Origin: Fischerella sp. JS2
GTDB lineage: Bacteria > Cyanobacteriota > Cyanobacteriia > Cyanobacteriales > Nostocaceae
Assembly: GCF_032393985.1 (NCBI RefSeq)
Contig: NZ_CP135918.1
Span: 3,658,001-3,722,000 of the forward strand
Reading direction: 5' to 3'
Length of the DNA: 64,000 nucleotides
Numbering within the stretch: the stretch's first letter is position 1; every line of letters starts with the position of its first letter. The notes beneath the pieces were generated by a model, which saw only the letters and a list, made by a program, of their open reading frames with translations, had not been told where the DNA came from and searched no databases. Below, piece after piece: positions 1 to 64,000 of this stretch. Position numbers and translations under genes: made by a program.

Positions 1-95
1 GCTTTTTGTACTTTTTGTCAATTCTTGGGTAAAAGTCTTGAAGAATTTTATGAAATGGTATATTTCCTTCTGCCCTCTGCCCTCTGCCTTCTACT

Positions 96-1475
96 TCATA
101 GTAATTCCGTTCGTTTTGAGGTCAGTGTTTGAAAACGCCAAATGAAAGTTCCTGCTGCGATCGCCACTGCTATTAATAGTCCCAACCACAAGCCAACGCC
201 GCCTAAACCCAACTGAAATCCTAACCAATAGCCACTGCTTAATCCGATACACCAGTAAGACAGAAAACTCAGTAGCATTGGCACACGGGTATCCTTCAAG
301 CCTTGCAATGCACCGTAAGTAATTTTTTGTACCCCATCAAACAGATGCGCAATTGCCCCAACCCGCATGATTGTGGTTCCAAGCACTACCACTGGTGCAT
401 TCTCAGCAGAATCAATGTCAATATACAAGCTAATAACTGGTTGAGGAAATAACAGGAGTGCGATCGCAACTATTGCTGTCCATACGGTTCCAGTACCGAT
501 ACTGACAATGCCTGCTTGTCTTATTCCTGCAAGGTTTTGTCGTCCCAACCACTGACCGATCCGTGCAGTCGCTGCAAATGACATTCCCAGTGGGATCATA
601 AAAAGCAAATTGAAAGTTTGAAACACAATCTGATGTGCTGCTAGTCCGTCAGTTCCCCACACTCCCATGAGATAGCTGACGGCGGTGTACACGGCAATTT
701 CCAGCGCCGAAAACACGCTGATCGGCACTCCTAATTTAAGTAATTCCAACAGTAGTTGTGGTTTAAACTGATGTAAGTAATGGAAGAATTGGTAGGTTCT
801 GAGTTGCTTGTGTTGCAATAAGTAGACAACCAGTGCCAAAAACATTCCCCACAGAGTTAAAACACTTGCTAAAGCAAGCCCTGCAAGCCCTAAGTGGGAA
901 GAAAATCCAAGTTTGCCAAACCCCAAAACATAGTTGCCCAAAATGTTAAAGAGTGTGCCTGCAATGACAATTATCATAATGGGACGTGTTTGAGACACCG
1001 CTAAAACAACTCCTCGAAGCATGGCAAATCCTAAAGCTGGGAAAAGTCCCCACAGCATAATATCTAGATACACATTTGCTAGCTTTACTATCGTCGCCGC
1101 TTGCCCAAGCTGATCCATGATCAAATCCACATGAGCGATCGCGATCATCATCGGGATAGTCAGCAGCAAACATAACCACAATCCTTGCCGTGTAAATTGC
1201 TCAATGCGGGTTTTATGACCTGCACCGTAAGCCTCTGCAACCAATGGACTGATACCCATTACCACACCACTAGCGGTCACGAGAAATGAGAAAAAAGTGA
1301 TCGAGGCTAAAGCCCCAGCAGCTAAGGTTTCTCGTCCCAGATGACCCATCATCACCGTATCAACAAAGCCCGTTGCCAGCTGGGCAACTTGGGCGCTGGC
1401 TAAGGGAATCGCAAGTTGCAAAAAAGCTTTGAGTTCTGTGCGGATACTCGACCGAGAAGGATATAGGGTTGCCAT
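96..1475 (-). CDS. MATE family efflux transporter
   Basis: Inner-membrane multidrug and toxin extrusion carrier that exports cationic drugs or metabolites in exchange for Na+ or H+ (family knowledge). The protein is about 459 residues with roughly twelve hydrophobic segments in two related halves, the usual MATE size. The N-terminal half carries the typical QLATGFVDTVMMGHLG stretch and the second half has AAHQIVFQTFN. I use the ATG at 1475; an in-frame GTG at 1493 adds six residues. It is transcribed divergently from the AraC-type regulator at 1666, so that regulator may control it (inference). The substrate cannot be told from sequence. Confidence 0.93.
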   Translation of the reverse strand: MATLYPSRSSIRTELKAFLQLAIPLASAQVAQLATGFVDTVMMGHLGRETLAAGALASITFFSFLVTASGVVMGISPLVAEAYGAGHKTRIEQFTRQGLWLCLLLTIPMMIAIAHVDLIMDQLGQAATIVKLANVYLDIMLWGLFPALGFAMLRGVVLAVSQTRPIMIIVIAGTLFNILGNYVLGFGKLGFSSHLGLAGLALASVLTLWGMFLALVVYLLQHKQLRTYQFFHYLHQFKPQLLLELLKLGVPISVFSALEIAVYTAVSYLMGVWGTDGLAAHQIVFQTFNLLFMIPLGMSFAATARIGQWLGRQNLAGIRQAGIVSIGTGTVWTAIVAIALLLFPQPVISLYIDIDSAENAPVVVLGTTIMRVGAIAHLFDGVQKITYGALQGLKDTRVPMLLSFLSYWCIGLSSGYWLGFQLGLGGVGLWLGLLIAVAIAAGTFIWRFQTLTSKRTELL

Positions 1476-1665
1476 GCCTGGAAAACCTTTCACGTTACAA
1501 TTTATAAACTAGGTAAACTCAAAGTTCTCAGCTATCACAATCCTGCCAGCCTTGCAAAATCCTGCTGTAAGTTTTGAAGGAAGCGATCGCACTAATGACC
1601 GATAATTCCTCAATCGTACAAGCCCCTAGATTTATCTATCAAACCAATCAAAAATCTAAAATCGG

Positions 1666-2538
1666 ATGACGGCATTTCATTCCTCGAACCACCATAATCC
1701 AGACTTGCTGATTGTCTCCAGTCTGGATTTAGGCTGGGAAACTCTTCTGGTTGAGGAGTATCGGCAACCACCCGGAGGCACGGAAATGCAAGCTGAAGCA
1801 GATCCCGTGATTGTATTGTGTCTGGCTACCCAACCTCATCGTATCCATCAAGTAATAGGCGATCGCCAGTATACCGGACTTTATCGGCAGGGCGATATTG
1901 CTATCACTCCTGCTGGTGTTGCCAGTAGCTATCAAGCTGAGGGGAATGATCACTACTTGTATATTCAAATTCCCTTGGTATTTCTCCAACAGGTTGCCGA
2001 AGAGGCTATGGAAATCAATTCTAATCGAGTTGAACTGTTGCCAGAATTTCGCGTCCGCAATCCTCAACTGGAGCAAATTTTGCTACTGCTGCAATCCGAA
2101 CTGCATCGGGGTGGCTATATGGGGCGATTGTACGTTGAGTCATTGGCGAATGCATTGGTAGTGAATTTACTCCGAGATCATGCAATTACCCGATCTCGTG
2201 TCGCACAATTTGAGGGTGGATTGAGCGATCGCAAACTGCTTCAAGTCACAGATTACATAAATGACGCTTTAGATCAAGACATCAAGCTTGCTGATCTTGC
2301 CCAATTACTAGGCATGAGTCAATCCCATTTCAGCCGCCTATTCAAGCGCTCAATGGGGCTGTCGCCTCACCAATACCTCCTCCAACAACGAGTCGAACGG
2401 GCAAAGCAATTACTCAAACACACGAATCAATCCCTTGTCGAGATTGCTTTGGCTTGTGGCTTCGATAGTCACAGTCATCTCAGTAGGCAATTTCGACAGC
2501 TTACAGGTAGGACACCCACAGCCTACCGATCAAATTAA
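1666..2538 (+). CDS. AraC family transcriptional regulator
   Basis: DNA-binding regulator of 290 residues. The N-terminal about 170 residues form a cupin-like sensor region and the C-terminal about 100 residues carry the double helix-turn-helix of AraC/XylS proteins: first helix region LADLAQLLGMSQSHFSRLFK, then VEIALACGFDSHSHLSRQFR and the usual GRTPTAYR end. It lies back to back with the MATE exporter, about 190 bp apart, which suggests local control of efflux (inference). Its TAA stop at 2536-2538 coincides with the edge of a MITE-like element: the TA of the stop is the putative target duplication. Confidence 0.93.
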   Translation: MTAFHSSNHHNPDLLIVSSLDLGWETLLVEEYRQPPGGTEMQAEADPVIVLCLATQPHRIHQVIGDRQYTGLYRQGDIAITPAGVASSYQAEGNDHYLYIQIPLVFLQQVAEEAMEINSNRVELLPEFRVRNPQLEQILLLLQSELHRGGYMGRLYVESLANALVVNLLRDHAITRSRVAQFEGGLSDRKLLQVTDYINDALDQDIKLADLAQLLGMSQSHFSRLFKRSMGLSPHQYLLQQRVERAKQLLKHTNQSLVEIALACGFDSHSHLSRQFRQLTGRTPTAYRSN

Positions 2539-2629
2539 ATCTCTTGCATGGTACAGTATACGTCTCAAATCGCTTATGCAAGAGTGAGCGCAAAAACACG
2601 TGTTGCTGCAAGCATCCCCCTAAGATCAT

Positions 2630-2860
2630 CTAGTGCTCAATTGCTTTGTATCGCGCCTCAATCAGGGCTGCCACAATCACAGGTTGCTGCTGTCCCTGAC
2701 TCTCAAATTGGTTTGCCGTCTCCTTTGCATGAGTCAGTTGGGCAATTTCTCTAGTATAAGGAATGTCACTGAATTGCCGAACATATGCAACTATAAGTGC
2801 TGTTGGACTGATTTTGTCAAAATCACTAACTGAAGAACTAGACATGAGACTTCGTGGCAT
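2630..2860 (-). pseudogene. N-terminal fragment of class I SAM-dependent methyltransferase
   Basis: The 76-residue frame contains FDKISPTALIVAYVRQFSDI, then PYTREIAQ and finally ALIEARYKAIEH before a stop. This pattern fits the N-terminus of LCMT-like cyanobacterial SAM methyltransferases, where an ARYKAI stretch is followed by the SAM-binding glycine motif. Here the frame stops right after ARYKAI and no methyltransferase sequence follows. So the SAM-binding core is missing and the gene is truncated. It lies wholly inside the MITE-like element at 2538-2969. The family call comes from motif memory and needs a profile search. Confidence 0.5.
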
Positions 2861-2870
2861 TAGTCAGGAG

Positions 2871-2934
2871 AAAGGTTAAGGGGGAAGGGTTAAAGGCATT
2901 AAAAAATCCTTTCCCCTTTACCCTTTAACCTTTT
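2871..2934. repeat. G-rich/C-rich imperfect inverted repeat
   Basis: Left arm AAAGGTTAAGGGGGAAGGG with TTAAAGG, right arm CCTTTCCCCTTTACCC with TTTAACCTTTT, separated by a short AT-rich loop. It would fold into a long imperfect hairpin between the methyltransferase fragment and the 3' side of cydB. It could act as a terminator, or simply be part of the mobile element. Confidence 0.5.
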
Positions 2935-3056
2935 CCCTACTCTTGTAAAGGGTACTTTTGCAAGAGGCCTATAGTATGAACTTGAATAAAAATCTTTGTG
3001 TCTTTATGTCTTGGTGGTTAATATTCATCCTATCCACCACCAAGACATCAACTTAC

Positions 3057-4070
3057 TTACTCCCCGTAGTGACCGCCAGTGATCTTACCCCGGAACACAA
3101 TATATTGATAAATGTTGTAGAACAACATCACGGGGATCAGCGCACCAATGAAAATAATCATAAAAACCAGCGCACTCGGGTCAGCAGCAGCTTCATAAAT
3201 AGTGATTTGAGTGGGAATAATGTAGGGAAAGACAACCATTGCCAATCCTACAAATGTTAGCAAGAAAAGCAGAATTGTCCAGATAAAAGGCGCTCTTTCT
3301 TCTTGACGAAATAAGCTTCTAATTAATAGCGAAATCAACAAAACCCCTAACAAGGGAATTAAAGCAAATACGTAAACCTGTGGACGATGAAACAAACGTT
3401 CTCTAGCGTAGTCGTAAAATATTGGAGTACCAATTGTAATCAAAATGGCTCCGATCAAAGTTGTTACCGCCGCAATTTTCGCTGTTTTATAGTGGGTGTC
3501 TTGTAATTCGCCTGTGGTTTTCCAAACTAAGTAAGTAGAACCAATTAGGACATAACCTTGGATGAGAGTCAAAGCTACCAGCACAGTCTGCCAACTCAAC
3601 CAATCCCAAGTTGTACCGATAAAGTGACCTGCTTGGTCTACCTGAATTCCTTTGAGTACGCCGCCAAGGGCGAATCCTTGACCTAAGGCTGCAAGAAAAC
3701 TACCAGCACCAAAGGCAAAGTTCCACAATAGTTTACGCTTAGCTTGTTCACGAAATTCAAATGCTACAGCACGAAAAATAAATCCAAACACCATCAACAA
3801 AATGGGGATGTAAAGGGCATTCAAAATCGTGCCGTAAGCAAGGGGAAACGCCCCAAACAAACCACCACCCATGAGAACTAACCAAGTTTCGTTAGCATCC
3901 CAAATATTACTCAAGCTAGTCATTAAGATGCCACGCCGTTCTTCTGTAGAAGCAGTCAGAGATAAAATTCCTACCCCCAAGTCAAACCCATCCAGCATGA
4001 CATAGAGAAACAGGAAAAGAGCTAAAATACCGAACCATACCTGCGGTAAAAAATAACTTAGCGTCTCCAT
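3057..4070 (-). CDS. cydB: Cytochrome bd-type quinol oxidase subunit II (CydB)
   Basis: Membrane subunit that pairs with CydA to oxidise quinol and reduce O2 to water without pumping protons. The 337-residue protein begins SYFLPQVWFGILALFLFLYV and has about eight hydrophobic helices. The N-terminal LDGFDLGVG and the downstream WDANETWLVLMGGGLFGAFP blocks are family signatures. The frame also opens one codon earlier with TTG, but ATG at 4070 is the better start. It lies 8 bp downstream of cydA on the same strand, clearly an operon. In cyanobacteria this alternative oxidase serves respiration or disposes of excess electrons (family knowledge). Confidence 0.96.
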   Translation of the reverse strand: METLSYFLPQVWFGILALFLFLYVMLDGFDLGVGILSLTASTEERRGILMTSLSNIWDANETWLVLMGGGLFGAFPLAYGTILNALYIPILLMVFGFIFRAVAFEFREQAKRKLLWNFAFGAGSFLAALGQGFALGGVLKGIQVDQAGHFIGTTWDWLSWQTVLVALTLIQGYVLIGSTYLVWKTTGELQDTHYKTAKIAAVTTLIGAILITIGTPIFYDYARERLFHRPQVYVFALIPLLGVLLISLLIRSLFRQEERAPFIWTILLFLLTFVGLAMVVFPYIIPTQITIYEAAADPSALVFMIIFIGALIPVMLFYNIYQYIVFRGKITGGHYGE

Positions 4071-4078
4071 CAAACCTC

Positions 4079-5521
4079 CTATTGTTGTGCTTCCACAGGA
4101 CGTTCATCAGGGATAAACTCTCCAGGAGTAGTTTCTACTGCGGGTTGGTCTTCTACCCCTGGTATTGGTAAATCTAGTCTGGGGCCTCTGCGAATAATCC
4201 TACTACCAAAATATAAAACAGCAACAAACAACAGGCTGTAAACTATAGCGAAGCCTGTTAAAGTTGTTAAGACGTTACTAGCAGGGACATTTGAGGCAGC
4301 GTCAGCTGTGCGAATCAGTCCGTAGACAGTCCAAGGTTGTCTGCCCACACAACGGACTATCCAGCCTGACTCTACTGCTATGTATCCTAAAGGAGCAGCA
4401 AAAATCCAGCCCAGCATTAACAAGCGCTGCTGGGCAATGTTTTCTGGGGAGAGTTTTCCACGTAGCCATTGAATAGTACTGACTAGCATCAATCCTGCTA
4501 AAAAGAAGCCAATAGCAATCATGATCCGGAACGAGTAGTAAATTAATCCTACTAGGTGTGGTCTATCGGCTGGTTGCCATTCTTTTAAACCGAGTACAGG
4601 TTCGGAAAGTTTTTGTTTGAATTCCAAGATGTAGCCCAAAGCCCCAGGAATAGTGATTTCCCAATCATTTTGTTCTGCTTGCTCATTGGGTAAAGCTATT
4701 AAACTCCAATCTGCTGGCTGTCCAGCTGGGGTTGTATGCCATTGTGCCTCCATTGCTGCTAGTTTGGAAGGCTGGTAGTGATATACTTGTTCCCCACTCA
4801 AGTGTCCTACATATAACTGCAATGGTGCAACAGCGATCGCAGCTGCTAAAGCAATCTTAAAAGCCTTGGCAAAGAAGGCGCTGTGACGATTATTGAAAAT
4901 ATACCAGGCACTAATTCCACCAATTACAAACAGTGATGTCTCCAGTGTGCCTAAAAACATATGCGACACACTCACCGCCATAAACGGATTGAAAATACCC
5001 TGAAAGTAATCGTGGACAATAAACTTACCGTTGACCATTTCTCCACCCGCAGGAGTTTGCAACCAAGAATTAGCTGCCAAAATCCAGAAGGTTGATAAGT
5101 TAGCACCAACAGCAACCAGAATCGTAGAAATAAAGTGAATGATTGGGTGGACACGTTCCCAGCCAAAAACCATAATTCCTAAAAAAGCCGCTTCTAGCAT
5201 AAATGCCCAGGAAGCTTCAAAGCCGATGACGCTACCAAAAAAATTACCAATTGCTTCCGATAGAGGAGCCCAGTTTGTGCCAAACTGAAACTCCATCGGA
5301 ATACCAGTAGCTACACCGATACCAAAGTTTAAAATGTAAAGTTTTGACCAAAAGCGGGCATGGTAGTAGTAATCTGGGTTACGGGTCTTTAACCATATTC
5401 CCTCTACAATCACTAGATAAATTGCCATACCTGTAGTCAGTACAGGCCAAAGCATATGAAATATGGCTGTCAGCGCAAACTGCATCCGCGACAACGCTAC
5501 AGTGTTAGACAAAAATTCCAT
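4079..5521 (-). CDS. cydA: Cytochrome bd-type quinol oxidase subunit I (CydA)
   Basis: Catalytic haem-bearing subunit of the bd-type quinol oxidase, about 480 residues with around nine transmembrane helices. Visible signatures are the N-terminal LSRMQFALTAIFHMLWPVLT (haem ligand His), the GTNWAPLSEAIGNFFGSVIG block and GWIVRCVGRQPWTVYGLIRT near residue 390. The loop before YYSFRIM is short (GLKEWQPADRPHLVGL), so this resembles the short-Q-loop, cyanide-insensitive branch rather than the long-Q-loop E. coli form (inference). First gene of a two-gene operon with cydB. The 438-bp upstream region is shared with a divergent gene. Confidence 0.96.
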   Translation of the reverse strand: MEFLSNTVALSRMQFALTAIFHMLWPVLTTGMAIYLVIVEGIWLKTRNPDYYYHARFWSKLYILNFGIGVATGIPMEFQFGTNWAPLSEAIGNFFGSVIGFEASWAFMLEAAFLGIMVFGWERVHPIIHFISTILVAVGANLSTFWILAANSWLQTPAGGEMVNGKFIVHDYFQGIFNPFMAVSVSHMFLGTLETSLFVIGGISAWYIFNNRHSAFFAKAFKIALAAAIAVAPLQLYVGHLSGEQVYHYQPSKLAAMEAQWHTTPAGQPADWSLIALPNEQAEQNDWEITIPGALGYILEFKQKLSEPVLGLKEWQPADRPHLVGLIYYSFRIMIAIGFFLAGLMLVSTIQWLRGKLSPENIAQQRLLMLGWIFAAPLGYIAVESGWIVRCVGRQPWTVYGLIRTADAASNVPASNVLTTLTGFAIVYSLLFVAVLYFGSRIIRRGPRLDLPIPGVEDQPAVETTPGEFIPDERPVEAQQ

Positions 5522-5959
5522 AAGTTCTTCCCTTCACTGCTTGAACAACTGTGTGTCAGGATTGTCACCCACTACATAAGCAGTGAATACGAGTGACTGT
5601 GACAATTCTTTACAAATTTTTAATGTATGACTTGTTGTCGTGAAAGTGTGAGGGAAGCAATCATAAATACTTAGCAACTATTTAATCTTGATTCATTACG
5701 TCAAGTTTACGGGGTATTATAAACACGATTAATTACCTCTGGAACTACCTACATTCCCTTGAGAGACGTGGGTGAATTGCAGAGTTAGCTAAAAAGATCT
5801 TGAGATTGTACTTGTATTGTCGTCGTTATTATCAAAAGACAAAATTATAAAGCTCAATTTATATACTTCATCAAAATTTTGCTAAATCTAGTCAGAAAGT
5901 TAAAATTTACACTAACCTATTGAAGAAGTATAATTTTCCTAAAGTCAACCTTTATACCC
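5522..5959. other. Intergenic region between divergent cydA and hydrolase gene
   Basis: AT-rich, 438 bp, no convincing gene on either strand. It must hold the promoters of cydAB (minus) and of the hydrolase at 5960 (plus). I see no clear operator or riboswitch. Confidence 0.6.
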
Positions 5960-6784
5960 ATGTCAAACAATCTTGTATATATCATCATGGATAGCTGTCG
6001 ATATGACAGCTATGCAGCAGCTGCAACACCCAATATTGATCAACTAGGAAAAGCAGAGTGCCGTTATAGCTATGCATCTTGGACTTCCCCCTCTCACTAC
6101 ACTATGCTGATGGGTATGATTCCACATCAAAGCCCGCGTGGTGTGTTCGCTTCAGAGGTGTACAAGCAGGAGTTTGTCAAATGGGTAGATCGTTTAAATA
6201 TCCCAAATCTGTCTTTTAAAACTTTTGTGCCTTACTTATCTTTACCGAAAGTTTTACAGGACAATGGCTATAAGACGATCGCCAGAGTTTCTATGCCTGT
6301 TCTTAATCAATTTACTAACATTAATAAGCATTTTGATGATTATAAATTAATGCCGAATCATAATGATTTTCCATCCATGATTAATGAAATGGAATTTCCT
6401 GATGACCAACCTCGTTTTTACTTTTTCAATTTAGGTGAAACTCATTATCCTTACATGCTGAAGGGAGATGATCTGCCTCGAATTTCAGGTGTACATGGAG
6501 TGTTTAAAAATATCGATGAGTTTCTGCTAGTTGGTGAAAAATCAGAAGAAAAAAGCTTTTTTGAACCAGAAGAAATGACTCGTTTACATCAGCAACAAAT
6601 TAGTTGCGTGGAGTATGTAGATAAATTGATTGGTGAATTATTTAATAAATGTCCTGACAATACTCACATCATCATCACTGCTGATCACGGGGAATTATTT
6701 GGGGAAGACGGTTATTTTGGACACGGACCAATTATGCATTCTAAGTGTTTTGAGGTTCCATTTTTAGAGGGAATACGCCCGTAG
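5960..6784 (+). CDS. Alkaline-phosphatase superfamily hydrolase (sulfatase-like)
   Basis: Metal-dependent hydrolase of sulfate or phosphate esters, 274 residues, without signal peptide. Metal-binding residues of the superfamily are recognisable: Asp11 in YIIMDSCRYDSY, then Asp242-His243 in TADHGELFGEDG and His255 in FGHG. At the nucleophile position the sequence is SWTSPSHYTML (around residue 42), where classical sulfatases have C/S-x-P-x-R for formylglycine. Thr or Ser is therefore the likely nucleophile, as in phosphoglycerol or phosphoethanolamine-type members (inference). It is shorter than most sulfatases (400-500 residues) but ends near the expected metal-site region. It is followed by the propeller gene at 7137 on the same strand. 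Confidence 0.8.
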   Translation: MSNNLVYIIMDSCRYDSYAAAATPNIDQLGKAECRYSYASWTSPSHYTMLMGMIPHQSPRGVFASEVYKQEFVKWVDRLNIPNLSFKTFVPYLSLPKVLQDNGYKTIARVSMPVLNQFTNINKHFDDYKLMPNHNDFPSMINEMEFPDDQPRFYFFNLGETHYPYMLKGDDLPRISGVHGVFKNIDEFLLVGEKSEEKSFFEPEEMTRLHQQQISCVEYVDKLIGELFNKCPDNTHIIITADHGELFGEDGYFGHGPIMHSKCFEVPFLEGIRP

Positions 6785-6953
6785 TCATAAATGTGAAAGT
6801 TGGCATTTTAACTATAAGATTAAGCCTCAAACTAATTTGAAAGGCATCTACCATCTTACTGGTTCTTTGTATTTAGATAATATTGAAGATGAATTGAATT
6901 AGGAAATAGCGATTAGCGATCGCCTCATGGAAGATACAGGCAAAATTTTTTGA
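6780..6953 (+). pseudogene. Possible decayed coding remnant
   Basis: A frame overlapping the end of the preceding gene reads RSHKCESWHFNYKIK, then KGIYHLTGSLYLDNIEDELN, stops at TAG 6900-6902 and continues EIAISDRLMEDTGKIF before another stop. A one-base shift afterwards gives FDDYENLLNLLSNFL. The amino-acid composition looks coding, yet stops interrupt it. I do not recognise the family. The rest of the 352-bp gap up to 7137 shows nothing else. Confidence 0.25.
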
Positions 6954-7136
6954 TGATTATGAAAATTTACTAAATCTTCTAAGTAATTTCCTAATTTTAC
7001 TCCTGTAGTGTGAATCAAAAGTTGAAAAAATATTAGGAATCAATAATTAAGTGTGTCAAAAAGAATTGTGTTGCTGGTGCAACTCTTTCCTGCGTAATTT
7101 TTGTGTTCCAGAACTTGATGTACTTTCATTGGCATA

Positions 7137-8648
7137 ATGACTCAGGTGCGAATTTTTAATCCAGAACCAAACCGAGGATTGAGTGAGGCTAATTTCCGTA
7201 AAATTTGCAAGAACGGTTTTGGCGATGGTAATAATGCCTATGCCCATTCGATGTCTTGGTTCAATGGACACTTATATGTTGGAACAACTCGCGCGAACCT
7301 CTGTCTTATCCGTAGTAGTATGCCTCATGTCAAGATTGATATGTGGCCTGTTGAGTGTCCTCATAAAGTCTATACCCCAGAATTTGAACGGAATTGGGCC
7401 CGAGCAGAAATCTGGCGCTACAATCCAGTCATCAAACATTGGGAACGAGTTTTTCAGGCTCCAATGACCTTGGCTAAGGAGGGAGATGAGTTCAGCCGTG
7501 ACCTTGGCTATCGAGGCATGGCAGTATTTCAAGGGAAATCAGACCCAGAACCAGCGTTGTATGTCAGTACTTGGTCAAGGTCGCGGGCCAATGGCCCACT
7601 AATCATGCGTACAGAAGACGGCAAAAACTTTGAAGTTGTCTCTAAACCAGGGTTAGTAGGTTTACCTGTTACCAGCTTGCGCTTACTGATTCCTTTCAAA
7701 GGACGCTTGTTTACTGCACCAACCAGTGCAACTGGAGGTAATGCAAATACCTCTGGGGTCGCTCAAGTATATGAAAGTAGTGATCCTGCTAAAGGAGAAT
7801 GGCGTACTGCAAGCGATCGCGGATTTGGTGATCCTGAAAATCGCACAATCTTCGAGTTAAGAGGATTTGGAGACTATCTCTATGCCGGAACAGTCAATAA
7901 TAATGGTTTTCAAATCTGGCGTACCAAAGCAGAAGGAGAACCTCCTTATCATTGGACTAATGTCATTACCAACGGTGCAGGTCGTGGCAGTCTGAATCAA
8001 ATCGCTGCCAGCATGATGGTTTTCAAGGATGCCCTTTATGTGGGTACTGGTATCCAAAATGGTGGTTACGATCATCTTAACAAGATTGGACCTGCTGGGG
8101 CTGAAATCATCAGGATTCATCATGATGGTTCTTGGGATTTACTTATGGGGGATATCCGCGATGGCAGATATCCCCTGAGTGGATTATCAGCAGGGTTCAA
8201 TAATCTATGCAATGGCTATGTCTGGAGAATGGGAGTACATGATGGTTGGCTGTATACAGGAACTATGGAATGGAGCGACATTATGTGCTACATCTCCTTA
8301 GAAGGGAGACCAGACAAAACAGTTCGGATGCTCAAGCAAGTGGGATTAGAAGAGATCGTTAAATATCAAGGTGGTTTTGAAGTGTGGCGTACTTTTGATG
8401 GTGAGAACTGGCTACCAGTAACTCGACAAGGATTTGGTAACGTCTATAACTATGGAGTTCGTAACTTTATTTCCACTTCTTATGGTCTATTTATCGGTAC
8501 AGCCAATCCTTTTGGTCCGCGTGTTGCAGTTCGTAAAGAGGGAAAGTGGACATATGTAGACAATCCCAATGGTGGCCTGGAAATTTTGCAAGGAACTTTA
8601 GATTGGGATAGTCAACTAAAAGTAGAAGAAAAACCTCTGTGTTTGTAA
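7137..8648 (+). CDS. Hypothetical protein, probable seven-bladed beta-propeller
   Basis: 503-residue protein without signal peptide or membrane segment. I do not recognise a named family. A recurring strand motif appears seven times at fairly even spacing: GHLYVGT, ALYVST, RLFTAP, DYLYAGT, ALYVGT, WLYTGT and GLFIGT, each followed by a polar loop. Several are linked to IWRY/IWRT/VWRT strands about 30 residues later. This periodicity is what a kelch- or WD-like seven-bladed propeller would give (inference). Such proteins bind ligands or partners or act as hydrolases or lyases; nothing visible fixes an activity. It lies between a sulfatase-like gene and a dioxygenase gene, possibly a small metabolic cluster. 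Confidence 0.75.
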   Translation: MTQVRIFNPEPNRGLSEANFRKICKNGFGDGNNAYAHSMSWFNGHLYVGTTRANLCLIRSSMPHVKIDMWPVECPHKVYTPEFERNWARAEIWRYNPVIKHWERVFQAPMTLAKEGDEFSRDLGYRGMAVFQGKSDPEPALYVSTWSRSRANGPLIMRTEDGKNFEVVSKPGLVGLPVTSLRLLIPFKGRLFTAPTSATGGNANTSGVAQVYESSDPAKGEWRTASDRGFGDPENRTIFELRGFGDYLYAGTVNNNGFQIWRTKAEGEPPYHWTNVITNGAGRGSLNQIAASMMVFKDALYVGTGIQNGGYDHLNKIGPAGAEIIRIHHDGSWDLLMGDIRDGRYPLSGLSAGFNNLCNGYVWRMGVHDGWLYTGTMEWSDIMCYISLEGRPDKTVRMLKQVGLEEIVKYQGGFEVWRTFDGENWLPVTRQGFGNVYNYGVRNFISTSYGLFIGTANPFGPRVAVRKEGKWTYVDNPNGGLEILQGTLDWDSQLKVEEKPLCL

Positions 8649-8772
8649 GAAAAGAGTTTGCAAATCAATCCCATTTATATAGATTTTAGGAAAAATTGCT
8701 GAATTTTATGTATTACACTAATTTTTATGCCTGCTATTAAACTGATTGGCTCAAATCTCAAGTTTAGCCAAT

Positions 8773-8798
8773 TAGCCAGAGAATAAATTCTCTGGCTA
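8773..8798. terminator. Perfect 12-bp hairpin between convergent genes
   Basis: TAGCCAGAGAAT, a two-base spacer AA, then ATTCTCTGGCTA, a perfect inverted repeat. It lies in the 200-bp gap between the convergent propeller gene and the dioxygenase gene, where it could stop transcription in both directions. No long T-tract is present. Confidence 0.6.
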
Positions 8799-8848
8799 GA
8801 TACTTAGACAAGTGCAAGCTATCAGGTATCCAAAACTTACCTCTAGTA

Positions 8849-9763
8849 TTAAAACGAAAAAGCTGGATTACAAAGCCTAACGTAAATGTCTCTTTGATTA
8901 TCAGAAAAAGCTCTTCTACCATGAAGTAATCTGGTATTATCAACCATCAGAATATCTCCTTTTTGCCATGCAACTAATTGGGTTAATCTATCAGTAATTT
9001 CTTTGAGTTCATCAATTACATTCTCAGGAATTCGTGAATCATCTTCAAACCTGACCAGACTATTATTTCTGCCCTGTACTTCTTGCTCTATAACAGGTAA
9101 AATGTTGTTAAGAAATACCTTGTAATTACCACATTTACTAAGAACAATTGCAGATGTTATGTACTCAGTAGTAATAGATTTTTCTGCTTCATTTACCTTC
9201 AGGTGCATATCATTCTCATTGCATACTTTCTCTACCACTGCTAAATCGTTAGTTTGATAAATTTTTGGCCAAATGTCCTGAGGATAAGTACGAATATACT
9301 TCAAACGCTGAGAATGGAATAATTCTTTAGTAGTTTGGCTTAACTCATTATAAACTTGAATGCCATCACAAATAGTTGTCTCGCCATCACTTAATGCCGG
9401 AGTAGCACAGTAAAACCACATCATCTTTGGCTGTGTTTTCGTGTAGTACATTTCTCCATGAAAAGGAACAGCACAAGCAATTTTGTGACCTGTTACAGAT
9501 AAGACAGTGTTATCTCCATTGATAGAATCTCTACTATAAGCACCGCCGACATAAGTCATAAAGCTAGTGCAATATAATTCTGTAAATTTTTTAAATTTAT
9601 CTACGTCAGTCTCAAATCCTCTAAAAAGTATTAGACTAGAAGACTTAAATAATTTAATAACCTCATCTACATCTAGATTCAGAATACTTTCATCGCCTGT
9701 TCTCTCAACAGTAATACCAAATTGTTCAGTAATGGGTGTTATTTGCATATTTATAGATGGCAT
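8849..9763 (-). CDS. TauD/TfdA family Fe(II)/2-oxoglutarate dioxygenase
   Basis: Non-haem iron oxygenase of 304 residues that would couple 2-oxoglutarate decarboxylation to oxidation of a small substrate. The facial triad is visible as His102-x-Glu104 (FHGEMYY) and His281 in DNTRLLHGRRAF; an Arg in RDIYVRL near residue 291-296 would bind 2-oxoglutarate. Most TauD/TfdA members have HxD; HxE is the arrangement known from clavaminate synthase-like members, which act on amino-acid-derived metabolites. The substrate is therefore more likely a specialised metabolite than taurine (inference). It converges on the propeller gene; its upstream region faces the secreted-protein gene at 10302. Confidence 0.85.
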   Translation of the reverse strand: MPSINMQITPITEQFGITVERTGDESILNLDVDEVIKLFKSSSLILFRGFETDVDKFKKFTELYCTSFMTYVGGAYSRDSINGDNTVLSVTGHKIACAVPFHGEMYYTKTQPKMMWFYCATPALSDGETTICDGIQVYNELSQTTKELFHSQRLKYIRTYPQDIWPKIYQTNDLAVVEKVCNENDMHLKVNEAEKSITTEYITSAIVLSKCGNYKVFLNNILPVIEQEVQGRNNSLVRFEDDSRIPENVIDELKEITDRLTQLVAWQKGDILMVDNTRLLHGRRAFSDNQRDIYVRLCNPAFSF

Positions 9764-10301
9764 AATTTTTGTCTGGAATGTAAAGTATTGTTACTCTAGT
9801 TTATGGAGTACTCTACAAGTCTGTTGCAAATTGGCATTATTTAGCTTGCATCCTAAATTTCAGCGTTAAAAATATTACGGTAGTTAGACACCCAAGCGCA
9901 TGATGTGGTAGTAGCATAGCTAACTGCAAATGCTGGTTATCAAATTATGGTTATGTAAAAAATAACTCCACTTTTGTATTATTACTTAAGTAGTAGGGTT
10001 AGAGCAAGAGCAGCTTTACTTAGAGAGAAATTAAATAATGTGGCGATTGCATGGTCAAGTGTCGTTCTTGAGTAATATCTGACAACGACAAAAAATTACC
10101 TGTAAATTTTATTAAGTAATCTTCTTAACTTCTTAATATTATTTTTATCAAATATTTGTATAAAATTTACTTTTATTTATTAATACTTAGTTTTTTAATA
10201 TACAATACTTATACAAGTAATAAAGCTCTGCAAAAAATCCGAACACAGCTTACTCAGATTTTTAGAAATAGGTCTCAGATTTGAAATAAGGAGTACGATA
10301 A
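9764..10301. other. Intergenic region between divergent genes
   Basis: 538 bp, very AT-rich, especially 10080-10230. No gene, tRNA or clear repeat is seen. It must carry promoters for the dioxygenase (minus) and the secreted protein (plus). AAGGAG at about 10285-10292 precedes the ATG at 10302 as a good ribosome binding site. Confidence 0.6.
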
Positions 10302-11789
10302 ATGCATATAAATTTAAGCAAGCTAGTTTCGTTGCTAGCAGGGACTGCGGCTGTAGTTGGATGTTTGTCAGGTAAAGCTACCGCTAATTCTACATTTCAG
10401 GAAAATTTACCTCCTGGCTATCAGCTCAGTGCAGGTACACTAGTAGTTGGTCAGTCATGCTCTTGTGCAAGTTTTGGACTACCTGGGGCACCCTCAGCGC
10501 CTCCTTGCGCTCCAACTGAAGGTAATCTTTGCTTTGGTAGTTCAAATACCCGCTACGCTTGGGCTTACACCGATGTTGCTGGTATTAAAGGAGAAAAGTG
10601 TGCCGAAAAACAGAATGAAGGTTTGATGATTGGGCCTTGTTTTCAACTTGATGGTGACGATGCTGTGGTGATTTATGGCAAAACACCAGATCAGATTACC
10701 TACTACAGCATGACCTTATACAACTCTTTGGCATATAATCCATCTTCAAGTGATTATGCCATTACTATGGCAAGCATCAATCTCGACCTGAACAACAGAA
10801 ACCTACAAACTACTACTTCCTCACCATTCAACAGCAATTACGCACTAGTCATCACATCAAATACAAACACATTTAATGTTGTCAAAAATGCCTTGATTAA
10901 GTCTGGCATTCCTGCTAAGGCAATCAATAGCTATTTGTTTCCAGCCAAGTATGCTAACGCCGCTACAACTACCAATCCTACACAGTTGTCATTTTTATTC
11001 CGCATGACAACCCAGACAGCGCAAGAGAGACAACGGGTCAATGCCTTTGTAGAACAAACTGCACCAAATACTAAAGTTGTTTTTGTTAAAAGTCCAGGTA
11101 CTACTGGTGATGTTACCGATGCTAACTTAAAACGTTGGGAAGACAATTTAAGAATCGACAATAGCGAATACCAAAAGTTGCTAGACCAAAAACTCAATTC
11201 ATTACAAGCCAATGTAGTTAGCTACTATCAACAGCAAGGGTATACCCTGAAACACACAATCACCGAAACCATAAAGCATTCAGATCCGGTAGCTTGCAAT
11301 GAAAACTTTGGTTTTTGTGCATATGATTCGCCAAATGCTCTTTATACCTCCTATACCTGCGACTTTTCTCCTGTGGTAACAGCAGTTGGTTGTGGATTTG
11401 TGCTAGAAAATGGTGATTTTTTGATGCTGATTGGCGTAGACCACTCTACTGTTGTCACAGACCCTAACAAGGGACTAGCAACTTATTTTTCTTACGAAAG
11501 TAAGGGATTTGCCAACGGACAAACATTTTCTTTTGTCGGACTTAATACTCAAGGTTCAGCTAATCGATTTTTCTCCTCTGGTGATGGCACTAATTTGTTT
11601 GCTATTCGGATTAATCCCTACTCCTGTGCCAATGATCCCTATTGTGTTATTCCTTTTAATCAAGGAACCCCCCAAGAAAATACATTTTTTCTCTTAGGTC
11701 GTGTTTATCTCGATCATGTCACTGCTACTGGTCCTAATCCTGCTAATCTCATTCCTGCTCGTGTACTTTGGTTTACTAAAAACAACTAG
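10302..11789 (+). CDS. Secreted hypothetical protein with Cys motifs
   Basis: 495-residue protein of unrecognised family. The N-terminus is a signal peptide: Lys near residue 7, a hydrophobic core VSLLAGTAAVVGC, then cleavage probably after the ATA or ANS region near residue 28. The mature part opens with a Cys-rich stretch (QSCSCASFG, PPCAPTEGNLCFG, KGEKCAE, GPCF) and has further Cys pairs near the C-terminus (NPYSCANDPYCVIPF). These suggest disulfide bonding outside the cytoplasm. The middle is rich in Asn, Thr and Ser. Codon use resembles its neighbours. It could be a periplasmic or exported binding protein or enzyme; no catalytic motif is recognised. A good AGGAG ribosome site precedes the start. 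Confidence 0.8.
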   Translation: MHINLSKLVSLLAGTAAVVGCLSGKATANSTFQENLPPGYQLSAGTLVVGQSCSCASFGLPGAPSAPPCAPTEGNLCFGSSNTRYAWAYTDVAGIKGEKCAEKQNEGLMIGPCFQLDGDDAVVIYGKTPDQITYYSMTLYNSLAYNPSSSDYAITMASINLDLNNRNLQTTTSSPFNSNYALVITSNTNTFNVVKNALIKSGIPAKAINSYLFPAKYANAATTTNPTQLSFLFRMTTQTAQERQRVNAFVEQTAPNTKVVFVKSPGTTGDVTDANLKRWEDNLRIDNSEYQKLLDQKLNSLQANVVSYYQQQGYTLKHTITETIKHSDPVACNENFGFCAYDSPNALYTSYTCDFSPVVTAVGCGFVLENGDFLMLIGVDHSTVVTDPNKGLATYFSYESKGFANGQTFSFVGLNTQGSANRFFSSGDGTNLFAIRINPYSCANDPYCVIPFNQGTPQENTFFLLGRVYLDHVTATGPNPANLIPARVLWFTKNN

Positions 11790-11891
11790 TACTAGTGTCA
11801 CACTAATTCTGATAGTTTCAATAAACCCAGCTTATTCAAACAAAGAACTTGGCCGAACTACAAACATTTGGCAAAGATTTTAAGCCAGTAA

Positions 11892-11966
11892 ATGCGAACT
11901 AAACAGCGTTATCAAGAATTGGTGAGGCGACTGCAAAAAAAGGGAATCGACCCAGAAAAGTTGTAA
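11892..11966 (+). pseudogene. Short C-terminal gene remnant
   Basis: Open frame of 24 codons, MRTKQRYQELVRRLQKKGID and then PEKL before TAA. This resembles the charged coiled tail of Uma2-family proteins (…L..LGI.PE). Nothing coding lies upstream, so it looks like a leftover C-terminus. Low confidence. Confidence 0.3.
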
Positions 11967-12012
11967 TTAGTTGAAGAATAAGCGATCGCATCTTGCCACA
12001 CCATGATTAATA

Positions 12013-12307
12013 AACCTCTTGCATGAATCCTAAAAACCCCCGTCAATCCCCCCGTGAACGTGGGAAGATTTAGTTCCCTCCCCGATTTCGCTTAGGGTAG
12101 GGTGATTTCGTATAACCAAATAAAAATCACTAATCCCTACTAACTTCTTAAAACTCTTTGTGTTCTTTGTGTCCTTTGTGGTTAGCTAACATAAATATCT
12201 CTGGGTGAGAAGGGACTAATTAAATTTTCTCTATTTGTATGAAATCACCCTGCTTCTCGATTTCGTTTAGAGTTAAGGTGGGATTCAAAATATTTGTGCA
12301 AGAGGTC
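12013..12307. mobile_element. MITE-like element with TA|RACCTCTTGCA ends
   Basis: The 295-bp segment is bounded by TA|AACCTCTTGCAT on the left and, inverted, TA|GACCTCTTGCAC on the right. A second inverted pair lies inside: AGGGTGATTTCGTATA near 12092-12112 and its near-complement around 12237-12252. There is no open frame. The right boundary falls in the stop codon of the alpha/beta hydrolase: TAG (minus strand, 12309-12307) is made of the flanking TA plus the first G of the element. Same end type as the element at 2538-2969. Confidence 0.55.
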
Positions 12308-13149
12308 TAATATTTGACCAGCCAATCTAGCAGTAGGCGATTCATCTTTTGAGGTTGTTCAAGCATAAACCAATGTCCTGCTTCTTCAACTCTTTCATAC
12401 CGCCATTCTGCTGCTACATATTTGCTTGATTCTTTGATTTGCGCTTCCCAGAGAAAATCGTCTTGCTGACTCCAGATAGCAAAAGTAGGAACAGACACCA
12501 ATTGAGGTTTAGGTAATTTTCCCTCTAGGGAAGCAAGCAAAATTTCAGGAAGTGGGTTGGCTTGCTCTAATTTTTGCATTCCTTCGAGTACACCTGGCTT
12601 TAAAGCACGTTGCAAAATTTTCTCCCTGTCTGGGTGAGTACGCAGCACTTCGCGCAACAATCGACCATTGCTAGCGCGATAAAGCTGAGGTGCAACTTTA
12701 TGGATGTTCAAAAAGTAAATCCATTCATAACGCAGAATATCAAAAGATAAATCTAGCAAACAAGCCAAGTGACCAACTGATATAGTCACAAAACTCTTTA
12801 AACGAGTTGAGTAGGCTATTGCAATTTCCCAGCCGATCACAGCCCCATAATCATGCGCTACTAAATGAACTTTATCTAAACCAAGACTATCGAGTAGGCA
12901 GATAATATCATTGGCTAGAGTGAAAATTGTATACCGCTCAATATCCTGGGGTTGATCACTGAGTCCGTAACCGAGCAAATCTGGACAAATGACGCGGTAG
13001 CCTGCATTCACTAAAGCTGAAACTTGATTTCGCCATAACTTACTGTCATCAGGCCAGCCGTGCAGTAATAATACACATTCTTTACCTGAACCTGAATCTT
13101 GTAAATAGTACCGATCGCCTTTTACTTCTACATGTAGGGTATTGCACAT
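12307..13149 (-). CDS. Alpha/beta hydrolase, epoxide hydrolase/dehalogenase-like
   Basis: 280-residue cytosolic alpha/beta hydrolase. The oxyanion motif is HGWPDD (HGxP, as in epoxide hydrolases). The nucleophile elbow is VAHDYGAVIGW with Asp rather than Ser. The acid residue lies in WSQQDDFLW and the catalytic His in EEAGHWFMLEQP near residue 260. An Asp nucleophile places it with soluble epoxide hydrolases and haloalkane dehalogenases; the substrate is not known. It lies 99 bp downstream of an AraC regulator on the same strand, so co-regulation is likely. Its TAG stop is formed at the junction with the MITE-like element, so the C-terminus may have been slightly changed by the insertion. Confidence 0.9.
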   Translation of the reverse strand: MCNTLHVEVKGDRYYLQDSGSGKECVLLLHGWPDDSKLWRNQVSALVNAGYRVICPDLLGYGLSDQPQDIERYTIFTLANDIICLLDSLGLDKVHLVAHDYGAVIGWEIAIAYSTRLKSFVTISVGHLACLLDLSFDILRYEWIYFLNIHKVAPQLYRASNGRLLREVLRTHPDREKILQRALKPGVLEGMQKLEQANPLPEILLASLEGKLPKPQLVSVPTFAIWSQQDDFLWEAQIKESSKYVAAEWRYERVEEAGHWFMLEQPQKMNRLLLDWLVKY

Positions 13150-13248
13150 GAGTTTTGGTATTGAGTATTACATATCAAACAACCTCAACATTACTCAAGC
13201 CAAAAGTGTATAGTCGTTCATATTTTTGCTATTGAGAGCATATTTTTG

Positions 13249-14145
13249 CTAGTAATTCCGAAACTCCTTAGGAGACAGACCAACCAAGCGCCGAAAATGA
13301 CGACTAAGATGGCTTTGATGAGCAAAACCACACATCAGCGCTACATCTGCAATACTTAAATCCAATTGTTTGAGAAGCTGCTTTGCAAGTTCTACTCGCC
13401 TATAAATTACAAACTGATGCGGTGTCATGTGTAACGACTGTTTGAACAGGCGACAAAAGTAATAACAACTAATTCCCGCTATATTTGCTAAGTCTGCCAG
13501 TTTGATATCTTCACTTAAATTTGCTTCGATATAATTTATAACTTGCTTGAGTTTATATTTTGGTAATCCCTCAGAATATACAGGAAAATAATGTTTTGAT
13601 ACGGAGAAATTTTTAATTAAATGTACTGCTAGAGCCGTACCAAAAGACTCACCGTATAAACTTCCTGCTGGACACCCAGCTTCTAAATCCGCTTTGAGAG
13701 CATTGACCACGTTTTGAATTAATGGGTCAAAAATTTGCCATTTTGGTATAAATTCAAGTTGCTTCCTATCTAATATCTGACCAACAATTGTTTCCCAAAA
13801 TAGGGATTTAAATGTCAGTATCGTAAAAGATATTGTTTCTTCCCACCATGTCCAATGACTAGTGTAAGCCGGACAAATACAAATTTCGCTACCACCAAGC
13901 CGATATGACAAATGATTACCACCCATACGGCGTTCATGATGCGTCCATGAATTGATATCCATAATTTCTAGCGTCAACTGTTGCATCGTGTGTTCGCAAG
14001 TTTCGGAACCAGGATGTTGATAGTGAGCGAGAAAAATATTGTTCCAGTTAGCTTGTTGGCTAGTCAATAATGGTGGACAATAGAGAACTTGATTCAAGTC
14101 CTCCATATTCGTCATATCTAAATTTGGCAATATGGGTTTAGGCAT
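13249..14145 (-). CDS. AraC family transcriptional regulator
   Basis: 298-residue regulator with the AraC double helix-turn-helix at the C-terminus: LADLANIAGISCYYFCRLFK and VALMCGFAHQSHLSRHFRR, ending LSPKEFRNY. The N-terminal about 190 residues are a sensor region with LGGSEICICPAYTSHW. The same organisation as the regulator at 1666, but the two differ clearly in the sensor half. It is upstream of the epoxide-hydrolase-like gene on the same strand and downstream of recF by 14 bp. A role in controlling the hydrolase is an inference from position. Confidence 0.92.
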   Translation of the reverse strand: MPKPILPNLDMTNMEDLNQVLYCPPLLTSQQANWNNIFLAHYQHPGSETCEHTMQQLTLEIMDINSWTHHERRMGGNHLSYRLGGSEICICPAYTSHWTWWEETISFTILTFKSLFWETIVGQILDRKQLEFIPKWQIFDPLIQNVVNALKADLEAGCPAGSLYGESFGTALAVHLIKNFSVSKHYFPVYSEGLPKYKLKQVINYIEANLSEDIKLADLANIAGISCYYFCRLFKQSLHMTPHQFVIYRRVELAKQLLKQLDLSIADVALMCGFAHQSHLSRHFRRLVGLSPKEFRNY

Positions 14146-14159
14146 GAAGTGAGATTATT

Positions 14160-15329
14160 TTATTCTTGGAACATTCCTTCTGCTTGTTGTCTACCAACTC
14201 CTACTTTTTCTGGAGATATTTTCCCTGTTTTAACGTACAGAATCTGAGAAGAATTCAACCATTGGGAATCAAAAGCACCTAAATGAGTAGTAGTAATTAT
14301 TGTCTGAAAACGGTCTTGAATTGTATCAAGTAATTGATTTTGACGAGAAGGATCTAGTTCAGCTAAAACATCATCGAGAAGTAGCAGTGGTGGTTCTCCT
14401 ACAACATCTTCAATTAGTTGCAATTCAGCTAATTTTAAAGCTAGTACGAGGGTTCTTTGCTGACCTTGGGAACCGTATTGACGCGCTGGCGTTTGATTAA
14501 TTGTTAATTCTATTTCGTCTCGATGTGGCCCAACAAGAGTAGTGCCTTGATGCAATTCCGCAATAGTTCTTTGTTGAAGCTTTTCTAGAAAGGCTTGCTG
14601 CACCTTTTGTGAGTGATTTTGTTCTAAAGGAACGTTTGGTGAGTATTTGATTTGCAAAATTTCTTGACTGCCACTAATGCTAGCGTGCCACATTTTGGCT
14701 ATGGGAGCGAGTCGCTGTATAGCTCGTTCTCGACGCCTAATTACCCGTGTACCTGCTGTCGCTAGCTGTGCATCCCATATAGCTAATTCTTCAGTTTGCA
14801 CAGGTACGCCTTGGCTAGTCTCGATATTGCGTTTGAGAAAGGCATTACGTTGACGTAATACTTGGTGATATTGTTGTAATATATGGGCGTATATTGGTTC
14901 TAGTTGAATCAACAGAGTATCTAGCCAGTGACGACGACCTTCTGGACCGCCACGTACTAGTTCCAAGTCCAAGCTAGAAAATTGTACGGCATTAAGGACA
15001 CCGAGAAAGTCAATTTGTCGCCGGAGATTTTCACCATTGAGGTTAACTGTACGACGACCATTACGACGCAAAATTAAGTTGAGAGTGCTAATGCCAGTTT
15101 CTCGTTTGAGAGAAGCACTAATTTGAGCAAGTTCTTCTGCTTCTTGCACTAAATCGCGATCGCGAAAGGTACGATGCGATCGCAATGTTGCTAATAACTC
15201 CACCGCCTCCAGCAAATTAGATTTTCCTTGAGCATTATTGCCCACCAAAATCGTTTTGGGAGCAGTAAACTCAACTTGCTGCTCTTGATAGTTACGAAAC
15301 TGTCGCAGATGGAGGGTTTTTAAATACAT
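14160..15329 (-). CDS. recF: DNA replication and repair protein RecF
   Basis: SMC-like ATPase that helps load RecA at single-strand gaps with RecO and RecR. The 389-residue length is normal. The start is ATG 15329 giving MYLKTLHLRQFRNYQ; the frame stays open 20 codons further up, but that stretch is derived from GGGGAGTAGGGG repeats and is not protein-like. Walker A is GNNAQGKSNLLEA near residue 30, the ABC-type signature is GSQGQQRTLVLALK and Walker B is PLLLLDDVLAELD near the C-terminus. Not next to dnaA, dnaN or gyrB here, as is usual in cyanobacteria. Confidence 0.96.
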   Translation of the reverse strand: MYLKTLHLRQFRNYQEQQVEFTAPKTILVGNNAQGKSNLLEAVELLATLRSHRTFRDRDLVQEAEELAQISASLKRETGISTLNLILRRNGRRTVNLNGENLRRQIDFLGVLNAVQFSSLDLELVRGGPEGRRHWLDTLLIQLEPIYAHILQQYHQVLRQRNAFLKRNIETSQGVPVQTEELAIWDAQLATAGTRVIRRRERAIQRLAPIAKMWHASISGSQEILQIKYSPNVPLEQNHSQKVQQAFLEKLQQRTIAELHQGTTLVGPHRDEIELTINQTPARQYGSQGQQRTLVLALKLAELQLIEDVVGEPPLLLLDDVLAELDPSRQNQLLDTIQDRFQTIITTTHLGAFDSQWLNSSQILYVKTGKISPEKVGVGRQQAEGMFQE

Positions 15330-15501
15330 ACGGAAGTGTGGGGAGTAGGGGAAGTAGGAGGTGGGGAGGTGAGGAGATGGGGAACTCACCGGCCCCCACT
15401 CCCCTCAAGGAGTGGGGATTAGGGGCAGTGGGGAGAGAACTTCTCCCTATCACCCCATCACCCCTACCCTACGGGAAGCCTATGAGCGCGTCTACACCCC
15501 A
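15330..15501. repeat. Purine/pyrimidine tract repeats and CCCTACGGGAAGCC motif
   Basis: Runs of GGGGAGTAGGGGAAGTAGG and its complement CCCCACTCCCCTCAAGG separate recF from the P-type ATPase gene. A CCCTACGGGAAGCC...GCGCGTCTACAC block follows (15472-15497). Close relatives occur at 55163-55280, 56620-56720 and 58861-58895. Confidence 0.7.
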
Positions 15502-18390
15502 TCACACGGTTTTCTTGCCCATCACTCGGAAGAAAATCTTTTCTATTTCAATCCACACAAACATTAAAGCGCTGAAGCCAAGACAAATCCACAATTCTGG
15601 CAAAGTAATATAGTGAGTGCCGAAGAAATTGCGCAGGGGAGGAACATAAACCAGCATCAGTTGCAAGATTGTGGTTAAAACAACTGCCCCTAATACATAA
15701 GGATTGGAAAATGGATTCATCTCTATTGTCAGTCTGTTGTTGGAGCGAATTGCGATCGCATGACCCATTTGGGCAAGACACAGGGAAGTGAATACCATTG
15801 TTTTCCACCGTTCTGGACTCAGCCCATCACCAGATATGCTAGTGGAATGATTGTACGCCCACATCATCAAAATAATGGTAATGATCGCAAAAATAATCCC
15901 GATCCGAATCATGTAAGACCCCAAGCCTCTAGCAAAAATACTTTCACGGGGACTGAAAGGCGGACGCTTCATCACATCTGGTTCGGGGGGTTCTACAGCT
16001 AAGGCTAAAGCTGGTAAACCGTCTGTCACCAAGTTCATCCAAAGAATTTGTAGGGGTGTGAGGGGAACTCCTCCTAATCCCAAGATAGGCGCAGCTGCAA
16101 TCGTGAGAACTTCACCGATGTTACTACCCAAAATGTATTTGATAAAACGGCGGATATTAGTGTAAACAACCCGACCTTCCTCAGTCGCAGCAACGATAGT
16201 GGCGAAGTTGTCATCTAGTAGCACCATGTCGCTGGCTTCTTTACTAACATCAGTGCCAGTGATACCCATAGCAATACCAATGTCAGCTTGTTTGAGGGCT
16301 GGGGCATCGTTGACACCATCACCAGTCATCGCAACAAATCTGCCCCGACGCTGTAAAGCTTGGACAATTCGCAGTTTGTGTTCTGGAGCGACTCGAGCAT
16401 AAATACTTACCAAGTCTACATTTTGCTCTAGGTCTTGGTCGCTCATCCGTTGCAGTTCTTGACCAGTCAGGGCGCGATCGCCTGCTTGGGCAATTCCTAG
16501 ATCGGTCGCGATCGCCCGGGCTGTTAACTGGTGATCACCGGTAATCATTATCGGTCGAATGCCTGCTTCTCGACACTCTTGTACCGCCGCCCTCACTTCT
16601 GGACGGGGTGCATCCAGCATTCCCACTAAGCCCAACCAAACTAATTCTTGTTCGGATGTCTCATCTGAACCTTCCGGTGGAATTTCCCCAAGGGGTTTAT
16701 AAGCAAAACCTAGCACCCGCAGACCATTAGAAGCCATGCGATCATTTTGAGCTAGTATCTCATCTCGCTGTTTTTGAGTCAGGGGAGTAGTGCCATTACC
16801 TACATAAAGTTGAGTGCAACGAGCCAAAATTAATTCTGGTGAGCCTTTGGTAAACATTAAATAGTTATGGGAGTTCACCAAATAGCTAATAATCGGATCA
16901 ACATCAGTTAAAGATGAGACACCAGTTTCTACTTGTTCAACTCTAGAAATTACACTCATCCGCTTTCTTTCTGAAGAAAACGGAAACTCACCCACCCGAG
17001 GCAATTTACTATCCCACTGGTCTTTTTCAATTCCTCCTTTGGCTGCCAGTGTCACTAATGCACCCTCTGTTGGGTCTCCTAAAATAGTCCACTGTCCTTG
17101 TTGCTGTTGTAAGACAGAATCATTACAAACAGCACAGGCAACTAATAAAGCTTGTAGTTCTCGGTAATCTTGTACCTCGACTTTATTATTTTGCAGTTGA
17201 AACTCGCCTGTAGGAGCGTAACCTTCTCCTGTAACGCGGAATTCTTGATGGTTGGAAGTTTTTTCACCTGGATTTGAGGTAGAAGCATTGGTGTAGAGAG
17301 ATTGCACTACCATCTTGTTCTGAGTCAAAGTCCCGGTTTTATCAGAACAGATTGTAGTTACAGAACCGAGAGTTTCTACTGCTGGTAGTTTGCGAATTAA
17401 AGCTTTGCGCCGCACCATGCGTTGAGTTCCCAAAGCTAGGGTAACGGTGATCACAGCAGGTAAACCTTCTGGCACGACCGCCACTGCCATACTTAAAGAA
17501 ACTTCTAATAGTTCTGTTAAGTTGCCACCACGCAGCAACCCTATAATTACAACAACAGCTACCAAAACCAAAGAACCTGTCACCAGAACATTACCAAGCT
17601 GAGTCATCCGTTGTTGCAACGGTGTAGGTTCACTTTCCACCGACTGTAACATGGCAGCAATTTTGCCGAGTTCGGTTTGCATCCCGGTATTGGTAACTAG
17701 AACTTTGCCCCGTCCTTGGACAACTTCTGTACCTTGAAATACTGAATTGATGCGATCGCCTATTCCTGTCTCTTCAGGCAATGTGGTTTCTGCCTGTTTG
17801 TTAACCGCTTCGGCTTCACCCGTGAGTGCCGATTCTCGGATTTGCAAGTTTGATCCTTCCAGCAAGCGACCATCTGCTGCTACTTGCACTCCTGCCTCTA
17901 TGAGCATCACATCCCCCGGCACTAAATCCTTAGCTGCCACCTCTGATGGTTTACCATCACGAATGACACGGACGTTGGGAGAGGAAAGTTTTTTCAGCGC
18001 TGCCAGGGCTTTTTCGGCACGGCTTTCTTGAACATAACCAAGGATTCCATTGAGGACTACAATTGCTAAGATTGCGATCGTATCTTTGAATGGTACTTCT
18101 CCCGCTTTTAACTCGCCCCTTTGCAAAGCCAGCAAGTCTAAAATCCCAGAAACAATTGCCACAGCGATCAGCATTAACAACATGATGTTTTTGAACTGAT
18201 CTACCAAAATTTCCCAGGCACTGCGACCACCAGTTTCTTCGAGTTCGTTCGCTCCGTATTGTTCCAATCGCTGTTGCGCTTCTTGAGGTGATAAGCCAGT
18301 GTCTGCATTCGTAGAGAGCAGTTCTATTGCTTTATCAACTTCTAAACTGTGCCAAACAATAGTTGAATCAGGCAGAGAATGAGCAGACAT
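15502..18390 (-). CDS. P-type Ca2+-transporting ATPase (PacL/SERCA-like)
   Basis: 962-residue P2A-type cation pump that uses ATP to move Ca2+ (possibly Mn2+) out of the cytoplasm. In order: N-terminal cation-ATPase domain, the actuator motif [11 protein letters not shown], the M4 ion site [17 protein letters not shown], the phosphorylation site [13 protein letters not shown], the [10 protein letters not shown] hinge, [16 protein letters not shown], and the M6 block [19 protein letters not shown]. These are the Ca2+-site signatures of SERCA/PMR1-type pumps. The protein ends with hydrophobic helices and FRVMGKK. It follows a 290-bp gap with no recognised feature and is separated from recF by repeats. 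The N-terminus and length are typical, so I trust the ATG at 18390. Confidence 0.94.
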
Positions 18391-18682
18391 CGTGTAGGTT
18401 ACAGGAAATGGTTACAGAATTCGATCATAATTTAGTGATAGCCAGAAAAACCATCAACTAAAGTTACATTAGGGATATTGCTAACAAGCGTTAACATAAA
18501 GTGTGATTTTTCATATCTTCCTACTTTTTTTACGACATTATCTGAGTGTTATTCCTAAAGTAAATGCTTTTTATAGCACATATTTTTGATAGTTGTAAGT
18601 AATAAAAGTTGGGAGTGGAATTGCACAAAACATATCAAAATACATCCTAGTCGCGCTAAATCTTTAAGTACATCAGTTTAAT

Positions 18683-20353
18683 ATGAATTTTGCTCTTCCC
18701 AGTTTGACCGCTAGCCAGATGTTCGGGCAAAAAACAATTCGACCAATTGGTGCTGCCATTTTGAGTGGTATTGCTTTCTTCCAGGATACTCTGATTGCTA
18801 TTGACTCTCCTAAAGGGTATCTGCTGCAAATAGATCCTGCCACTGACAACACAAAAATTCTCAATCCTCACCAAAGCAGGGAATTTACAGACGTCACTGG
18901 TTTGGCAATTTGGGAAGATACTCTCTGGGTGACAAGGGGTAACAGTGTTTATTTATGTAAATGGAATTCTTGGGGGCTGGAACATTTTGTTACCTTACCT
19001 TACCCTGCTAATGGCATTGCTGTTTGGGAATCAGCTGTCTATGTCAGTTGCCAAAAATTGGGAGATATCGTAATTTTTAATCGCCATACCCGCAAAGAAA
19101 TTACCAGATTTTATGCTCCTGGTGTGGGGGTAGAAAATTTGGCTGTGACTGATGAAATTCTTTGGGCTTGCGATGCAACAGAACAAAGCGTTTACTGCAT
19201 GGATCGAGCTACAGGGGAAGTTAAATTTAGTGTATTAACACCGTTTGAATCTCCTACAGGCATAGCAGTACAAACTGATAAAAACACAGGTCAACAAACT
19301 CTCTATATTGCCTACGCTTCTGAAGAACCTTATGTACGCGATAACCCAAATGCTGACCCTAATCATGAGCTAGCATATCGCGATCGCACGTTTATTCACC
19401 CACTTCAATATCGTTATTTCTTAGAAAAGCGCTACGCTCTTTCTAATGGCTATCTAATTGAAATGTCCTATGTGGAAGAAATAGCGCCGATTGAAGAGGT
19501 TTACTTACAAGACCTAGAATGGCGTATTGCCCTACCAAGCGACACAGATCGTCAAAAGGTTAAGCATGTAGAACCTGTGGGACTGCCTTTTACGGAAGAA
19601 ATCATTGATGGACAACGGGTGGCTGTGTTCAAATTTGATGCCCTGACCCCCGGTGAACGACACATGTTTGGCTGGAAGGCGATGTTAGAAGTCCGAGGTA
19701 TCAAATATCGTCTCACTCCAGCAGATGTAGAAGATATTCCGGAATTATCGCCAGAATACCAAAGCCGTTATCTCGTAGATAATGATGAATTGGCAATGGA
19801 TACTACCATTGTTCGTCGTGCTGCCCAAGAAGCAATTGGTACAGAAACCAATTTGCTGCGGAAAATGTATAGTATCCGTAATTATGTTTACGATCAGCTA
19901 AGTTATGGTATTAAACCTTACATTGATACTCCAGATCGAGTATTAGAAAGAGGTGTTGGTTCTTGTGGTGAATATGTAGGTGTGTTGCTGGCTTTGTGTC
20001 GTTTAAATGGCATAGCTTGTCGCACTGTCGGACGCTACAAATGTCCTACCTACGCAGAACACCAACACGTTCCCCTGCAACCAGATTACAATCATGTATG
20101 GTTAGAATTCTACATCCCTGGTTTCGGTTGGTTACCAATGGAATCTAACCCTGATGATATTGGTAATAATGGCCCCTATCCTACACGGTTTTTTATGGGT
20201 TTGTGCTGGTATCACATTGAAATTGGTAAAGGCATTCCCTTTGAAACTATAACTAGTAAAGGTGTAAGGCTGACCAAAGAAGAAATTTCCATTGGTGAGT
20301 TGGCAATTAATCATATTCGCTTCACCATTTTAGGAGAGTTACCACCGTTTTAG
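18683..20353 (+). CDS. Beta-propeller/transglutaminase-like fusion protein
   Basis: 556-residue cytosolic protein. The N-terminal about 210 residues resemble an NHL/SMP-30-type propeller (repeats such as VTGLAIWEDTLWVT, NGIAVWESAVYVS, VENLAVTDEILWA). The C-terminal part is a transglutaminase/protease-like domain: Cys428 in GVGSCGEYVGVLLALC, His471 in YNHVWLEFYIPGFGW, and an Asp or Asn in MESNPDD. This is the Cys-His-Asp triad of the family. Such domains cleave or cross-link peptides; no substrate can be assigned. The domain pairing is uncommon in my experience. It reads away from the P-type ATPase gene, with which it shares the upstream gap. Confidence 0.82.
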   Translation: MNFALPSLTASQMFGQKTIRPIGAAILSGIAFFQDTLIAIDSPKGYLLQIDPATDNTKILNPHQSREFTDVTGLAIWEDTLWVTRGNSVYLCKWNSWGLEHFVTLPYPANGIAVWESAVYVSCQKLGDIVIFNRHTRKEITRFYAPGVGVENLAVTDEILWACDATEQSVYCMDRATGEVKFSVLTPFESPTGIAVQTDKNTGQQTLYIAYASEEPYVRDNPNADPNHELAYRDRTFIHPLQYRYFLEKRYALSNGYLIEMSYVEEIAPIEEVYLQDLEWRIALPSDTDRQKVKHVEPVGLPFTEEIIDGQRVAVFKFDALTPGERHMFGWKAMLEVRGIKYRLTPADVEDIPELSPEYQSRYLVDNDELAMDTTIVRRAAQEAIGTETNLLRKMYSIRNYVYDQLSYGIKPYIDTPDRVLERGVGSCGEYVGVLLALCRLNGIACRTVGRYKCPTYAEHQHVPLQPDYNHVWLEFYIPGFGWLPMESNPDDIGNNGPYPTRFFMGLCWYHIEIGKGIPFETITSKGVRLTKEEISIGELAINHIRFTILGELPPF

Positions 20354-20380
20354 CTAACTCTCAAACCCACGAATCTATAA

Positions 20381-20460
20381 CCTCACCCTCGCTTTTTGCT
20401 ACGCAAAAATCTTTCCCTCTCCTTACCAAGGAGAGGGATGTCCCTTAGGACAGGGTGAGG
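20381..20460. repeat. 80-bp hairpin repeat, CCTCACCC...GGGTGAGG
   Basis: Outer arms CCTCACCCT and AGGGTGAGG, inner palindrome CCCTCTCCTTACCAAGGAGA. This class of dispersed palindrome is common in cyanobacterial genomes. It lies 27 bp after the transglutaminase gene and may double as its terminator. Confidence 0.7.
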
Positions 20461-20709
20461 TTTTGAGCAACTTTTGGGTAATCCGATTACTTGTGTATAC
20501 ACCGTAGGATCTCGAAGAGGGTGACGTTAGGCGGGTGGGGCTATCTGCCCTTAAACATTTTTTGATTTGGTATAACTTTACTGATATATGTAAAGCATCA
20601 TCGGAAATGCTGCAATTTGAGTTTGTAGCTGATTCTATTCCTGTAAAAGTGAGCTTTACTCTTTTTTTATTAAATTTATGAAACTAGAGATATCTAGTCA
20701 ATTGTTGAT

Positions 20710-21182
20710 ATGGGGTGTGAGAGTTTTCGGCATAGCTACACTGACGTAAAACAGGCTTTAATTTAGGCATTCCCATTAATACGTTTTTACGACTGTCAAC
20801 AAAAGTTGGGGTAGATGTGGGAGTTTCTGCTCCTAATACGCCTGTAGCTACAGCACCTAAAGCTGATGATTTCTTTATTTAGGCTGAGGATAAGTATAAC
20901 AAGGGAGACTATGAAGGAGCGATCGCTGATTACACTCAAGCAATTCGTCTCAATCCTAACTTAGCCCAAGCTTACTACAACCGGGGTGCAACCCGCTACT
21001 ATTTGAGAGACAAGCAAGGGGCTATAACTGATTACAACACTGCTATCAAAATTAATCCCAACTATACCAATGCCTACTACAACCGGGGTGTAGCCCGCAG
21101 AGAATTGGGAGACAATCAAGGGGCAGTAGCCGATTTACAGAAAGCTGCTGAACTGTTTCGACAACAAGGAAATACACAGTGA
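20710..21182 (+). pseudogene. Trypsin-like protease/TPR protein, broken
   Basis: The recognisable order is SYTDVKQAL, then after a one-base shift NLGIPINTFLRLSTKVGVDV, a linker PVATAPKADDFFI, an in-frame TAG at 20880-20882, and two to three TPR units (AEDKYNKGDYEGAIADYTQA, AYYNRGATRYYLRDKQGAI, AYYNRGVARRELGDNQGAV). The LGIPINTF block fits the end of the trypsin-like domain of cyanobacterial protease-TPR proteins. The protease core is missing, a frameshift lies near 20760 and a probable CAG to TAG change interrupts the linker. The flanking 20461-20709 and 21183-21440 hold nothing I recognise. Confidence 0.75.
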
Positions 21183-21440
21183 TACCAAAAAACGCTGGGG
21201 GTGATTAGATACTATCAGCAGTAAACAGGTGGAAGGGGAAAGAAGCATTAGGAAGGTGGTGCGTAGACACGCAGTAGCTTATCGTCAGACATCGCTTTTC
21301 AGATTCTCTATGATTGTGCGATCTGGTTTGGAAGGGACATCGCAAATGTTCAAAAACCCGCCTGCGATTCAAATCGCAGTCTAATAGCTAATGTCTGCTG
21401 AAGCAGACTGTTTGATTTGTTTGAGTGCAATTGATCACGC

Positions 21441-21608
21441 TTGAAACAAGAAATTTCCAGGTTGAAACGAGAAATTTCCAGGTTGAAACGAGAAATTTCT
21501 AGGTTGAAACGAGAAATTTCTAGGTTGAAACAAGAAAATTCCAGGTTGAAACAAGAAATTTCCAGGTTGGGACGAGAACATTCTCACCTGAAACAAGAAA
21601 TTCCGAGT
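21441..21608 (+). repeat. 21-bp tandem repeat, eight units, encodes heptads
   Basis: Eight consecutive 21-bp units of the type TTGAAACGAGAAATTTCCAG(G), the first six nearly identical, the last two degenerate. One frame reads seven-residue heptads LKREISR over and over and would form a strong coiled coil. The frame opens only with TTG at 21441 right after an in-frame TGA and ends at 21626, so a real gene is doubtful. Confidence 0.85.
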
Positions 21609-21635
21609 TCAGAACTTGAAACTTGACGTAAAACA

Positions 21636-21668
21636 AGATCCCCAACTTTTTTAAAAAGTCGGGGATCT
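21636..21668. terminator. Hairpin AGATCCCC...GGGGATCT
   Basis: AGATCCCCaACTTTTT and AAAAAGTcGGGGATCT form a near-perfect stem around a short T/A centre. This resembles a dispersed cyanobacterial hairpin and may act as a terminator for anything read through the tandem repeat. Confidence 0.55.
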
Positions 21669-21721
21669 ACATGTTTATGGGGAGATGTGCGATCGCGTCT
21701 TAAATTATCCTGTGGTTGTGC

Positions 21722-21805
21722 GATCACCATTCACACTCACAAAAAAGCGATCGCGTTTAGTGGAGGATGTGGGATCGCCATTCACACTCACAAAAAAGCG
21801 ATCGC
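21722..21805. repeat. Two 33-bp direct repeats containing HIP1
   Basis: Copies at 21722-21754 and 21773-21805 differ in one base, share CATTCACACTCACAAAAAAG and end in GCGATCGC (HIP1). Spacing is 51 bp. They lie just 3' of the PIN-domain gene. Confidence 0.8.
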
Positions 21806-21821
21806 ACCTTGCAAATAAAAT

Positions 21822-22253
21822 CTACACTGTTACTGGGTCAACTACTACAATCCCTTCTACTACATAGCGAGCGAAATCTCTAGTATTAAATGTCAATATA
21901 TGAGTTACACCGTTTGCTTTCATGCTAGCAACAAGGCGAGCATCATGTACTTGCACGCCTGATACACTGTATGTAACCACAGGTGTATCAGGTAATAATG
22001 GAAACAGACGCTCAATCCGTTGTAGCATTCGTTTTACATCTGTAGGGGTCAAGCCAAAACCATTTTTTGCTATGGGTCTTGTAGCGACGTTCCAAAATTC
22101 GATACAGTTTTGTGATGAAATATATAGTGTGTGTTTCTCAGTTCGTAGTTTTCGTATTGCAGTTCTTACGACTGGGTATTGTGGATCAGTGCGAAAAATA
22201 AAACGCAACAGAACGTTAGTATCTATAAGGATGCTCCTCGTAAATACCCTCAC
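21822..22253 (-). CDS. PIN domain ribonuclease, VapC-like toxin
   Basis: 143-residue PIN domain protein, the RNase toxin component of VapBC-type modules, which cleaves tRNA or mRNA using Mg2+ held by acidic residues. Asp11 in ILIDTNVLLRF, a Glu in SQNCIEFWNV, and Asp residues in VHDARLVASM and ILTFNTRDFARY fit the PIN acidic set. The only plausible start is GTG 22253; no in-frame ATG lies upstream. It overlaps the preceding gene by 38 bp, typical for a translationally coupled antitoxin-toxin pair. No sign of decay. Confidence 0.87.
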   Translation of the reverse strand: MRVFTRSILIDTNVLLRFIFRTDPQYPVVRTAIRKLRTEKHTLYISSQNCIEFWNVATRPIAKNGFGLTPTDVKRMLQRIERLFPLLPDTPVVTYSVSGVQVHDARLVASMKANGVTHILTFNTRDFARYVVEGIVVVDPVTV

Positions 22254-22509
22254 GACTCACTGCATAATCTGATAATGGAAGTGCATCTGATCCAACACAA
22301 GCTGCAAAATCGTCAGCTAATTGGTCAGCAATTATCTCAAATTCATCATCATGAATTTCAGTATCTGTTTTTTGTCTTAGTAATACTTCTACTGTTGGTG
22401 CAAACGCATCAGCCAATAGCTGTCGAATGCTTTGGGCGTCGTGACGTGCGATACTTTCTCGTAGTTTTTGCTCTAATTCAGGTGATAATTGCAGGGTTAT
22501 GGTCGTCAT
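22216..22509 (-). CDS. Putative antitoxin partner of the PIN protein
   Basis: 97-residue acidic protein starting MTTITLQLSPELEQKLRESI, an N-terminal stretch that resembles ribbon-helix-helix or related antitoxin proteins, followed by ARHDAQSIRQLLADAF. The C-terminal region EIHDDEFEIIADQLADDFAA is acidic, as expected for the toxin-neutralising part. The frame opens ten codons earlier, but ATG 22509 has the more plausible N-terminus. It overlaps the PIN gene by 38 bp in another frame. The antitoxin role is inferred from position and size; the family was not recognised with certainty. Confidence 0.75.
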   Translation of the reverse strand: MTTITLQLSPELEQKLRESIARHDAQSIRQLLADAFAPTVEVLLRQKTDTEIHDDEFEIIADQLADDFAACVGSDALPLSDYAVSREGIYEEHPYRY

Positions 22510-22635
22510 AGTTCGGTTGGGATGAACTTTGTTACACATCGATATTATTGATCATATCAACAACGAAAACATACAGACTTTGCAGTTTCGTGACAGATTT
22601 CGAGCGATCGCAAGTCTGATTTTTCCTTATTCAAA

Positions 22636-23463
22636 CTAGACTGTTTGCGAAGCCTTAAAAGCAGAAAATTCACATATAGAATTAAATGGGCAAAATCGAC
22701 AGTGATAGCCAGGATTGGGCGGAAATATTTGACTAAATTTCTGAGTCTGTTGCTGATATTTTTGCAAATCTTGTTGGTGTTTTTGAGCAATACTAGCTAA
22801 CTCAAACTCTATCAAATCTAATTCACTTCTATTAACACTAATTAACTCCGATTTTTTAGAAAATTCTAAATTATAAAAGGAAGCTATAGCTTTATGTTTA
22901 GGGTAAAGATAACGAGCGGCTAAAAGATAAACTAATGCCTGACGACGGTCAAAAGCAGATTTACCAGTTTTAAAATCTAAAATATGTAAATTACCTGAAG
23001 ATTCAATAAAAATACAGTCCATCGCCGCATAGAGGCGGAAACAATAATGCTTTTGATCAATTAATATTGGTTTGGGAAATCCTTCATCACCACGGGTTAA
23101 CAAGACAATACGTTTCCCTGAAAGCAATGGGTCATCGTGATATTTCTTCAAAATTTGCAGCACACGCTGTTGCACTTCACTAGGTGAATTGCTCAATCTC
23201 AGTAGTTCAGCAACTTTTTCTACGCCGTCTGATTGATTTAATAGATATCTGTGGTGATGAAATTCATAAACACCTTTTTGTGCTAGCAAGCCTATACGCT
23301 GGGATGCTGTAACTTTTGTCAGCAATGCTCTAACTTGGGGTTCGTGTTGGCGTGCTTTAATATACCCCCGTCTCATTTGACAATGCCAACGTTGTTGCCC
23401 AGATGCTGGGGCAATTAGAGACCAAAGATGATAACTGGCAAAAGGTCGCTCGGGGGTTGACAT
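22636..23463 (-). CDS. PD-(D/E)XK nuclease family protein (RecB/Cas4-like)
   Basis: 275-residue nuclease-like protein. The core motif is AAMDCIFIESSGNLHILDFKTGK, giving the D...D-x-K active site (here DFK) of PD-(D/E)XK enzymes of the RecB/AddB/Cas4 type. The C-terminal CRFCPFNSIC, together with an N-terminal Cys in WHCQMRRGYI, could hold a 4Fe-4S cluster as in AddB and Cas4. No CRISPR array or cas gene is near, so it is more likely a stand-alone repair or defence nuclease common in cyanobacteria. Start ATG 23463; sits alone on the minus strand after the toxin pair. Confidence 0.85.
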   Translation of the reverse strand: MSTPERPFASYHLWSLIAPASGQQRWHCQMRRGYIKARQHEPQVRALLTKVTASQRIGLLAQKGVYEFHHHRYLLNQSDGVEKVAELLRLSNSPSEVQQRVLQILKKYHDDPLLSGKRIVLLTRGDEGFPKPILIDQKHYCFRLYAAMDCIFIESSGNLHILDFKTGKSAFDRRQALVYLLAARYLYPKHKAIASFYNLEFSKKSELISVNRSELDLIEFELASIAQKHQQDLQKYQQQTQKFSQIFPPNPGYHCRFCPFNSICEFSAFKASQTV

Positions 23464-23994
23464 TACTTAGTAACTGTGAGAAAAAAGACGGGGAATAATA
23501 TTTAGCTACATAGGCTTCACTTGTTTGCTAGCCAAGTGGCTAACCGCACTGCCATTCATAGTTATGGCAGATTCTGCTTAGACGGTAAAAATTGCTGAGC
23601 TTCATTGTGCAATGCTAGTAGTAAGTGACAAAACTCGTTACTGAAATTCAGCTTCGAGCATTAAAATTTACTACTGATAGCCATAACCCAGCATCTGAGT
23701 ATGGGATTAAATATATCCTTGACTGTGTTTTTGTTGCCACTCTAGAAATTACTAAATACCATTGTAAGCTTACCTCCAGTGAGAAAGGTGGGGGCTTTTG
23801 TACATCGACATCTAGAGCGAATGTTTGCAGTAGCCTTGTTTTGATAAAGTTTTACAACAGCAATTTCGACCTATACCTTACAAATAGTTAAATTTGTTAT
23901 CTAAATATTAATAGATGGCTCAATAAAAATAATTACCACTTTTCTATAATCGTGTGGAGAAAGTCTTTGCTTTAGCAATTTGTCGCAAATCACC
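23464..23994. other. Intergenic region
   Basis: 531 bp between divergent genes. Short open frames exist but none looks coding. AT-rich; no tRNA or clear regulatory structure seen. It must carry the promoters of both neighbours. Confidence 0.5.
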
Positions 23995-24273
23995 ATGAAA
24001 ACCTTTGCTGCCCTATTGACAATAATAGTTCTAGCTTTTTGGATAATGGCTGTTGCCCTTCTCTCAGTACAAAACGCTACGCCAGTATCTTTACAATTTT
24101 TAGGCTTTCGATCCATTCAACTTCCAGTAGGCTTATTACTGGCTTTGTGTGCCAGTGTAGGCATGATTGCCATGTCACTGCTACAGCCATTGTGGAGGTT
24201 AACTGGTTCTAAGCAAAGTTATTCTCCGAGACAAGATGACGTGGAATTTTTTGTCGATGAGGAAGATTTTTGA
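23995..24273 (+). CDS. LapA/DUF1049 domain membrane protein
   Basis: 92-residue protein with two transmembrane helices: residues about 3-27 (FAALLTIIVLAFWIMAVALL) and about 43-66 (LPVGLLLALCASVGMIAMSL), joined by the SVQNATPVSLQFLGF loop. This VQN..P....F pattern is characteristic of DUF1049/LapA proteins, which in other bacteria help assemble the cell envelope. The C-terminal tail is acidic (DDVEFFVDEEDF) and cytoplasmic. The ATG at 23995 is chosen over a TTG five codons earlier. Convergent with plsC, 34 bp away. Confidence 0.88.
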   Translation: MKTFAALLTIIVLAFWIMAVALLSVQNATPVSLQFLGFRSIQLPVGLLLALCASVGMIAMSLLQPLWRLTGSKQSYSPRQDDVEFFVDEEDF

Positions 24274-24275
24274 AT

Positions 24276-24301
24276 CAGTTATCAGTTATCAGTTATCAGT
24301 G
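24276..24301. repeat. 7-mer tandem repeat AGTTATC
   Basis: About three copies of CAGTTAT between the convergent LapA and plsC genes, a simple cyanobacterial short tandem repeat. Confidence 0.7.
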
Positions 24302-24307
24302 AAGAAA

Positions 24308-24946
24308 TTATCGCCCTAGTTCATGGAGGGCATTAATTGCTGTAGCACACTTTTGTGTTAATGTTTCTAACTCTTCTTTATCTGTAGAACAGGGGGAAGC
24401 AATCAACTCACCAATTCTCACTGTTATGGGAACTGCACGAGGGATCACCACACCTTTTTCTTCTATTGCTTGTGTACCCCACAAACAAACTGGTAACAGT
24501 GGTGCTTTGGCTTTGGCAGCGATCAACGCTGCGCCTCGTTTTGGATCTGTGATGCGTCCATCAGGAGTGCGAGTACCATGTAAGAAAATACCGACAGCCC
24601 AACCTTCATTCAGATATTTTAAGGCCGCACGAATAGCAGTGCGATCGCTTGTTCCTCGACTGACTGGGTAAGCACCATATAACTCAATGGCTTGTTTTAA
24701 AACTGGAATTTTAAAAAGTTCTTCTTTGGCCATGTATGCTACAGGACGGCGTACACAGTTGGAAACTATCGGTGGGTCATAATTACTAGCATGATTGCTG
24801 ACTACTACCAAAGGCCCACTTAAGGGGACATTTTCTGCACCATAAACCTTGCCCCGAAAGTAAACATGTAGCATCGGACTAACAACAGACCACTTAAAGG
24901 CTTGATAGAGTAAAAGACTGGCTAACGGTTCGCGGTTTTTGCCCAC
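24308..24946 (-). CDS. plsC: 1-acyl-sn-glycerol-3-phosphate acyltransferase (PlsC)
   Basis: Membrane-associated acyltransferase that adds the second acyl chain to lysophosphatidic acid in phospholipid and glycolipid synthesis. 212 residues. Motif I is SNHASNYDPP (NHx4D), motif II YPVSRGTSDR, and motif III FLHGTRTPDG, where HGTR replaces the usual EGTR. Start is GTG 24946 (VGKNREPLASLLLYQ). In many cyanobacteria plsC directly follows plsX-fabH-fabD; here it is on the same strand as those genes but separated by 2.3 kb holding Uma2, a MITE and an S41 peptidase gene. Confidence 0.92.
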   Translation of the reverse strand: MGKNREPLASLLLYQAFKWSVVSPMLHVYFRGKVYGAENVPLSGPLVVVSNHASNYDPPIVSNCVRRPVAYMAKEELFKIPVLKQAIELYGAYPVSRGTSDRTAIRAALKYLNEGWAVGIFLHGTRTPDGRITDPKRGAALIAAKAKAPLLPVCLWGTQAIEEKGVVIPRAVPITVRIGELIASPCSTDKEELETLTQKCATAINALHELGR

Positions 24947-24975
24947 AGAAGATAATTGAAATCAGACAAAATTAA

Positions 24976-25025
24976 GGATAAGCGATCGCCACTACTTTTG
25001 ATCGTTAAAGTTAATTACTGGATAA
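24976..25025 (+). repeat. Direct repeat copy 1 (partner 25956-26005)
   Basis: GGATAAGCGATCGCCACTAC, then TTGATCGTTAAAGTTA and TTACTGGATAA. It matches 25956-26005 with only a few base differences at an exact offset of 980 bp, and weaker similarity extends about 20 bp further upstream. Confidence 0.9.
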
Positions 25026-25074
25026 ATTACTAGTTTCTCGACTCAAGCATGAAGCTGCGACAACTGCAATTGTC

Positions 25075-25623
25075 TTATGCTGACGCGAAAAGTTTCTCAA
25101 TCGAGACTTCAATATCTGAAAATGCTAATGGTATGATTTTCCCTTCACTGATTGTCTGCTCTTTCAAATACTTGCCGTCTTGAGGTTCTCGAAACACAAT
25201 AACTTTTTTAGTGGATAGACTTAAAATCCAGTACTCTTGAATTCCAGCCTTTGCATAGATAGATGCTTTAACCTCTAAATCTTTCTTCAAGCTTGTTTTT
25301 GCAACTTCTATAATCCAGAAGATATCTCTAGGGGCAGGATGACGATCATTATAGGCAGACTCTGGAAGACGCACAATCGCTATGTCAGGTTCAGGTTCAG
25401 AATCAGATAGCGTCACAGGGCCATTGAAGCGAACGTCAGCCCTATCTGATAGTAACTCCTCTAAGTATTTTGCACCTCGTCTAGCAGTGGTGTAGTGAAT
25501 TGGAGTTTCTGGACTCATTTCTACAATTTCACCCTCTAGCAATTCTACATGACGACCATGCAGAATGCCTGCCTCAATCATGCGATGATAGTCGTCCACA
25601 GACCACTTAGCTAGAGTTTTCAT
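25075..25623 (-). CDS. Uma2 family endonuclease (DUF820)
   Basis: 182-residue member of the Uma2/DUF820 family, which is expanded in cyanobacteria and has a PD-(D/E)XK restriction-like fold. Family marks are the N-terminal DYHRMIEAGILHGRHVELLE, the EIVEMSPETPIH block, EPEPDIAIVRLPES (acid residue) and IFWIIEVAKTSLKKDLEVKA (E-x-K active site). Physiological role unknown. The gene is flanked by two 50-bp direct repeats 980 bp apart, as if it moved in or was captured between them. Start ATG 25623. Confidence 0.93.
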   Translation of the reverse strand: MKTLAKWSVDDYHRMIEAGILHGRHVELLEGEIVEMSPETPIHYTTARRGAKYLEELLSDRADVRFNGPVTLSDSEPEPDIAIVRLPESAYNDRHPAPRDIFWIIEVAKTSLKKDLEVKASIYAKAGIQEYWILSLSTKKVIVFREPQDGKYLKEQTISEGKIIPLAFSDIEVSIEKLFASA

Positions 25624-25692
25624 AGCAGAATTGTGTACATTCTTGTGATCAATCTAGCTCAATTTTATAGTTTCTTGGTTGGGAAGTGCCTA

Positions 25693-25844
25693 AGAAGATG
25701 TCTGAGAAGTATTAAATATTTCTTTTGATCCCCCCTAGCCCCCCTTGAAAAGGGGGGAAATTATCTCAAAGTCCCCCTTTTAAGGGGGATTTAGGGGGAT
25801 CTACAAGTCTTAAATACAACACCAAAAAGTTTTCAGACATCCTC
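25693..25844. mobile_element. MITE, about 152 bp, TA-flanked, with GATGTCTGA inverted ends
   Basis: The ends AGAAGATGTCTGAGAAGT and (inverted) GAGGATGTCTGAAAACTT are complementary in type and flanked by TA on both sides. The interior consists of two C/G hairpins (CCCCCTTTTAAGGGGGATTT and CCCCTTGAAAAGGGG). No coding capacity. TA flanks and ends fit IS630/Tc1-type transposition in trans. Confidence 0.78.
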
Positions 25845-25955
25845 TAATCTATATAAAACTCTTGGACAGTAAAACATCTATATATTACAGTTGTGCGATC
25901 GCTTTTACCTAAACTAACTGAGTAAGTATCGTTAAATAATTCAGACAGAATTTGA

Positions 25956-26005
25956 AGATAAGCGATCGCCACTACTGTTGATCGTTAAAGTTAGTTACTG
26001 GATAA
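25956..26005 (+). repeat. Direct repeat copy 2 (partner 24976-25025)
   Basis: Near-identical to 24976-25025 and including a HIP1 site. Its right edge lies six bases from the attC-like structure at 26012. Confidence 0.9.
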
Positions 26006-26011
26006 CGACCC

Positions 26012-26086
26012 AGCTAACTGGCGGTAGGTAACCTTTGCATCTTCATCAGGATCTTTCGTCCGTCCGGTTCAGCGTCCTTGTTAGGT
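26012..26086 (-). other. attC-like recombination site downstream of S41 gene
   Basis: On the minus strand the 75-bp segment starts ACCTAAC and ends GTTAGCT, outer arms complementary in six of seven bases. Inner blocks AAGGACGCTGAACC and GGTTACCTACCGCCA pair partially (GGTT/AACC, imperfect CG-rich part). This is the layout of an integron attC (R''-L''-loop-L'-R'). The pairing is imperfect, so the call is moderate. Confidence 0.45.
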
Positions 26087-26098
26087 CACTCGTTGACA

Positions 26099-27028
26099 TT
26101 ACTCCGAACGAGAGTGAGCTACTTGCTTCAATAACCAATCTACAGCGGCATACAATACATCATCTTGCTCAGAATCTGATTGATTTGTAACCAGTTGATC
26201 AGGCACCACGATATCACCATAAAGTTGACCAAAGCGGTCAGCATAGGTTGAGATTGTCAGAAATAGCATGGCTCCATCGTTAAGCAGAAAGTCCTCATTG
26301 GCTGTTGACAATCCTCCAGTATTTTCTCCAAAGCTACGAGTGTTACGACGGCCACGAAATGCAATGGCTATTGCTTCACCAGAACTCACTGTTAATTGGC
26401 TGGTTAGGACAGCTACAGGTACATTAGGATTACTCAAGATGTAAGGAAAACCTTCTACTTGAGCGTATACTTTATTGTCCATCTTTGCTTGACCGTTCTT
26501 GTAGATCCAGTAGTTTTTCTGACCCTCTGGAGTAACGAAAGCACCAACCTGCCCCTCACCCAGAACTGGACCAATGCCTGCTAGCATGGGCCACATATTT
26601 CCGCCATGATTCAACCGAAGGTCTACAATCCAGCCACATGGTTCTTCAGCATCAATCCTGCGAATGATGTCTTGGAGCAATGAAGCGTATTGATTACTTT
26701 GCTGTTGATTGATGCATCCAAATTCCGGTAGGAGAATAAATCCAATCTTCTTTTCAAGCAACTTACCTTCAGGTTCTCGGTTGTGACTAACTGTCTCATT
26801 CTCAAGCTCTTTTGCTTGGGTAGGGGTGAGGAAAAAACTATGCTTGTTGCCGATTTGGCTTAGCAGATGGCGAATAGCATCATACGTGTCTGAAGTTGCC
26901 TGTGCAGCTTTAGCCTCGTGTAGCGCGTTGGTTTGCAACAACTCCCAGTTAACACTTTCTCTGTTGATTGAATGCGCTTGTATGATACCGAGTACCTCAT
27001 TGAGATACTTTAATGCTTCGGGTGACAT
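26099..27028 (-). CDS. S41 family peptidase
   Basis: 309-residue serine peptidase of the S41 (tail-specific/tricorn core-like) family, without signal peptide or PDZ domain. The core is visible: GFILLPEFG strand, WIVDLRLNHGGNMWPM (typical DLR.N.GG), LTSQLTVSSGEAIAIAFRGR containing the catalytic Ser, and RSFGENTGGLSTANEDF. NKHSFF near residue 62 may supply the His of the S41B type. It is located between fabD and plsC, and its downstream end carries an attC-like site. Its GC content looks higher than that of its neighbours, so acquisition as a gene cassette is possible (inference). Confidence 0.88.
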   Translation of the reverse strand: MSPEALKYLNEVLGIIQAHSINRESVNWELLQTNALHEAKAAQATSDTYDAIRHLLSQIGNKHSFFLTPTQAKELENETVSHNREPEGKLLEKKIGFILLPEFGCINQQQSNQYASLLQDIIRRIDAEEPCGWIVDLRLNHGGNMWPMLAGIGPVLGEGQVGAFVTPEGQKNYWIYKNGQAKMDNKVYAQVEGFPYILSNPNVPVAVLTSQLTVSSGEAIAIAFRGRRNTRSFGENTGGLSTANEDFLLNDGAMLFLTISTYADRFGQLYGDIVVPDQLVTNQSDSEQDDVLYAAVDWLLKQVAHSRSE

Positions 27029-27221
27029 AAGGATGTTCGCACGACGATGATTTATCTCACGTTCTTAACCGAGCTGGTCGAGGAGTGCGGAGCCGACTTG
27101 GCTAGTAAAAAATCTATCATTGCAATTGTGCGATCGCTTTACCCCTGAACCATAACTATAGTTCTTTTTGGGGTAAGCAAGGGTTAGCGTGATCGCTCTC
27201 TAATTCTCCAAATCGTAAAAG

Positions 27222-28100
27222 CTAAGTAGGTAACTCAGCTAAATTACGGATATTTTCTAAAACTAAATTTGAGCAAGTGCGTTTAATCAAGCCAGTTAAT
27301 ACGTTACCAGGTCCTATTTCCACTACTCGCTCAATCCCATGTTCTGGTAATGCCAGTGCAATTTCTCGCCAGCGTACTCCCCCTGTCATTTGTTGGATGA
27401 GGCGTTGCTTTAAGATTTCTGCTTCTGTCGCTGGGGTTGGTTCAATATTAGATAAAACTGGTACTTTAGCTTTATGAAATTCTACTGAGGCTAATATTTC
27501 TTGAAACTGAGTTGAAGCTTCTGCCATTAAAGGTGAATGAAATGCACCAGAGACTTTTAAAGGAACTGCCCGTTTTGCCTTAACTTGAGATATGACTGCT
27601 TGCACGGCTGTAGGTGTGCCAGAAATGACAACTTGACCAGGACTATTATCATTTGCGACAACTACATCAGGGGTTTCGGCAATCACTTTTTCTAGTTGTT
27701 CGCAGTCAAAATTCATCAAAGCCGCCATCATCCCACCAACAGCGCTGTCCATCAGTTCGGCACGGCGTTTGACTAAGCGTAAGCCCGCAGACCATTCAAA
27801 CACGCCAGCAACGTAAAGAGCAATGTATTCCCCTAAACTGTGACCAGCAACTAAATCTGGTTGTTGTTTTTCCTGTAGGAGATCAGCCAGAATGCTTTCT
27901 ACTACATATAAGCAAGGCTGAGTGTAGATAGTATGCGATAGTTTGTCGGCATCATTTTGACAAATTTCAATTACAGACCAGCCTAAAATTTCTTCGGCTT
28001 GAGCAAATTTATCTTTTACTAAAGGTATGTTTATTAAATCCATTCCCATTCCCAATGATTGGGAACCTTGTCCGGGAAATACCCATGCAGTTTTAGTCAT
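27222..28100 (-). CDS. fabD: Malonyl-CoA:ACP transacylase (FabD)
   Basis: Transfers malonyl from CoA to acyl carrier protein at the entry of type II fatty-acid synthesis. 292 residues. The N-terminus AWVFPGQGSQSLGMGMDL and the nucleophile elbow VAGHSLGEYIALYVAG (Ser near residue 92) are diagnostic, and KVSGAFHSPLMAEAS supplies the catalytic His. EIGPGNVLTGLIKR near the end is also conserved. Third gene of plsX-fabH-fabD on the minus strand; the 170-bp gap to fabH is filled by 7-mer repeats. Start ATG 28100. Confidence 0.96.
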   Translation of the reverse strand: MTKTAWVFPGQGSQSLGMGMDLINIPLVKDKFAQAEEILGWSVIEICQNDADKLSHTIYTQPCLYVVESILADLLQEKQQPDLVAGHSLGEYIALYVAGVFEWSAGLRLVKRRAELMDSAVGGMMAALMNFDCEQLEKVIAETPDVVVANDNSPGQVVISGTPTAVQAVISQVKAKRAVPLKVSGAFHSPLMAEASTQFQEILASVEFHKAKVPVLSNIEPTPATEAEILKQRLIQQMTGGVRWREIALALPEHGIERVVEIGPGNVLTGLIKRTCSNLVLENIRNLAELPT

Positions 28101-28162
28101 TAGTTATTAGTCATTAGTCATTGGTCATTGGTCATGAGTCATGAGTCATGAGTCATTAGTGA
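28101..28162. repeat. 7-mer tandem repeat AGTCATT/AGTCATG
   Basis: About eight tandem copies of TTAGTCA, GGTCATT and GAGTCAT variants between fabH and fabD. Similar tracts occur at 28240-28270, 29345-29395 and 42555-42615. Confidence 0.8.
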
Positions 28163-28271
28163 TTAGCTAAATTTTGTTCTTACTGTTAGTTAATGGTAAT
28201 TGCTTAGAACAAATAACCAACAACAAATAACGAGCAACTAACACAAATGACAAATGACGAATGACAAATGA

Positions 28272-29264
28272 TTATCTTCCCCATTGAAAAATAGCAGCCC
28301 CCCATGTTAAGCCAGCGCCAAAACCTGAGGCGGCAATAATGTCGTTAGGCTTAATTTTGTCCTGTCGTACTGCTTCATCCAAAGCTAGAGGGATAGAGGC
28401 GGCGGAGGTGTTGCCATAGTAAGCCAGATTACTAATAACTTTTTGTTCTGGGATGTTCAAGCGCTGGGCAACAGCGTCTATAATACGCTGATTAGCTTGA
28501 TGCAATAGGAGCCAGTTTATTTCCTCGACGCTGAGGTTGGCGCGAAACAAAGCTTTATCGATAACTTCTGGCACTTGTTGGACAGCGAAGCGGTAAACTT
28601 CTTTGCCATTCATGGTGATCGGCTGGAAGTTACCTCTACCAACAACAACACCTGGGAGTAATTCTGTGGCGTCAGGTGTGAAGGGAAGGTTAAGGCAATC
28701 GTTTTGAGTGCCGTCACTTCTCAGTTCAAATCCCAGTAAGCGATCACTATCATTTGCCTGCAATACTACTGCCCCAGCACCATCACCAAATAGTACACAG
28801 GTGCGTCGATCTTGCCAGTCTACCCAACGAGAGAGAATATCTGCTCCAATCAGTAAGACATTTTGATATACACCAGTTCTAATAAATTGGGCTGCTGTTA
28901 CCAATCCAAATACAAAACCTGAACAGGCTGCTGTCATATCAAATGCTACAGCTCTTGCTGCTCCTAGTTTGGCTTGAATTTGACAGGCACTGCCAAACAA
29001 GTCATCGGGCGTAGAGGTTGCCAGCAAAATCAAATCTAACTGTTGCGGTGTAATGCCAGCCATAGCGATCGCCGCCTCACCAGCGGCAGTGGCAAGATCT
29101 GTTAAAGATTCACCTACATTTGCCAAACGCCGTTGACGAATTCCTGTTCTTGTGGTAATCCATTCATCTGATGTTTCAACCAGTTCCGTTAGCCCTTGGT
29201 TATCCAGAAAAGTAGCTGGTACTGCTGAGCCACTTCCTGTAATTGCGATTCCTAATGTTTGCAC
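28272..29264 (-). CDS. fabH: Beta-ketoacyl-ACP synthase III (FabH)
   Basis: Condenses acetyl-CoA with malonyl-ACP to start fatty-acid chains. About 330 residues. The active-site Cys is in FDMTAACSGFVFGLVTA, the His in LLLHQANQRIID and the Asn in YYGNTSAASIPLAL, giving the Cys-His-Asn triad. GFGAGLTWGAA closes the protein. I place the start at GTG 29264 (VQTLGIAITG), preceded by GGGAG; an upstream TTG at 29279 is less likely. It lies between plsX and fabD on the same strand, with short repeats in both gaps, so probably one transcription unit. Confidence 0.95.
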   Translation of the reverse strand: MQTLGIAITGSGSAVPATFLDNQGLTELVETSDEWITTRTGIRQRRLANVGESLTDLATAAGEAAIAMAGITPQQLDLILLATSTPDDLFGSACQIQAKLGAARAVAFDMTAACSGFVFGLVTAAQFIRTGVYQNVLLIGADILSRWVDWQDRRTCVLFGDGAGAVVLQANDSDRLLGFELRSDGTQNDCLNLPFTPDATELLPGVVVGRGNFQPITMNGKEVYRFAVQQVPEVIDKALFRANLSVEEINWLLLHQANQRIIDAVAQRLNIPEQKVISNLAYYGNTSAASIPLALDEAVRQDKIKPNDIIAASGFGAGLTWGAAIFQWGR

Positions 29265-29385
29265 TCCGGGTTCTCCCAAGCTATTGGCATTGTGTCATGT
29301 GTCAAAAGTCCAAAGTTCAGAGTCAATAGTCCATAGTTTAAGTTAATCAACTACTGACTATTGACGAATGACTATTGACGAATGA

Positions 29386-30429
29386 CTATTGACTGTTTTC
29401 GGGCAATAGTTGCCCGGAGGATTTACTCTGATATTTAGATTGAATTCTTTGCAGCACCTGGTTATCCACTGCTTCTTTTGCTAATCGAATGGCATTATAA
29501 ATAGAAGGTGCTTGAGAACTGCCATGACCAATAATGCAAATGCCGTCTACACCCAAGAGCAAAGCACCTCCGTGTTCAGCGTGATCCATCCGCTGTTTAA
29601 TCCGCCTTAAGTTGGGTTTTAAAATTGCTGTACCGAATTGACCATGCAATCCTTGGGGTAATTCTTCCCTAACGATTTGCAGCATCACTTCTCCAATTGC
29701 TTCGGCAAATTTCAGCAAGACATTGCCTACGAAGCCGTCACAGACAATCACATCAAATTGACCAGAGAGGACATCGCGTCCTTCAGCATTGCCAACAAAG
29801 GCTATCTGAGAATTTTCCCGCAGCAGTTGATGGGCGCGCACAGCTGCATCATTGCCTTTGCAGTCTTCCTCACCAATGTTCAATAAACCGACTTTCGGTT
29901 CCGGAACACCCAAGACATACTGACTATAAACCGACCCCATAACGGCAAACTGCTCTAAAAATTTTGGACGGCAGTCTACATTAGCGCCGACATCAAGTAT
30001 CAGTACTTGTTTGCTAGCTATCATTGTGGGAAATACCGCACCAATTGCTGGACGATCAATTCCCGGCAGTCGTCCTAAGCGGAGCAATGCTGCTGCCATT
30101 GCTGCGCCTGAGTGACCGGCAGAAATCACTGCATCTGCCTGCCCCTGCTTGACTAAATCCATCGCCACGTTGATCGAAGCCTTGGGTTTGCGTCTGATAC
30201 CGCTTAAAGGCTCCTCATCCATCGCGATCGCGTCCTCAGCCGGAACGATCTGCACCTGCCCCAAATTAGTCTTTGGTGGCAGCACTGCTTCAACTTGTTG
30301 GGGATCACCCACCAACAACACTTCCACGCCCAACTCATCCCTAGCTCGCAGTGCGCCAGCGACGATTTCACCGGGTGCGTGATCCCCTCCCATTGCGTCA
30401 ATTGCGATTCGTACGCAAGTCGATCCCAT
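29386..30429 (-). CDS. plsX: Phosphate acyltransferase PlsX
   Basis: Makes acyl-phosphate from acyl-ACP, the first step of the PlsX/PlsY route to phosphatidic acid. 347 residues. Signatures are RIAIDAMGGDHAPGEIVAGA at the N-terminus, VISAGHSGAAMAAALLRLGR, and FVGNAEGRDVLSGQFDVIVCD. The first gene of the cluster plsX-fabH-fabD, an arrangement common to cyanobacteria. Start ATG 30429. The C-terminus is slightly extended (SSGQLLPENSQ). Confidence 0.96.
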   Translation of the reverse strand: MGSTCVRIAIDAMGGDHAPGEIVAGALRARDELGVEVLLVGDPQQVEAVLPPKTNLGQVQIVPAEDAIAMDEEPLSGIRRKPKASINVAMDLVKQGQADAVISAGHSGAAMAAALLRLGRLPGIDRPAIGAVFPTMIASKQVLILDVGANVDCRPKFLEQFAVMGSVYSQYVLGVPEPKVGLLNIGEEDCKGNDAAVRAHQLLRENSQIAFVGNAEGRDVLSGQFDVIVCDGFVGNVLLKFAEAIGEVMLQIVREELPQGLHGQFGTAILKPNLRRIKQRMDHAEHGGALLLGVDGICIIGHGSSQAPSIYNAIRLAKEAVDNQVLQRIQSKYQSKSSGQLLPENSQ

Positions 30430-30926
30430 TGCTCAGAGCTTCTAGAAACCTTACAAATTTTACCAGATGCCTCTGCTGAAAGTAGTAGATTGGGGCTGCC
30501 AATTCGCAGCTGTCAATTCAAGACTGAAGGGAAAAAGTATAAATCATAAAATAAACCTACGGATAAACCCGATGGTTTGTATTTACTTTATCCTTCTTTT
30601 TTGTCTTTTCTGCTTTCAACAAAGCAACTAACAAGCCCAACATAGCACGAATTACTCCCCACACCCACTGAATAAACAACGTACAGTGGTTAGTTGTTGG
30701 TTGTTGTTTTTTGATTGTTGTTTTTTGTAGAGACGCGAGGAACATCGCGTCTGTACATTAGTTGTTAGTTGTTTGTTGTTGGTGAGATAAAATCTTACAA
30801 CAATTAATAATGAGTGCAGCTTGGCAAAAATAACTACGCAGTCAAAAAGAGCTAAAAAGCCTAAAATATATCCTTTACAGCCTTTTGCTTGCAGTAGCAT
30901 ATTTGCATAAATACGAGGAGTGAATA
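30430..30926. other. Intergenic region with GTTGTTGG tracts and hairpin
   Basis: 497 bp between divergent plsX and the carboxypeptidase gene. It holds TTGTTGG/TTAGTTG simple repeats (30680-30790) and a dispersed hairpin at 30726-30757 (AGACGCGA...TCGCGTCT). GAGGAG at 30915-30920 is the ribosome site of the next gene. No gene is supported. Confidence 0.65.
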
Positions 30927-32249
30927 ATGCTGGAATTAATTGGTTCAGGTTTAGTTTCAATGTGGCTGGAGATGGCTGGAGTACAAATCAAGCCTTTGGA
31001 ACCGATGGATATTTTAACTTGGCAAAGTAACCCTAGCTTAATTGTTGCTCCTGATCCAAATCCAGCTGGAGTCACTACAGTGCAACAGTATCTCCAAGAG
31101 CTAGCAACATCAAAATTAGTAGCGGCGAACACTGTCCAAAGTCAAGGGATTTGGATACAGTCAGGACCAATGCTGATGGCAAATCACCAAGGTACAATTC
31201 CTTTGCCTGCGGCCTCATTAACTAAGATAGCGACCTCTCTAGTTGCTTTCAAAACTTGGGGGCCAAACCATCAATTTGAGACTTTAGTTAGCGCTACTGG
31301 GCCAATACAAAACGGAGTGTTAAAAGGTGATTTAGTCATTATTGGTAGTGGTGATCCTTTGTTTGTTTGGGAAGAAGCGATCACTCTTGGTAATACCCTC
31401 AACAAGATGGGGATCAAGCGAGTCCAAGGTAATTTAGTGATTACTGGTTATTTCGCTATGAATTTCCAACGAGATCCACTGTTAGCAGGCCAGTTACTCA
31501 AGCAAGCACTGAACTATACCACCTGGCCACGTGGAGTAATTTTTAATTACTCGCTGATGCCTAAAGGTACACCCAAGCCTCAAGTCGTAATTGCAGGTAC
31601 TGTGAAGGTGGAAGCACAACTAAATCCACAACAAACTTTGCTGGTGCGTCATCGTTCCTTACCTTTGCGGCAAATCATTAAAGAGATGAACGTTTTCAGC
31701 AACAATGATATGGCCCAGATGTTGGCAGATTTGGTGGGAGGTCATCTTGTTGTGCAGTCAACAGCCGCCCAATTAGCAAGAGTTCCTGCGTCCGAAATTC
31801 AGCTAATCAATGGCTCCGGACTAGGAGTTGAAAATCGGATTTCTCCTCGTGCTGCTTGTGCGATGTTAATGGCACTGCAACAGGAAGCAATGGCACATGG
31901 CTTAAATTTAGCAGACTTATTCCCCACCTCTGGCTTTGATCACCGGGGGACACTGCACGCTCGACACATCCCTGTTGCTACTGTGATTAAAACTGGTACT
32001 CTCAACGATGTAAGTGCTTTAGCAGGTGTAATGCCTACACGCGATCGCGGTTTGGTTTGGTTCGCGATCATTAACCGTGGCCCCTATGTATCCACATTCC
32101 GTGCTGAACAAGATAAGTTTCTGCAAAATCTGCTCAAGCAACTCCAAATAGCTCAGGGCGTTCCTAGTGTTCTTACTCCTCACTTTGGTATTAATTATGT
32201 ACCGCAACTAGGCGCAACTAATCGTAATGAGGTTTTGTTTAGAAGTTAG
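30927..32249 (+). CDS. dacB: D-alanyl-D-alanine carboxypeptidase, PBP4/S13 type
   Basis: Penicillin-binding protein of family S13 that trims or cleaves peptidoglycan peptides outside the membrane. 440 residues. The N-terminus is hydrophobic (LELIGSGLVSMWLEMAG) and may be an uncleaved export signal. The three penicillin-binding motifs are in order: S-x-x-K as PAASLTK (Ser97, Lys100), S-x-N as FSNNDMAQ (near residue 255) and KTG as VIKTGTLNDVSALAG (near residue 355). The gene symbol follows the family. It starts at ATG 30927 behind a GAGGAG ribosome site and reads towards the aspartic-protease pair. Confidence 0.9.
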   Translation: MLELIGSGLVSMWLEMAGVQIKPLEPMDILTWQSNPSLIVAPDPNPAGVTTVQQYLQELATSKLVAANTVQSQGIWIQSGPMLMANHQGTIPLPAASLTKIATSLVAFKTWGPNHQFETLVSATGPIQNGVLKGDLVIIGSGDPLFVWEEAITLGNTLNKMGIKRVQGNLVITGYFAMNFQRDPLLAGQLLKQALNYTTWPRGVIFNYSLMPKGTPKPQVVIAGTVKVEAQLNPQQTLLVRHRSLPLRQIIKEMNVFSNNDMAQMLADLVGGHLVVQSTAAQLARVPASEIQLINGSGLGVENRISPRAACAMLMALQQEAMAHGLNLADLFPTSGFDHRGTLHARHIPVATVIKTGTLNDVSALAGVMPTRDRGLVWFAIINRGPYVSTFRAEQDKFLQNLLKQLQIAQGVPSVLTPHFGINYVPQLGATNRNEVLFRS

Positions 32250-32256
32250 TTAGTTG

Positions 32257-32634
32257 TCAGATTGTCGGTAGCTGCTTCAATACTACAGTACCACCTGCCA
32301 CTGCTTGTATAGTTAACTCATACCCTTCCATCAACAACATGCCAACCAGAGGATCTGAATCGGCTTCATCGATTGGAATCCTCAGCAATTGACCATCCCA
32401 GACAATAACAGCTTCATAGACATCAAAAATGGTGCCGCTACCATCTGCTAGGATTGCTCGTCCGCGACGTTTCCAAGTTAACCCGAGTGTCGTAATCAAG
32501 TCCGGTGGTAGGGAGAGCCAGCCATTAAAACCTGTATCTACAATTGCGTTCTGTTCATATATCTGTCCGTTGGAATCAAGAATCTTGATACGGATGATGG
32601 GTTCATAATCAGCGTTAACATACCCACTAATCAT
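32257..32634 (-). CDS. Clan AA aspartic protease (retropepsin-like)
   Basis: 125-residue single-domain aspartic protease-like protein. The active-site motif is NAIVDTGFNGWLSLPPDLI (D-T-G with a hydrophobic strand), followed by a GRAILADGSGTIFDVYEA flap-like hairpin and PLVGMLLMEGYELTI. Retropepsins work as dimers, which fits the short length. I choose ATG 32634 (MISGYVNADYEPII); the longer frame adds 22 residues in the partner gene. The start overlaps the stop of the upstream gene in ATGA, so the two are translationally coupled. Role unknown. Confidence 0.85.
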   Translation of the reverse strand: MISGYVNADYEPIIRIKILDSNGQIYEQNAIVDTGFNGWLSLPPDLITTLGLTWKRRGRAILADGSGTIFDVYEAVIVWDGQLLRIPIDEADSDPLVGMLLMEGYELTIQAVAGGTVVLKQLPTI

Positions 32635-32906
32635 GCTGTTCTCTGAGTATGATCCGCTCCAAATCGACGTACGTACCGAGAACCAACACGTACGATCCAA
32701 ATTTGCGCGTTTGGGTTACGAGCTTCCAAACGAGCGCAAGCGGCAATTTCATCGGCATCAATCTCCCATGCACCGGTTTCAATGTCAATGGCAACAATTT
32801 GACCTATGTGATCTGGCTCAACGAGGCGACGCACCTCACGCTCATAAATTTCATCCCCTCGTTGAGCAAATTCTTCTTTGCTATAGCGTGGTTGCCGAAT
32901 TACCAT
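32631..32906 (-). CDS. Hypothetical protein coupled to aspartic protease
   Basis: 91-residue protein MVIRQPRYSKEEFAQRGDEI..., rich in Glu and Arg. The middle reads HIGQIVAIDIETGAWEID and then IAACARLEARNPNAQIWIVR. I recall similar small proteins paired with clan AA proteases in cyanobacteria but no function. Its TGA stop overlaps the ATG of the protease gene by the four-base ATGA junction. The arrangement resembles a toxin-antitoxin or regulatory pair, which is inference only. Confidence 0.8.
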   Translation of the reverse strand: MVIRQPRYSKEEFAQRGDEIYEREVRRLVEPDHIGQIVAIDIETGAWEIDADEIAACARLEARNPNAQIWIVRVGSRYVRRFGADHTQRTA

Positions 32907-32946
32907 TGTTTTCTATTTTATTTACTTGGGTTTATCAACCTAAAGT

Positions 32947-32974
32947 TTAGCAACTTGCTAATACAGTGTTGGGC
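32947..32974 (-). other. Possible attC remnant after SDR gene
   Basis: On the minus strand GCCCAAC (32974-32968), a good R'' box, lies 27 bp after the SDR remnant's stop. It is followed by the palindrome TTAGCAA-C-TTGCTAA (32947-32961, plus reading). No matching R' box was found, so at most half a site remains. Confidence 0.3.
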
Positions 32975-33000
32975 TACTGAATGCAGAATTGATATAAGAA

Positions 33001-33398
33001 TCAAAAATGAGCGAGATAGCCACCCTCAACCGCCAAAACTTGACCAGTGACGTAGGAGGCAGCAGTCGAAGCAAAGAAAACGACAGCACCAGCAATTTCT
33101 TTCGGTTCTCCCCATCGACCAAGAGAAGTTCGTTTTTCTAGCCAAGCAGCTTACGGCGATCGCGCATACCAACATTATTGACGAGGATATCTAATCGCCC
33201 GTGTTTTTCTCGGATTTCGCTAAACGCGTTTTGAACTGTTATTTCATCTGAAACATCAAACTGCAATGGTAAGGCGGATTTCCTCATCGAGTTAATTATT
33301 GCAACTGCACGATTTAGCCTTTCACTGTTCCGGCCATGTACAAGAACAAAAGCACCAGATCCAGCAAGTGCCTTGAGAACCTCGTTGGCATCAATCAT
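33001..33398 (-). pseudogene. SDR family oxidoreductase, internally deleted
   Basis: The first part reads VLKALAGSGAFVLVHGRNSE through DVSDEITVQNAF and GRLDILVNNVG, the nucleotide-binding half of a short-chain dehydrogenase. It then stops at 33138. In another frame the sequence continues [20 protein letters not shown] and [20 protein letters not shown], the C-terminal end of the family. The catalytic Ser-Tyr-Lys region between the two is missing, as is the N-terminal TGxxxGxG. So it has lost the start and about 90 central residues and is frameshifted. It lies in the cassette cluster downstream of an attC. Confidence 0.88.
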
Positions 33399-33457
33399 AG
33401 TTTGCCTTTTCTTGGTTAGTTTGCTCTCTCCTGTTGCACAGCAGGTGAGCAGTATTT

Positions 33458-33495
33458 GTATAACCGAAGCCGACTTCTTGCATTGGCTGTTATGG
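33458..33495. repeat. Small attC-like hairpin
   Basis: Outer ATAAC/GTTAT and inner AGCC/GGCT arms pair around a short loop (GTATAACC...GTTATGG). It resembles a miniature attC but, at 38 bp, is shorter than functional sites. Confidence 0.35.
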
Positions 33496-33510
33496 AAGCA
33501 TCTTTACGTT

Positions 33511-33597
33511 GCCTAAAATTAAGTCAACCGCTGCTAGTAACTTCTCGGACTCAACGAAGGAACTCTGTACGGTCGGTGTGCAAGCGGATTGTTATGC
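33511..33597 (-). other. attC site 2 (integron cassette recombination site)
   Basis: Read on the minus strand: R'' GCATAAC, spacer AAT, L'' CCGCTTGC, a loop of about 45 bases, L' GCAGCGG, spacer, and R' TTTTAGGC. L'' and L' are fully complementary except for one extra T in L'', the extrahelical base typical of attC. R' matches R'' in five of seven positions. Length 87 bp. It follows the arr cassette and the tRNA-like gene. Confidence 0.6.
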
Positions 33598-33622
33598 TGC
33601 GTTGGCACTAATATCTAAAAAT

Positions 33623-33693
33623 TGAAGGGGCAGGGCTCGAACTTGCGTCCAGTCGGTCTAGAGCCGACCGCTATACTACTGAGCTACCCTATT
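33623..33693 (-). tRNA. tRNA-like gene, anticodon CUA, degenerate acceptor stem
   Basis: Folded by eye: D arm GCTC-AGTAGTA-TAGC (three pairs), perfect anticodon stem GTCGG/CCGAC with loop CTCTAGA, variable loop TGGAC, T arm GCAAG-TTCGAGC-CCTGC with one mismatch. The anticodon is CUA, which would read UAG; position 37 is G. Only four acceptor pairs (AGGG/CCCT) form. It may be a decayed or phage/array-type suppressor tRNA. Between the arr gene and attC 2. Confidence 0.6.
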
Positions 33694-33745
33694 TCTCATT
33701 CTACTTTATTGCTTTGATCCTGCAACCTTTTATGAAGTTCCTGGT

Positions 33746-34189
33746 TCAGTCGTCTATTGGCTCAACACCAAGTCGCTCAAGCCGTTCAAGGCCGTCCTTC
33801 ATGGCTTTGAGTGCTTCAGGAGAGTGCCCCTGCCAATTCGTGATCTCGCCCGTAACCCGTAGAGGCGCTCGGGAACGGAATGACTTTGTCGGATTACCCC
33901 GAAACTTCTGATTCGTCAGGTTGGGGTCATCTTCAATCGGGCCAGTCGGTTCCACAATGTAAATTCTACCGGGAGCATCACCGATTGCTAGCTCCGCTCC
34001 CCACGTGGCTGCATCCAAAGTGCGGGTCAGATAGACGTAGTTTGCTGTCCTACCCTTCTTGCCAAAATTAGAGGTATGGCCCGGCATAATCAGGTCGCCT
34101 GGTTTTAGGTCAGCCCGAGTGCCATGGTAAAGAGGCCACTCCGTGACCTCGCCCGTGACCCGCAACGGCTCGCGGGAACAACATGACAT
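33746..34189 (-). CDS. arr: NAD+-rifampin ADP-ribosyltransferase (Arr), intact second domain
   Basis: The 147-residue open part after the internal TGA contains a complete Arr domain: PLYHGTRADLKPGDLIMPG (NAD-binding HGTR), ANYVYLTRTLDAATWGAELA, RIYIVEPTGPIEDDPNLTNQ, NPTKSFRSRAPLRVTGEI, then a C-terminal extension ALKAMKDGLERLERLG. Arr inactivates rifamycins by ADP-ribosylation and is often carried on integron cassettes (family knowledge). Its first 18 residues (MSCCSREPLRVTGEVTEW) are the end of domain 1. Translation would need initiation at ATG 34189, for which I see no strong ribosome site. Confidence 0.85.
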   Translation of the reverse strand: MSCCSREPLRVTGEVTEWPLYHGTRADLKPGDLIMPGHTSNFGKKGRTANYVYLTRTLDAATWGAELAIGDAPGRIYIVEPTGPIEDDPNLTNQKFRGNPTKSFRSRAPLRVTGEITNWQGHSPEALKAMKDGLERLERLGVEPIDD

Positions 34190-34483
34190 CGACGGATGAC
34201 CTGGAGACTTCTGGTTCGTCAGGTCTGAGGCATCTTCAATCTGGCCGATCGGCTCTACTATGTAGACTCTGCTGGAACCTTCGCCGACCGCGATTCCTGC
34301 CTCTCAAATGGCTTCATCCAAATTGGGAGTCAGGTAGACATAGGTTGTCTTCCTGTGCCGCTCACCAACGTTCGGAGAATTGCTGGGTTCGATCAGGTCT
34401 CCTGGCATCAGATCAGCCCGCGTGCCGTGGTAGAACCGCGTTTTACTCAGGTCGTCGGTGGCACCAAGAATGCCTTTACTCAT
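33746..34483 (-). pseudogene. arr: Tandem double-domain rifampin ADP-ribosyltransferase with internal TGA
   Basis: One continuous frame from ATG 34483 (ribosome site AGGAGA) to 33746 encodes two Arr domains in tandem. Domain 1 starts TRFYHGTRADLMPGDLIEPS, and codon 60 is TGA (34306-34304), where domain 2 has the Trp of TWGAELAIGD. After it the frame continues VYIVEPIGQIEDASDLTNQK to SREPLRVTGEVTEW and runs directly into domain 2. TGG to TGA is thus the likely damage. Domain 1 also has weaker signatures (KSPGHPSMSCC instead of KFRGNPTKSF). The tandem fusion probably arose by duplication within the cassette. Confidence 0.85.
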
Positions 34484-34591
34484 GATTACATTCTCCTGAT
34501 CTGCGATGAGTGCCTAACGGCGAAAGTGAGCGGCGGCAGATAACCTTGACCTCAGCACCAGAAACTTTCAACCGTCCGCTGCATTTGAATT

Positions 34592-36525
34592 GTGTACGCC
34601 CGGCATGGGCGTGAACTAATGGGGTGAAAGTCCCCTGGAGGAGAACCAGCGTCCAAATGCTCGAAAGTCTTGGAGCCGAGTGACGACAACTCCTAGCTTA
34701 AGGCAAGGGCACTTCTGTGAGGAAGGGTCTGAAGGAAGCCAGCGGCAAATCTGCAAGCCGACGAACAGAAACGTCATAGAAGGCTGAGACAGTCCTGGGG
34801 CGAGTTGGCACAACACAACGAAGCCCTCTGGTTCAGGGAACACAGTAAATGACGCGGTTGTGCAGAGACAGTTCACACTCTTATCCGGGGAGGTCTGTCG
34901 GGTTGCGGTTCTCACTGCGATGGGAGTCTGATTGAGGTCTAGCTGGAAACGGCTAGGGAGCCACAGAACCCTAAGGCAGCAAGAACAGCACATTTGGGGG
35001 AAACCCCGATGTTAAGCCCGCCAGAAGTCAGCAGAAGCCATAGTAGTCCCACTGGGATGAAGGGCTGAACATGAACGAACTAAGGAGGAGTGATGAACAA
35101 CTCAAGCCCATTGATGAACCCGGACGGGGGAGATCGGGTTTGGCGTGATGACAGAGAACCAGCCTTAGATAACCTGATGGCGCGAATCTTAGAGCGCGAC
35201 AATGTCAAGCGGGCATGGGCAAGGGTGAAGTCCAACCAGGGTGCCCCCGGCAGTGACGGGATGAGCCTAGAGGATTTTCCAGCTTATGCCAGAGAACATT
35301 GGAGTGAGATTCGCCAATCCCTACTCGATGGCAGTTACCAACCTCGCCCTGTCAGGCGGGTGGTCATTCCCAAGCCCCAGGGCAAGGGAGAAAGAAAGCT
35401 AGGTGTCCCTTGTGTCGTAGACCGGGTAATCCAGCAAGCCATCCTCCAAGTACTATCGCCCATCTTTGAGCCAGAGTTTTCTGACTCAAGCTATGGGTGC
35501 CGCCCGAATCGTTCGGCTCACGGAGCAATCCGACAGGTGAAAACGATCCTCAAATCGGGATACCGCATCGCGGTGGATCTGGATCTGGAAAAATTCTTTG
35601 ATACTGTCAACCACGATGTCTTGATGTCCCGGATCGCCCGTAAAGTAGCTGATAAAGTGCTATTGCGGTTAATCGGTCGTTACCTGCGAGCCGGAGTTTT
35701 GGTCGGAAGCACCGTTGAACCGACCGAATGGGGGACGCCGCAAGGCTCTCCACTTTCACCTTTGTTTTCCAATGTCTTATTGGACGACTTGGACAAGGAA
35801 CTCGAAGCAAGAGGGCATCGCTTTGTTCGCTATGTAGATGACCTAGTCATTCTGGTCAAAAGTAGACGGGCAGGGAAACGGGTGATGGTGAAAATCAGCC
35901 GTTACCTCACACAAGTCCTCAAGTTGAAGGTTAATCGGGAAAAGAGCCGAGTGGTCAAGATCGAGGATCTGAATTACCTGGGATTTACGTTCCGAGGGAT
36001 TCGCATCTTCGCCTCTGACATTGCCATGCAAGCGTTCAAACATCGATTGCGCGGCTTAACGTCACGCAGTTGGGGCGTTTCTATGGCAGAGCGATTCGAG
36101 CGATTGAACCGATACTTGCGCGGGTGGATGAACTACTTTGGCATTTCCCAGCACTACACCCCGATTGAAGAGCTAGATGGTTGGTTAAGGCGAAGGATTC
36201 GCATGTGCTATTGGAAGCAGTGGCGCAGACCGAGAACCCGCATTGCTAACTTGCTCAAACTGGGGACAAGTAAGCGTCATGCAATTTTGACCGGCATTAG
36301 CCGCAAAGGTTATTGGCGGTTGTCGAAAACGTTAGCGACGCAAACGGGAATGACCAATGAATGGTTGGAACAACAGGGATTGTTATCAATTCGGAATCTT
36401 TGGATGAAAGTTCAAGGATACGCTTAACTATCAGTGTTGTTTGCGCGTCTTCATGAACCGCCCATTGCGGACCCGCACGATGGGTGGTGTGGGAGGGGGG
36501 AGTTAAATGCTCTCCTCGACCCGAT
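34592..36525 (+). mobile_element. Group II intron, bacterial class C-like, inserted in attC
   Basis: The 5' end is GTGTACGCCCGG. Domain I-IV RNA (about 500 nt) precedes the maturase gene. After it, domain V is recognisable as GAACCGCCCATTGCGGACCC pairing with GCACGATGGGTGGTG, then domain VI with TTAAATGC, and the 3' end is CGACCCGAT (AY end). The intron lies on the plus strand and the cassettes on the minus, within the R'' box of an attC. That is the orientation and target known for IIC-attC introns. It appears full length and possibly active. Confidence 0.9.
35093..36427 (+). CDS. ltrA: Group II intron reverse transcriptase/maturase
   Basis: 444-residue intron-encoded protein that helps the intron splice and copies it into new sites. 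Reverse-transcriptase blocks in order: RVVIPKPQGKGERKLGVP, GCRPNRSAHGAI, AVDLDLEKFFDTVNHDVL (first catalytic Asp), GTPQGSPLSPLFSNVLLDDL, and RYVDDLVIL (Asp249-Asp250). Then the maturase (X) domain FERLNRYLRGWMNYFGISQH. There is no HNH endonuclease domain and the protein ends EQQGLLSIRNLWMKVQGYA, as in class C introns. ATG 35093 follows the strong ribosome site AAGGAGG. GC content is higher than the surroundings, consistent with transfer. Confidence 0.95.
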   Translation: MNNSSPLMNPDGGDRVWRDDREPALDNLMARILERDNVKRAWARVKSNQGAPGSDGMSLEDFPAYAREHWSEIRQSLLDGSYQPRPVRRVVIPKPQGKGERKLGVPCVVDRVIQQAILQVLSPIFEPEFSDSSYGCRPNRSAHGAIRQVKTILKSGYRIAVDLDLEKFFDTVNHDVLMSRIARKVADKVLLRLIGRYLRAGVLVGSTVEPTEWGTPQGSPLSPLFSNVLLDDLDKELEARGHRFVRYVDDLVILVKSRRAGKRVMVKISRYLTQVLKLKVNREKSRVVKIEDLNYLGFTFRGIRIFASDIAMQAFKHRLRGLTSRSWGVSMAERFERLNRYLRGWMNYFGISQHYTPIEELDGWLRRRIRMCYWKQWRRPRTRIANLLKLGTSKRHAILTGISRKGYWRLSKTLATQTGMTNEWLEQQGLLSIRNLWMKVQGYA

Positions 36526-36596
36526 TGGGCAGCACGTTGCATATGCCTTTATGAACCTCTTTCGACCACAAACAGTCTAGACACGGCGATTTGCGA

Positions 36597-37145
36597 CTAA
36601 TCGCTGTATGGTGGCACTCCTGTCGGTCGATATTCCAGAAGCAGGACGCGCCCATCCAGAACCCTGGTTGAGAGCAGGTCGAAGCCCATGTCTGGCAGCC
36701 CTGCAAAGATCGGTTCGACACCTGTTTGCGGGAGAATCAAGGGACAAACAACGAGTTTGAGACGATCCACTAGGTCAGCCGCGAGTAGTTGCCGGAGCAG
36801 CGACAGGCTACCCAGAGTCCGCAACTCACAACCGTCAGTATGCTTCAGTTCACGCACAAAGCCCACCAAGTCATCGCGAACGATGCTTAAGCCCGACCAG
36901 TTTGCCGCCTTCAGCGTCCGCGAGAACAGCCAGCCAGGTGTTGTCGTCATCGTTTTCCATCCTTCGTCCCGCGCCTCATCGGGCAGTCCATTTAGCATCT
37001 CATAGGTTCGGCGTCCGATGAGCATCCGATGCGGAACGGCTGTGTTGGTCTTGATCCAGTCAGCAAAATCAGGACCAAAATAGCCAAAATAACCAGGTGA
37101 ACGCTGACCTTGGGCAAAGCCGTCAAGACTGACAATTAGTTCACA
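36597..37145 (-). CDS. Dihydrofolate reductase/RibD C-terminal family protein
   Basis: 182-residue protein of the RibD-C/DHFR-like superfamily, NADPH-dependent reductases of unknown substrate, frequent in integron cassettes. The start is GTG 37145, giving KLIVSLDGFAQGQRSPGYFG; the middle has MLIGRRTYEMLNGLPDEARD, then SIVRDDLVGFVRELKH, LRTLGSLSLLRQLLAADLVD (nucleotide binding GS) and LVVCPLILPQTGVEPIF. All family regions are present, so the gene looks intact. Its downstream attC is site 1, now split by the intron. No strong ribosome site is seen, but a hairpin lies just upstream (37151-37175). Confidence 0.88.
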   Translation of the reverse strand, partial: CELIVSLDGFAQGQRSPGYFGYFGPDFADWIKTNTAVPHRMLIGRRTYEMLNGLPDEARDEGWKTMTTTPGWLFSRTLKAANWSGLSIVRDDLVGFVRELKHTDGCELRTLGSLSLLRQLLAADLVDRLKLVVCPLILPQTGVEPIFAGLPDMGFDLLSTRVLDGRVLLLEYRPTGVPPYSD

Positions 37146-37150
37146 AACAA

Positions 37151-37175
37151 GTTCAGGCTGTGCAACCCTGAACTA
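37151..37175. repeat. 8-bp stem hairpin upstream of the DHFR-like gene
   Basis: AGTTCAGG and CCTGAACT flank a nine-base loop. It lies six bases before the GTG start. It could mark the upstream cassette boundary or influence translation; it does not match a full attC. Confidence 0.5.
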
Positions 37176-37280
37176 GACGAACAGCAACCTTCTAGAGTGG
37201 CTCAAAACCGTAGGTCTTTTTTCCTTCTTCAATCTTTCAATGCCTGATTCAGTTACGCCGCATGCCGCCCAACTACTTAT

Positions 37281-37416
37281 TATACGGAAAATTCCGTATA
37301 TCTTACTATAAGGAGATAAAAAGCCGAAACTTTCTGTATATCTCCCCATAAGGGGAAAAAAGCCGAAATCTTCTATATATCTGCCCATGAGGGTATAAAA
37401 AGCCGAATGTTTCTAC
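37281..37416. repeat. Palindrome plus three about 40-bp tandem repeats
   Basis: A perfect palindrome TATACGGAAAATTCCGTATA (37281-37300) overlaps three tandem units at 37298-37337, 37338-37376 and 37377-37416. Each starts ATATCT, has an ATAAGG/ATGAGG core, then AAAAAGCCGAA. No gene is supported in the 374-bp gap between the cassette cluster and the lptC-like gene; a frame through the repeats encodes 13-residue repeats but has no better support. Confidence 0.8.
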
Positions 37417-37519
37417 TTAACATCCCATACTCAATACGACAACCCAAGAGTAAATATTTTGTCTTAGGTTGGCAATTGAAGGGTGGCGATCGCCTACCTT
37501 TTTTTAGTTAACTATTGAT

Positions 37520-38674
37520 TTATTGATTTTTGAACTTTTCCTGGGGAATAATCTCTGTCACCACTCTATTTTGAGAATCACCACCACTAACAACTATGTT
37601 TTCTGTTTGAATATTACCGACGGCTTTTTCACCAGTAAATGTCATCGGTGGGTCAACTTGTTTATAAACCACATTACCTTGAGCTTCCATTAATTTATGA
37701 TCAAGATACCAAGTTGCTGTATTAGATTTGAGGGACTGGCGTTTTTGTCCTACACCGTTGACGTTCCCTGTTAAATAAACTGTTTTTTGAGGAATTTTAA
37801 ATTCACCTTGATTAGCAGTAACTGTGACATTTTCAGCCCGATGAAATACCCGTACAGGAGCATTTGTGGTGACGATTTCTGTATTCAAGTTCCAGGTCAT
37901 GGAGTTGCTGGCAATTTGCATTGGTGGTTCCAGCAATTCTATTTGAGCATTCTTTGTGACAGTAGCAATTTTAGTTTTGAGGTTAACTTCGGCTGCATCT
38001 CCTTTACCACGATCAGTAATTTGCTTATTTTTATAACGGTCAATTTGTACTGGGCGATCAGCGATCAGTTTTTCATCTTTGATCTGCCAAATTAAGTGTT
38101 CTGTCCGCATTTGCAATGGTGGTTCTTGAGAGTTAGCAACTACTCCCCCAGAAAAATCTATGCGTTGAGTTCGGGTTTTGACTCGTGCTTCTTTTGCTAC
38201 TGCTTGTAGTTGTTTATGAGTTCCATTAATTTGGTTGCGGACAATTAATAAATCTTCTTGAGGGCGCCATTCCAATTCATTACCGCGTAACACAATTCCA
38301 TTACTGGGATCGGTAGCTACTATTTTTCCTTTTAAAAATAATTGCTTACCATTCTGTTCGATATCTGCTTTTTCTGCTTGTACTTGATAAACAATTTTGC
38401 CATCTTGGTATAACTCTCCATATGGAGTTTCAAGCTGACCAATCTGTTTTTCTTTAGTGTATTTTGCTTGTTTAGCAATGACTTTCCAAATTGGTCGCCC
38501 GACTTCATCTGCTTGTTCTAAGGTGACATCAAAGAAAGTTAATTTACTATCTGCATCTTGAGGAGATCTGTTCTCAACAGGTGATTTATCCGATATGCGA
38601 TTTTGACCGCCACAAGCAGCTAGTCCTATTACAAGCGAGAAAGTTAAAAATAAGATTCTAGGACGGACGGACAC
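37520..38674 (-). CDS. LptC/OstA-like lipoprotein, LPS export
   Basis: 384-residue protein that would bridge LPS from the inner-membrane Lpt ABC transporter to the periplasmic path. I place the start at GTG 38674: SVRPRILFLTFSLVIGLAAC is a lipoprotein signal with a lipobox LAAC. The frame is open further upstream to 38806, but that stretch (LSSLSSLSSLS...) is translated from purine-tract repeats and would spoil the signal. The mature part has repeated beta-strand motifs such as ITDRGKGDAAEVNLKTKIAT and TVTANQGEFKIPQKTVYLTG, as in OstA/LptC domains, in more copies than the short E. coli LptC. Confidence 0.8.
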   Translation of the reverse strand: MSVRPRILFLTFSLVIGLAACGGQNRISDKSPVENRSPQDADSKLTFFDVTLEQADEVGRPIWKVIAKQAKYTKEKQIGQLETPYGELYQDGKIVYQVQAEKADIEQNGKQLFLKGKIVATDPSNGIVLRGNELEWRPQEDLLIVRNQINGTHKQLQAVAKEARVKTRTQRIDFSGGVVANSQEPPLQMRTEHLIWQIKDEKLIADRPVQIDRYKNKQITDRGKGDAAEVNLKTKIATVTKNAQIELLEPPMQIASNSMTWNLNTEIVTTNAPVRVFHRAENVTVTANQGEFKIPQKTVYLTGNVNGVGQKRQSLKSNTATWYLDHKLMEAQGNVVYKQVDPPMTFTGEKAVGNIQTENIVVSGGDSQNRVVTEIIPQEKFKNQ

Positions 38675-38802
38675 AAGCGAGACAAGGGAGAGGGGAGACA
38701 AGGGAGAGGGGGGAGACAAGGAGGACAAGGAAGACAAGGAGGAAAGACTACTTCCTTGTCCCGCGTGTTCCCCATGTCCCCCTTGTCCTTTGTGTTGCTG
38801 CT

Positions 38803-39441
38803 TCATTCTTGAACTTCCAATTGCCCCTCAGTTTCTCTGGGTTGGTCTAAAAAATCCATACCAGTCAGGGGTCTATATGGATAACTTTGACGTGGAGTTT
38901 TTTGGATATCTTCTTTGATGGCTTCTAGATCTATGTAGCGATCGCTCACGTTGATTAAACTATCGCTGGTCATCGAACGCAAGCTAACTACTTCTACCCG
39001 CACACCACGGTAACTAACTGAATTGACTGCATATGCTAGATCCCCATCACCACTGACTAAAACTGCTGTATCATAGGAATCTACTAAAGCCATCATATCT
39101 ACCGCAATTTCTACATCTAAATTAGCTTTTTTAGAACCATCTGGTAGTTGCACTAAATCCTTAGCTATGACCCGATAACCGTTACGACGCATCCACAGTA
39201 AAAAGCCTTGTTGCTTCTCGTTGGTTCTATCTACACCAGTATAAAAAAAAGCGCGTAGTAACCTAGAGCCACCTGTTAGTCTACATAATAACTTGGTGTA
39301 ATCAATTTCAATACCCAATTGTAATGCGGCATAAAATAAATTTGAGCCATCAATAAATATGGCAACACGACCTCGATTTTCTAAAACTTGCTCTGGCGTG
39401 AAGATCGAGTCGTTTTCCAGATTATTCAACATTGTTGTCAT
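38803..39441 (-). CDS. NYN domain protein, LabA/DUF88 family
   Basis: 212-residue NYN (PIN-like) domain protein. Acidic active-site residues are seen in RVAIFIDGSNLFYAALQLG, ANLDVEIAVDMMALV and VLVSGDGDLAYAVNSV. The C-terminus has RYIDLEAIKEDIQKTP. In Synechococcus, LabA of this family affects circadian feedback; other members are RNases. Role here unproven. It lies upstream of the lptC-like gene on the same strand, and the long form of that frame overlaps it by four bases. The lptC-like start chosen here leaves 128 bp of repeat between them. Confidence 0.9.
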   Translation of the reverse strand: MTTMLNNLENDSIFTPEQVLENRGRVAIFIDGSNLFYAALQLGIEIDYTKLLCRLTGGSRLLRAFFYTGVDRTNEKQQGFLLWMRRNGYRVIAKDLVQLPDGSKKANLDVEIAVDMMALVDSYDTAVLVSGDGDLAYAVNSVSYRGVRVEVVSLRSMTSDSLINVSDRYIDLEAIKEDIQKTPRQSYPYRPLTGMDFLDQPRETEGQLEVQE

Positions 39442-39585
39442 ACCTCATTTTTTATCAAAAAATAATTGATACTTAATTTTTTGAGATTTACTAAGAGTTT
39501 GAAGAACTTATGATAAGCTTTCAGGGCCAATCGAATCAGCCCCGAGTAAGTAAACAAAATCAGAAATTGAAAGAACTAACTAATG

Positions 39586-41181
39586 TTATTTAGGTGGTTC
39601 TATGCGTTTAAACACGGGAGAGGGTTCGCCCAATATTTGTTTGTCGGATAATACTCCCCATGTGCCATGAATAGCAAAAGGAGCAGTAATGGCAGTTTGT
39701 GCTTGGTTATTAAAATCGATTTCAAAGCCTAGTTGCTGGTAAATATTGTTGCTGATGTTTGGAATCACTGGAGATAGGAGGTAAGCAGCCAATCTCACTG
39801 ATTCCAAGACAGCATACAATACTTTTTCTGTAGCCTGTTGCTGTCCTTGTTTATATAAAGACCAAGGAGCTTGTTCATCAATATACTTGTTGCTGGCTCG
39901 TACCAGCTTCAAGATAACCTCACAAGCTTGATCGAACGCTAACGCTTCATAGGCATTTTTTACCTGTTCCCCTAGACGTAAACCTATTGATTTCAAAGGA
40001 CTATCATTAGGTATATCTTCACTTGTAATTGGTGGCACATTACCAGCACAATATTTTTTCACCATCCCTAAAGTACGATTGAGCAAATTTCCTAAGTCAT
40101 TTGCCAAATCTGCATTTAGAACATCAATGAATCTACTTTCATTAAAATCGCCATCTCTACCAAATTCGATTTCCTTAAGGAAGTAATAACGAACCGCGTC
40201 TGCACTGTAGGTTGTAGTTAGCGCTACGGGATCAAGAGTATTACCAAGAGATTTGCCCATTTTCAGACCATCTTTGGTTAAAAAGCCGTGTCCGAAAACC
40301 CTTCCTGGTAGAGGCAAATCAGCTGACATTAGCATTGCTGGCCAGTAAACTGCATGAAAGCGTAGGATATCCTTACCAATTAAATGCAAATTTATCGGCC
40401 ACCATTTTGCTAAGGCATTTTCTAAAGTTGCTTGGGCATCTGGTTCCAACAATGCTGTTATATAACCCAATAGTGCATCAAACCAAACATAAAGAGTGTG
40501 CTTTGGATCGCTTGGAACTCTAAAACCTAAGTCTAGATTCACCCGTGAAATTGAAAAGTCCTGTAACCCCTGCTTAACAAAGTTGAGAACTTCATTGCGG
40601 CGGCTTTCTGGTTGAATAAAATCTGGTCGAGATTGGTAGAGTGCTTCAAGTTGGGTTTGGTATTTAGATAGGCGAAAAAAGTAGTTCTGTTCGTCTCGCC
40701 ACTCTGTTTCTTTATTTGTATGGATTGGACAACGGTGTCCCTCTAGCAGTTCTCGTTCTTCTTTGAACTCTTCGCAAGAGACACAATACCAACCTTTTTG
40801 CTGTCCCTGGTAGATGTCACCCTTTTCCCATACTCGCTGAAAGAATTCTTTGACTATTGCTTCGTGGCGAGGATCGCTAGTCCGGATAAAGCGATCATAT
40901 TTAATATTTAGTACTTGCCACAGAGAAACAAACCCACTAGACATTTCATCGCAGAACTTTTGTGGGGATATAGCTTTACTTTCGGCTGTCCGCTGAATTT
41001 TTAACCCATGCTCATCTGTACCAGTTACCAGTAGTACTGGACGCCCTAAAAGTCTCTGGAAACGTGCTACCACATCAGCTGCGATGGTTGTATATGCGCT
41101 GCCAATGTGAGGCAAGTCGTTGACGTAATATAGCGGTGTTGTAAGTGCAAATGTTTTTTCTGTTTGATCCACTAGATTCAT
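39586..41181 (-). CDS. metG: Methionyl-tRNA synthetase
   Basis: Charges tRNA-Met with methionine. About 531 residues. ATG 41181 is chosen (MNLVDQTEKTFALTTPLYYV); a TTG two codons earlier is less likely. The class I motifs are HIGS near residue 25 (HIGH) and KMGKSLGN near 307 (KMSKS). The connective region has CVSCEEF and HRCPIH, Cys residues for a zinc knuckle. NKYIDEQAPW in the anticodon-binding domain is typical. Length suits forms without the C-terminal EMAP-like domain. Single gene, 630 bp downstream of the next divergent gene. Confidence 0.96.
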   Translation of the reverse strand: MNLVDQTEKTFALTTPLYYVNDLPHIGSAYTTIAADVVARFQRLLGRPVLLVTGTDEHGLKIQRTAESKAISPQKFCDEMSSGFVSLWQVLNIKYDRFIRTSDPRHEAIVKEFFQRVWEKGDIYQGQQKGWYCVSCEEFKEERELLEGHRCPIHTNKETEWRDEQNYFFRLSKYQTQLEALYQSRPDFIQPESRRNEVLNFVKQGLQDFSISRVNLDLGFRVPSDPKHTLYVWFDALLGYITALLEPDAQATLENALAKWWPINLHLIGKDILRFHAVYWPAMLMSADLPLPGRVFGHGFLTKDGLKMGKSLGNTLDPVALTTTYSADAVRYYFLKEIEFGRDGDFNESRFIDVLNADLANDLGNLLNRTLGMVKKYCAGNVPPITSEDIPNDSPLKSIGLRLGEQVKNAYEALAFDQACEVILKLVRASNKYIDEQAPWSLYKQGQQQATEKVLYAVLESVRLAAYLLSPVIPNISNNIYQQLGFEIDFNNQAQTAITAPFAIHGTWGVLSDKQILGEPSPVFKRIEPPK

Positions 41182-41187
41182 GCACAA

Positions 41188-41817
41188 TAAAAATATAAGT
41201 TGTTAAAACTATTTTCTATCTTACTTATAGACGTAAAACCACGTCATTATATAACATAAACCTCACATTTTCAACTTCTACTAGAATCTTAACAAATTTC
41301 TTTAGTTTAGAATTAGTTTTTTATAGGTATAAATTCAGTTAATTTTTATCAAAAAGAAATAAATTTGCAGCGACTGATTTCTCTGAAACTTCTAGGTTTA
41401 ATTGCTTTTGACAAGAGAAACATATATGTTGTCTTGAAAATAGCCGCTAGATTCCAGAGACTAGGGACTAAGGGTTGGAGAAAAAGATTTTCGTATGATG
41501 TTCATGAGAATTTTCTCATAGATGACTTCTATAGAAAAGAAACTTTGAGATCAGCGAAGGCGCAGAACTATTTTTATCCTTGTGATGAACTTTGTTGATC
41601 GCGGCTATCTTAAATCTGAGGTGTAAAACTGCAATAAAAAGAGTTTTCACAAATTTTTTGTTGGCAGTATTATAATTAGCCACTTTTGTGTAAACAATTT
41701 TCCTAATTTTATAAGTGAAACATTTCTACCTTAAGGCAGTCCCAGGCATAGTGAAGAAATGTAACGATTAAGTGCAGATAAACACCTATGTTTGTGAGAT
41801 ATTTTTATTAAAGAGTT
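41188..41817. other. Intergenic region
   Basis: 630 bp between divergent metG and an acyltransferase gene. AT-rich. An open frame at 41365-41598 has no ribosome site or ATG start and looks non-coding. No repeats or RNA structure recognised. Confidence 0.5.
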
Positions 41818-42540
41818 ATGAGTGTAAACAGCCCCCTGAATATTTCTCACTGGTTGTTGGCAGCACTTTCAACCAAAATGTTTCGCTACTATGAGGATCG
41901 CATTCCCCAAGATGCCAGTGTGTTGGTAGTTAGCAATCACCGTAGCTTTATGGATGCACCAATCTTGATGGCAGCACTTTCGAGTCCAATTAGATTTGCT
42001 TGTCATCATTACATGGGACAAGTACCCATTATGCGAGAAATAGTAGCAGGGTTGGGATGCTTTCCCTTAGAGGCAAATCAGCAACGTCAACAAAGCTTTT
42101 TTAAGCAAGCACAAATTTTGTTGAAGTCGAAACAACTGGTTGGAGTTTTTCCTGAAGGAACAGAACCGATGGTGAAATTTACTCAGCCAAACAGTGTGGG
42201 TGAGTTTCAACGAGGATTTGCTCATCTGGCATTAAGAGCCAATGTCAAAGATTTGGCAATTCTGCCAGTTGCGATCGCCTCTATAGAAGAAATTAACACA
42301 TCAGCCGTTCCCTTGAAACTATTGAACTTGTTTGATCCTTCCGAACCACTTTTCGATCAACCTGGTTGGCATCCTTTGGTAATATACAATCGAGTTGCGG
42401 TGTTGATTGGCCGTCCTTATTGGATTACGCCCCAACACCAACAACTATACCAAGGTAAACAAGCTAAAACTGTTGTTGCTGAACTAACAGAACATTGTCA
42501 GGGCGAAATTGCTAATCTATTGCATGAAGGATCTTATTAG
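41818..42540 (+). CDS. Lysophospholipid acyltransferase family protein (PlsC-like)
   Basis: 240-residue acyltransferase domain protein. Motif I is VVSNHRSFMDAPI (NHx4D), then CFPLEANQQRQQS and motif III GVFPEGTEPMVKF, followed by AILPVAIASIEE. It differs clearly from the plsC at 24308. With the alpha/beta hydrolase 75 bp downstream it resembles the two halves of plant phytyl ester synthases and the cyanobacterial slr2103-type enzyme, in which hydrolase and acyltransferase are fused (inference). A role in phytyl, wax or triacylglycerol ester metabolism is possible. Confidence 0.88.
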   Translation: MSVNSPLNISHWLLAALSTKMFRYYEDRIPQDASVLVVSNHRSFMDAPILMAALSSPIRFACHHYMGQVPIMREIVAGLGCFPLEANQQRQQSFFKQAQILLKSKQLVGVFPEGTEPMVKFTQPNSVGEFQRGFAHLALRANVKDLAILPVAIASIEEINTSAVPLKLLNLFDPSEPLFDQPGWHPLVIYNRVAVLIGRPYWITPQHQQLYQGKQAKTVVAELTEHCQGEIANLLHEGSY

Positions 42541-42615
42541 AGTCATTTGTCATTTTCAATTGACCAATGACCATTGACCAATGACCATTGACCAATGACC
42601 AATGACTATTAACCA
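42541..42615. repeat. TGACCAATGACCAT tandem repeats
   Basis: Four to five copies of TGACCAT/TGACCAA between two co-directional genes. The downstream start codon lies at the end of the tract (CCAATGACT). Confidence 0.75.
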
Positions 42616-43440
42616 ATGACTCCAAAAGTAGCACTACAGCCGTGTTTTTTGACTCCTAAACGTCTTCAGCCAGAATATCCCTTATTTGTATATTTGCCTG
42701 GAATGGATGGAACTGGTCAACTATTACGAACGCAAACAGCAGGCTTAGAAGCTGGTTTCGATGTCCGTTGTTTGGCAATCCCACGGGAAGATTTGACTAG
42801 TTGGGAAGTATTAACTAATAATGTGTTGGACTTGATCCATGCAGAATTAGAAAAAAGTTCCCAGCGACCAGTTTATCTATGTGGCGAATCTTTTGGGGGT
42901 TGTTTAGCTCAAAAAGTAGCTGTAGCAGCACCACATTTATTTAAAAGAATTATTTTGATTAATCCTGCTTCTAGTTTTCATCTTCGCCCATTATACGAGT
43001 GGGCGTCACAGTTTTCTTATTTAGTGCCATCATCCTGTTTTGATATTGGCGCTCTAGCTTTATTACCGTTTCTAGCAACATTATCACGTATTTCCAGAAG
43101 CGATCGCCAAGATTTGCTGAAAACAATGCGTTCTATACCTTCACAAACCGTTCTGTGGCGATTATCTTTAATTCGAGAATTCAGTGTTGATGAACAACAG
43201 TTACGTCAACTGACTCAACCTGTTTTACTAGTCGCTAGCACTCAGGATAGACTTTTACCTTCTCTGGCAGAAGCGCAAAGATTAGCTAATATTTTACCCA
43301 ACTCCAAAGTTCTGGTATTACCTGAAAGTGGACATGCTTGTTTATTAGAAACAGAGATCAACCTTTACGAAATTATGAAGGCAAATGATTTTTTGGAAAT
43401 TAGTGCTAAAGCAGCTGAGGCGATGCAAGTCGGAGGATAA
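42616..43440 (+). CDS. Alpha/beta hydrolase, lipase/esterase type
   Basis: 274-residue alpha/beta hydrolase. The nucleophile elbow is LCGESFGGCLAQKVA (Ser near residue 93), the acid is in VASTQDRLLPSLAEA and the His in LPESGHACLLETEIN. The N-terminus YPLFVYLPGMDGTGQLLRTQ carries the GMDGTG motif of phytyl ester synthase-like hydrolases. That motif and the neighbouring acyltransferase support a lipid or phytol ester role (inference). It starts at ATG 42616, at the end of short repeats. Confidence 0.88.
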   Translation: MTPKVALQPCFLTPKRLQPEYPLFVYLPGMDGTGQLLRTQTAGLEAGFDVRCLAIPREDLTSWEVLTNNVLDLIHAELEKSSQRPVYLCGESFGGCLAQKVAVAAPHLFKRIILINPASSFHLRPLYEWASQFSYLVPSSCFDIGALALLPFLATLSRISRSDRQDLLKTMRSIPSQTVLWRLSLIREFSVDEQQLRQLTQPVLLVASTQDRLLPSLAEAQRLANILPNSKVLVLPESGHACLLETEINLYEIMKANDFLEISAKAAEAMQVGG

Positions 43441-43626
43441 ATTTAGAATAATATTTAATTGTGGCAGTCCTATCTGATTTGTAAAAATAAAATTTGAGTA
43501 AAAAACCATAGAGAAGCAGAGAACACAGAAGAAGAAAAGGCGAATTATAATTATAGATTTTTTACCCACTAGGGAAGGGGTTGGGGTTATGTTCAGTCGA
43601 ACTCACAGTCAAATAATAATTCTCTT

Positions 43627-44073
43627 ATGAATTATCAAGTTGTAGAACAACTAAGTGAAATTCAAATTTCAGATTTATTAGATTTATACAAAAACGAATT
43701 CTGGAGTCAACGACGCACGCGTGAGGAAATCGAGAAGATGCTAGCAGCATCGGATATTATAATTGGATTGGTTGATGAGTGCGATTGCTTGATTGCTTTT
43801 ACTCGCGTTCTTACAGATTTTATATATAGAGCCACTGTTTATGATGTCATCGTCAAACCTAGCCATAGAAATATGGGACTTGGCTCTAAATTGATGGAAT
43901 TAGCGATCAATCATCCTAAATTATCCTCTGTAGAAGTGGTAGCTCTTTATTGTTTACCAGAGATGATGTCTTTTTATAAGCATTGGGGTTTTACCGCAGA
44001 TGTAGGTGAGTTGCAGCTGATGTTCCGTACCAATAAAATTCATCCTGAAAATACCAAAACCAGCAATAATTAA
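43627..44073 (+). CDS. GNAT family N-acetyltransferase
   Basis: 148-residue GNAT fold protein. The acetyl-CoA-binding region is VYDVIVKPSHRNMGLGSKLM (motif A, Q/RxxGxG/A as RNMGLG), with VALYCLPEMMSFYKHWGF near the end (motif B). The N-terminus is YQVVEQLSEIQISDLLDLYK. Substrate unknown. Stands alone between a hydrolase and a convergent GST; start ATG 43627. The upstream 43441-43626 holds nothing recognised. Confidence 0.87.
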   Translation: MNYQVVEQLSEIQISDLLDLYKNEFWSQRRTREEIEKMLAASDIIIGLVDECDCLIAFTRVLTDFIYRATVYDVIVKPSHRNMGLGSKLMELAINHPKLSSVEVVALYCLPEMMSFYKHWGFTADVGELQLMFRTNKIHPENTKTSNN

Positions 44074-44190
44074 TTTGTAAAGATTTAATACAGAAAAACT
44101 CTGCGTTCCTCTGCGCTAACTCCGCGTCCCTCTGCGTTTAAAAGCTATATTTATTCGCCAACAACAATACATCATTAAAATAAACTATTC

Positions 44191-44844
44191 CTAAAACTCA
44201 AAAGCAGGAATAATTTCTTGCTCAGCTTTACCAGCTTTGATCCATTCTTGCAGTGCTGGTATTGCTAAAATAGCTTCTACATAATTTTGAGCAACATTAT
44301 CTAACTGCACATCATAGATCACAAACCGCAAGACAACTGGAGCAAACATAGCATCAGCTATAGTAAATTGACCAAATAACATATCACCATTACCACCAAA
44401 CTTTTCTCGACAATCTCGCCAGATAGTAGTGATACGATCAATGTCTTTTTGTACCCCTAATGCTATCCCTTTACCAGGAAGTTTAGCACGGCAATTCATC
44501 GGCATATTCTGACGTAAATTTTGAAAACCAGAGTGCATTTCTGCACTAATACAACGAGCTATCATCCTAGTAGATTTATCTTCTGGCCACCAATTTAGAT
44601 GTAGAAATTCTTCAGCTAAATATTCACAAATAGCTAGAGAATCCCACACCTTTTGATTGCCATGTAATAAAACAGGTACTTTTCCTGATGGAGAGTATTG
44701 ACGAATTTTTGATGTAGCTTCTGGGGTATATAGCGGAATGCAAATTTCCTGGAATTCTAAACCAAATTGCTTCATCGCTAACCACGGACGCAATGACCAA
44801 GATGAATAATTTTTATTGCCAATTACAAGAGTTAAATCTGTCAT
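44191..44844 (-). CDS. Glutathione S-transferase family protein
   Basis: 217-residue GST-like protein. The N-terminal thioredoxin fold begins LTLVIGNKNYSSWSLRPWLA with a Ser-rich active-site loop, and SPSGKVPVLLHGNQKVWDSL is the G-site (cis-Pro in KVPVL; Ser in DSLAI). The C-terminal helical domain includes GQFTIADAMFAPVVLRFV (N-capping box). A role in detoxification or thiol transfer is likely; the substrate is unknown. Stand-alone gene with CTCTGCGTCC-type short repeats on both sides. Confidence 0.92.
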   Translation of the reverse strand: MTDLTLVIGNKNYSSWSLRPWLAMKQFGLEFQEICIPLYTPEATSKIRQYSPSGKVPVLLHGNQKVWDSLAICEYLAEEFLHLNWWPEDKSTRMIARCISAEMHSGFQNLRQNMPMNCRAKLPGKGIALGVQKDIDRITTIWRDCREKFGGNGDMLFGQFTIADAMFAPVVLRFVIYDVQLDNVAQNYVEAILAIPALQEWIKAGKAEQEIIPAFEF

Positions 44845-44913
44845 ATAACAATCCTTATTTCTCTGTTGCGATCTCTGCGTCCTCTGCGGCTTATCTACTT
44901 CTAAAAATTTGAA

Positions 44914-45186
44914 CTATCTATAAATTTGTTCAATCCATGCACGCATATCAGATTCAGAACCTGACATAAAAGACTTACCAGTCACAGGGTCGTATGCTTG
45001 CCAATAAATATTACCGTGACGATCCATTTTTTGCCAAACTTTTAATTCTTGATGAGCTACTAAATAATTAATTATTGTTTGCCACAATTTACGCAAGCTT
45101 TTTCTAAAAAATGAGCTGCTATTGTATCTAAATTCTAGTTCTAATTCTCTGTCATTATTTTGCAGACACATCCCATGATTTTTCAT
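44914..45186 (-). CDS. Conserved hypothetical small protein
   Basis: 90-residue protein, ATG 45186 behind AGGAG. It contains FFRKSLRKLWQTIINYLVA and a C-terminal WQKMDRHGNIYWQAYDPVTG, then SGSESDMRAWIEQIYR. I recall such small WQ.YDP.TG proteins as conserved in cyanobacteria without known function. Transcribed divergently from the LysR regulator at 45354, 167 bp apart, so it may be regulated by it (inference). Confidence 0.75.
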   Translation of the reverse strand: MKNHGMCLQNNDRELELEFRYNSSSFFRKSLRKLWQTIINYLVAHQELKVWQKMDRHGNIYWQAYDPVTGKSFMSGSESDMRAWIEQIYR

Positions 45187-45353
45187 AGAATTACTCCTGA
45201 AATGCTCATCCACAATCAAAACTCTAGCAACGCCTCACTCAACAATCAAATCATGGCTTGTATAGATTTTATAAATGTGGTTTATAGATAATAAAAATCT
45301 ATTGATACAATCTATTTGAGAAAAACAAATCAGCTTCTGTATTGGAATTACCG

Positions 45354-46244
45354 ATGAAACTCTCCCAGATTCGAGCCTTTGTTGCAGTAGCGGAGTGTGG
45401 TAACTTTAGTGAGGCAGCAAGTGAATTGCAGCTTTCTCAACCAGCAATCAGTCATGCCATTGCTACCTTAGAAGAAGAATTGGGTGTACCTCTATTTGCT
45501 AGGGGTCGCTACGGTGCAGTATTAACACCAGCAGGCGAACGGATTTTGTATCATGCTCGCACAGTTCTGCAACATTTGGAGATGATGCAAGAAGAAGCAA
45601 ATCTGCATAAAGGTTTACATGGTGGTCATGTACGCATAGCTTCTTTTCGTAGCGTCGCCACTCATTTGCTACCGCAAGTAATAGCCAAATTTCACCATCA
45701 ATTCCCAGAAATAGCTGTCACTATCATAGAACGCCTTGCTTACTTGGATGTAGAACAATCTTTACGTGAAGGACGCGCTGATATTGGTATTACCTATCTA
45801 CCTGCACCTGAAGAATTTGAAACTTGGGAAATTGTCCAGGATGAATATGTTGCTTTATTGCCACCCCATGCCAAAATAGAGAATTTCCAAATTACTTGGC
45901 AAGATTTAGCAGTTTATTCACCAGTCATGCTTAGTTGCTTACCCTGTGGACGACCTTTACATGAACATATCAGAAATTTAGCGCCCTTTTTAAATACTGC
46001 TAGCCATATTCAAGAAGACTCTACTATTGTCAGCATGGTGAATCAAGGACTTACAGCTGCTATACTCCCACGTTTAGCAGCAATACCAATTCCTCCACAA
46101 GTACAAGTATACGGTTTGCCAGTACCGCTTAAAAGAGTCATGGCCGTTGCAGTTTTATCCAACGCTTTGCACATCCCTGCGGTTTTTAAATTTTTAGAAT
46201 TGTTAAAAAAATTTGATTTTCAGAGCTTAGCTGACTCTACTTGA
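45354..46244 (+). CDS. LysR family transcriptional regulator
   Basis: 296-residue LTTR. The N-terminal winged HTH is plain: KLSQIRAFVAVAECGNFSEA and LQLSQPAISHAIATLEEELG, PLFARGRYGAVLTPAGERIL. The effector domain follows (HVRIASFRSVATHLLPQVIA, then GRADIGITYLPAPE). ATG 45354 is chosen over a TTG four codons earlier. The effector is unknown. Divergent from the small protein at 44914. A hairpin downstream (46268-46288) may end its transcript. Confidence 0.93.
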   Translation: MKLSQIRAFVAVAECGNFSEAASELQLSQPAISHAIATLEEELGVPLFARGRYGAVLTPAGERILYHARTVLQHLEMMQEEANLHKGLHGGHVRIASFRSVATHLLPQVIAKFHHQFPEIAVTIIERLAYLDVEQSLREGRADIGITYLPAPEEFETWEIVQDEYVALLPPHAKIENFQITWQDLAVYSPVMLSCLPCGRPLHEHIRNLAPFLNTASHIQEDSTIVSMVNQGLTAAILPRLAAIPIPPQVQVYGLPVPLKRVMAVAVLSNALHIPAVFKFLELLKKFDFQSLADST

Positions 46245-46267
46245 GCTTTGATGAGAGATTTTGGGGC

Positions 46268-46288
46268 TTTGAGGGAGAAACCCTCAAA
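46268..46288 (+). terminator. Hairpin downstream of LysR gene
   Basis: TTTGAGGG-AGAAA-CCCTCAAA, an eight-base perfect stem 24 bp after the stop codon. No T-run follows. The rest of 46245-46549 (305 bp) shows nothing else. Confidence 0.55.
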
Positions 46289-46549
46289 CGTAATTGTCTC
46301 CCCACTAAATGTATTGGATCTATATTGAAACGCTACAGTGTCTTGGGTTTCACCCATTTTATTTTGCGTATTACCCACTTTTTTCATTACTGTGTATCTT
46401 CCATTAGTATTATATCCATCGAATTGACGTTAATCAGCAAGGGTGGCGATCGCGTAACATACCATCAAAATTCGCCGCCCCTTCAGTACTTTCAATAAAA
46501 AGAGATAATGTTAAGACCAGTTTAAAAACACTGTTTTGGCTAGGCTTTT

Positions 46550-46810
46550 ATGTATGAACCTACAATTAGAATTAATGTCAAGTTATTTGCTGCTTATCAA
46601 GAGGCTTATGGAGTACCAGAACTGGTGTTGGAATTTCCGGAGAATACACCAGTTGTTGCAGTGCGCGATCGCTTAATTGCCGAACATCCGGAATTAAGCA
46701 AATGGCGGGATGTAACCAGGTTTGGAGTTAACTTGATATTTGTCGAACCAGATACTATTTTGCAAGACGGCGATGAGGTCGTGTTAATTCCCCCTGTTAG
46801 TGGTGGTTAA
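46550..46810 (+). CDS. MoaD/ThiS family sulfur carrier
   Basis: 86-residue ubiquitin-like protein. VKLFAAYQEAYGVPELVLEF at the N-terminus, then DEVVLIPPVSGG: the free C-terminal Gly-Gly is the thiocarboxylate attachment point, as in MoaD and ThiS. It would carry sulfur in molybdopterin synthesis or a related pathway. No moaE or other moa gene is in the window, so the exact pathway is open. Start ATG 46550. Confidence 0.9.
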   Translation: MYEPTIRINVKLFAAYQEAYGVPELVLEFPENTPVVAVRDRLIAEHPELSKWRDVTRFGVNLIFVEPDTILQDGDEVVLIPPVSGG

Positions 46811-46848
46811 TCTGGAAGAGAGGATGATTTTAACTTTTGACTTTTAAC

Positions 46849-47214
46849 TTAAAAAGCTGCCACTACACCAATCTGGCGCAGAATAAAGAACAGAATGGAG
46901 TTGATAATACTTAAGGCGATCGCTCCAATAATGGCGCTAGCAATTCCCCATCGCAGTCTGAATCCTTCTACTAGCCAAGCTGCTAAACCAAATACAATAA
47001 TGCTGCCAATCAAAGGAATTAAACCCAGACTGATAACAGCGCTAGTTGTCCTAAACCAACCAGGGAAAAGACTCCAGAAACCATTAAAAGCACCGATAAT
47101 TGCTCCTGCAATCAAAGCAATCCAAGGACTATCTATCTCAACGCCAGTAGGTAGCTTGGAGATAATTAACAAACTAATAGCAATTACCACAACAGAAATG
47201 ATAAAACCAGCCAT
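46849..47214 (-). CDS. Phage holin family membrane protein (4-TM)
   Basis: 121-residue protein made almost entirely of four hydrophobic helices (FIISVVVIAISLLIISKL, WIALIAGAIIGAFNGFWSL, VISLGLIPLIGSIIVFGLAA, IASAIIGAIALSIINSILFF). It matches the size and pattern of the phage_holin_4_2 family, which is chromosomal in many bacteria and usually not phage-linked. Function unknown. No phage genes lie nearby. Start ATG 47214. Confidence 0.82.
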   Translation of the reverse strand: MAGFIISVVVIAISLLIISKLPTGVEIDSPWIALIAGAIIGAFNGFWSLFPGWFRTTSAVISLGLIPLIGSIIVFGLAAWLVEGFRLRWGIASAIIGAIALSIINSILFFILRQIGVVAAF

Positions 47215-47376
47215 TGATACACCTCAGCAAACAATTGGGATTATCAACAGTAGACTTCTTGCAGAAGTTTGGGGAAAGGGTAAAGGTGAAGGGTTATGCA
47301 AATCAATAAAATGGCTCTGTAATTGACCTCATAAAATCACTTGTTTTGATACCGTTTTTGATGACTTTTCAGTATT

Positions 47377-47559
47377 TTAAACCTTTAATGCTAAAGTTTG
47401 TTCTAATTTCTTGAGCATAGAAGCTTCGCTATCGCTAACTCTTTTACCTCCAATACCAAGAAAACCTCCTTCTTTGACAGCATTTGCTACTTTTTCAGCG
47501 ATTGACAACACCCAAGACTTGAATGCTGATGCTTGTGCGGTTGTGACCTTGGCTGCCAA
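47377..47559 (-). CDS. Conserved C-terminal domain protein, 5' end uncertain
   Basis: 60 residues from TTG 47559: ASAFKSWVLSIAEKVANAVK and EGGFLGIGGKRVSDSEASML. The KEGGFLGIGG.RVS...E pattern is a conserved small cyanobacterial domain as far as I recall; function unknown. The same frame stays open 42 codons upstream to a stop at 47688 and reads like protein (TPEFIYRDIAYFEQVTSSL), but it has no ATG or GTG. So the true start may be a rare codon or the gene may be 5'-truncated. Confidence 0.6.
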   Translation of the reverse strand: MAAKVTTAQASAFKSWVLSIAEKVANAVKEGGFLGIGGKRVSDSEASMLKKLEQTLALKV

Positions 47560-47794
47560 ACTAGATGTAACCTGCTCAAAATAAGCGATATCCCTATAGA
47601 TAAATTCAGGGGTTTTGATTTTGTTACTATGACTTTGCTTATGGGTGCTAAAAGTAATATTCTCAATTACTTTTTCACCTTTAAGTTATTGTTGCAATAG
47701 CAGATAAGCCAGTTAAGTAAGTTAGCTCAAAAATTTAATAAAGTAGTTGTTTCCAACAGGAATTTGATGCGATCGCCAATGTATCGGACTGTTT

Positions 47795-48319
47795 TTAGCC
47801 TGTAAGGTAACTCAATTCATCTAACAGTTCTAAAAAATCTTTGACACTAATCTGAATATCTGTGGGAAAGTGACGTATAAAACTTAACCCAGTTAATCCT
47901 TCTGGGTCTGCTGCTGCAAGCACCAAGGCTGAACGGATAGCATAAAAACCATTTTGACCTGTACGTGTTTTGATAATCGCACCATATTGGCGGATGTATT
48001 CTTCTCCGATTGGAGAATACGTAAGTTGAGAAACTGCTACAGAATTAGTATTAAATTTATACAGTAATAGTTTGCGAAGACGCTGTAGTTTTTCTGGTTT
48101 AAGTCGTTTGGCGAAAAACTCAAATTCTTTTGTAATTCGACCTTCTTTGGCAAAAACCTCTAAAGATTTAACTGATAAACGTAATTTAGTAGAACTGACA
48201 GGAAAATAAATATTATCTGCGCTGATGGCAGGTTTTGGTTGGAATACTGTTACAAAAGTGCTGTAAATTACAAAGATAATTACTGAAAATATGTAAGAGG
48301 TTAATTTAAAAGGAGTCAT
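47795..48319 (-). CDS. DUF1400 domain protein, exported
   Basis: 174-residue protein with an N-terminal hydrophobic signal (YIFSVIIFVIYSTFVTVFQP) and a DUF1400 domain: LRLSVKSLEVFAKEGRITKE, then KLQRLRKLLLYKFNTNSVAV and YSPIGEEYIRQYGAIIKT, ending FPTDIQISVKDFLELLDELS. In most cyanobacteria DUF1400 is the N-terminal part of an alpha/beta hydrolase; here the hydrolase part is absent, so this is a stand-alone form. Function unknown. Start ATG 48319; it follows the AI-2E transporter gene on the same strand. Confidence 0.83.
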   Translation of the reverse strand: MTPFKLTSYIFSVIIFVIYSTFVTVFQPKPAISADNIYFPVSSTKLRLSVKSLEVFAKEGRITKEFEFFAKRLKPEKLQRLRKLLLYKFNTNSVAVSQLTYSPIGEEYIRQYGAIIKTRTGQNGFYAIRSALVLAAADPEGLTGLSFIRHFPTDIQISVKDFLELLDELSYLTG

Positions 48320-48347
48320 TATCGGTTTAAGTAGCTTTATGTATTAA

Positions 48348-49379
48348 TTATTGCGATTCTTTTGGTGCAGATTGCTGTTCTTCTAAGTTTTCTGCTCTTA
48401 ACCAAGCAGCAATCATCCCTGCAATGGGAATCGATAGAAACACACCCAGTAAACCAGCTACTCGCTCACCAATAAATAGAGCTAAAAATAGTATGACTGG
48501 ACTAATTTCTAATGCATTGCCCATAACTTTGGGACTTACAAAGTTATCTTGAATTTGCTGAAGAATTATGCTGGCAATCACAACTTCAACTGCAATTACC
48601 CAGCCTTGGGATGCCAGTATTAATAAAGTAATTGTGAGTACTGCTAGCGTTGCCCCAATACCAGGAATAGCGTCTAAAATGCCAACAACGAGTGCTAAAA
48701 ATAACGCATAGTTCACTCCCAAGATTAAGAAAACAAGAAAACTTGCAGTTGATAAGAATAGCATCAACAATAATTGTCCCCGCAAGAATCCTAAGAAACT
48801 ACACTGAAAAGTCGTGGCAAAGCGATCGCGTGACTTTACAGGAACCAACTGTAAACTATAAAACCAAAGTTTTTCGCCATCTATGAGCATATATAAACTG
48901 ATAACAGCCAGAAAAATCAATGTAAAGACGCTAGAAAAAATATTTTGAGCAATTCCTAATCCAGATACCAACCCAGTTTGCAGAGTTTGTAAAAGTTTTT
49001 CTAGATTTAAATTTCCTATAAATTCTTTAAGTGGCAGTAAATCTTGTGTTTTCAGTGCTTGAGTAATGCGATCGACTAGTCCTTGTCCTTGATAGATTAC
49101 CTCTAACCCCAAAGCAGTAACCACAGCAATTAAAATCACAACAGCGCTGAAGAAAACAATAGTAATTGCTAATCCTCGCTTAATATAACGAGACAACCAC
49201 TGCACAGGATAATTCAGCAATGCAGCAATAATAGCGGCTGTAGTAAAAATGGCAATAACGTTATAAAAGTAACTAATGAGTACGACGAGTGCCCAACCAC
49301 AGGCGAATAGTAACAACAAACGCAGCAGGATTAAAAGGTTTAGATTTTGCCAAATGCTTGGTTTTGGAGGTGGACTCAT
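48348..49379 (-). CDS. AI-2E family transporter
   Basis: 343-residue membrane protein of the AI-2E/UPF0118 family, about eight helices. Signatures are FLRGQLLLMLFLSTASFLVF, ALVVGILDAIPGIGATLAVL (the PxxG block near residue 230) and QQIQDNFVSPKVMGNALEIS, followed by GERVAGLLGVFLSIPIAGMI. Members export autoinducer-2, Na+/H+ or other small molecules; substrate not known here. ATG 49379 is used rather than a TTG eight codons earlier. It lies 28 bp upstream of the DUF1400 gene, so likely co-transcribed. Confidence 0.92.
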   Translation of the reverse strand: MSPPPKPSIWQNLNLLILLRLLLLFACGWALVVLISYFYNVIAIFTTAAIIAALLNYPVQWLSRYIKRGLAITIVFFSAVVILIAVVTALGLEVIYQGQGLVDRITQALKTQDLLPLKEFIGNLNLEKLLQTLQTGLVSGLGIAQNIFSSVFTLIFLAVISLYMLIDGEKLWFYSLQLVPVKSRDRFATTFQCSFLGFLRGQLLLMLFLSTASFLVFLILGVNYALFLALVVGILDAIPGIGATLAVLTITLLILASQGWVIAVEVVIASIILQQIQDNFVSPKVMGNALEISPVILFLALFIGERVAGLLGVFLSIPIAGMIAAWLRAENLEEQQSAPKESQ

Positions 49380-49403
49380 AATTTCATTTAAAGCGTCAGA
49401 CAA

Positions 49404-50044
49404 TTTTGGATTTTAGATTTTGGATTGATTCTACGGGTAAGTCCGCTTTCTTATACCATCAAAAAATCATGTCAGTTAAATATCAGGTTTTTTCTACAAT
49501 TGAGTTGGTAAATTTTCACACAATCATATCGTTTACCAAAATCTCAATGAAGATTATTTTGCTAAATATTGTCACTTAGATTATCCAAGAAGTTGCTGCT
49601 CGTTTCAATCTATTTTGTTCTTGATGAACAGAATTTTCTGGAAAGAAAGCAATATTGTAATAAATAATTACATCTCCCAGCTGATAATTATTGATGTTAT
49701 ATGCTTGGCTAAATTTCTATGCCAAGCTATTACTTATTATGTATATAAATATCAAAAATAAATAATAAATTTTGAGAGTGGTAATTTTTGATCTTGCATT
49801 CAGCCGTGAACTAAAGTTCCCGCTAAAAGTTAAAAGCCATTAAAACGGATTAAAATCCCTGCTCTAGTTAGCTTGAACTAACTTTAGCTATTAGCTTAAA
49901 ACTTTAGTTTTGATCTAATAGTTGGACAGGTGTAAGATATGAATTTACCTATGTTTTTAAAGGCAAAACTATCTTTTAGTCAACACATCAGGTTTAGTTT
50001 ACTGAACTTTATTGATCACTTTTGAGTCCAAAATTTACTCACTT
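49404..50044. other. Intergenic region, no gene seen
   Basis: AT-rich. It contains a dispersed repeat-like stretch around 49800-49925 (AACTAAAGTTCCCGC, AACTAACTTTAGC, ACTTTAGTTTT) but no coding frame. The part 50505-51085 after the pseudogene is likewise very AT-rich, without a recognised feature except the promoter region of the large gene. Confidence 0.5.
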
Positions 50045-50500
50045 CTACTTATTCAACGCTGTAAGCTGTCTCCACATGACTTTGGCAAGTAGGATAATCA
50101 GTAAGTTAGCGATCGCCTCTTGTTGTGATGTCTGCAACCAAGCAAGCAAGTCTGCTAATTCTGAGAAATCTAATAAAGCCTCACCTAACTCTTCCAGTTG
50201 CGTTAACGCTAAAGTTTGAATCTGCATCTGTAACTCAGGCGGAATAGTGCCAGCCCGACGATTTAGTAATCAGAGTAGAAGTGCTTATTCTCCTTCTTGG
50301 CGTCCTTCCTCCAAAATTTTGTAAATGACTGATTCTCGCATGGCTTCACCTCGAAATAACCTACAAATTAATCCTTTTTCAAACTTCAACCCTGCTAAAA
50401 GTTGTGTCCGCGCTGCGACTTCTCGACATTGTTCGATAGTCTCTATCATACTCACTTGCTTTGCAACTCGACTTAATAATTGTTCTGGATTAGTCGTATT
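50045..50500 (-). pseudogene. Rpn family (PD-(D/E)XK) protein, C-terminal remnant
   Basis: Reading frame: QLLSRVAKQVSMIETIEQCR, LLAGLKFEKGLICRLFRGEA, MRESVIYKILEEGRQEGE, TAA stop (50287-50285), ALLL, TGA stop (50272-50270), LLNRRAGTIPPELQMQIQTL, ALTQLEELGEALLDFSELAD, LLAWLQTSQQEAIANLLI. This is the C-terminal part of cyanobacterial Rpn/DUF4351 recombination-promoting nucleases. The two stops replace a Gln (CAA to TAA) and an Arg (CGA to TGA), and the nuclease domain is missing. A dead remnant. Confidence 0.85.
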
Positions 50501-51085
50501 TTAGGACTTCGACTGAAGATATTGAGTCATAAATTATACTATTTTTCAAATATTCGCTTTTTTAGAGAAGCGATCGCTCTTCATGACTTGTCATTTAATT
50601 AGTAACTATTCATCAAAAATTAACCAAATATTAATTAAAGATTAACCTATAAATATATTATCCTTTAAGTCTGCGATTTTAAACTACAATAAGCCATTAA
50701 GTGTTATTAGACAAAAATTTTCTCCTTCGTTCTCTCTTGATTATTTATGCTGTTTAAGAGGAACAGCTTTAATCTGAAAAATTGATCTGTTTTCTATTTC
50801 TTATTTAGTTTAAAATAGATGATCTCAACCGAATATTTAAGCTAAATATAGTTATATATTTTGTTTATTTTTGTCAGCATGAATAATTATTATTTCATGA
50901 GAAAATCTCGATTAACTAGTAGACTAAAAATACAAATTATCCAAACAATTACTACTTCGTAAAGAGAGGAATATAGGTACTATAAAATCTCCTGCAAGCA
51001 ACTCCCACTTGAACTTTTTCTATAACTCACTCTTTTTGAGAAATATGCAAGTACTTGGTCATATAAAGTTACGGATGCATTCACC

Positions 51086-54000
51086 ATGACACAGGACACA
51101 ATTCGCTTTGCCCAATTCAACGCTTCCTTGAACCGGAGTACGGAAGGGCAGCTAATTGAAGATTTATCCACACCAGAAAATTCTCAAGCCAAAGCTATTG
51201 CCGAGATCATTCAACGCACGAATCCAGATATTATCAGCGTCCAAGAATTTGATTATTATGCAGATGACCCAACCAAAGCAGTTGATTTGTTCCGGCAGAA
51301 CTACCTAAAAGTCAGTCAAAATGGAGCAGATCCCGTTGACTATCCATACTTCTACATTGCTCCTTCCAATACAGGTATTAGTTCTGGCTATGACCTCAAC
51401 AACGATGGCAAGATTGTAACTACACCAGGAGAAAGCGGATACGGGGACGATGCCTTTGGTTTCGGCAATTTTCCTGGACAGTTTGGAATGCTATTACTGT
51501 CTAAATATCCAATTGACACAGAGAATGTGCGTACTTTCCAGAATTTTCTGTGGAAGGATATGCCCGATTCTTTATTGTCAACGATCGCTCTTCCTAATTC
51601 TGATACTCCCTGGTATTCTCAACAAGAGCAAGAAGTTTTACGGCTATCTTCCAAAAGTCATTGGGATGTGCCAATTGAGGTGAATGGTCAAATAATTCAC
51701 GCTTTGGTGAGTCATCCTACACCTCCTGTATTCGATGGTGCAGAAGACCGCAACGGCAAGCGCAATCATGATGAGATTCGCTTTTGGTCAGACTATATCA
51801 TCCCCGGGGCAGGTGATTATATATATGATGACAACGGTAACTACGGAGGACTGACAGAAAAAGCAGCCTTCGTGATTCTGGGCGACCAAAACGCTGATCG
51901 AAATGATGGGGACAGTTACAACTATGCAATTCGGCAGATATTAGAAAATCCCCGTGTGAATACCAGTGTCACACCAAGTAGCTTAGGTGGTTCTGAACAA
52001 GCCGTACTGGACCAAGGTAAGAATACTACTCATATCAGCGATCCAGCCTATGACACAGCAGATTTCAATGATAATAATTCAGGTAATCTCCGCGTTGACT
52101 ATGTGCTGCCGTCTCAAAACTTAAAAATTCGGGATGCTCAAGTATTCTGGCCTACCACTACTGATCCCCTGTATCCACTAGTAGGCGATCGCCAAGATGC
52201 TACCACCACTCCTTCTTCAGATCACAGTTTAGTATGGACGGATTTGACAATGAAACAACCCTCTTTAGTTGGATTTTCTTCCTTACCAGCTGATACCTAT
52301 GCTGAAGGCCCGCCATCTGGTCAAAATGATGGCAATGGCAAACCCATTTCCAGTAACAGGCGTACAGGGCCATTTCCAGGACAACCTGTACAAGGTTTTA
52401 GCGGTGTGCAGTTTGCCGATTCAGATAGCTACTGGTTTTTGTCAGATAACGGCTTTGGTAGCCAGACTAATAGTGCTGATTATCTACTGCGGATTTATAA
52501 AGTCGACCCAGATTTCAAAACCGCAGACAATGGCAGTGGTGACGCCGAGTGGACTGACTACATCCAACTATCCGACCCTCACAACTTAATTCCTTGGCAA
52601 ATTGTCAACGAAACCACAACAGACCGCTTCTTGACAGGGGCTGACTTCGACCCTGAATCTGTTGTTTTGGGGAAAGACGGCACAATTTGGATTGGTGAAG
52701 AATTTGGTCCCTATCTACTGCATTTTGACAGTAACGGCGTTCTCATAGATGCCCCAATTTCTACCCCCAATATTTTTCCGCTCAATACCCTCAACGGACA
52801 AGACCCAATCGTCATTGGTCATCGGGGTGGTGCGCCTGGCATTCGTCCAGAACATACAATCGGCGATTTAGGCGGAGATTTAGTTGCTTCTAACAACTTG
52901 GGTGCTGAATTCGGAGCAGATTTCCTAGAACCAGACCTAGTTGTCACCAAAGATGGAGTTTTAATTGTCCGTCACGAACCTGTATTGGCAGCAGTGAAGA
53001 CGGATGCAAACGGCAATATTGTTTACGACGAGAACGGCAAACCCGTTATTAGTGAAGCAACAACTAACGTCGCGAATTTTGAAAAATTTAGCGATTGCCT
53101 GACTACCAAAGTTTTAGATGGACAAAGGATCACAGGCTGGTTTGCAGAAGATTTCACACTGGCTGAAATTAAAGAACTGCGGGCAGTTGAACGTATTCCT
53201 AATATCCGCCCTGAAAGTGCTAGGTATGATGGTTACTTCCAAATTCCCACACTGGAAGAATACATTAACTTCATCAAAGACTACGAAGCTGAAACAGGTG
53301 TAAAGCTTGGTATCTATCCCGAAACCAAACACCCCACTTACTTTGCCAAAGAAGGTAAATTCTTAGATGGCACTCCCATCAATTACAATACTTCGCAAAT
53401 TTTAGTTGATACCCTAGTTGCCAACGATTTCATCGATCCTGACCGCATTTTTATTCAGTCCTTTGAAGTCTCCAATCTCAAAGAACTCAAAAACGAAATC
53501 ATGCCCAACGCTGGGGTGGATATTCCTTTGGTGCAGTTAATAGATGGTAGTGGCGCTCCCTACGATTATGTGTATGAGGGAATTGACCAAACCTACGCCG
53601 ACTTAATTACTCCTGAAGGGTTGACAGAAATTGCCAGCTATGCTGAAGGAATCGGCCCTAGCAAAAGATTGATCGTACCAGCCAAGACTATTGATAAAAA
53701 TAACGACGGTAAACCAGATGACATTAACAGTGATGGCCAAATTAGTGATGCAGATCGATACCTCCAGGAACCAACTACCCTAGTCTACGATGCTCACCAA
53801 GCAGGCTTGTTGGTGCATCCATACACCTTCCGCAGTGACGAATATTACTTGTCACCTGACTACAACGGCAACCCAGAACTAGAGTACGAGCAGTTTATCC
53901 GCTTAGGGGTAGACGGCTACTTCAGCGATTTTGTCGATGATGGGGTGGCAGCAAAAGACAAAATTACCGCCGATGACGTTGCTTCTCCCCAAAACCCAGG

Positions 54001-55162
54001 AGTAGAAGAAGACGAAGCGATCGCTAATTTAGCTAGATCCCGTGGCTTTGAAGCCATGAGTTACAGCCCAGATCGTCAAACCCTTTACCCGATACTCGAA
54101 GGATATGTTGCTGGAGATCCTAACGACTCCCGACGTGTTTATGAATTTGACGTTGCGACAAAATCCTTTAACGATGATTTAGTTGGTTACTATCAAGTAG
54201 ATGATCCGAATCATGCGATCGGCGATGCCACCCCAATTAACGATCACGAATTCTTAATAATTGAACGAGATGAAAAATCGGGAGCAGAAGCAGAATTCAA
54301 GAAAGTCTTCAAAGTCGATATTTCCCGAACCAATGAACAAGGCTATCTCTACAAAGAGGAAGTCATTGATTTACTCAACATTGCTGACCCTAACGACCTC
54401 AACGGCGATGGGAGTAACACCTTTAGTTTCCCTTTCCTCACCATTGAAGATATCCTGGTTCTGGATGAAAATACTGTCTTGCTTGCCAACGACAACAACT
54501 ATCCGTTCAACGCCATCCGCAATCCCTTAGAACCAGATAACAATGAATTTATCAAGGTTGAATTGTCCACTCCCCTCAACCTCGATTCTCGACTAGGAAT
54601 CCCCAAATCAATCATCTACGGTACATCAGAAGATGATTATTTCGATGATTATCTTTACGATCCCAATTGCGATAATGCTGATCTCTATCCAAAGTTATTC
54701 TTTGGAGATAATCAAATTCTCTTTACCGGGGATGGCGATGACATCGTTGATGTCAGTGGATTTGGTAGCGGCAATCAAATTGATACTGGTAATGATGATG
54801 ACATCGTATTAGCTGGTACAAAAAATAGCATAAACGCCGGTGCAGGTAACGATGAATTATATGTTGGTATTGGCGGAGGCGAAAACCTTGTGACTGGCGG
54901 TGAAGGAGCCGATCAGTTTTGGATTGTTACCGATGAAACAGACTTGCCAGCAAAGCCTAACACAATTACGGACTTCAACAGTAGTGAAGAAGATGTGATT
55001 GGCTTTGCTAACGTTAGTTTTGCCTATGACTCTCTCGGTGGTGATTGGACAACTCGCCAAGAAGGTGATAACACTATCATCGGTGTTTATGGACAAGATG
55101 TGGCTGTGTTACTGGGAATTCAAGCTACTAATCTGACTCAGGCAAACTTTGCCTTTGCTTAA
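51086..55162 (+). CDS. Large multi-domain phosphoesterase with RTX-like C-terminus
   Basis: 1358 residues. Domains in order: an endonuclease/exonuclease/phosphatase (EEP) domain, residues about 1-385 (IRFAQFNASLNRS, DIISVQEFDYYADD, HALVSHPTPP, VILGDQNADRNDGD, SSDHSLVWTDL); a phytase-like esterase domain, beginning GFSSLPADTYAEGPPSGQ; within it a glycerophosphodiester phosphodiesterase domain (VIGHRGGAPGIRPEHT, EPDLVVTKDGVLIVRHEP, GIYPETKHPTYF, about 570-970); the esterase domain resuming at about 985 (GFEAMSYSPDRQTLYPILEG); and a C-terminal stretch with GDGDDIVDVSG, GNDDDIVLAG and GAGNDELYVG, RTX-like Ca2+ repeats. No N-terminal signal, so type I secretion by the nearby HlyB/HlyD is plausible. 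Probably scavenges phosphate from organic esters (inference). Confidence 0.88.
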   Translation: MTQDTIRFAQFNASLNRSTEGQLIEDLSTPENSQAKAIAEIIQRTNPDIISVQEFDYYADDPTKAVDLFRQNYLKVSQNGADPVDYPYFYIAPSNTGISSGYDLNNDGKIVTTPGESGYGDDAFGFGNFPGQFGMLLLSKYPIDTENVRTFQNFLWKDMPDSLLSTIALPNSDTPWYSQQEQEVLRLSSKSHWDVPIEVNGQIIHALVSHPTPPVFDGAEDRNGKRNHDEIRFWSDYIIPGAGDYIYDDNGNYGGLTEKAAFVILGDQNADRNDGDSYNYAIRQILENPRVNTSVTPSSLGGSEQAVLDQGKNTTHISDPAYDTADFNDNNSGNLRVDYVLPSQNLKIRDAQVFWPTTTDPLYPLVGDRQDATTTPSSDHSLVWTDLTMKQPSLVGFSSLPADTYAEGPPSGQNDGNGKPISSNRRTGPFPGQPVQGFSGVQFADSDSYWFLSDNGFGSQTNSADYLLRIYKVDPDFKTADNGSGDAEWTDYIQLSDPHNLIPWQIVNETTTDRFLTGADFDPESVVLGKDGTIWIGEEFGPYLLHFDSNGVLIDAPISTPNIFPLNTLNGQDPIVIGHRGGAPGIRPEHTIGDLGGDLVASNNLGAEFGADFLEPDLVVTKDGVLIVRHEPVLAAVKTDANGNIVYDENGKPVISEATTNVANFEKFSDCLTTKVLDGQRITGWFAEDFTLAEIKELRAVERIPNIRPESARYDGYFQIPTLEEYINFIKDYEAETGVKLGIYPETKHPTYFAKEGKFLDGTPINYNTSQILVDTLVANDFIDPDRIFIQSFEVSNLKELKNEIMPNAGVDIPLVQLIDGSGAPYDYVYEGIDQTYADLITPEGLTEIASYAEGIGPSKRLIVPAKTIDKNNDGKPDDINSDGQISDADRYLQEPTTLVYDAHQAGLLVHPYTFRSDEYYLSPDYNGNPELEYEQFIRLGVDGYFSDFVDDGVAAKDKITADDVASPQNPGVEEDEAIANLARSRGFEAMSYSPDRQTLYPILEGYVAGDPNDSRRVYEFDVATKSFNDDLVGYYQVDDPNHAIGDATPINDHEFLIIERDEKSGAEAEFKKVFKVDISRTNEQGYLYKEEVIDLLNIADPNDLNGDGSNTFSFPFLTIEDILVLDENTVLLANDNNYPFNAIRNPLEPDNNEFIKVELSTPLNLDSRLGIPKSIIYGTSEDDYFDDYLYDPNCDNADLYPKLFFGDNQILFTGDGDDIVDVSGFGSGNQIDTGNDDDIVLAGTKNSINAGAGNDELYVGIGGGENLVTGGEGADQFWIVTDETDLPAKPNTITDFNSSEEDVIGFANVSFAYDSLGGDWTTRQEGDNTIIGVYGQDVAVLLGIQATNLTQANFAFA

Positions 55163-55284
55163 GAAGAGGGAAGAGGGGGACAAGGAGGACAAGGAAGCAA
55201 TTTCTCCCCCCACTCTTCACACTCCACCCTACGGGAATCCACTTGCGTGTCTACACACTCCACCCAATCTCCAATCTCTTGATA
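55163..55284. repeat. Purine tract and CCCTACGGGAATCC repeat
   Basis: GAGGGGGACAAGGAGGACAA, then CCCCCCACTCTTCACACTCC and CCCTACGGGAATCC...GCGTGTCTACAC. The same classes of motif occur at 15330-15501. Confidence 0.65.
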
Positions 55285-56040
55285 ATGAGTGTAATTCTAC
55301 AAGTTCGCGAACAAAAAGTTACGGCTGAAGAAATTGTGCCTTTGCTGGCAAATTACCAGTTATTGCCACAACTGTTGCGAGAAATGATCATAGATCAGGC
55401 GATCGCACCATTTATTTGCACACCAGAAGAAACAGAAAAAGCCTGTCAAGCATTTTACTTACAGCAAAATTCAAAAACAGACGCTGAACGTCAAGCTTGG
55501 TTACGCCGTCGTGGTATGACTTCTGAACAAGTCCGTAAATTAGTAACACGGGCATTACGGTTAGAAAAGTTTAAACAAGCCACTTGGGAAACTCAGATCG
55601 ATGCTTACTTTGACAAGCGTAAACCTCAACTTGATCGGGTAATTTATTCTGTTATTCATACCAAAGATAGTGGTATTGCCCAAGAACTTTTCTTCCGTTT
55701 GCAAGCAGGGGAACAATCTTTTGCGGAACTGGCTCCCAAATATTCCATAGGGCAAGAAGCCCGCACTCAAGGTATTGTTGGGCCAGTAGAACTAGGTAAA
55801 CTGCACCCCACCTTGGCAAAACTGCTAACTTTCACCCAGCCAGGACAACTTTTACCACCCACACCCATAGACCAGTGGTTTGTCATTCTCAGGTTAGAAA
55901 AGATACTTCCTGCTGAGTTAAATGATGTTACTCGTTGGCAGTTGCGGCATGAATTGTTTCTCAAGTGGTTGGGACAACAAGTTGCACAATTAAACCCGCT
56001 GAATAACACTCAAGAGGATGGAAATTTACTGCCAATGTAA
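55285..56040 (+). CDS. Peptidylprolyl isomerase, PpiC/parvulin type
   Basis: 251-residue protein with an N-terminal helical chaperone-like region (VTAEEIVPLLANYQLLPQLL) and a parvulin domain: RVIYSVIHTKDSGIAQELFF, AGEQSFAELAPKYSIGQEAR, GIVGPVELGKLHPTLAKLLT and QWFVILRLEKILPAE. No signal peptide. ATG 55285 is chosen; a TTG 14 codons earlier lies in repeat DNA. In cyanobacteria this type often precedes HlyB-like exporter genes, as here; it may fold or hold type I substrates (inference). Confidence 0.88.
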   Translation: MSVILQVREQKVTAEEIVPLLANYQLLPQLLREMIIDQAIAPFICTPEETEKACQAFYLQQNSKTDAERQAWLRRRGMTSEQVRKLVTRALRLEKFKQATWETQIDAYFDKRKPQLDRVIYSVIHTKDSGIAQELFFRLQAGEQSFAELAPKYSIGQEARTQGIVGPVELGKLHPTLAKLLTFTQPGQLLPPTPIDQWFVILRLEKILPAELNDVTRWQLRHELFLKWLGQQVAQLNPLNNTQEDGNLLPM

Positions 56041-56185
56041 TTCAGCGATGAAAAAGTATTTTTTTGTAAGTCGACCACCGATGCACACCGATAGACACAG
56101 ATAGACACAGATAGATTTTTCGTTTGTGGGTGATTGGTGATTGTATTAATTCATCGTTCGCACTTTGATAATTGCTCCTCGCTTT

Positions 56186-56740
56186 ATGACCCAAACTCCC
56201 ACTGCAATCCCAACCTTCTTATCAGGTATCCCACCCTTTGAGCAACTATCCACTGCTAAATTGCAAGAGTTATCGCAAAGATTGCAATTGCAGCGCTTTC
56301 GGATGGGACAAGCTATCCTACCACTGCAAGAGTTACCGCTTGATGTCGTAATTATCTATACAGGACAGGCGCGGTTGATCGGCCATGACCCCCAAAGTAA
56401 CATACCTGTGACATTGCAACGATTACAACCAGGGGAGATTGTAGGCTGGAAAAGCTTGTTGCGGGGTGTTCCCTGCGAAAAAGTCATGGCTTGTGAGGAA
56501 GAAACCCTCTGCCTTGTGCTTCCACATCAGGAATTCTTGACTCTGCTAGAAGAAGAACCAATCCTGAAATCTTATTTCATGGAGTCAACTGTCAAGGGTC
56601 AAGACTCAAAATTTACTCCCTCTACTCCTCACACTCCCCCACTCCCCCTACTCCCCCTACTCCCCACCTCCCCACCAAACAATACCCCCACGTCCGCGAC
56701 TCTTCGCGCAACGCTACCCTCGCCTGTTTACAAATGGTGA
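56186..56740 (+). CDS. Cyclic nucleotide-binding domain protein (N-part of exporter)
   Basis: 184 residues. About 130 N-terminal residues form a cNMP-binding-like beta barrel (FLSGIPPFEQLSTAKLQELS, VVIIYTGQARLIGHDPQSN, RLQPGEIVGWKSLLRGVP). Then a low-complexity Pro/Thr/Leu linker (TPPLPLLPLLPTSPPNN) coded by CCCCTACTCCCC repeats, ending in SPVYKW. In related cyanobacterial exporters this domain is fused to a C39-like and ABC part. Here the frame ends in TGA at 56740, overlapping the next gene by seven bases, so a frameshift in the repeat may have split one gene. ATG 56186 is chosen over a TTG seven codons earlier. Confidence 0.8.
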   Translation: MTQTPTAIPTFLSGIPPFEQLSTAKLQELSQRLQLQRFRMGQAILPLQELPLDVVIIYTGQARLIGHDPQSNIPVTLQRLQPGEIVGWKSLLRGVPCEKVMACEEETLCLVLPHQEFLTLLEEEPILKSYFMESTVKGQDSKFTPSTPHTPPLPLLPLLPTSPPNNTPTSATLRATLPSPVYKW

Positions 56741-58833
56741 GTCAGTATTTCGGGATGCCGTTTCGTCGGGAGGCTATTCACAAAGCGATCGCCAATAATC
56801 ACAAAGATTCAACTAAACCAGTTTCTCTGCTATTGTGTGGAGCAATTGCTGATTTCATGGGATTAAAGGCGCAATTGGTGAGTGTCCCAGCGAATGCAAT
56901 GAATCGTTTACCGACACCAGCGTTGATTCATTGGCAAAATAGTATGGTGGTGGTTTATGAAACGAGCGATGCAAGAGTAGTATTGGGTGTACCAGAACGC
57001 GGTATTGTCCGTCTCAAAATCGCTGAGTTCCTCAAAAATTGGGGAGAACAAGCACAGGTACTTTTACTAACAAAAACCGCAGCGACACCGCAACAAAAAT
57101 TCGGGTTGAGTTGGTTTTTGCCTTCGCTTAACCGTCACCGCACAGTTTTATTGGAAGTTTTAATAGCTTCGTTTTTTGTGCAGTTGTTTGGACTTGCCAA
57201 CCCGTTGATGATTCAAGTGATCATCGATAAGGTTTTGGTGCAAAACAGTATCGACACCTTGCAAGTGTTGGGTGTGTTTTTACTGTTAGCTGCAATCTTT
57301 GAAGCAGTTCTCGGTACTTTGCGGACTTACTTGTTTGCGGAGGCTACCAATAGAATTGACTTAGCCTTGGGTTCAGAAATTATCGACCACTTGTTACGTT
57401 TGCCTCTGCGTTACTTTGACCGCCATCCAGTAGGAGAATTAGCAACTAGGGTAAATGAGCTAGAAAACATCCGTTCTTTTCTCACGGGTACAGCTTTGAC
57501 TGTGGTGTTAGATTCTGTCTTTTCGGTGATCTACATCATTGTCATGTTGATTTACAGTTGGGTATTGACACTGGTATCTTTGTCTACAATTCCTTTGTTT
57601 GCCTTGCTCAGCTTGATTGCAGCACCAATAGTCAGGCGACAACTGCGCTCGAAAGCCGAGCGCAACGCCGAAACCCAATCATATTTAGTAGAAGTTCTTT
57701 CTGGGATTCAGACTGTTAAAGCCCAAAATATAGAGTTGCGTACCCGTTGGCAATGGCAAGAACACTATGCCCGCTATGTTTCATCCGGTTTTAAAACCAC
57801 AGTAACTTCTACTGCTGCTGGTTCGGCAAGTAATTTTCTCAATCAACTTTCTGGGTTACTGGTGCTGTGGGTCGGTGCATACTTAGTACTCAAGGGTGAA
57901 CTCTCGCTAGGTCAATTGATTGCTTTCCGTATTATTGCGGGGTATGTCACTAGTCCCTTGTTAAGATTGTTGCAATTATGGCAGAACTTTCAACAAACAG
58001 CCCTGTCTTTGGAACGCCTGAGTGATATTGTTGATACGCCCCAAGAAGTCACACAAGCCGACCAAGATAATATTCCTATGCCTCCCATTCAGGGTGCTGT
58101 TACCTACGAAAACGTATCTTTCCGTTTTTCTACAAGCGGTCCACTGCAATTAGACAATATTAATTTAGCGTTTCCGGCTCAAAGGGTAGTAGGAATCGTC
58201 GGCATGAGTGGTTCTGGTAAAAGTACATTGATGAAATTGCTACCGCGTCTGTATGAACCAAACGCAGGTCGAATTCTCATCGATGGTTACGACATTGGTA
58301 AAGTCGAATTGTATTCACTGCGATCGCAGATTGGCATTATTCCCCAAGACACGTTGTTATTTGACGGCACAGTTCTAGAAAATATTGCCCTCACCAACCC
58401 CGATGCTACCAGCGAAGAAGTGATCACTGCTGCCAAACTTGCAGTCGCCCACGACTTCATCATGAACTTGCCCAACGGTTACAAGACACGCGTTGGTGAA
58501 CGCGGTTCCGCACTGTCGGGAGGACAAAGACAACGGATTGCGATCGCCCGTACTATTCTGCAAAATCCCCAATTATTAATTTTGGACGAAGCAACTAGCG
58601 CCCTCGACTACGACACCGAACGGCAAGTATGTACTAACTTAATCCAAGCCTTCCGAGGACGAACAATGTTCATCATCACCCACCGCCTCAGCACAATTCA
58701 ACAGGCAGATGAAATTGTACTCATGCACCGAGGCAAAGTAGCAGAACGCGGCACCCATACCCAACTCATGCACAAACGCGGTCACTACTACCACCTATAT
58801 CAACAACAAGATAGCTTAGTAGTTAGTGGTTAG
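56734..58833 (+). CDS. HlyB-like type I secretion ABC transporter
   Basis: 699-residue export ATPase. The N-terminal part MVSQYFGMPFRREAIHKAIA is a C39-like domain whose Cys block (ACLQ) lies just upstream of ATG 56734 in the same frame but outside the gene as called. Then six membrane helices (SFFVQLFGLANPLMIQVIID onwards) and the ATPase: Walker A GMSGSGKSTLMKL, Q-loop GIIPQDTLLF, signature LSGGQRQRIAIAR, Walker B LLILDEATSALD and H-loop ITHRLSTI. It would export proteins with a C-terminal signal, with the HlyD-like adaptor 62 bp downstream. Start overlaps the cNMP-domain gene. Confidence 0.93.
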   Translation: MVSQYFGMPFRREAIHKAIANNHKDSTKPVSLLLCGAIADFMGLKAQLVSVPANAMNRLPTPALIHWQNSMVVVYETSDARVVLGVPERGIVRLKIAEFLKNWGEQAQVLLLTKTAATPQQKFGLSWFLPSLNRHRTVLLEVLIASFFVQLFGLANPLMIQVIIDKVLVQNSIDTLQVLGVFLLLAAIFEAVLGTLRTYLFAEATNRIDLALGSEIIDHLLRLPLRYFDRHPVGELATRVNELENIRSFLTGTALTVVLDSVFSVIYIIVMLIYSWVLTLVSLSTIPLFALLSLIAAPIVRRQLRSKAERNAETQSYLVEVLSGIQTVKAQNIELRTRWQWQEHYARYVSSGFKTTVTSTAAGSASNFLNQLSGLLVLWVGAYLVLKGELSLGQLIAFRIIAGYVTSPLLRLLQLWQNFQQTALSLERLSDIVDTPQEVTQADQDNIPMPPIQGAVTYENVSFRFSTSGPLQLDNINLAFPAQRVVGIVGMSGSGKSTLMKLLPRLYEPNAGRILIDGYDIGKVELYSLRSQIGIIPQDTLLFDGTVLENIALTNPDATSEEVITAAKLAVAHDFIMNLPNGYKTRVGERGSALSGGQRQRIAIARTILQNPQLLILDEATSALDYDTERQVCTNLIQAFRGRTMFIITHRLSTIQQADEIVLMHRGKVAERGTHTQLMHKRGHYYHLYQQQDSLVVSG

Positions 58834-58895
58834 TGGTTAGTGGTTAGTTGTTAGTTGTTCACTACTCCCCCACCTCCCCACCTCCCCACCTCCCC

Positions 58896-60455
58896 ATGAA
58901 TAACTCCAACGGTTCTCATCCTGACTCTAATGGTCATGGAAATAACGGTAAAACTGCTGTTTCGACTCAGGGCGCTACATCCTTAGCAACTTCTTCCCTT
59001 GATGTATCACCGACACTGAAACGGTTTGATCAGCCTGTGGTGTTGCGACAGTCGTCGATTTTACCCAGGGCGGTAGTATGGACTTTAATCGGCATGACTA
59101 CTGCTGGGGTAATCTGGGCTTCTGTGGCACAGTTTGAAGAGGCAATTCCTGCACAAGGTAAACTTGAACCAGAAGGGGCTGTGACAGAAGTGCAAGCACC
59201 TGTTGCGGGTGTAGCCAAAAGGATTTTGGTCAAAGATGGGCAACAAGTCAAACAAGGTGACTTATTGCTTGCTCTTGATCCAACGGTTGATAATGCCGAA
59301 CAAACATCATTGCAAAAAATTCGTGCTGCTTTGATGGCAGAAAATCAGTATTACCAAATGCAAATGACTGGTAAAACTCCTGCTAATTCAAAATTGCTGG
59401 CGTCCCTACCTGCTGAACAAGCTTTTTTAACAAAACACCGGGCAGAATTAGCTGCCGAAAATCAACTGTATCGCCTGCAATTACAAGGTGCTGGAACTGG
59501 TGCACCATTAACCCCAGAACAACAGCAACGGTTGCAGTCTGCCCAATCGGAGGTGCGATCACGCATTAGTGCTGCTAAGTTGGAAGTTGATCAATTGCAA
59601 AAGCAGTTGAAACAAACTCAAGTCCAGTTGGTTAGTGCTAAAGAATTACTGGCTGTCGAAAAAACTATTCTTGCAGATTTGACAGTGTTGGCAAATGAGG
59701 GAGGAATTGCTAGGAATCAGTATTACAAGCAGCAGCAGCAATTCGTCAGTCGACAAGCTGAGGTAGATCGACTTTTAGAAGAAGAAAAACGACTCCAGTA
59801 TGCAATTACACAAGCTGATGAAAAGGTAAACAATGCAATCGCCCTCAGTCAAAATGAGTTACTGACTAAAATTGCTGATAATCAAAAACGGATTGCAGAA
59901 ATTGACAGTCAATTAACTAAAGCAATTGTTGACAATGAGCAGCAAATTGCCCAAATTGATAGTCAAATCAGCAAAACCCAGCAAAATCTACGTTATCAAG
60001 AACTCAAAGCCCCGGTTTCAGGTACAGTATTCGATTTACAAGCCCGTAACCCTGGTTATGTAACTAACTCTTCAGCGCCAATTCTCAAAATAGTTCCCAA
60101 TCAATCCCTTGTTGCCAAAGTCTTTATTACCAACCGCGATATCGGCTTTGTCAAAGAAGGCATGAATGTTGATGTCAGAATTGATTCCTTTCCTTACAGT
60201 GAATTTGGGGATGTCAAAGGTAAACTAGTCTGGGTTGGTTCTGATGCCCTACCTCCTGACAATATTTATCCGTTCTACAGATTTCCCGCCAAAGTCGTTC
60301 TTGAACGTCAGTATTTAATGATTAGCGATCGCCAAGTTAATCTGCAATCAGGGATGTCAGTAAGTACCAATATCAAACTTCGCAAACGCAACGTTGCTAG
60401 TATTTTTACTGACCTGTTTACAAAGAAAATGGAAAGTTTGAAGTTTGTTAGGTAG
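58896..60455 (+). CDS. HlyD family secretion adaptor
   Basis: 519-residue membrane-fusion protein linking the ABC exporter to an outer-membrane channel. After a hydrophilic N-terminus rich in Asn/Gly (NNSNGSHPDSNGHGNNG) there is one transmembrane helix (AVVWTLIGMTTAGVIWASVA), a lipoyl-like half-motif (VTEVQAPVAGVAKRILVKDG), a long coiled coil (about residues 150-370) and the second half (LKAPVSGTVFDLQARNPG), then the beta-barrel (VAKVFITNRDIGFVKEGMNV). ATG 58896 directly follows CCCCACCTCCCC repeats; a start further upstream would translate the repeat. Operon with the HlyB-like gene. Confidence 0.93.
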   Translation: MNNSNGSHPDSNGHGNNGKTAVSTQGATSLATSSLDVSPTLKRFDQPVVLRQSSILPRAVVWTLIGMTTAGVIWASVAQFEEAIPAQGKLEPEGAVTEVQAPVAGVAKRILVKDGQQVKQGDLLLALDPTVDNAEQTSLQKIRAALMAENQYYQMQMTGKTPANSKLLASLPAEQAFLTKHRAELAAENQLYRLQLQGAGTGAPLTPEQQQRLQSAQSEVRSRISAAKLEVDQLQKQLKQTQVQLVSAKELLAVEKTILADLTVLANEGGIARNQYYKQQQQFVSRQAEVDRLLEEEKRLQYAITQADEKVNNAIALSQNELLTKIADNQKRIAEIDSQLTKAIVDNEQQIAQIDSQISKTQQNLRYQELKAPVSGTVFDLQARNPGYVTNSSAPILKIVPNQSLVAKVFITNRDIGFVKEGMNVDVRIDSFPYSEFGDVKGKLVWVGSDALPPDNIYPFYRFPAKVVLERQYLMISDRQVNLQSGMSVSTNIKLRKRNVASIFTDLFTKKMESLKFVR

Positions 60456-60568
60456 GGTAAAAGTAATTGCTATAAAGGATATTCACCGGATGGGATGATC
60501 GGAGACTTTATTCATTAAAACAACCGGAAAACCCCACCAACAAACAACAATCAACAATCAACCAACAA

Positions 60569-62485
60569 CTAACTACTAACAACCAATTGTTGTTTTTCAG
60601 GTAACTGAGTATACTCAGCAACAATTTTGCGGAATTGCTCTCCTTCTATAGTCTCTTGTTCTACTAACAAGTCCACAAGACGGTCTACCAGCGCTCGGTT
60701 TTCACGGATAATTTTCCGGGCTTGTTGGTAACAAGAAATAGCCATCTCCCGTACTTGTCTATCAATCTTGGTAGCCATCTCTTCTGAATATTCGTTGCGG
60801 TTGACCCAATCTCTACCCAAGAATACATCACTATTTTGAGTTTCCAAAGCTACTAGTCCCAAGTCAGACATACCATACATAGTCACCATCTTTCGGGCTA
60901 AGTTAGTAACCATTTTTAAATCGTTACTAGCACCACCTGTAACTTCAGACTCTCCAAATACTTCTGCTTCTGCGGCTTTACCTCCCAGTGTCATAGTAAT
61001 GTTGTCTTGTATCCAAGCACGAGTGTAAAGACCGCTATCTATCATCTCTTCATTAAGAATTTGCTGCGAGAAACCACCTACTCCGCCAGAACGGGGAATA
61101 ATTGTGACTTTATTTAAGGGATCGGCATGAGGCAAAAGTGTAGCCAACAGAGCATGTCCCACCTCGTGATAGGCAATCAATCGCTTTTTGTTGCTATCTA
61201 ACAATGGGTTGAGAGTTAATCCAATTGTCAGCCTATCAATAGCATCATCAATTTCTATCTGTGTTATAGAATCTTTGCGTCTGCGTGCTGTCAAAATTGC
61301 TGCTTCATTTAGCAAGTTAGCTAAATCTGCTCCTGTAAAACCAGGGGTGCGGCGTGCAACCACTTCTAAGGAAACTGCCGGATCAACTTTTTTGTTGCGA
61401 GCATGAACTTTTAAAATTTCCAAACGCCCTTTGCGATCTGGTGCATCAACAATTACCTGGCGGTCAAATCTTCCGGGTCTGAGTAATGCTGCATCCAAAA
61501 CATCTGGACGGTTAGTGGCAGCAATAATAATAATACCAGTGTTACCTTCAAAACCATCCATCTCTGTCAGTAGTTGGTTGAGGGTTTGTTCCCGTTCGTC
61601 GTTACCACCACCAATACCAGCACCGCGTTGTCTACCAACGGCATCAATTTCATCGATAAATATTAAACAAGGGGCGTTATCTTTGGCTTTTTTGAATAAG
61701 TCACGGACACGGGATGCACCCACACCGACAAACATTTCCACAAATTCTGAACCGGAAATGCTAAAGAAGGGAACGGCTGCTTCCCCAGCAATGGCTTTTG
61801 CTAATAAGGTTTTACCAGTACCCGGAGGCCCTACTAACAGCACTCCTTTGGGAATACGTGCGCCAACAGCAGTAAATTTTTCTGGTTGTTTGAGGAAGGT
61901 AACAACTTCTTGGAGTTCTTCTTTGGCTTCTTCAATACCAGCGACATCATCGAATTTAATACCAGTTTTAGCCTCCATTTGAAAGCGAGCCCTGGATTTA
62001 CCAAAGTTCATGGCTTGGCTTGAAGCATTCGTAGAGCGGCGTAGGAACAATAACATTAAAGCAACCAGTGGCAAAATCCACATGAGGTTGAGCAAAAGAC
62101 CAACAGCAGCTCTACTGTTAGCAGAGGAAACTTCGTCAAACTCAACTCTTTTTGCTTTAAGTTGGGCAATTAACTCTGGGTTTTGATCCAAAAGCTTTAC
62201 ACGCAGAGGTTGGGCATTTTCTGTCCCCTTTAAATACACATCTGCTACCTTTTCGGTTTCATCCAAATCTACCCTGGCGACTTCTCCATTTTCAATTTTT
62301 TGGAGCAGTTTACCATAGGTAAGAGTGTTGTTGTCCTGCTGCTGTTCTGCTTTTTGTGCCAAGGCAGGAGGAGTACCCTCCACAAATCCTGGCAAAATCA
62401 TTAAACCAGCTACCAACGCCCCTGCTAAAGCTGTACGTTTTGTCGGTCGCTGTTTTTTGGACACCTTTTTCTCAAAACTTCTCAT
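60569..62485 (-). CDS. ftsH: ATP-dependent zinc metalloprotease FtsH
   Basis: 638-residue membrane AAA protease that degrades damaged membrane proteins, including photosystem II D1 in cyanobacteria. The N-terminus has a hydrophobic segment ([18 protein letters not shown]), a periplasmic/lumenal part, and a second helix [22 protein letters not shown] motifs are Walker [14 protein letters not shown], Walker [12 protein letters not shown] and [20 protein letters not shown]. The zinc site HEVGH ([13 protein letters not shown]) is intact. Typical of the photosynthetic FtsH branch by length. Convergent with the HlyD gene; start ATG 62485. Confidence 0.96.
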
Positions 62486-63045
62486 AAGAATTACCCTTTA
62501 TCCGCTGCCACGAACTGAGCGCTGGTTTTGTATGGCTTTATTTTTAGAAAGAGTAGAAATAACCTTTTCTCACTCTAGTGTAGCTCTGACAAAAACTCAT
62601 TCCCAAGTTTTTCTACTCATACTTGTAAACGTGAAATACTAACCACTAGTTCCAGGGCAAGCATCGCCCATAATGTTTGCAGCATCTTAATTTTACTTTG
62701 CTCAAGAGTAATTAACTTACTATTTAAAGCTTTTTCCAATTGGAGCCAGAGATAAAAGTAACTTTTTTGACCAAAAAACTAGCTGATAAGAAATTATTAA
62801 TTATTTGATCAGAAAAAATTGCCTGCAACCGGAATTTGACAAGCCAAATTATATATAGTTAAGATATACTCATAGTCGTAATGATTCCGTTTTTCAAGAT
62901 ATATCTTCAGGTAGTTTAGCTAACCTCTGAAGGGGTGTAGGAGTGTATGGGTGAGGGGAGTGTGGGGAGTAGTGAACAACTAATTTTGGTAGATGCAGTT
63001 CATGATCACTGCTGATTGACGTTAATTAGTAGCTGGATAATTATT
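62486..63045. other. Intergenic region
   Basis: 560 bp between divergent ftsH and the FMN reductase gene. AT-rich, with a GGGGTGTAGGAGTGTATGGG tract at about 62933-62970. No gene or RNA is recognised. It must hold both promoters. Confidence 0.55.
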
Positions 63046-63591
63046 ATGGTAAAAATAGTAGGCATTGGTGGCAGTTTAAGGGCAGACTCCTACAGTCAAA
63101 TAGCCTTACGTTTGGCAGCCCAACGGGTAGAAGCTTTAGGTGCAGAAGTGGAAATACTGGATTTACGGGAAATGCAGTTGCCGTTTTGTAACGGGGAACA
63201 GGAGTATCCAGATTATCCAGATGTGCAAAAGTTGCAATATGCTGTGAGTCGTGCTGATGGGTTAATTTTGGCGACACCAGAATATCATGGCAGTATCAGT
63301 GGTGTTTTAAAAAATGCCTTGGATTTGATGAGTTTTGAGCAATTGTCTGGTAAGGTAACAGGATTAATTAGTGTATTGGGGGGACAACCTAACAGCAACG
63401 CCTTGAATGATTTGAGAATCATTATGCGCTGGGTACACGGCTGGGTGATTCCCGAACAAATTGCTATTGGACAAGCGTGGAAAGCTTTCAGTCCTGAAGG
63501 GAAGTTGTTGGATGAAAAGCTTGCTCAAAGATTTGATCAGTTTGCTCAGAGTTTGGTGGATAATACCCGCAAGCTCCGAGAAGTTGATTAG
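63046..63591 (+). CDS. NADPH-dependent FMN reductase
   Basis: 181-residue flavodoxin-like reductase. KIVGIGGSLRADSYSQIALR is the N-terminal FMN phosphate-binding loop (GSLR..S), and LILATPEYHGSISGVLKNAL (TPEY..S..G.LKNA.D) is the second signature. It reduces FMN or quinones with NADPH. ATG 63046 is chosen over a TTG ten codons earlier. Single gene; a partial gene lies convergent downstream. Confidence 0.94.
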   Translation: MVKIVGIGGSLRADSYSQIALRLAAQRVEALGAEVEILDLREMQLPFCNGEQEYPDYPDVQKLQYAVSRADGLILATPEYHGSISGVLKNALDLMSFEQLSGKVTGLISVLGGQPNSNALNDLRIIMRWVHGWVIPEQIAIGQAWKAFSPEGKLLDEKLAQRFDQFAQSLVDNTRKLREVD

Positions 63592-63644
63592 TAAGAAACC
63601 ACATAGGTTGGGTTTCTCAACCTAACCTATCTTTTATGATCCAA

Positions 63645-64000
63645 TTACATAGATATTGACTTTCGAGAAAAGGTAATTTTATCCACTGCAACCTTTGACA
63701 TAGGTATCACCTCTCCAGTTTCTATATCTACTGAAAAAAGAGAATTAGTTCCTTCATGTTTAGGATCAGCAAGTGCATAAACTTCTCCTGATGGAGAAAA
63801 GGTAAGGCTTAGTAAATCATTTCGCAAAGGCTGTTCCTCGAACATCAATGGCGATAAGGTGACAATGTTTCCCTTACCACTAAGCATAGACCTGTTATCC
63901 AGGTCTAGCTGTACCAATCTTGTAATACCTTCCCTACCAAGAGTGGTAGCATAGATTCTTCCATCCGGGCTGAGAGCTAGATTACTGAATCGTCTATCTG
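63645..64000 (-). CDS. Partial propeller-like protein at window edge
   Basis: Open frame from the window edge to a stop at 63645; the 5' end is outside. Visible residues include FSNLALSPDGRIYATTLGRE, ITRLVQLDLDNRSM, LLSLTFSPSGEVYALADP and SLFSVDIETGEVIPMSKVAV. The repeated L.FSP.G.VYA / LF.VD..TGE pattern is that of WD40/SMP-30-like propellers. No further assignment is possible from this part. Convergent with the FMN reductase. Confidence 0.75.
   Translation of the reverse strand, partial: DRRFSNLALSPDGRIYATTLGREGITRLVQLDLDNRSMLSGKGNIVTLSPLMFEEQPLRNDLLSLTFSPSGEVYALADPKHEGTNSLFSVDIETGEVIPMSKVAVDKITFSRKSISM

Follow-up and report, generated by a model that had tools for sequence, protein, structure and literature searches.

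The question raised by this locus is what kind of group II intron interrupts an attC recombination site of a cyanobacterial chromosome, and whether it came there by seeking out such sites. In the window, as we call the whole 64,000-nt stretch of Fischerella sp. JS2 DNA that was analysed, the R'' box of an attC is interrupted by a group IIC intron that is complete, encodes its own maturase and runs antiparallel to the cassettes. We regard the element as very probably a recently active group II intron of the IIC-attC kind. According to the available portions of the papers concerned, IIC-attC introns are inserted in the bottom strand of attC, in the R'' box, at the consensus TTGT/T (PMC7923331), and their R'' target, their orientation and their occurrence in integrase-less clusters have been described (PMC7923331, PMC8876359); likewise, integrons are known in cyanobacteria (PMC2426708, PMC8352920). 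The literature that we searched, which was partial in coverage and had the primary IIC-attC papers outside it, reported no cyanobacterial IIC-attC intron; the kind of element is already known, and the cyanobacterial host may be new to print. The parts of the intron and of its insertion site are the following, in window coordinates.

34512..34593, minus strand: attC body on the intron's 5' side, with counted pairs, within a match to the R2 attC model at 34512-34599 minus (63.7 bits)
34594..36525, plus strand: group IIC intron, 1932 nt, GTACGCCC...CCCGAT, present in four genomic copies that do not differ in a single letter, though their flanks do
34711..34879, plus strand: ribozyme segment, Rfam group-II-D1D4-3 (125.4 bits, gathering 32)
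34810..34813, plus strand: EBS1 (ACAA), pairing with exon TTGT, a pairing examined below over 32 introns
34989..35065, plus strand: ribozyme segment, Rfam group-II-D1D4-1 (57.1 bits, gathering 35)
35090..36427, plus strand: intron-encoded reverse transcriptase (RT)/maturase, 445 aa, YVDD present, without an endonuclease domain match
36457..36488, plus strand: domain V hairpin, from the fold of 36449-36525 (z -4.12)
36490..36523, plus strand: domain VI hairpin, from the same fold
36526..36530, minus strand: the last five bases of the R'' box (plus-strand TGGGC), which with 34592-34593 read GTTGGGC

The attC body contains the R' box (34512-34518, GTTAGGC on minus) and the L' and L'' arms with an extrahelical base, and its last two bases, GT on the plus strand at 34592-34593, are the first two of the interrupted R'' box. 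The 3' end of the intron consists of domains V and VI and ends AY (...CCCGAT); in the predicted fold, an unpaired GA on the 3' side of the domain VI hairpin is likely the branch-point region. The 3' exon begins with T in 4/4 copies.

The only Pfam matches of the RT at E 0.001 were PF00078 (RVT_1) and PF08388 (the maturase domain GIIM), and no endonuclease domain was matched at that threshold, which agrees with the earlier note, a reading of the letters of this DNA. The protein also matches the NCBI group II RT/maturase model at 402.7 bits (cut-off 300). By sequence, its nearest solved relatives are the GsI-IIC RT (449 bits) and 7uim, which we take to be a IIC RT (357), followed by LtrA (142) and 6me0 (119). 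The protein thus places the intron in class C, and ribozyme parts, namely the Rfam segments and domains V and VI, are present at both ends.

For comparison, relatives were gathered by a protein scan, from which the best 80 of 524 loci were taken; together with two loci from a draw of genomes across the phylum and five plasmid loci these make 87, and ends were read in 57. The other 30/87 comprise some loci without an end, some that were not tried and four dropped after an earlier reading. The labels attC-side and terminator-type, as used here, stand for RT clades of an earlier tree or for membership of the same genome. The present RT tree has 57 rows, with L005, L006, L026 and L062 dropped on account of long branches and of a misreading of L026, and L020, L025 and L124 left out for stops. 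In it, the window RT belongs to a clade of seven cyanobacterial rows (support 86), nested in a clade of nine (support 100) whose other two members come from an Eisenbacteria MAG and a Spirochaetaceae MAG. A split with support 86, under a root chosen by the analyst, sets the terminator-type rows apart from the window, and the class 1 integron introns fall with the window. The IIC-attC-like placement that had been proposed for this intron is thereby borne out in its class, by the solved structures and the tree, and, as shown below, in its attC target.

The class 1 integron introns on plasmids L125, L126 and L128 and S.ma.I2 (PMC8876359, in the portion available) resemble the window intron in the length of the RT/maturase, in the GTACGCCC 5' end and in TTGT/T. 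The three plasmid introns are annotated opposite to the cassettes and beside intI1, the same arrangement as here. They differ in that their RT is about 51-53% identical to the window RT and that theirs is a plasmid integron, whereas the window system has a cyanobacterial host, with a chromosomal integron and remote cassette clusters. An outward promoter has been reported for the IIC-attC lineage in the accessible part of one study (PMC8876359); a scan for sigma-70-like promoters in 33400-37400 gave 0, against 2.7 in shuffles, with a consensus that may not suit cyanobacteria.

The ends of the intron had been put at 34592-36525 in the earlier note, with the junction TT/TGGGC. An intron beginning GTGTACG at 34592 starts two bases early, as judged from the relatives, the EBS1 register and an intron-free sister allele, and the comparison of sequences places the 5' end 2 nt later, at 34594, making the target TTGT/T. 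The junctions then read ...ATTGT / GTACGCCC...CCCGAT / TGGGC. The first line of evidence is that the constant start in relatives is GTACGCCC or GTGCGCCC, while the two bases before it vary, being GT in most attC-side introns and TG, GG, CG and others elsewhere; in the L061 tandem described below, moreover, a CCCGAT end abuts GTACGCCC with nothing in between. The second comes from an EBS1 loop pattern in domain I, GCGAG-NNN-GC-EBS1, which gives ACAA in the window. It was matched in 32 introns, six of them from one Anoxybacillus genome and so not all independent. Over these 32, the four terminal bases of the 5' exon form 109/128 Watson-Crick pairs with EBS1 in the corrected register, as against 43 in the 34592 register and 19-47 in the other registers tried, and 5000 shuffles gave at most 93 pairs, none reaching 109. 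The two elements also covary: ACAT occurs with ATGT (L028), CAAT with ATTG (L064) and CGAA with TTCG (L074). Misfits are the inner copy of L061 (1/4) and L059 and L067 (2/4 each). A comparison of this sort offers a simple way of fixing the ends of such introns.

The third line is the intron-free sister allele. A genome of the same order (G005) carries the DUF433-DUF5615 cassette of intron copy 2 without the intron, with an attC match of 36.8 bits, and its junction, GGATTGTTAGACATCTG, equals the joined copy-2 flanks without a gap; the remaining G005 attC has diverged. A further genome, of the same genus (G392), has an intron-free attC that matches the copy-2 attC body at 97% identity over 69 nt; it sits after an Arr-like gene and is therefore a different cassette from that of copy 2.

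Removing the intron at the corrected ends restores a consensus R'' box in the window. Measured against GTTRRRY, the boxes of the four copies score 7/7 (GTTGGGC, the window's, and GTTAGAC) or 6/7 (GTTATAC, GTTAGCT), and the target of copy 4 reads GTGT/T. The 3' flank of copy 1 had been considered as a displaced box; once the end was corrected, it proved to be an ordinary R'' box (GTTATAC). In the window attC, 14/15 tested pairs form with the corrected ends and 13/15 with the 34592 ends; there is one T-G mismatch in the R box, and the spacer between the R and L boxes is unpaired. To call the pairing of the arms perfect but for the extrahelical A was thus too strong. The earlier note had also named, as evidence against its reading, ends shifting until the excised site is no attC; the end moved by 2 nt and the attC improved.

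That the interrupted site is an attC, reading minus where the intron reads plus, was assessed with two models; the earlier note likewise had the cassettes minus and the intron plus. The R2 model, on which we rely, was made from seven intron-free attC sites of this genome only; the earlier R1 model, which recovered the sites too, used sites joined at 34592-type ends and had 3/4 intron sites in its training set. R2 scored 63.7 bits for the window (E 1e-15), 62.4 for copy 1, 61.6 for copy 2 and 45.9 for copy 4 (E 1e-15 to 2e-10), and all four matches lie opposite to the intron (4/4). When R2 was run on 400 kb of the genome, sampled at even spacing as 20 pieces of 20 kb each, it gave one weak match (20.9 bits, E 0.018). 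Over the whole 7.02-Mb genome, R1 found at least 15 attC matches at E 0.1 or better, two of them weak, with 150/520 candidates scored, so that more weak sites may exist. In an 11-row alignment of the four joined sites and the seven intron-free attC, 87.8% of pair cells form, compared with 76.8% in shuffles and 26-52% in slid versions, and both sides change in 6/8 L-stem pairs and 1/7 R-stem pairs. Folded as naked DNA, the attC strand (34505-34591) was no more stable than shuffles (z 0.08), which counts against this reading; the case for attC stands on the boxes, the model and the covariation. At the site there is a short (4-nt) IBS1-EBS1 pairing and, upstream in place of IBS2, the attC hairpin, which the model supports and the energy of the naked fold does not.

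An ordinary terminator-type IIC intron might have met attC hairpins by chance, and IIC introns are indeed described, in the available portions of two papers, as inserting after terminator hairpins as well (PMC7923331, PMC4424553). Terminator-type introns (in Anoxybacillus, Brevibacillus, Moorella and other loci, a 10-row RT clade) have the same RT class as the window intron and, where the pattern matched, the same EBS1 loop. GsI-IIC presumably belongs to this group. Against chance encounter, 4/4 copies here lie in attC, in a genome in which attC matches number at least 15 in 7.02 Mb (among the 150/520 candidates scored), and no further copies, after terminators or otherwise, were found in this genome. 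The exons differ too: those of terminator-type introns end in T-rich runs, and among the loci read the exon ends TTGT in 0/10 of them versus 25/47 on the attC side, the exception being L094, which has a terminator-type RT and is outside the ten. Among attC-side introns with both ends, 27/45 agree with GTTRRRY at 6 or all 7 positions, and several of the low values reflect 3' ends that the pattern probably misplaced (e.g. L041, L098, L099); 0/10 terminator-type introns score above 5 of 7 to the R'' consensus. We therefore consider it extremely unlikely that a terminator-type intron came here by accident. As a side observation, the 5' start is GTACG in 41/47 attC-side introns and GTGCG in 9/10 terminator-type ones; GTGCG is also the start of five attC-side introns, all from a single clade that is mostly proteobacterial.

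The genome is one contig of 7,020,691 bases with four intron copies, which show zero differences over the whole intron. Their genome coordinates, given with 34592-type ends, are as follows.

1590438-1592371, minus strand: copy 1
2652505-2654438, plus strand: copy 2
3692592-3694525, plus strand: window copy
4750002-4751935, minus strand: copy 4

The attC bodies and the genes differ on both sides of the four copies, which argues for four separate insertions. The identity of the copies suggests recent spread; gene conversion could be an alternative cause. It might instead be supposed that there was a single insertion, after which the integrase or recombination moved the intron-bearing cassette to its other places. 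Only the R'' box is split, and the R' box is whole at 4/4 intron sites, so that a cassette could in principle still move, and an intact IntI is present. Movement of the cassette would, however, carry along both the attC body and the flanking genes, and it is these that differ; the window and copy-1 sites share 20 bases adjoining the intron and not the rest. The flanks largely refute a single insertion followed by cassette transport, and we give it very little credence.

The intact intI gene lies 7.5 kb from copy 2 (TIGR02249, 475.8 bits, cut-off 265). The array there has 6 attC matches, all minus, at 2652425-2660811, that nearest intI being weak (21.7 bits), and intI is on plus at 2661924. Copies 1, window and 4 lie in small remote cassette clusters, with one further attC match beside copy 1 and one beside copy 4; no IntI match was found within the window. 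We noted that the four copies are near-evenly spaced, at 1.59, 2.65, 3.69 and 4.75 Mb (gaps of 1062, 1040 and 1057 kb; simulated p 3e-4), a post hoc figure that is not used as evidence. GC skew at 28 places gave no clear pattern for the strand of the copies relative to replication.

A third account takes the intron-attC units to be relics of cassette making and not invasions of finished cassettes. In the model of Leon and Roy, as it is described in the available portions of two later papers (PMC3053210, PMC7923331), the intron brings a gene and an attC together by recombination, and each copy here does stand between a gene and the attC body belonging to it, as the model requires. Three observations weigh against it: the R'' half-box is kept in 4/4 3' flanks, the copy-2 cassette is intron-free in G005 at the same junction, and no copy stands at a terminator in this genome. 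The kept half-boxes and the G005 junction fit the invasion of a finished cassette, and a cassette-making origin for these units appears hardly credible.

From the target, the ends, the class and the four identical copies we infer a course of events for IIC-attC invasion. The intron RNA and its own RT would recognise the folded attC bottom strand, through the hairpin and the pairing of EBS1 (ACAA) with IBS1 (TTGT), and would reverse splice into the R'' box at TTGT/T. DNA copying might then be primed from the nascent strand at the replication fork, which we propose because the protein is without an endonuclease; reverse splicing and replication-fork primer biology are described for endonuclease-lacking IIC introns in the accessible part of one paper (PMC4424553). 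By repetition, the intron would pass from one attC to another along the chromosome, beside the integrase and into the remote cassette clusters. Each insertion splits the non-cleaved R'' box and spares the cleaved R' box. We can also imagine, tentatively and with considerable doubt, that the split attC is still recombined by IntI, so that the intron is a passenger in a mobile cassette, movable by the integron and able to shift genes onto other attC via its identical copies. This thought arises because only the non-cleaved R'' box is cut, R' and the L arms are intact, and the first bases of the intron replace R''. If it were true, a retroelement would be moved by the integron itself, and a gene could be moved to another attC by recombination between copies. 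The complete chromosome offers four identical copies in separate attC and an intact integrase, and for at least one site a sister allele without the intron exists in another genome; these make both target choice and the proposed cassette-making role directly testable outside clinical integrons.

How widespread such introns are among cyanobacteria was judged from several samples. Of 386 genomes drawn across the phylum, 3, the window's own included, carry the intron (E 1e-150) and 23 carry IntI; all 3 intron-bearing genomes are among the 23 with IntI (p 1.9e-4, or 3.1e-3 without the window's genome). Cyanobacterial relatives with an RT 72-90% identical to the window RT were found in FACHB-502, Leptolyngbya FACHB-321, FACHB-471, Leptolyngbyaceae SM1_4_3, Nodosilinea LEGE 07088, G215 and G296, the last two with one match each; the RT of L020 carries stops. 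An attC-model match is present at the 5' end in all seven cyanobacterial relatives with that end available, weakly in L018 (23.0 bits) and L098 (19.3 bits). The expectation that such an intron would be unusual in a cyanobacterium holds only in part, in view of these seven cyanobacterial genomes with attC-associated relatives and of the 3/386 in the phylum draw. An IntI match, partial in some cases, was found in 5/7 genomes with relatives, and none at 1e-30 in FACHB-321 and FACHB-471, which means that the integrase may be unneeded or that the drafts are incomplete. A DNA search of 60 drawn relatives found the intron only in the window's genome; 2/59 of the others had matches under 50 bases, and both same-genus genomes among those 59 gave no DNA match. 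Beyond the phylum, attC-like insertion sites lie beside related RTs in contigs labelled with many phyla, many of them metagenome bins whose labels may be wrong. One such contig, L061 (a Gemmatales MAG), has three related introns head to tail, with starts near 1298, 3328 and 5357, about 2030 bases apart; the junction that was read, CCCGAT/GTACGCCC, runs from one intron directly into the next with no exon between.

The cassettes around the intron in the window have the following features.

26000-26086, minus strand: further attC match by the attC model, in the same orientation as the intron-bearing attC
33511..33597, minus strand: intact attC of the Arr cassette, 40.1 bits with R1 and 60.3 with R2, whose training set includes it
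33746..34189, minus strand: next cassette, Arr-like rifampin ADP-ribosyltransferase (PF12120, 174.4 bits)
36597..37025, minus strand: cassette gene on the R'' side, RibD_C/DHFR-like (PF01872, 37.4 bits), in a frame open to about 37170 and with an uncertain start

A second Arr-like stretch extends upstream to about 34485 with an in-frame stop, so that a single cassette carries a tandem pair of Arr-like stretches (33746-34485, minus); an Arr-like gene also precedes the intron-free attC of G392 (L170). Within the Arr cassette, just ahead of its attC, there is a tRNA-like gene at 33622-33693 minus with anticodon CUA, called tRNA-Pyl by ARAGORN and scoring 39.7 bits with the Rfam tRNA model, with an acceptor stem that pairs poorly; no tRNA was found in 16 other scanned loci. 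In G391, a genome of the same genus, about 200 bases stand in place of window 32280-37500, so the whole cassette block is absent from it, and G395, of the same family, has largely different contents there, with an attC at the same place as the window block. In both of these genomes, different or shorter DNA takes the place of 25095-27223 and of 32280-37500, and the part in between can be aligned; the two replaced stretches appear as two variable cassette spots, 5 kb apart.
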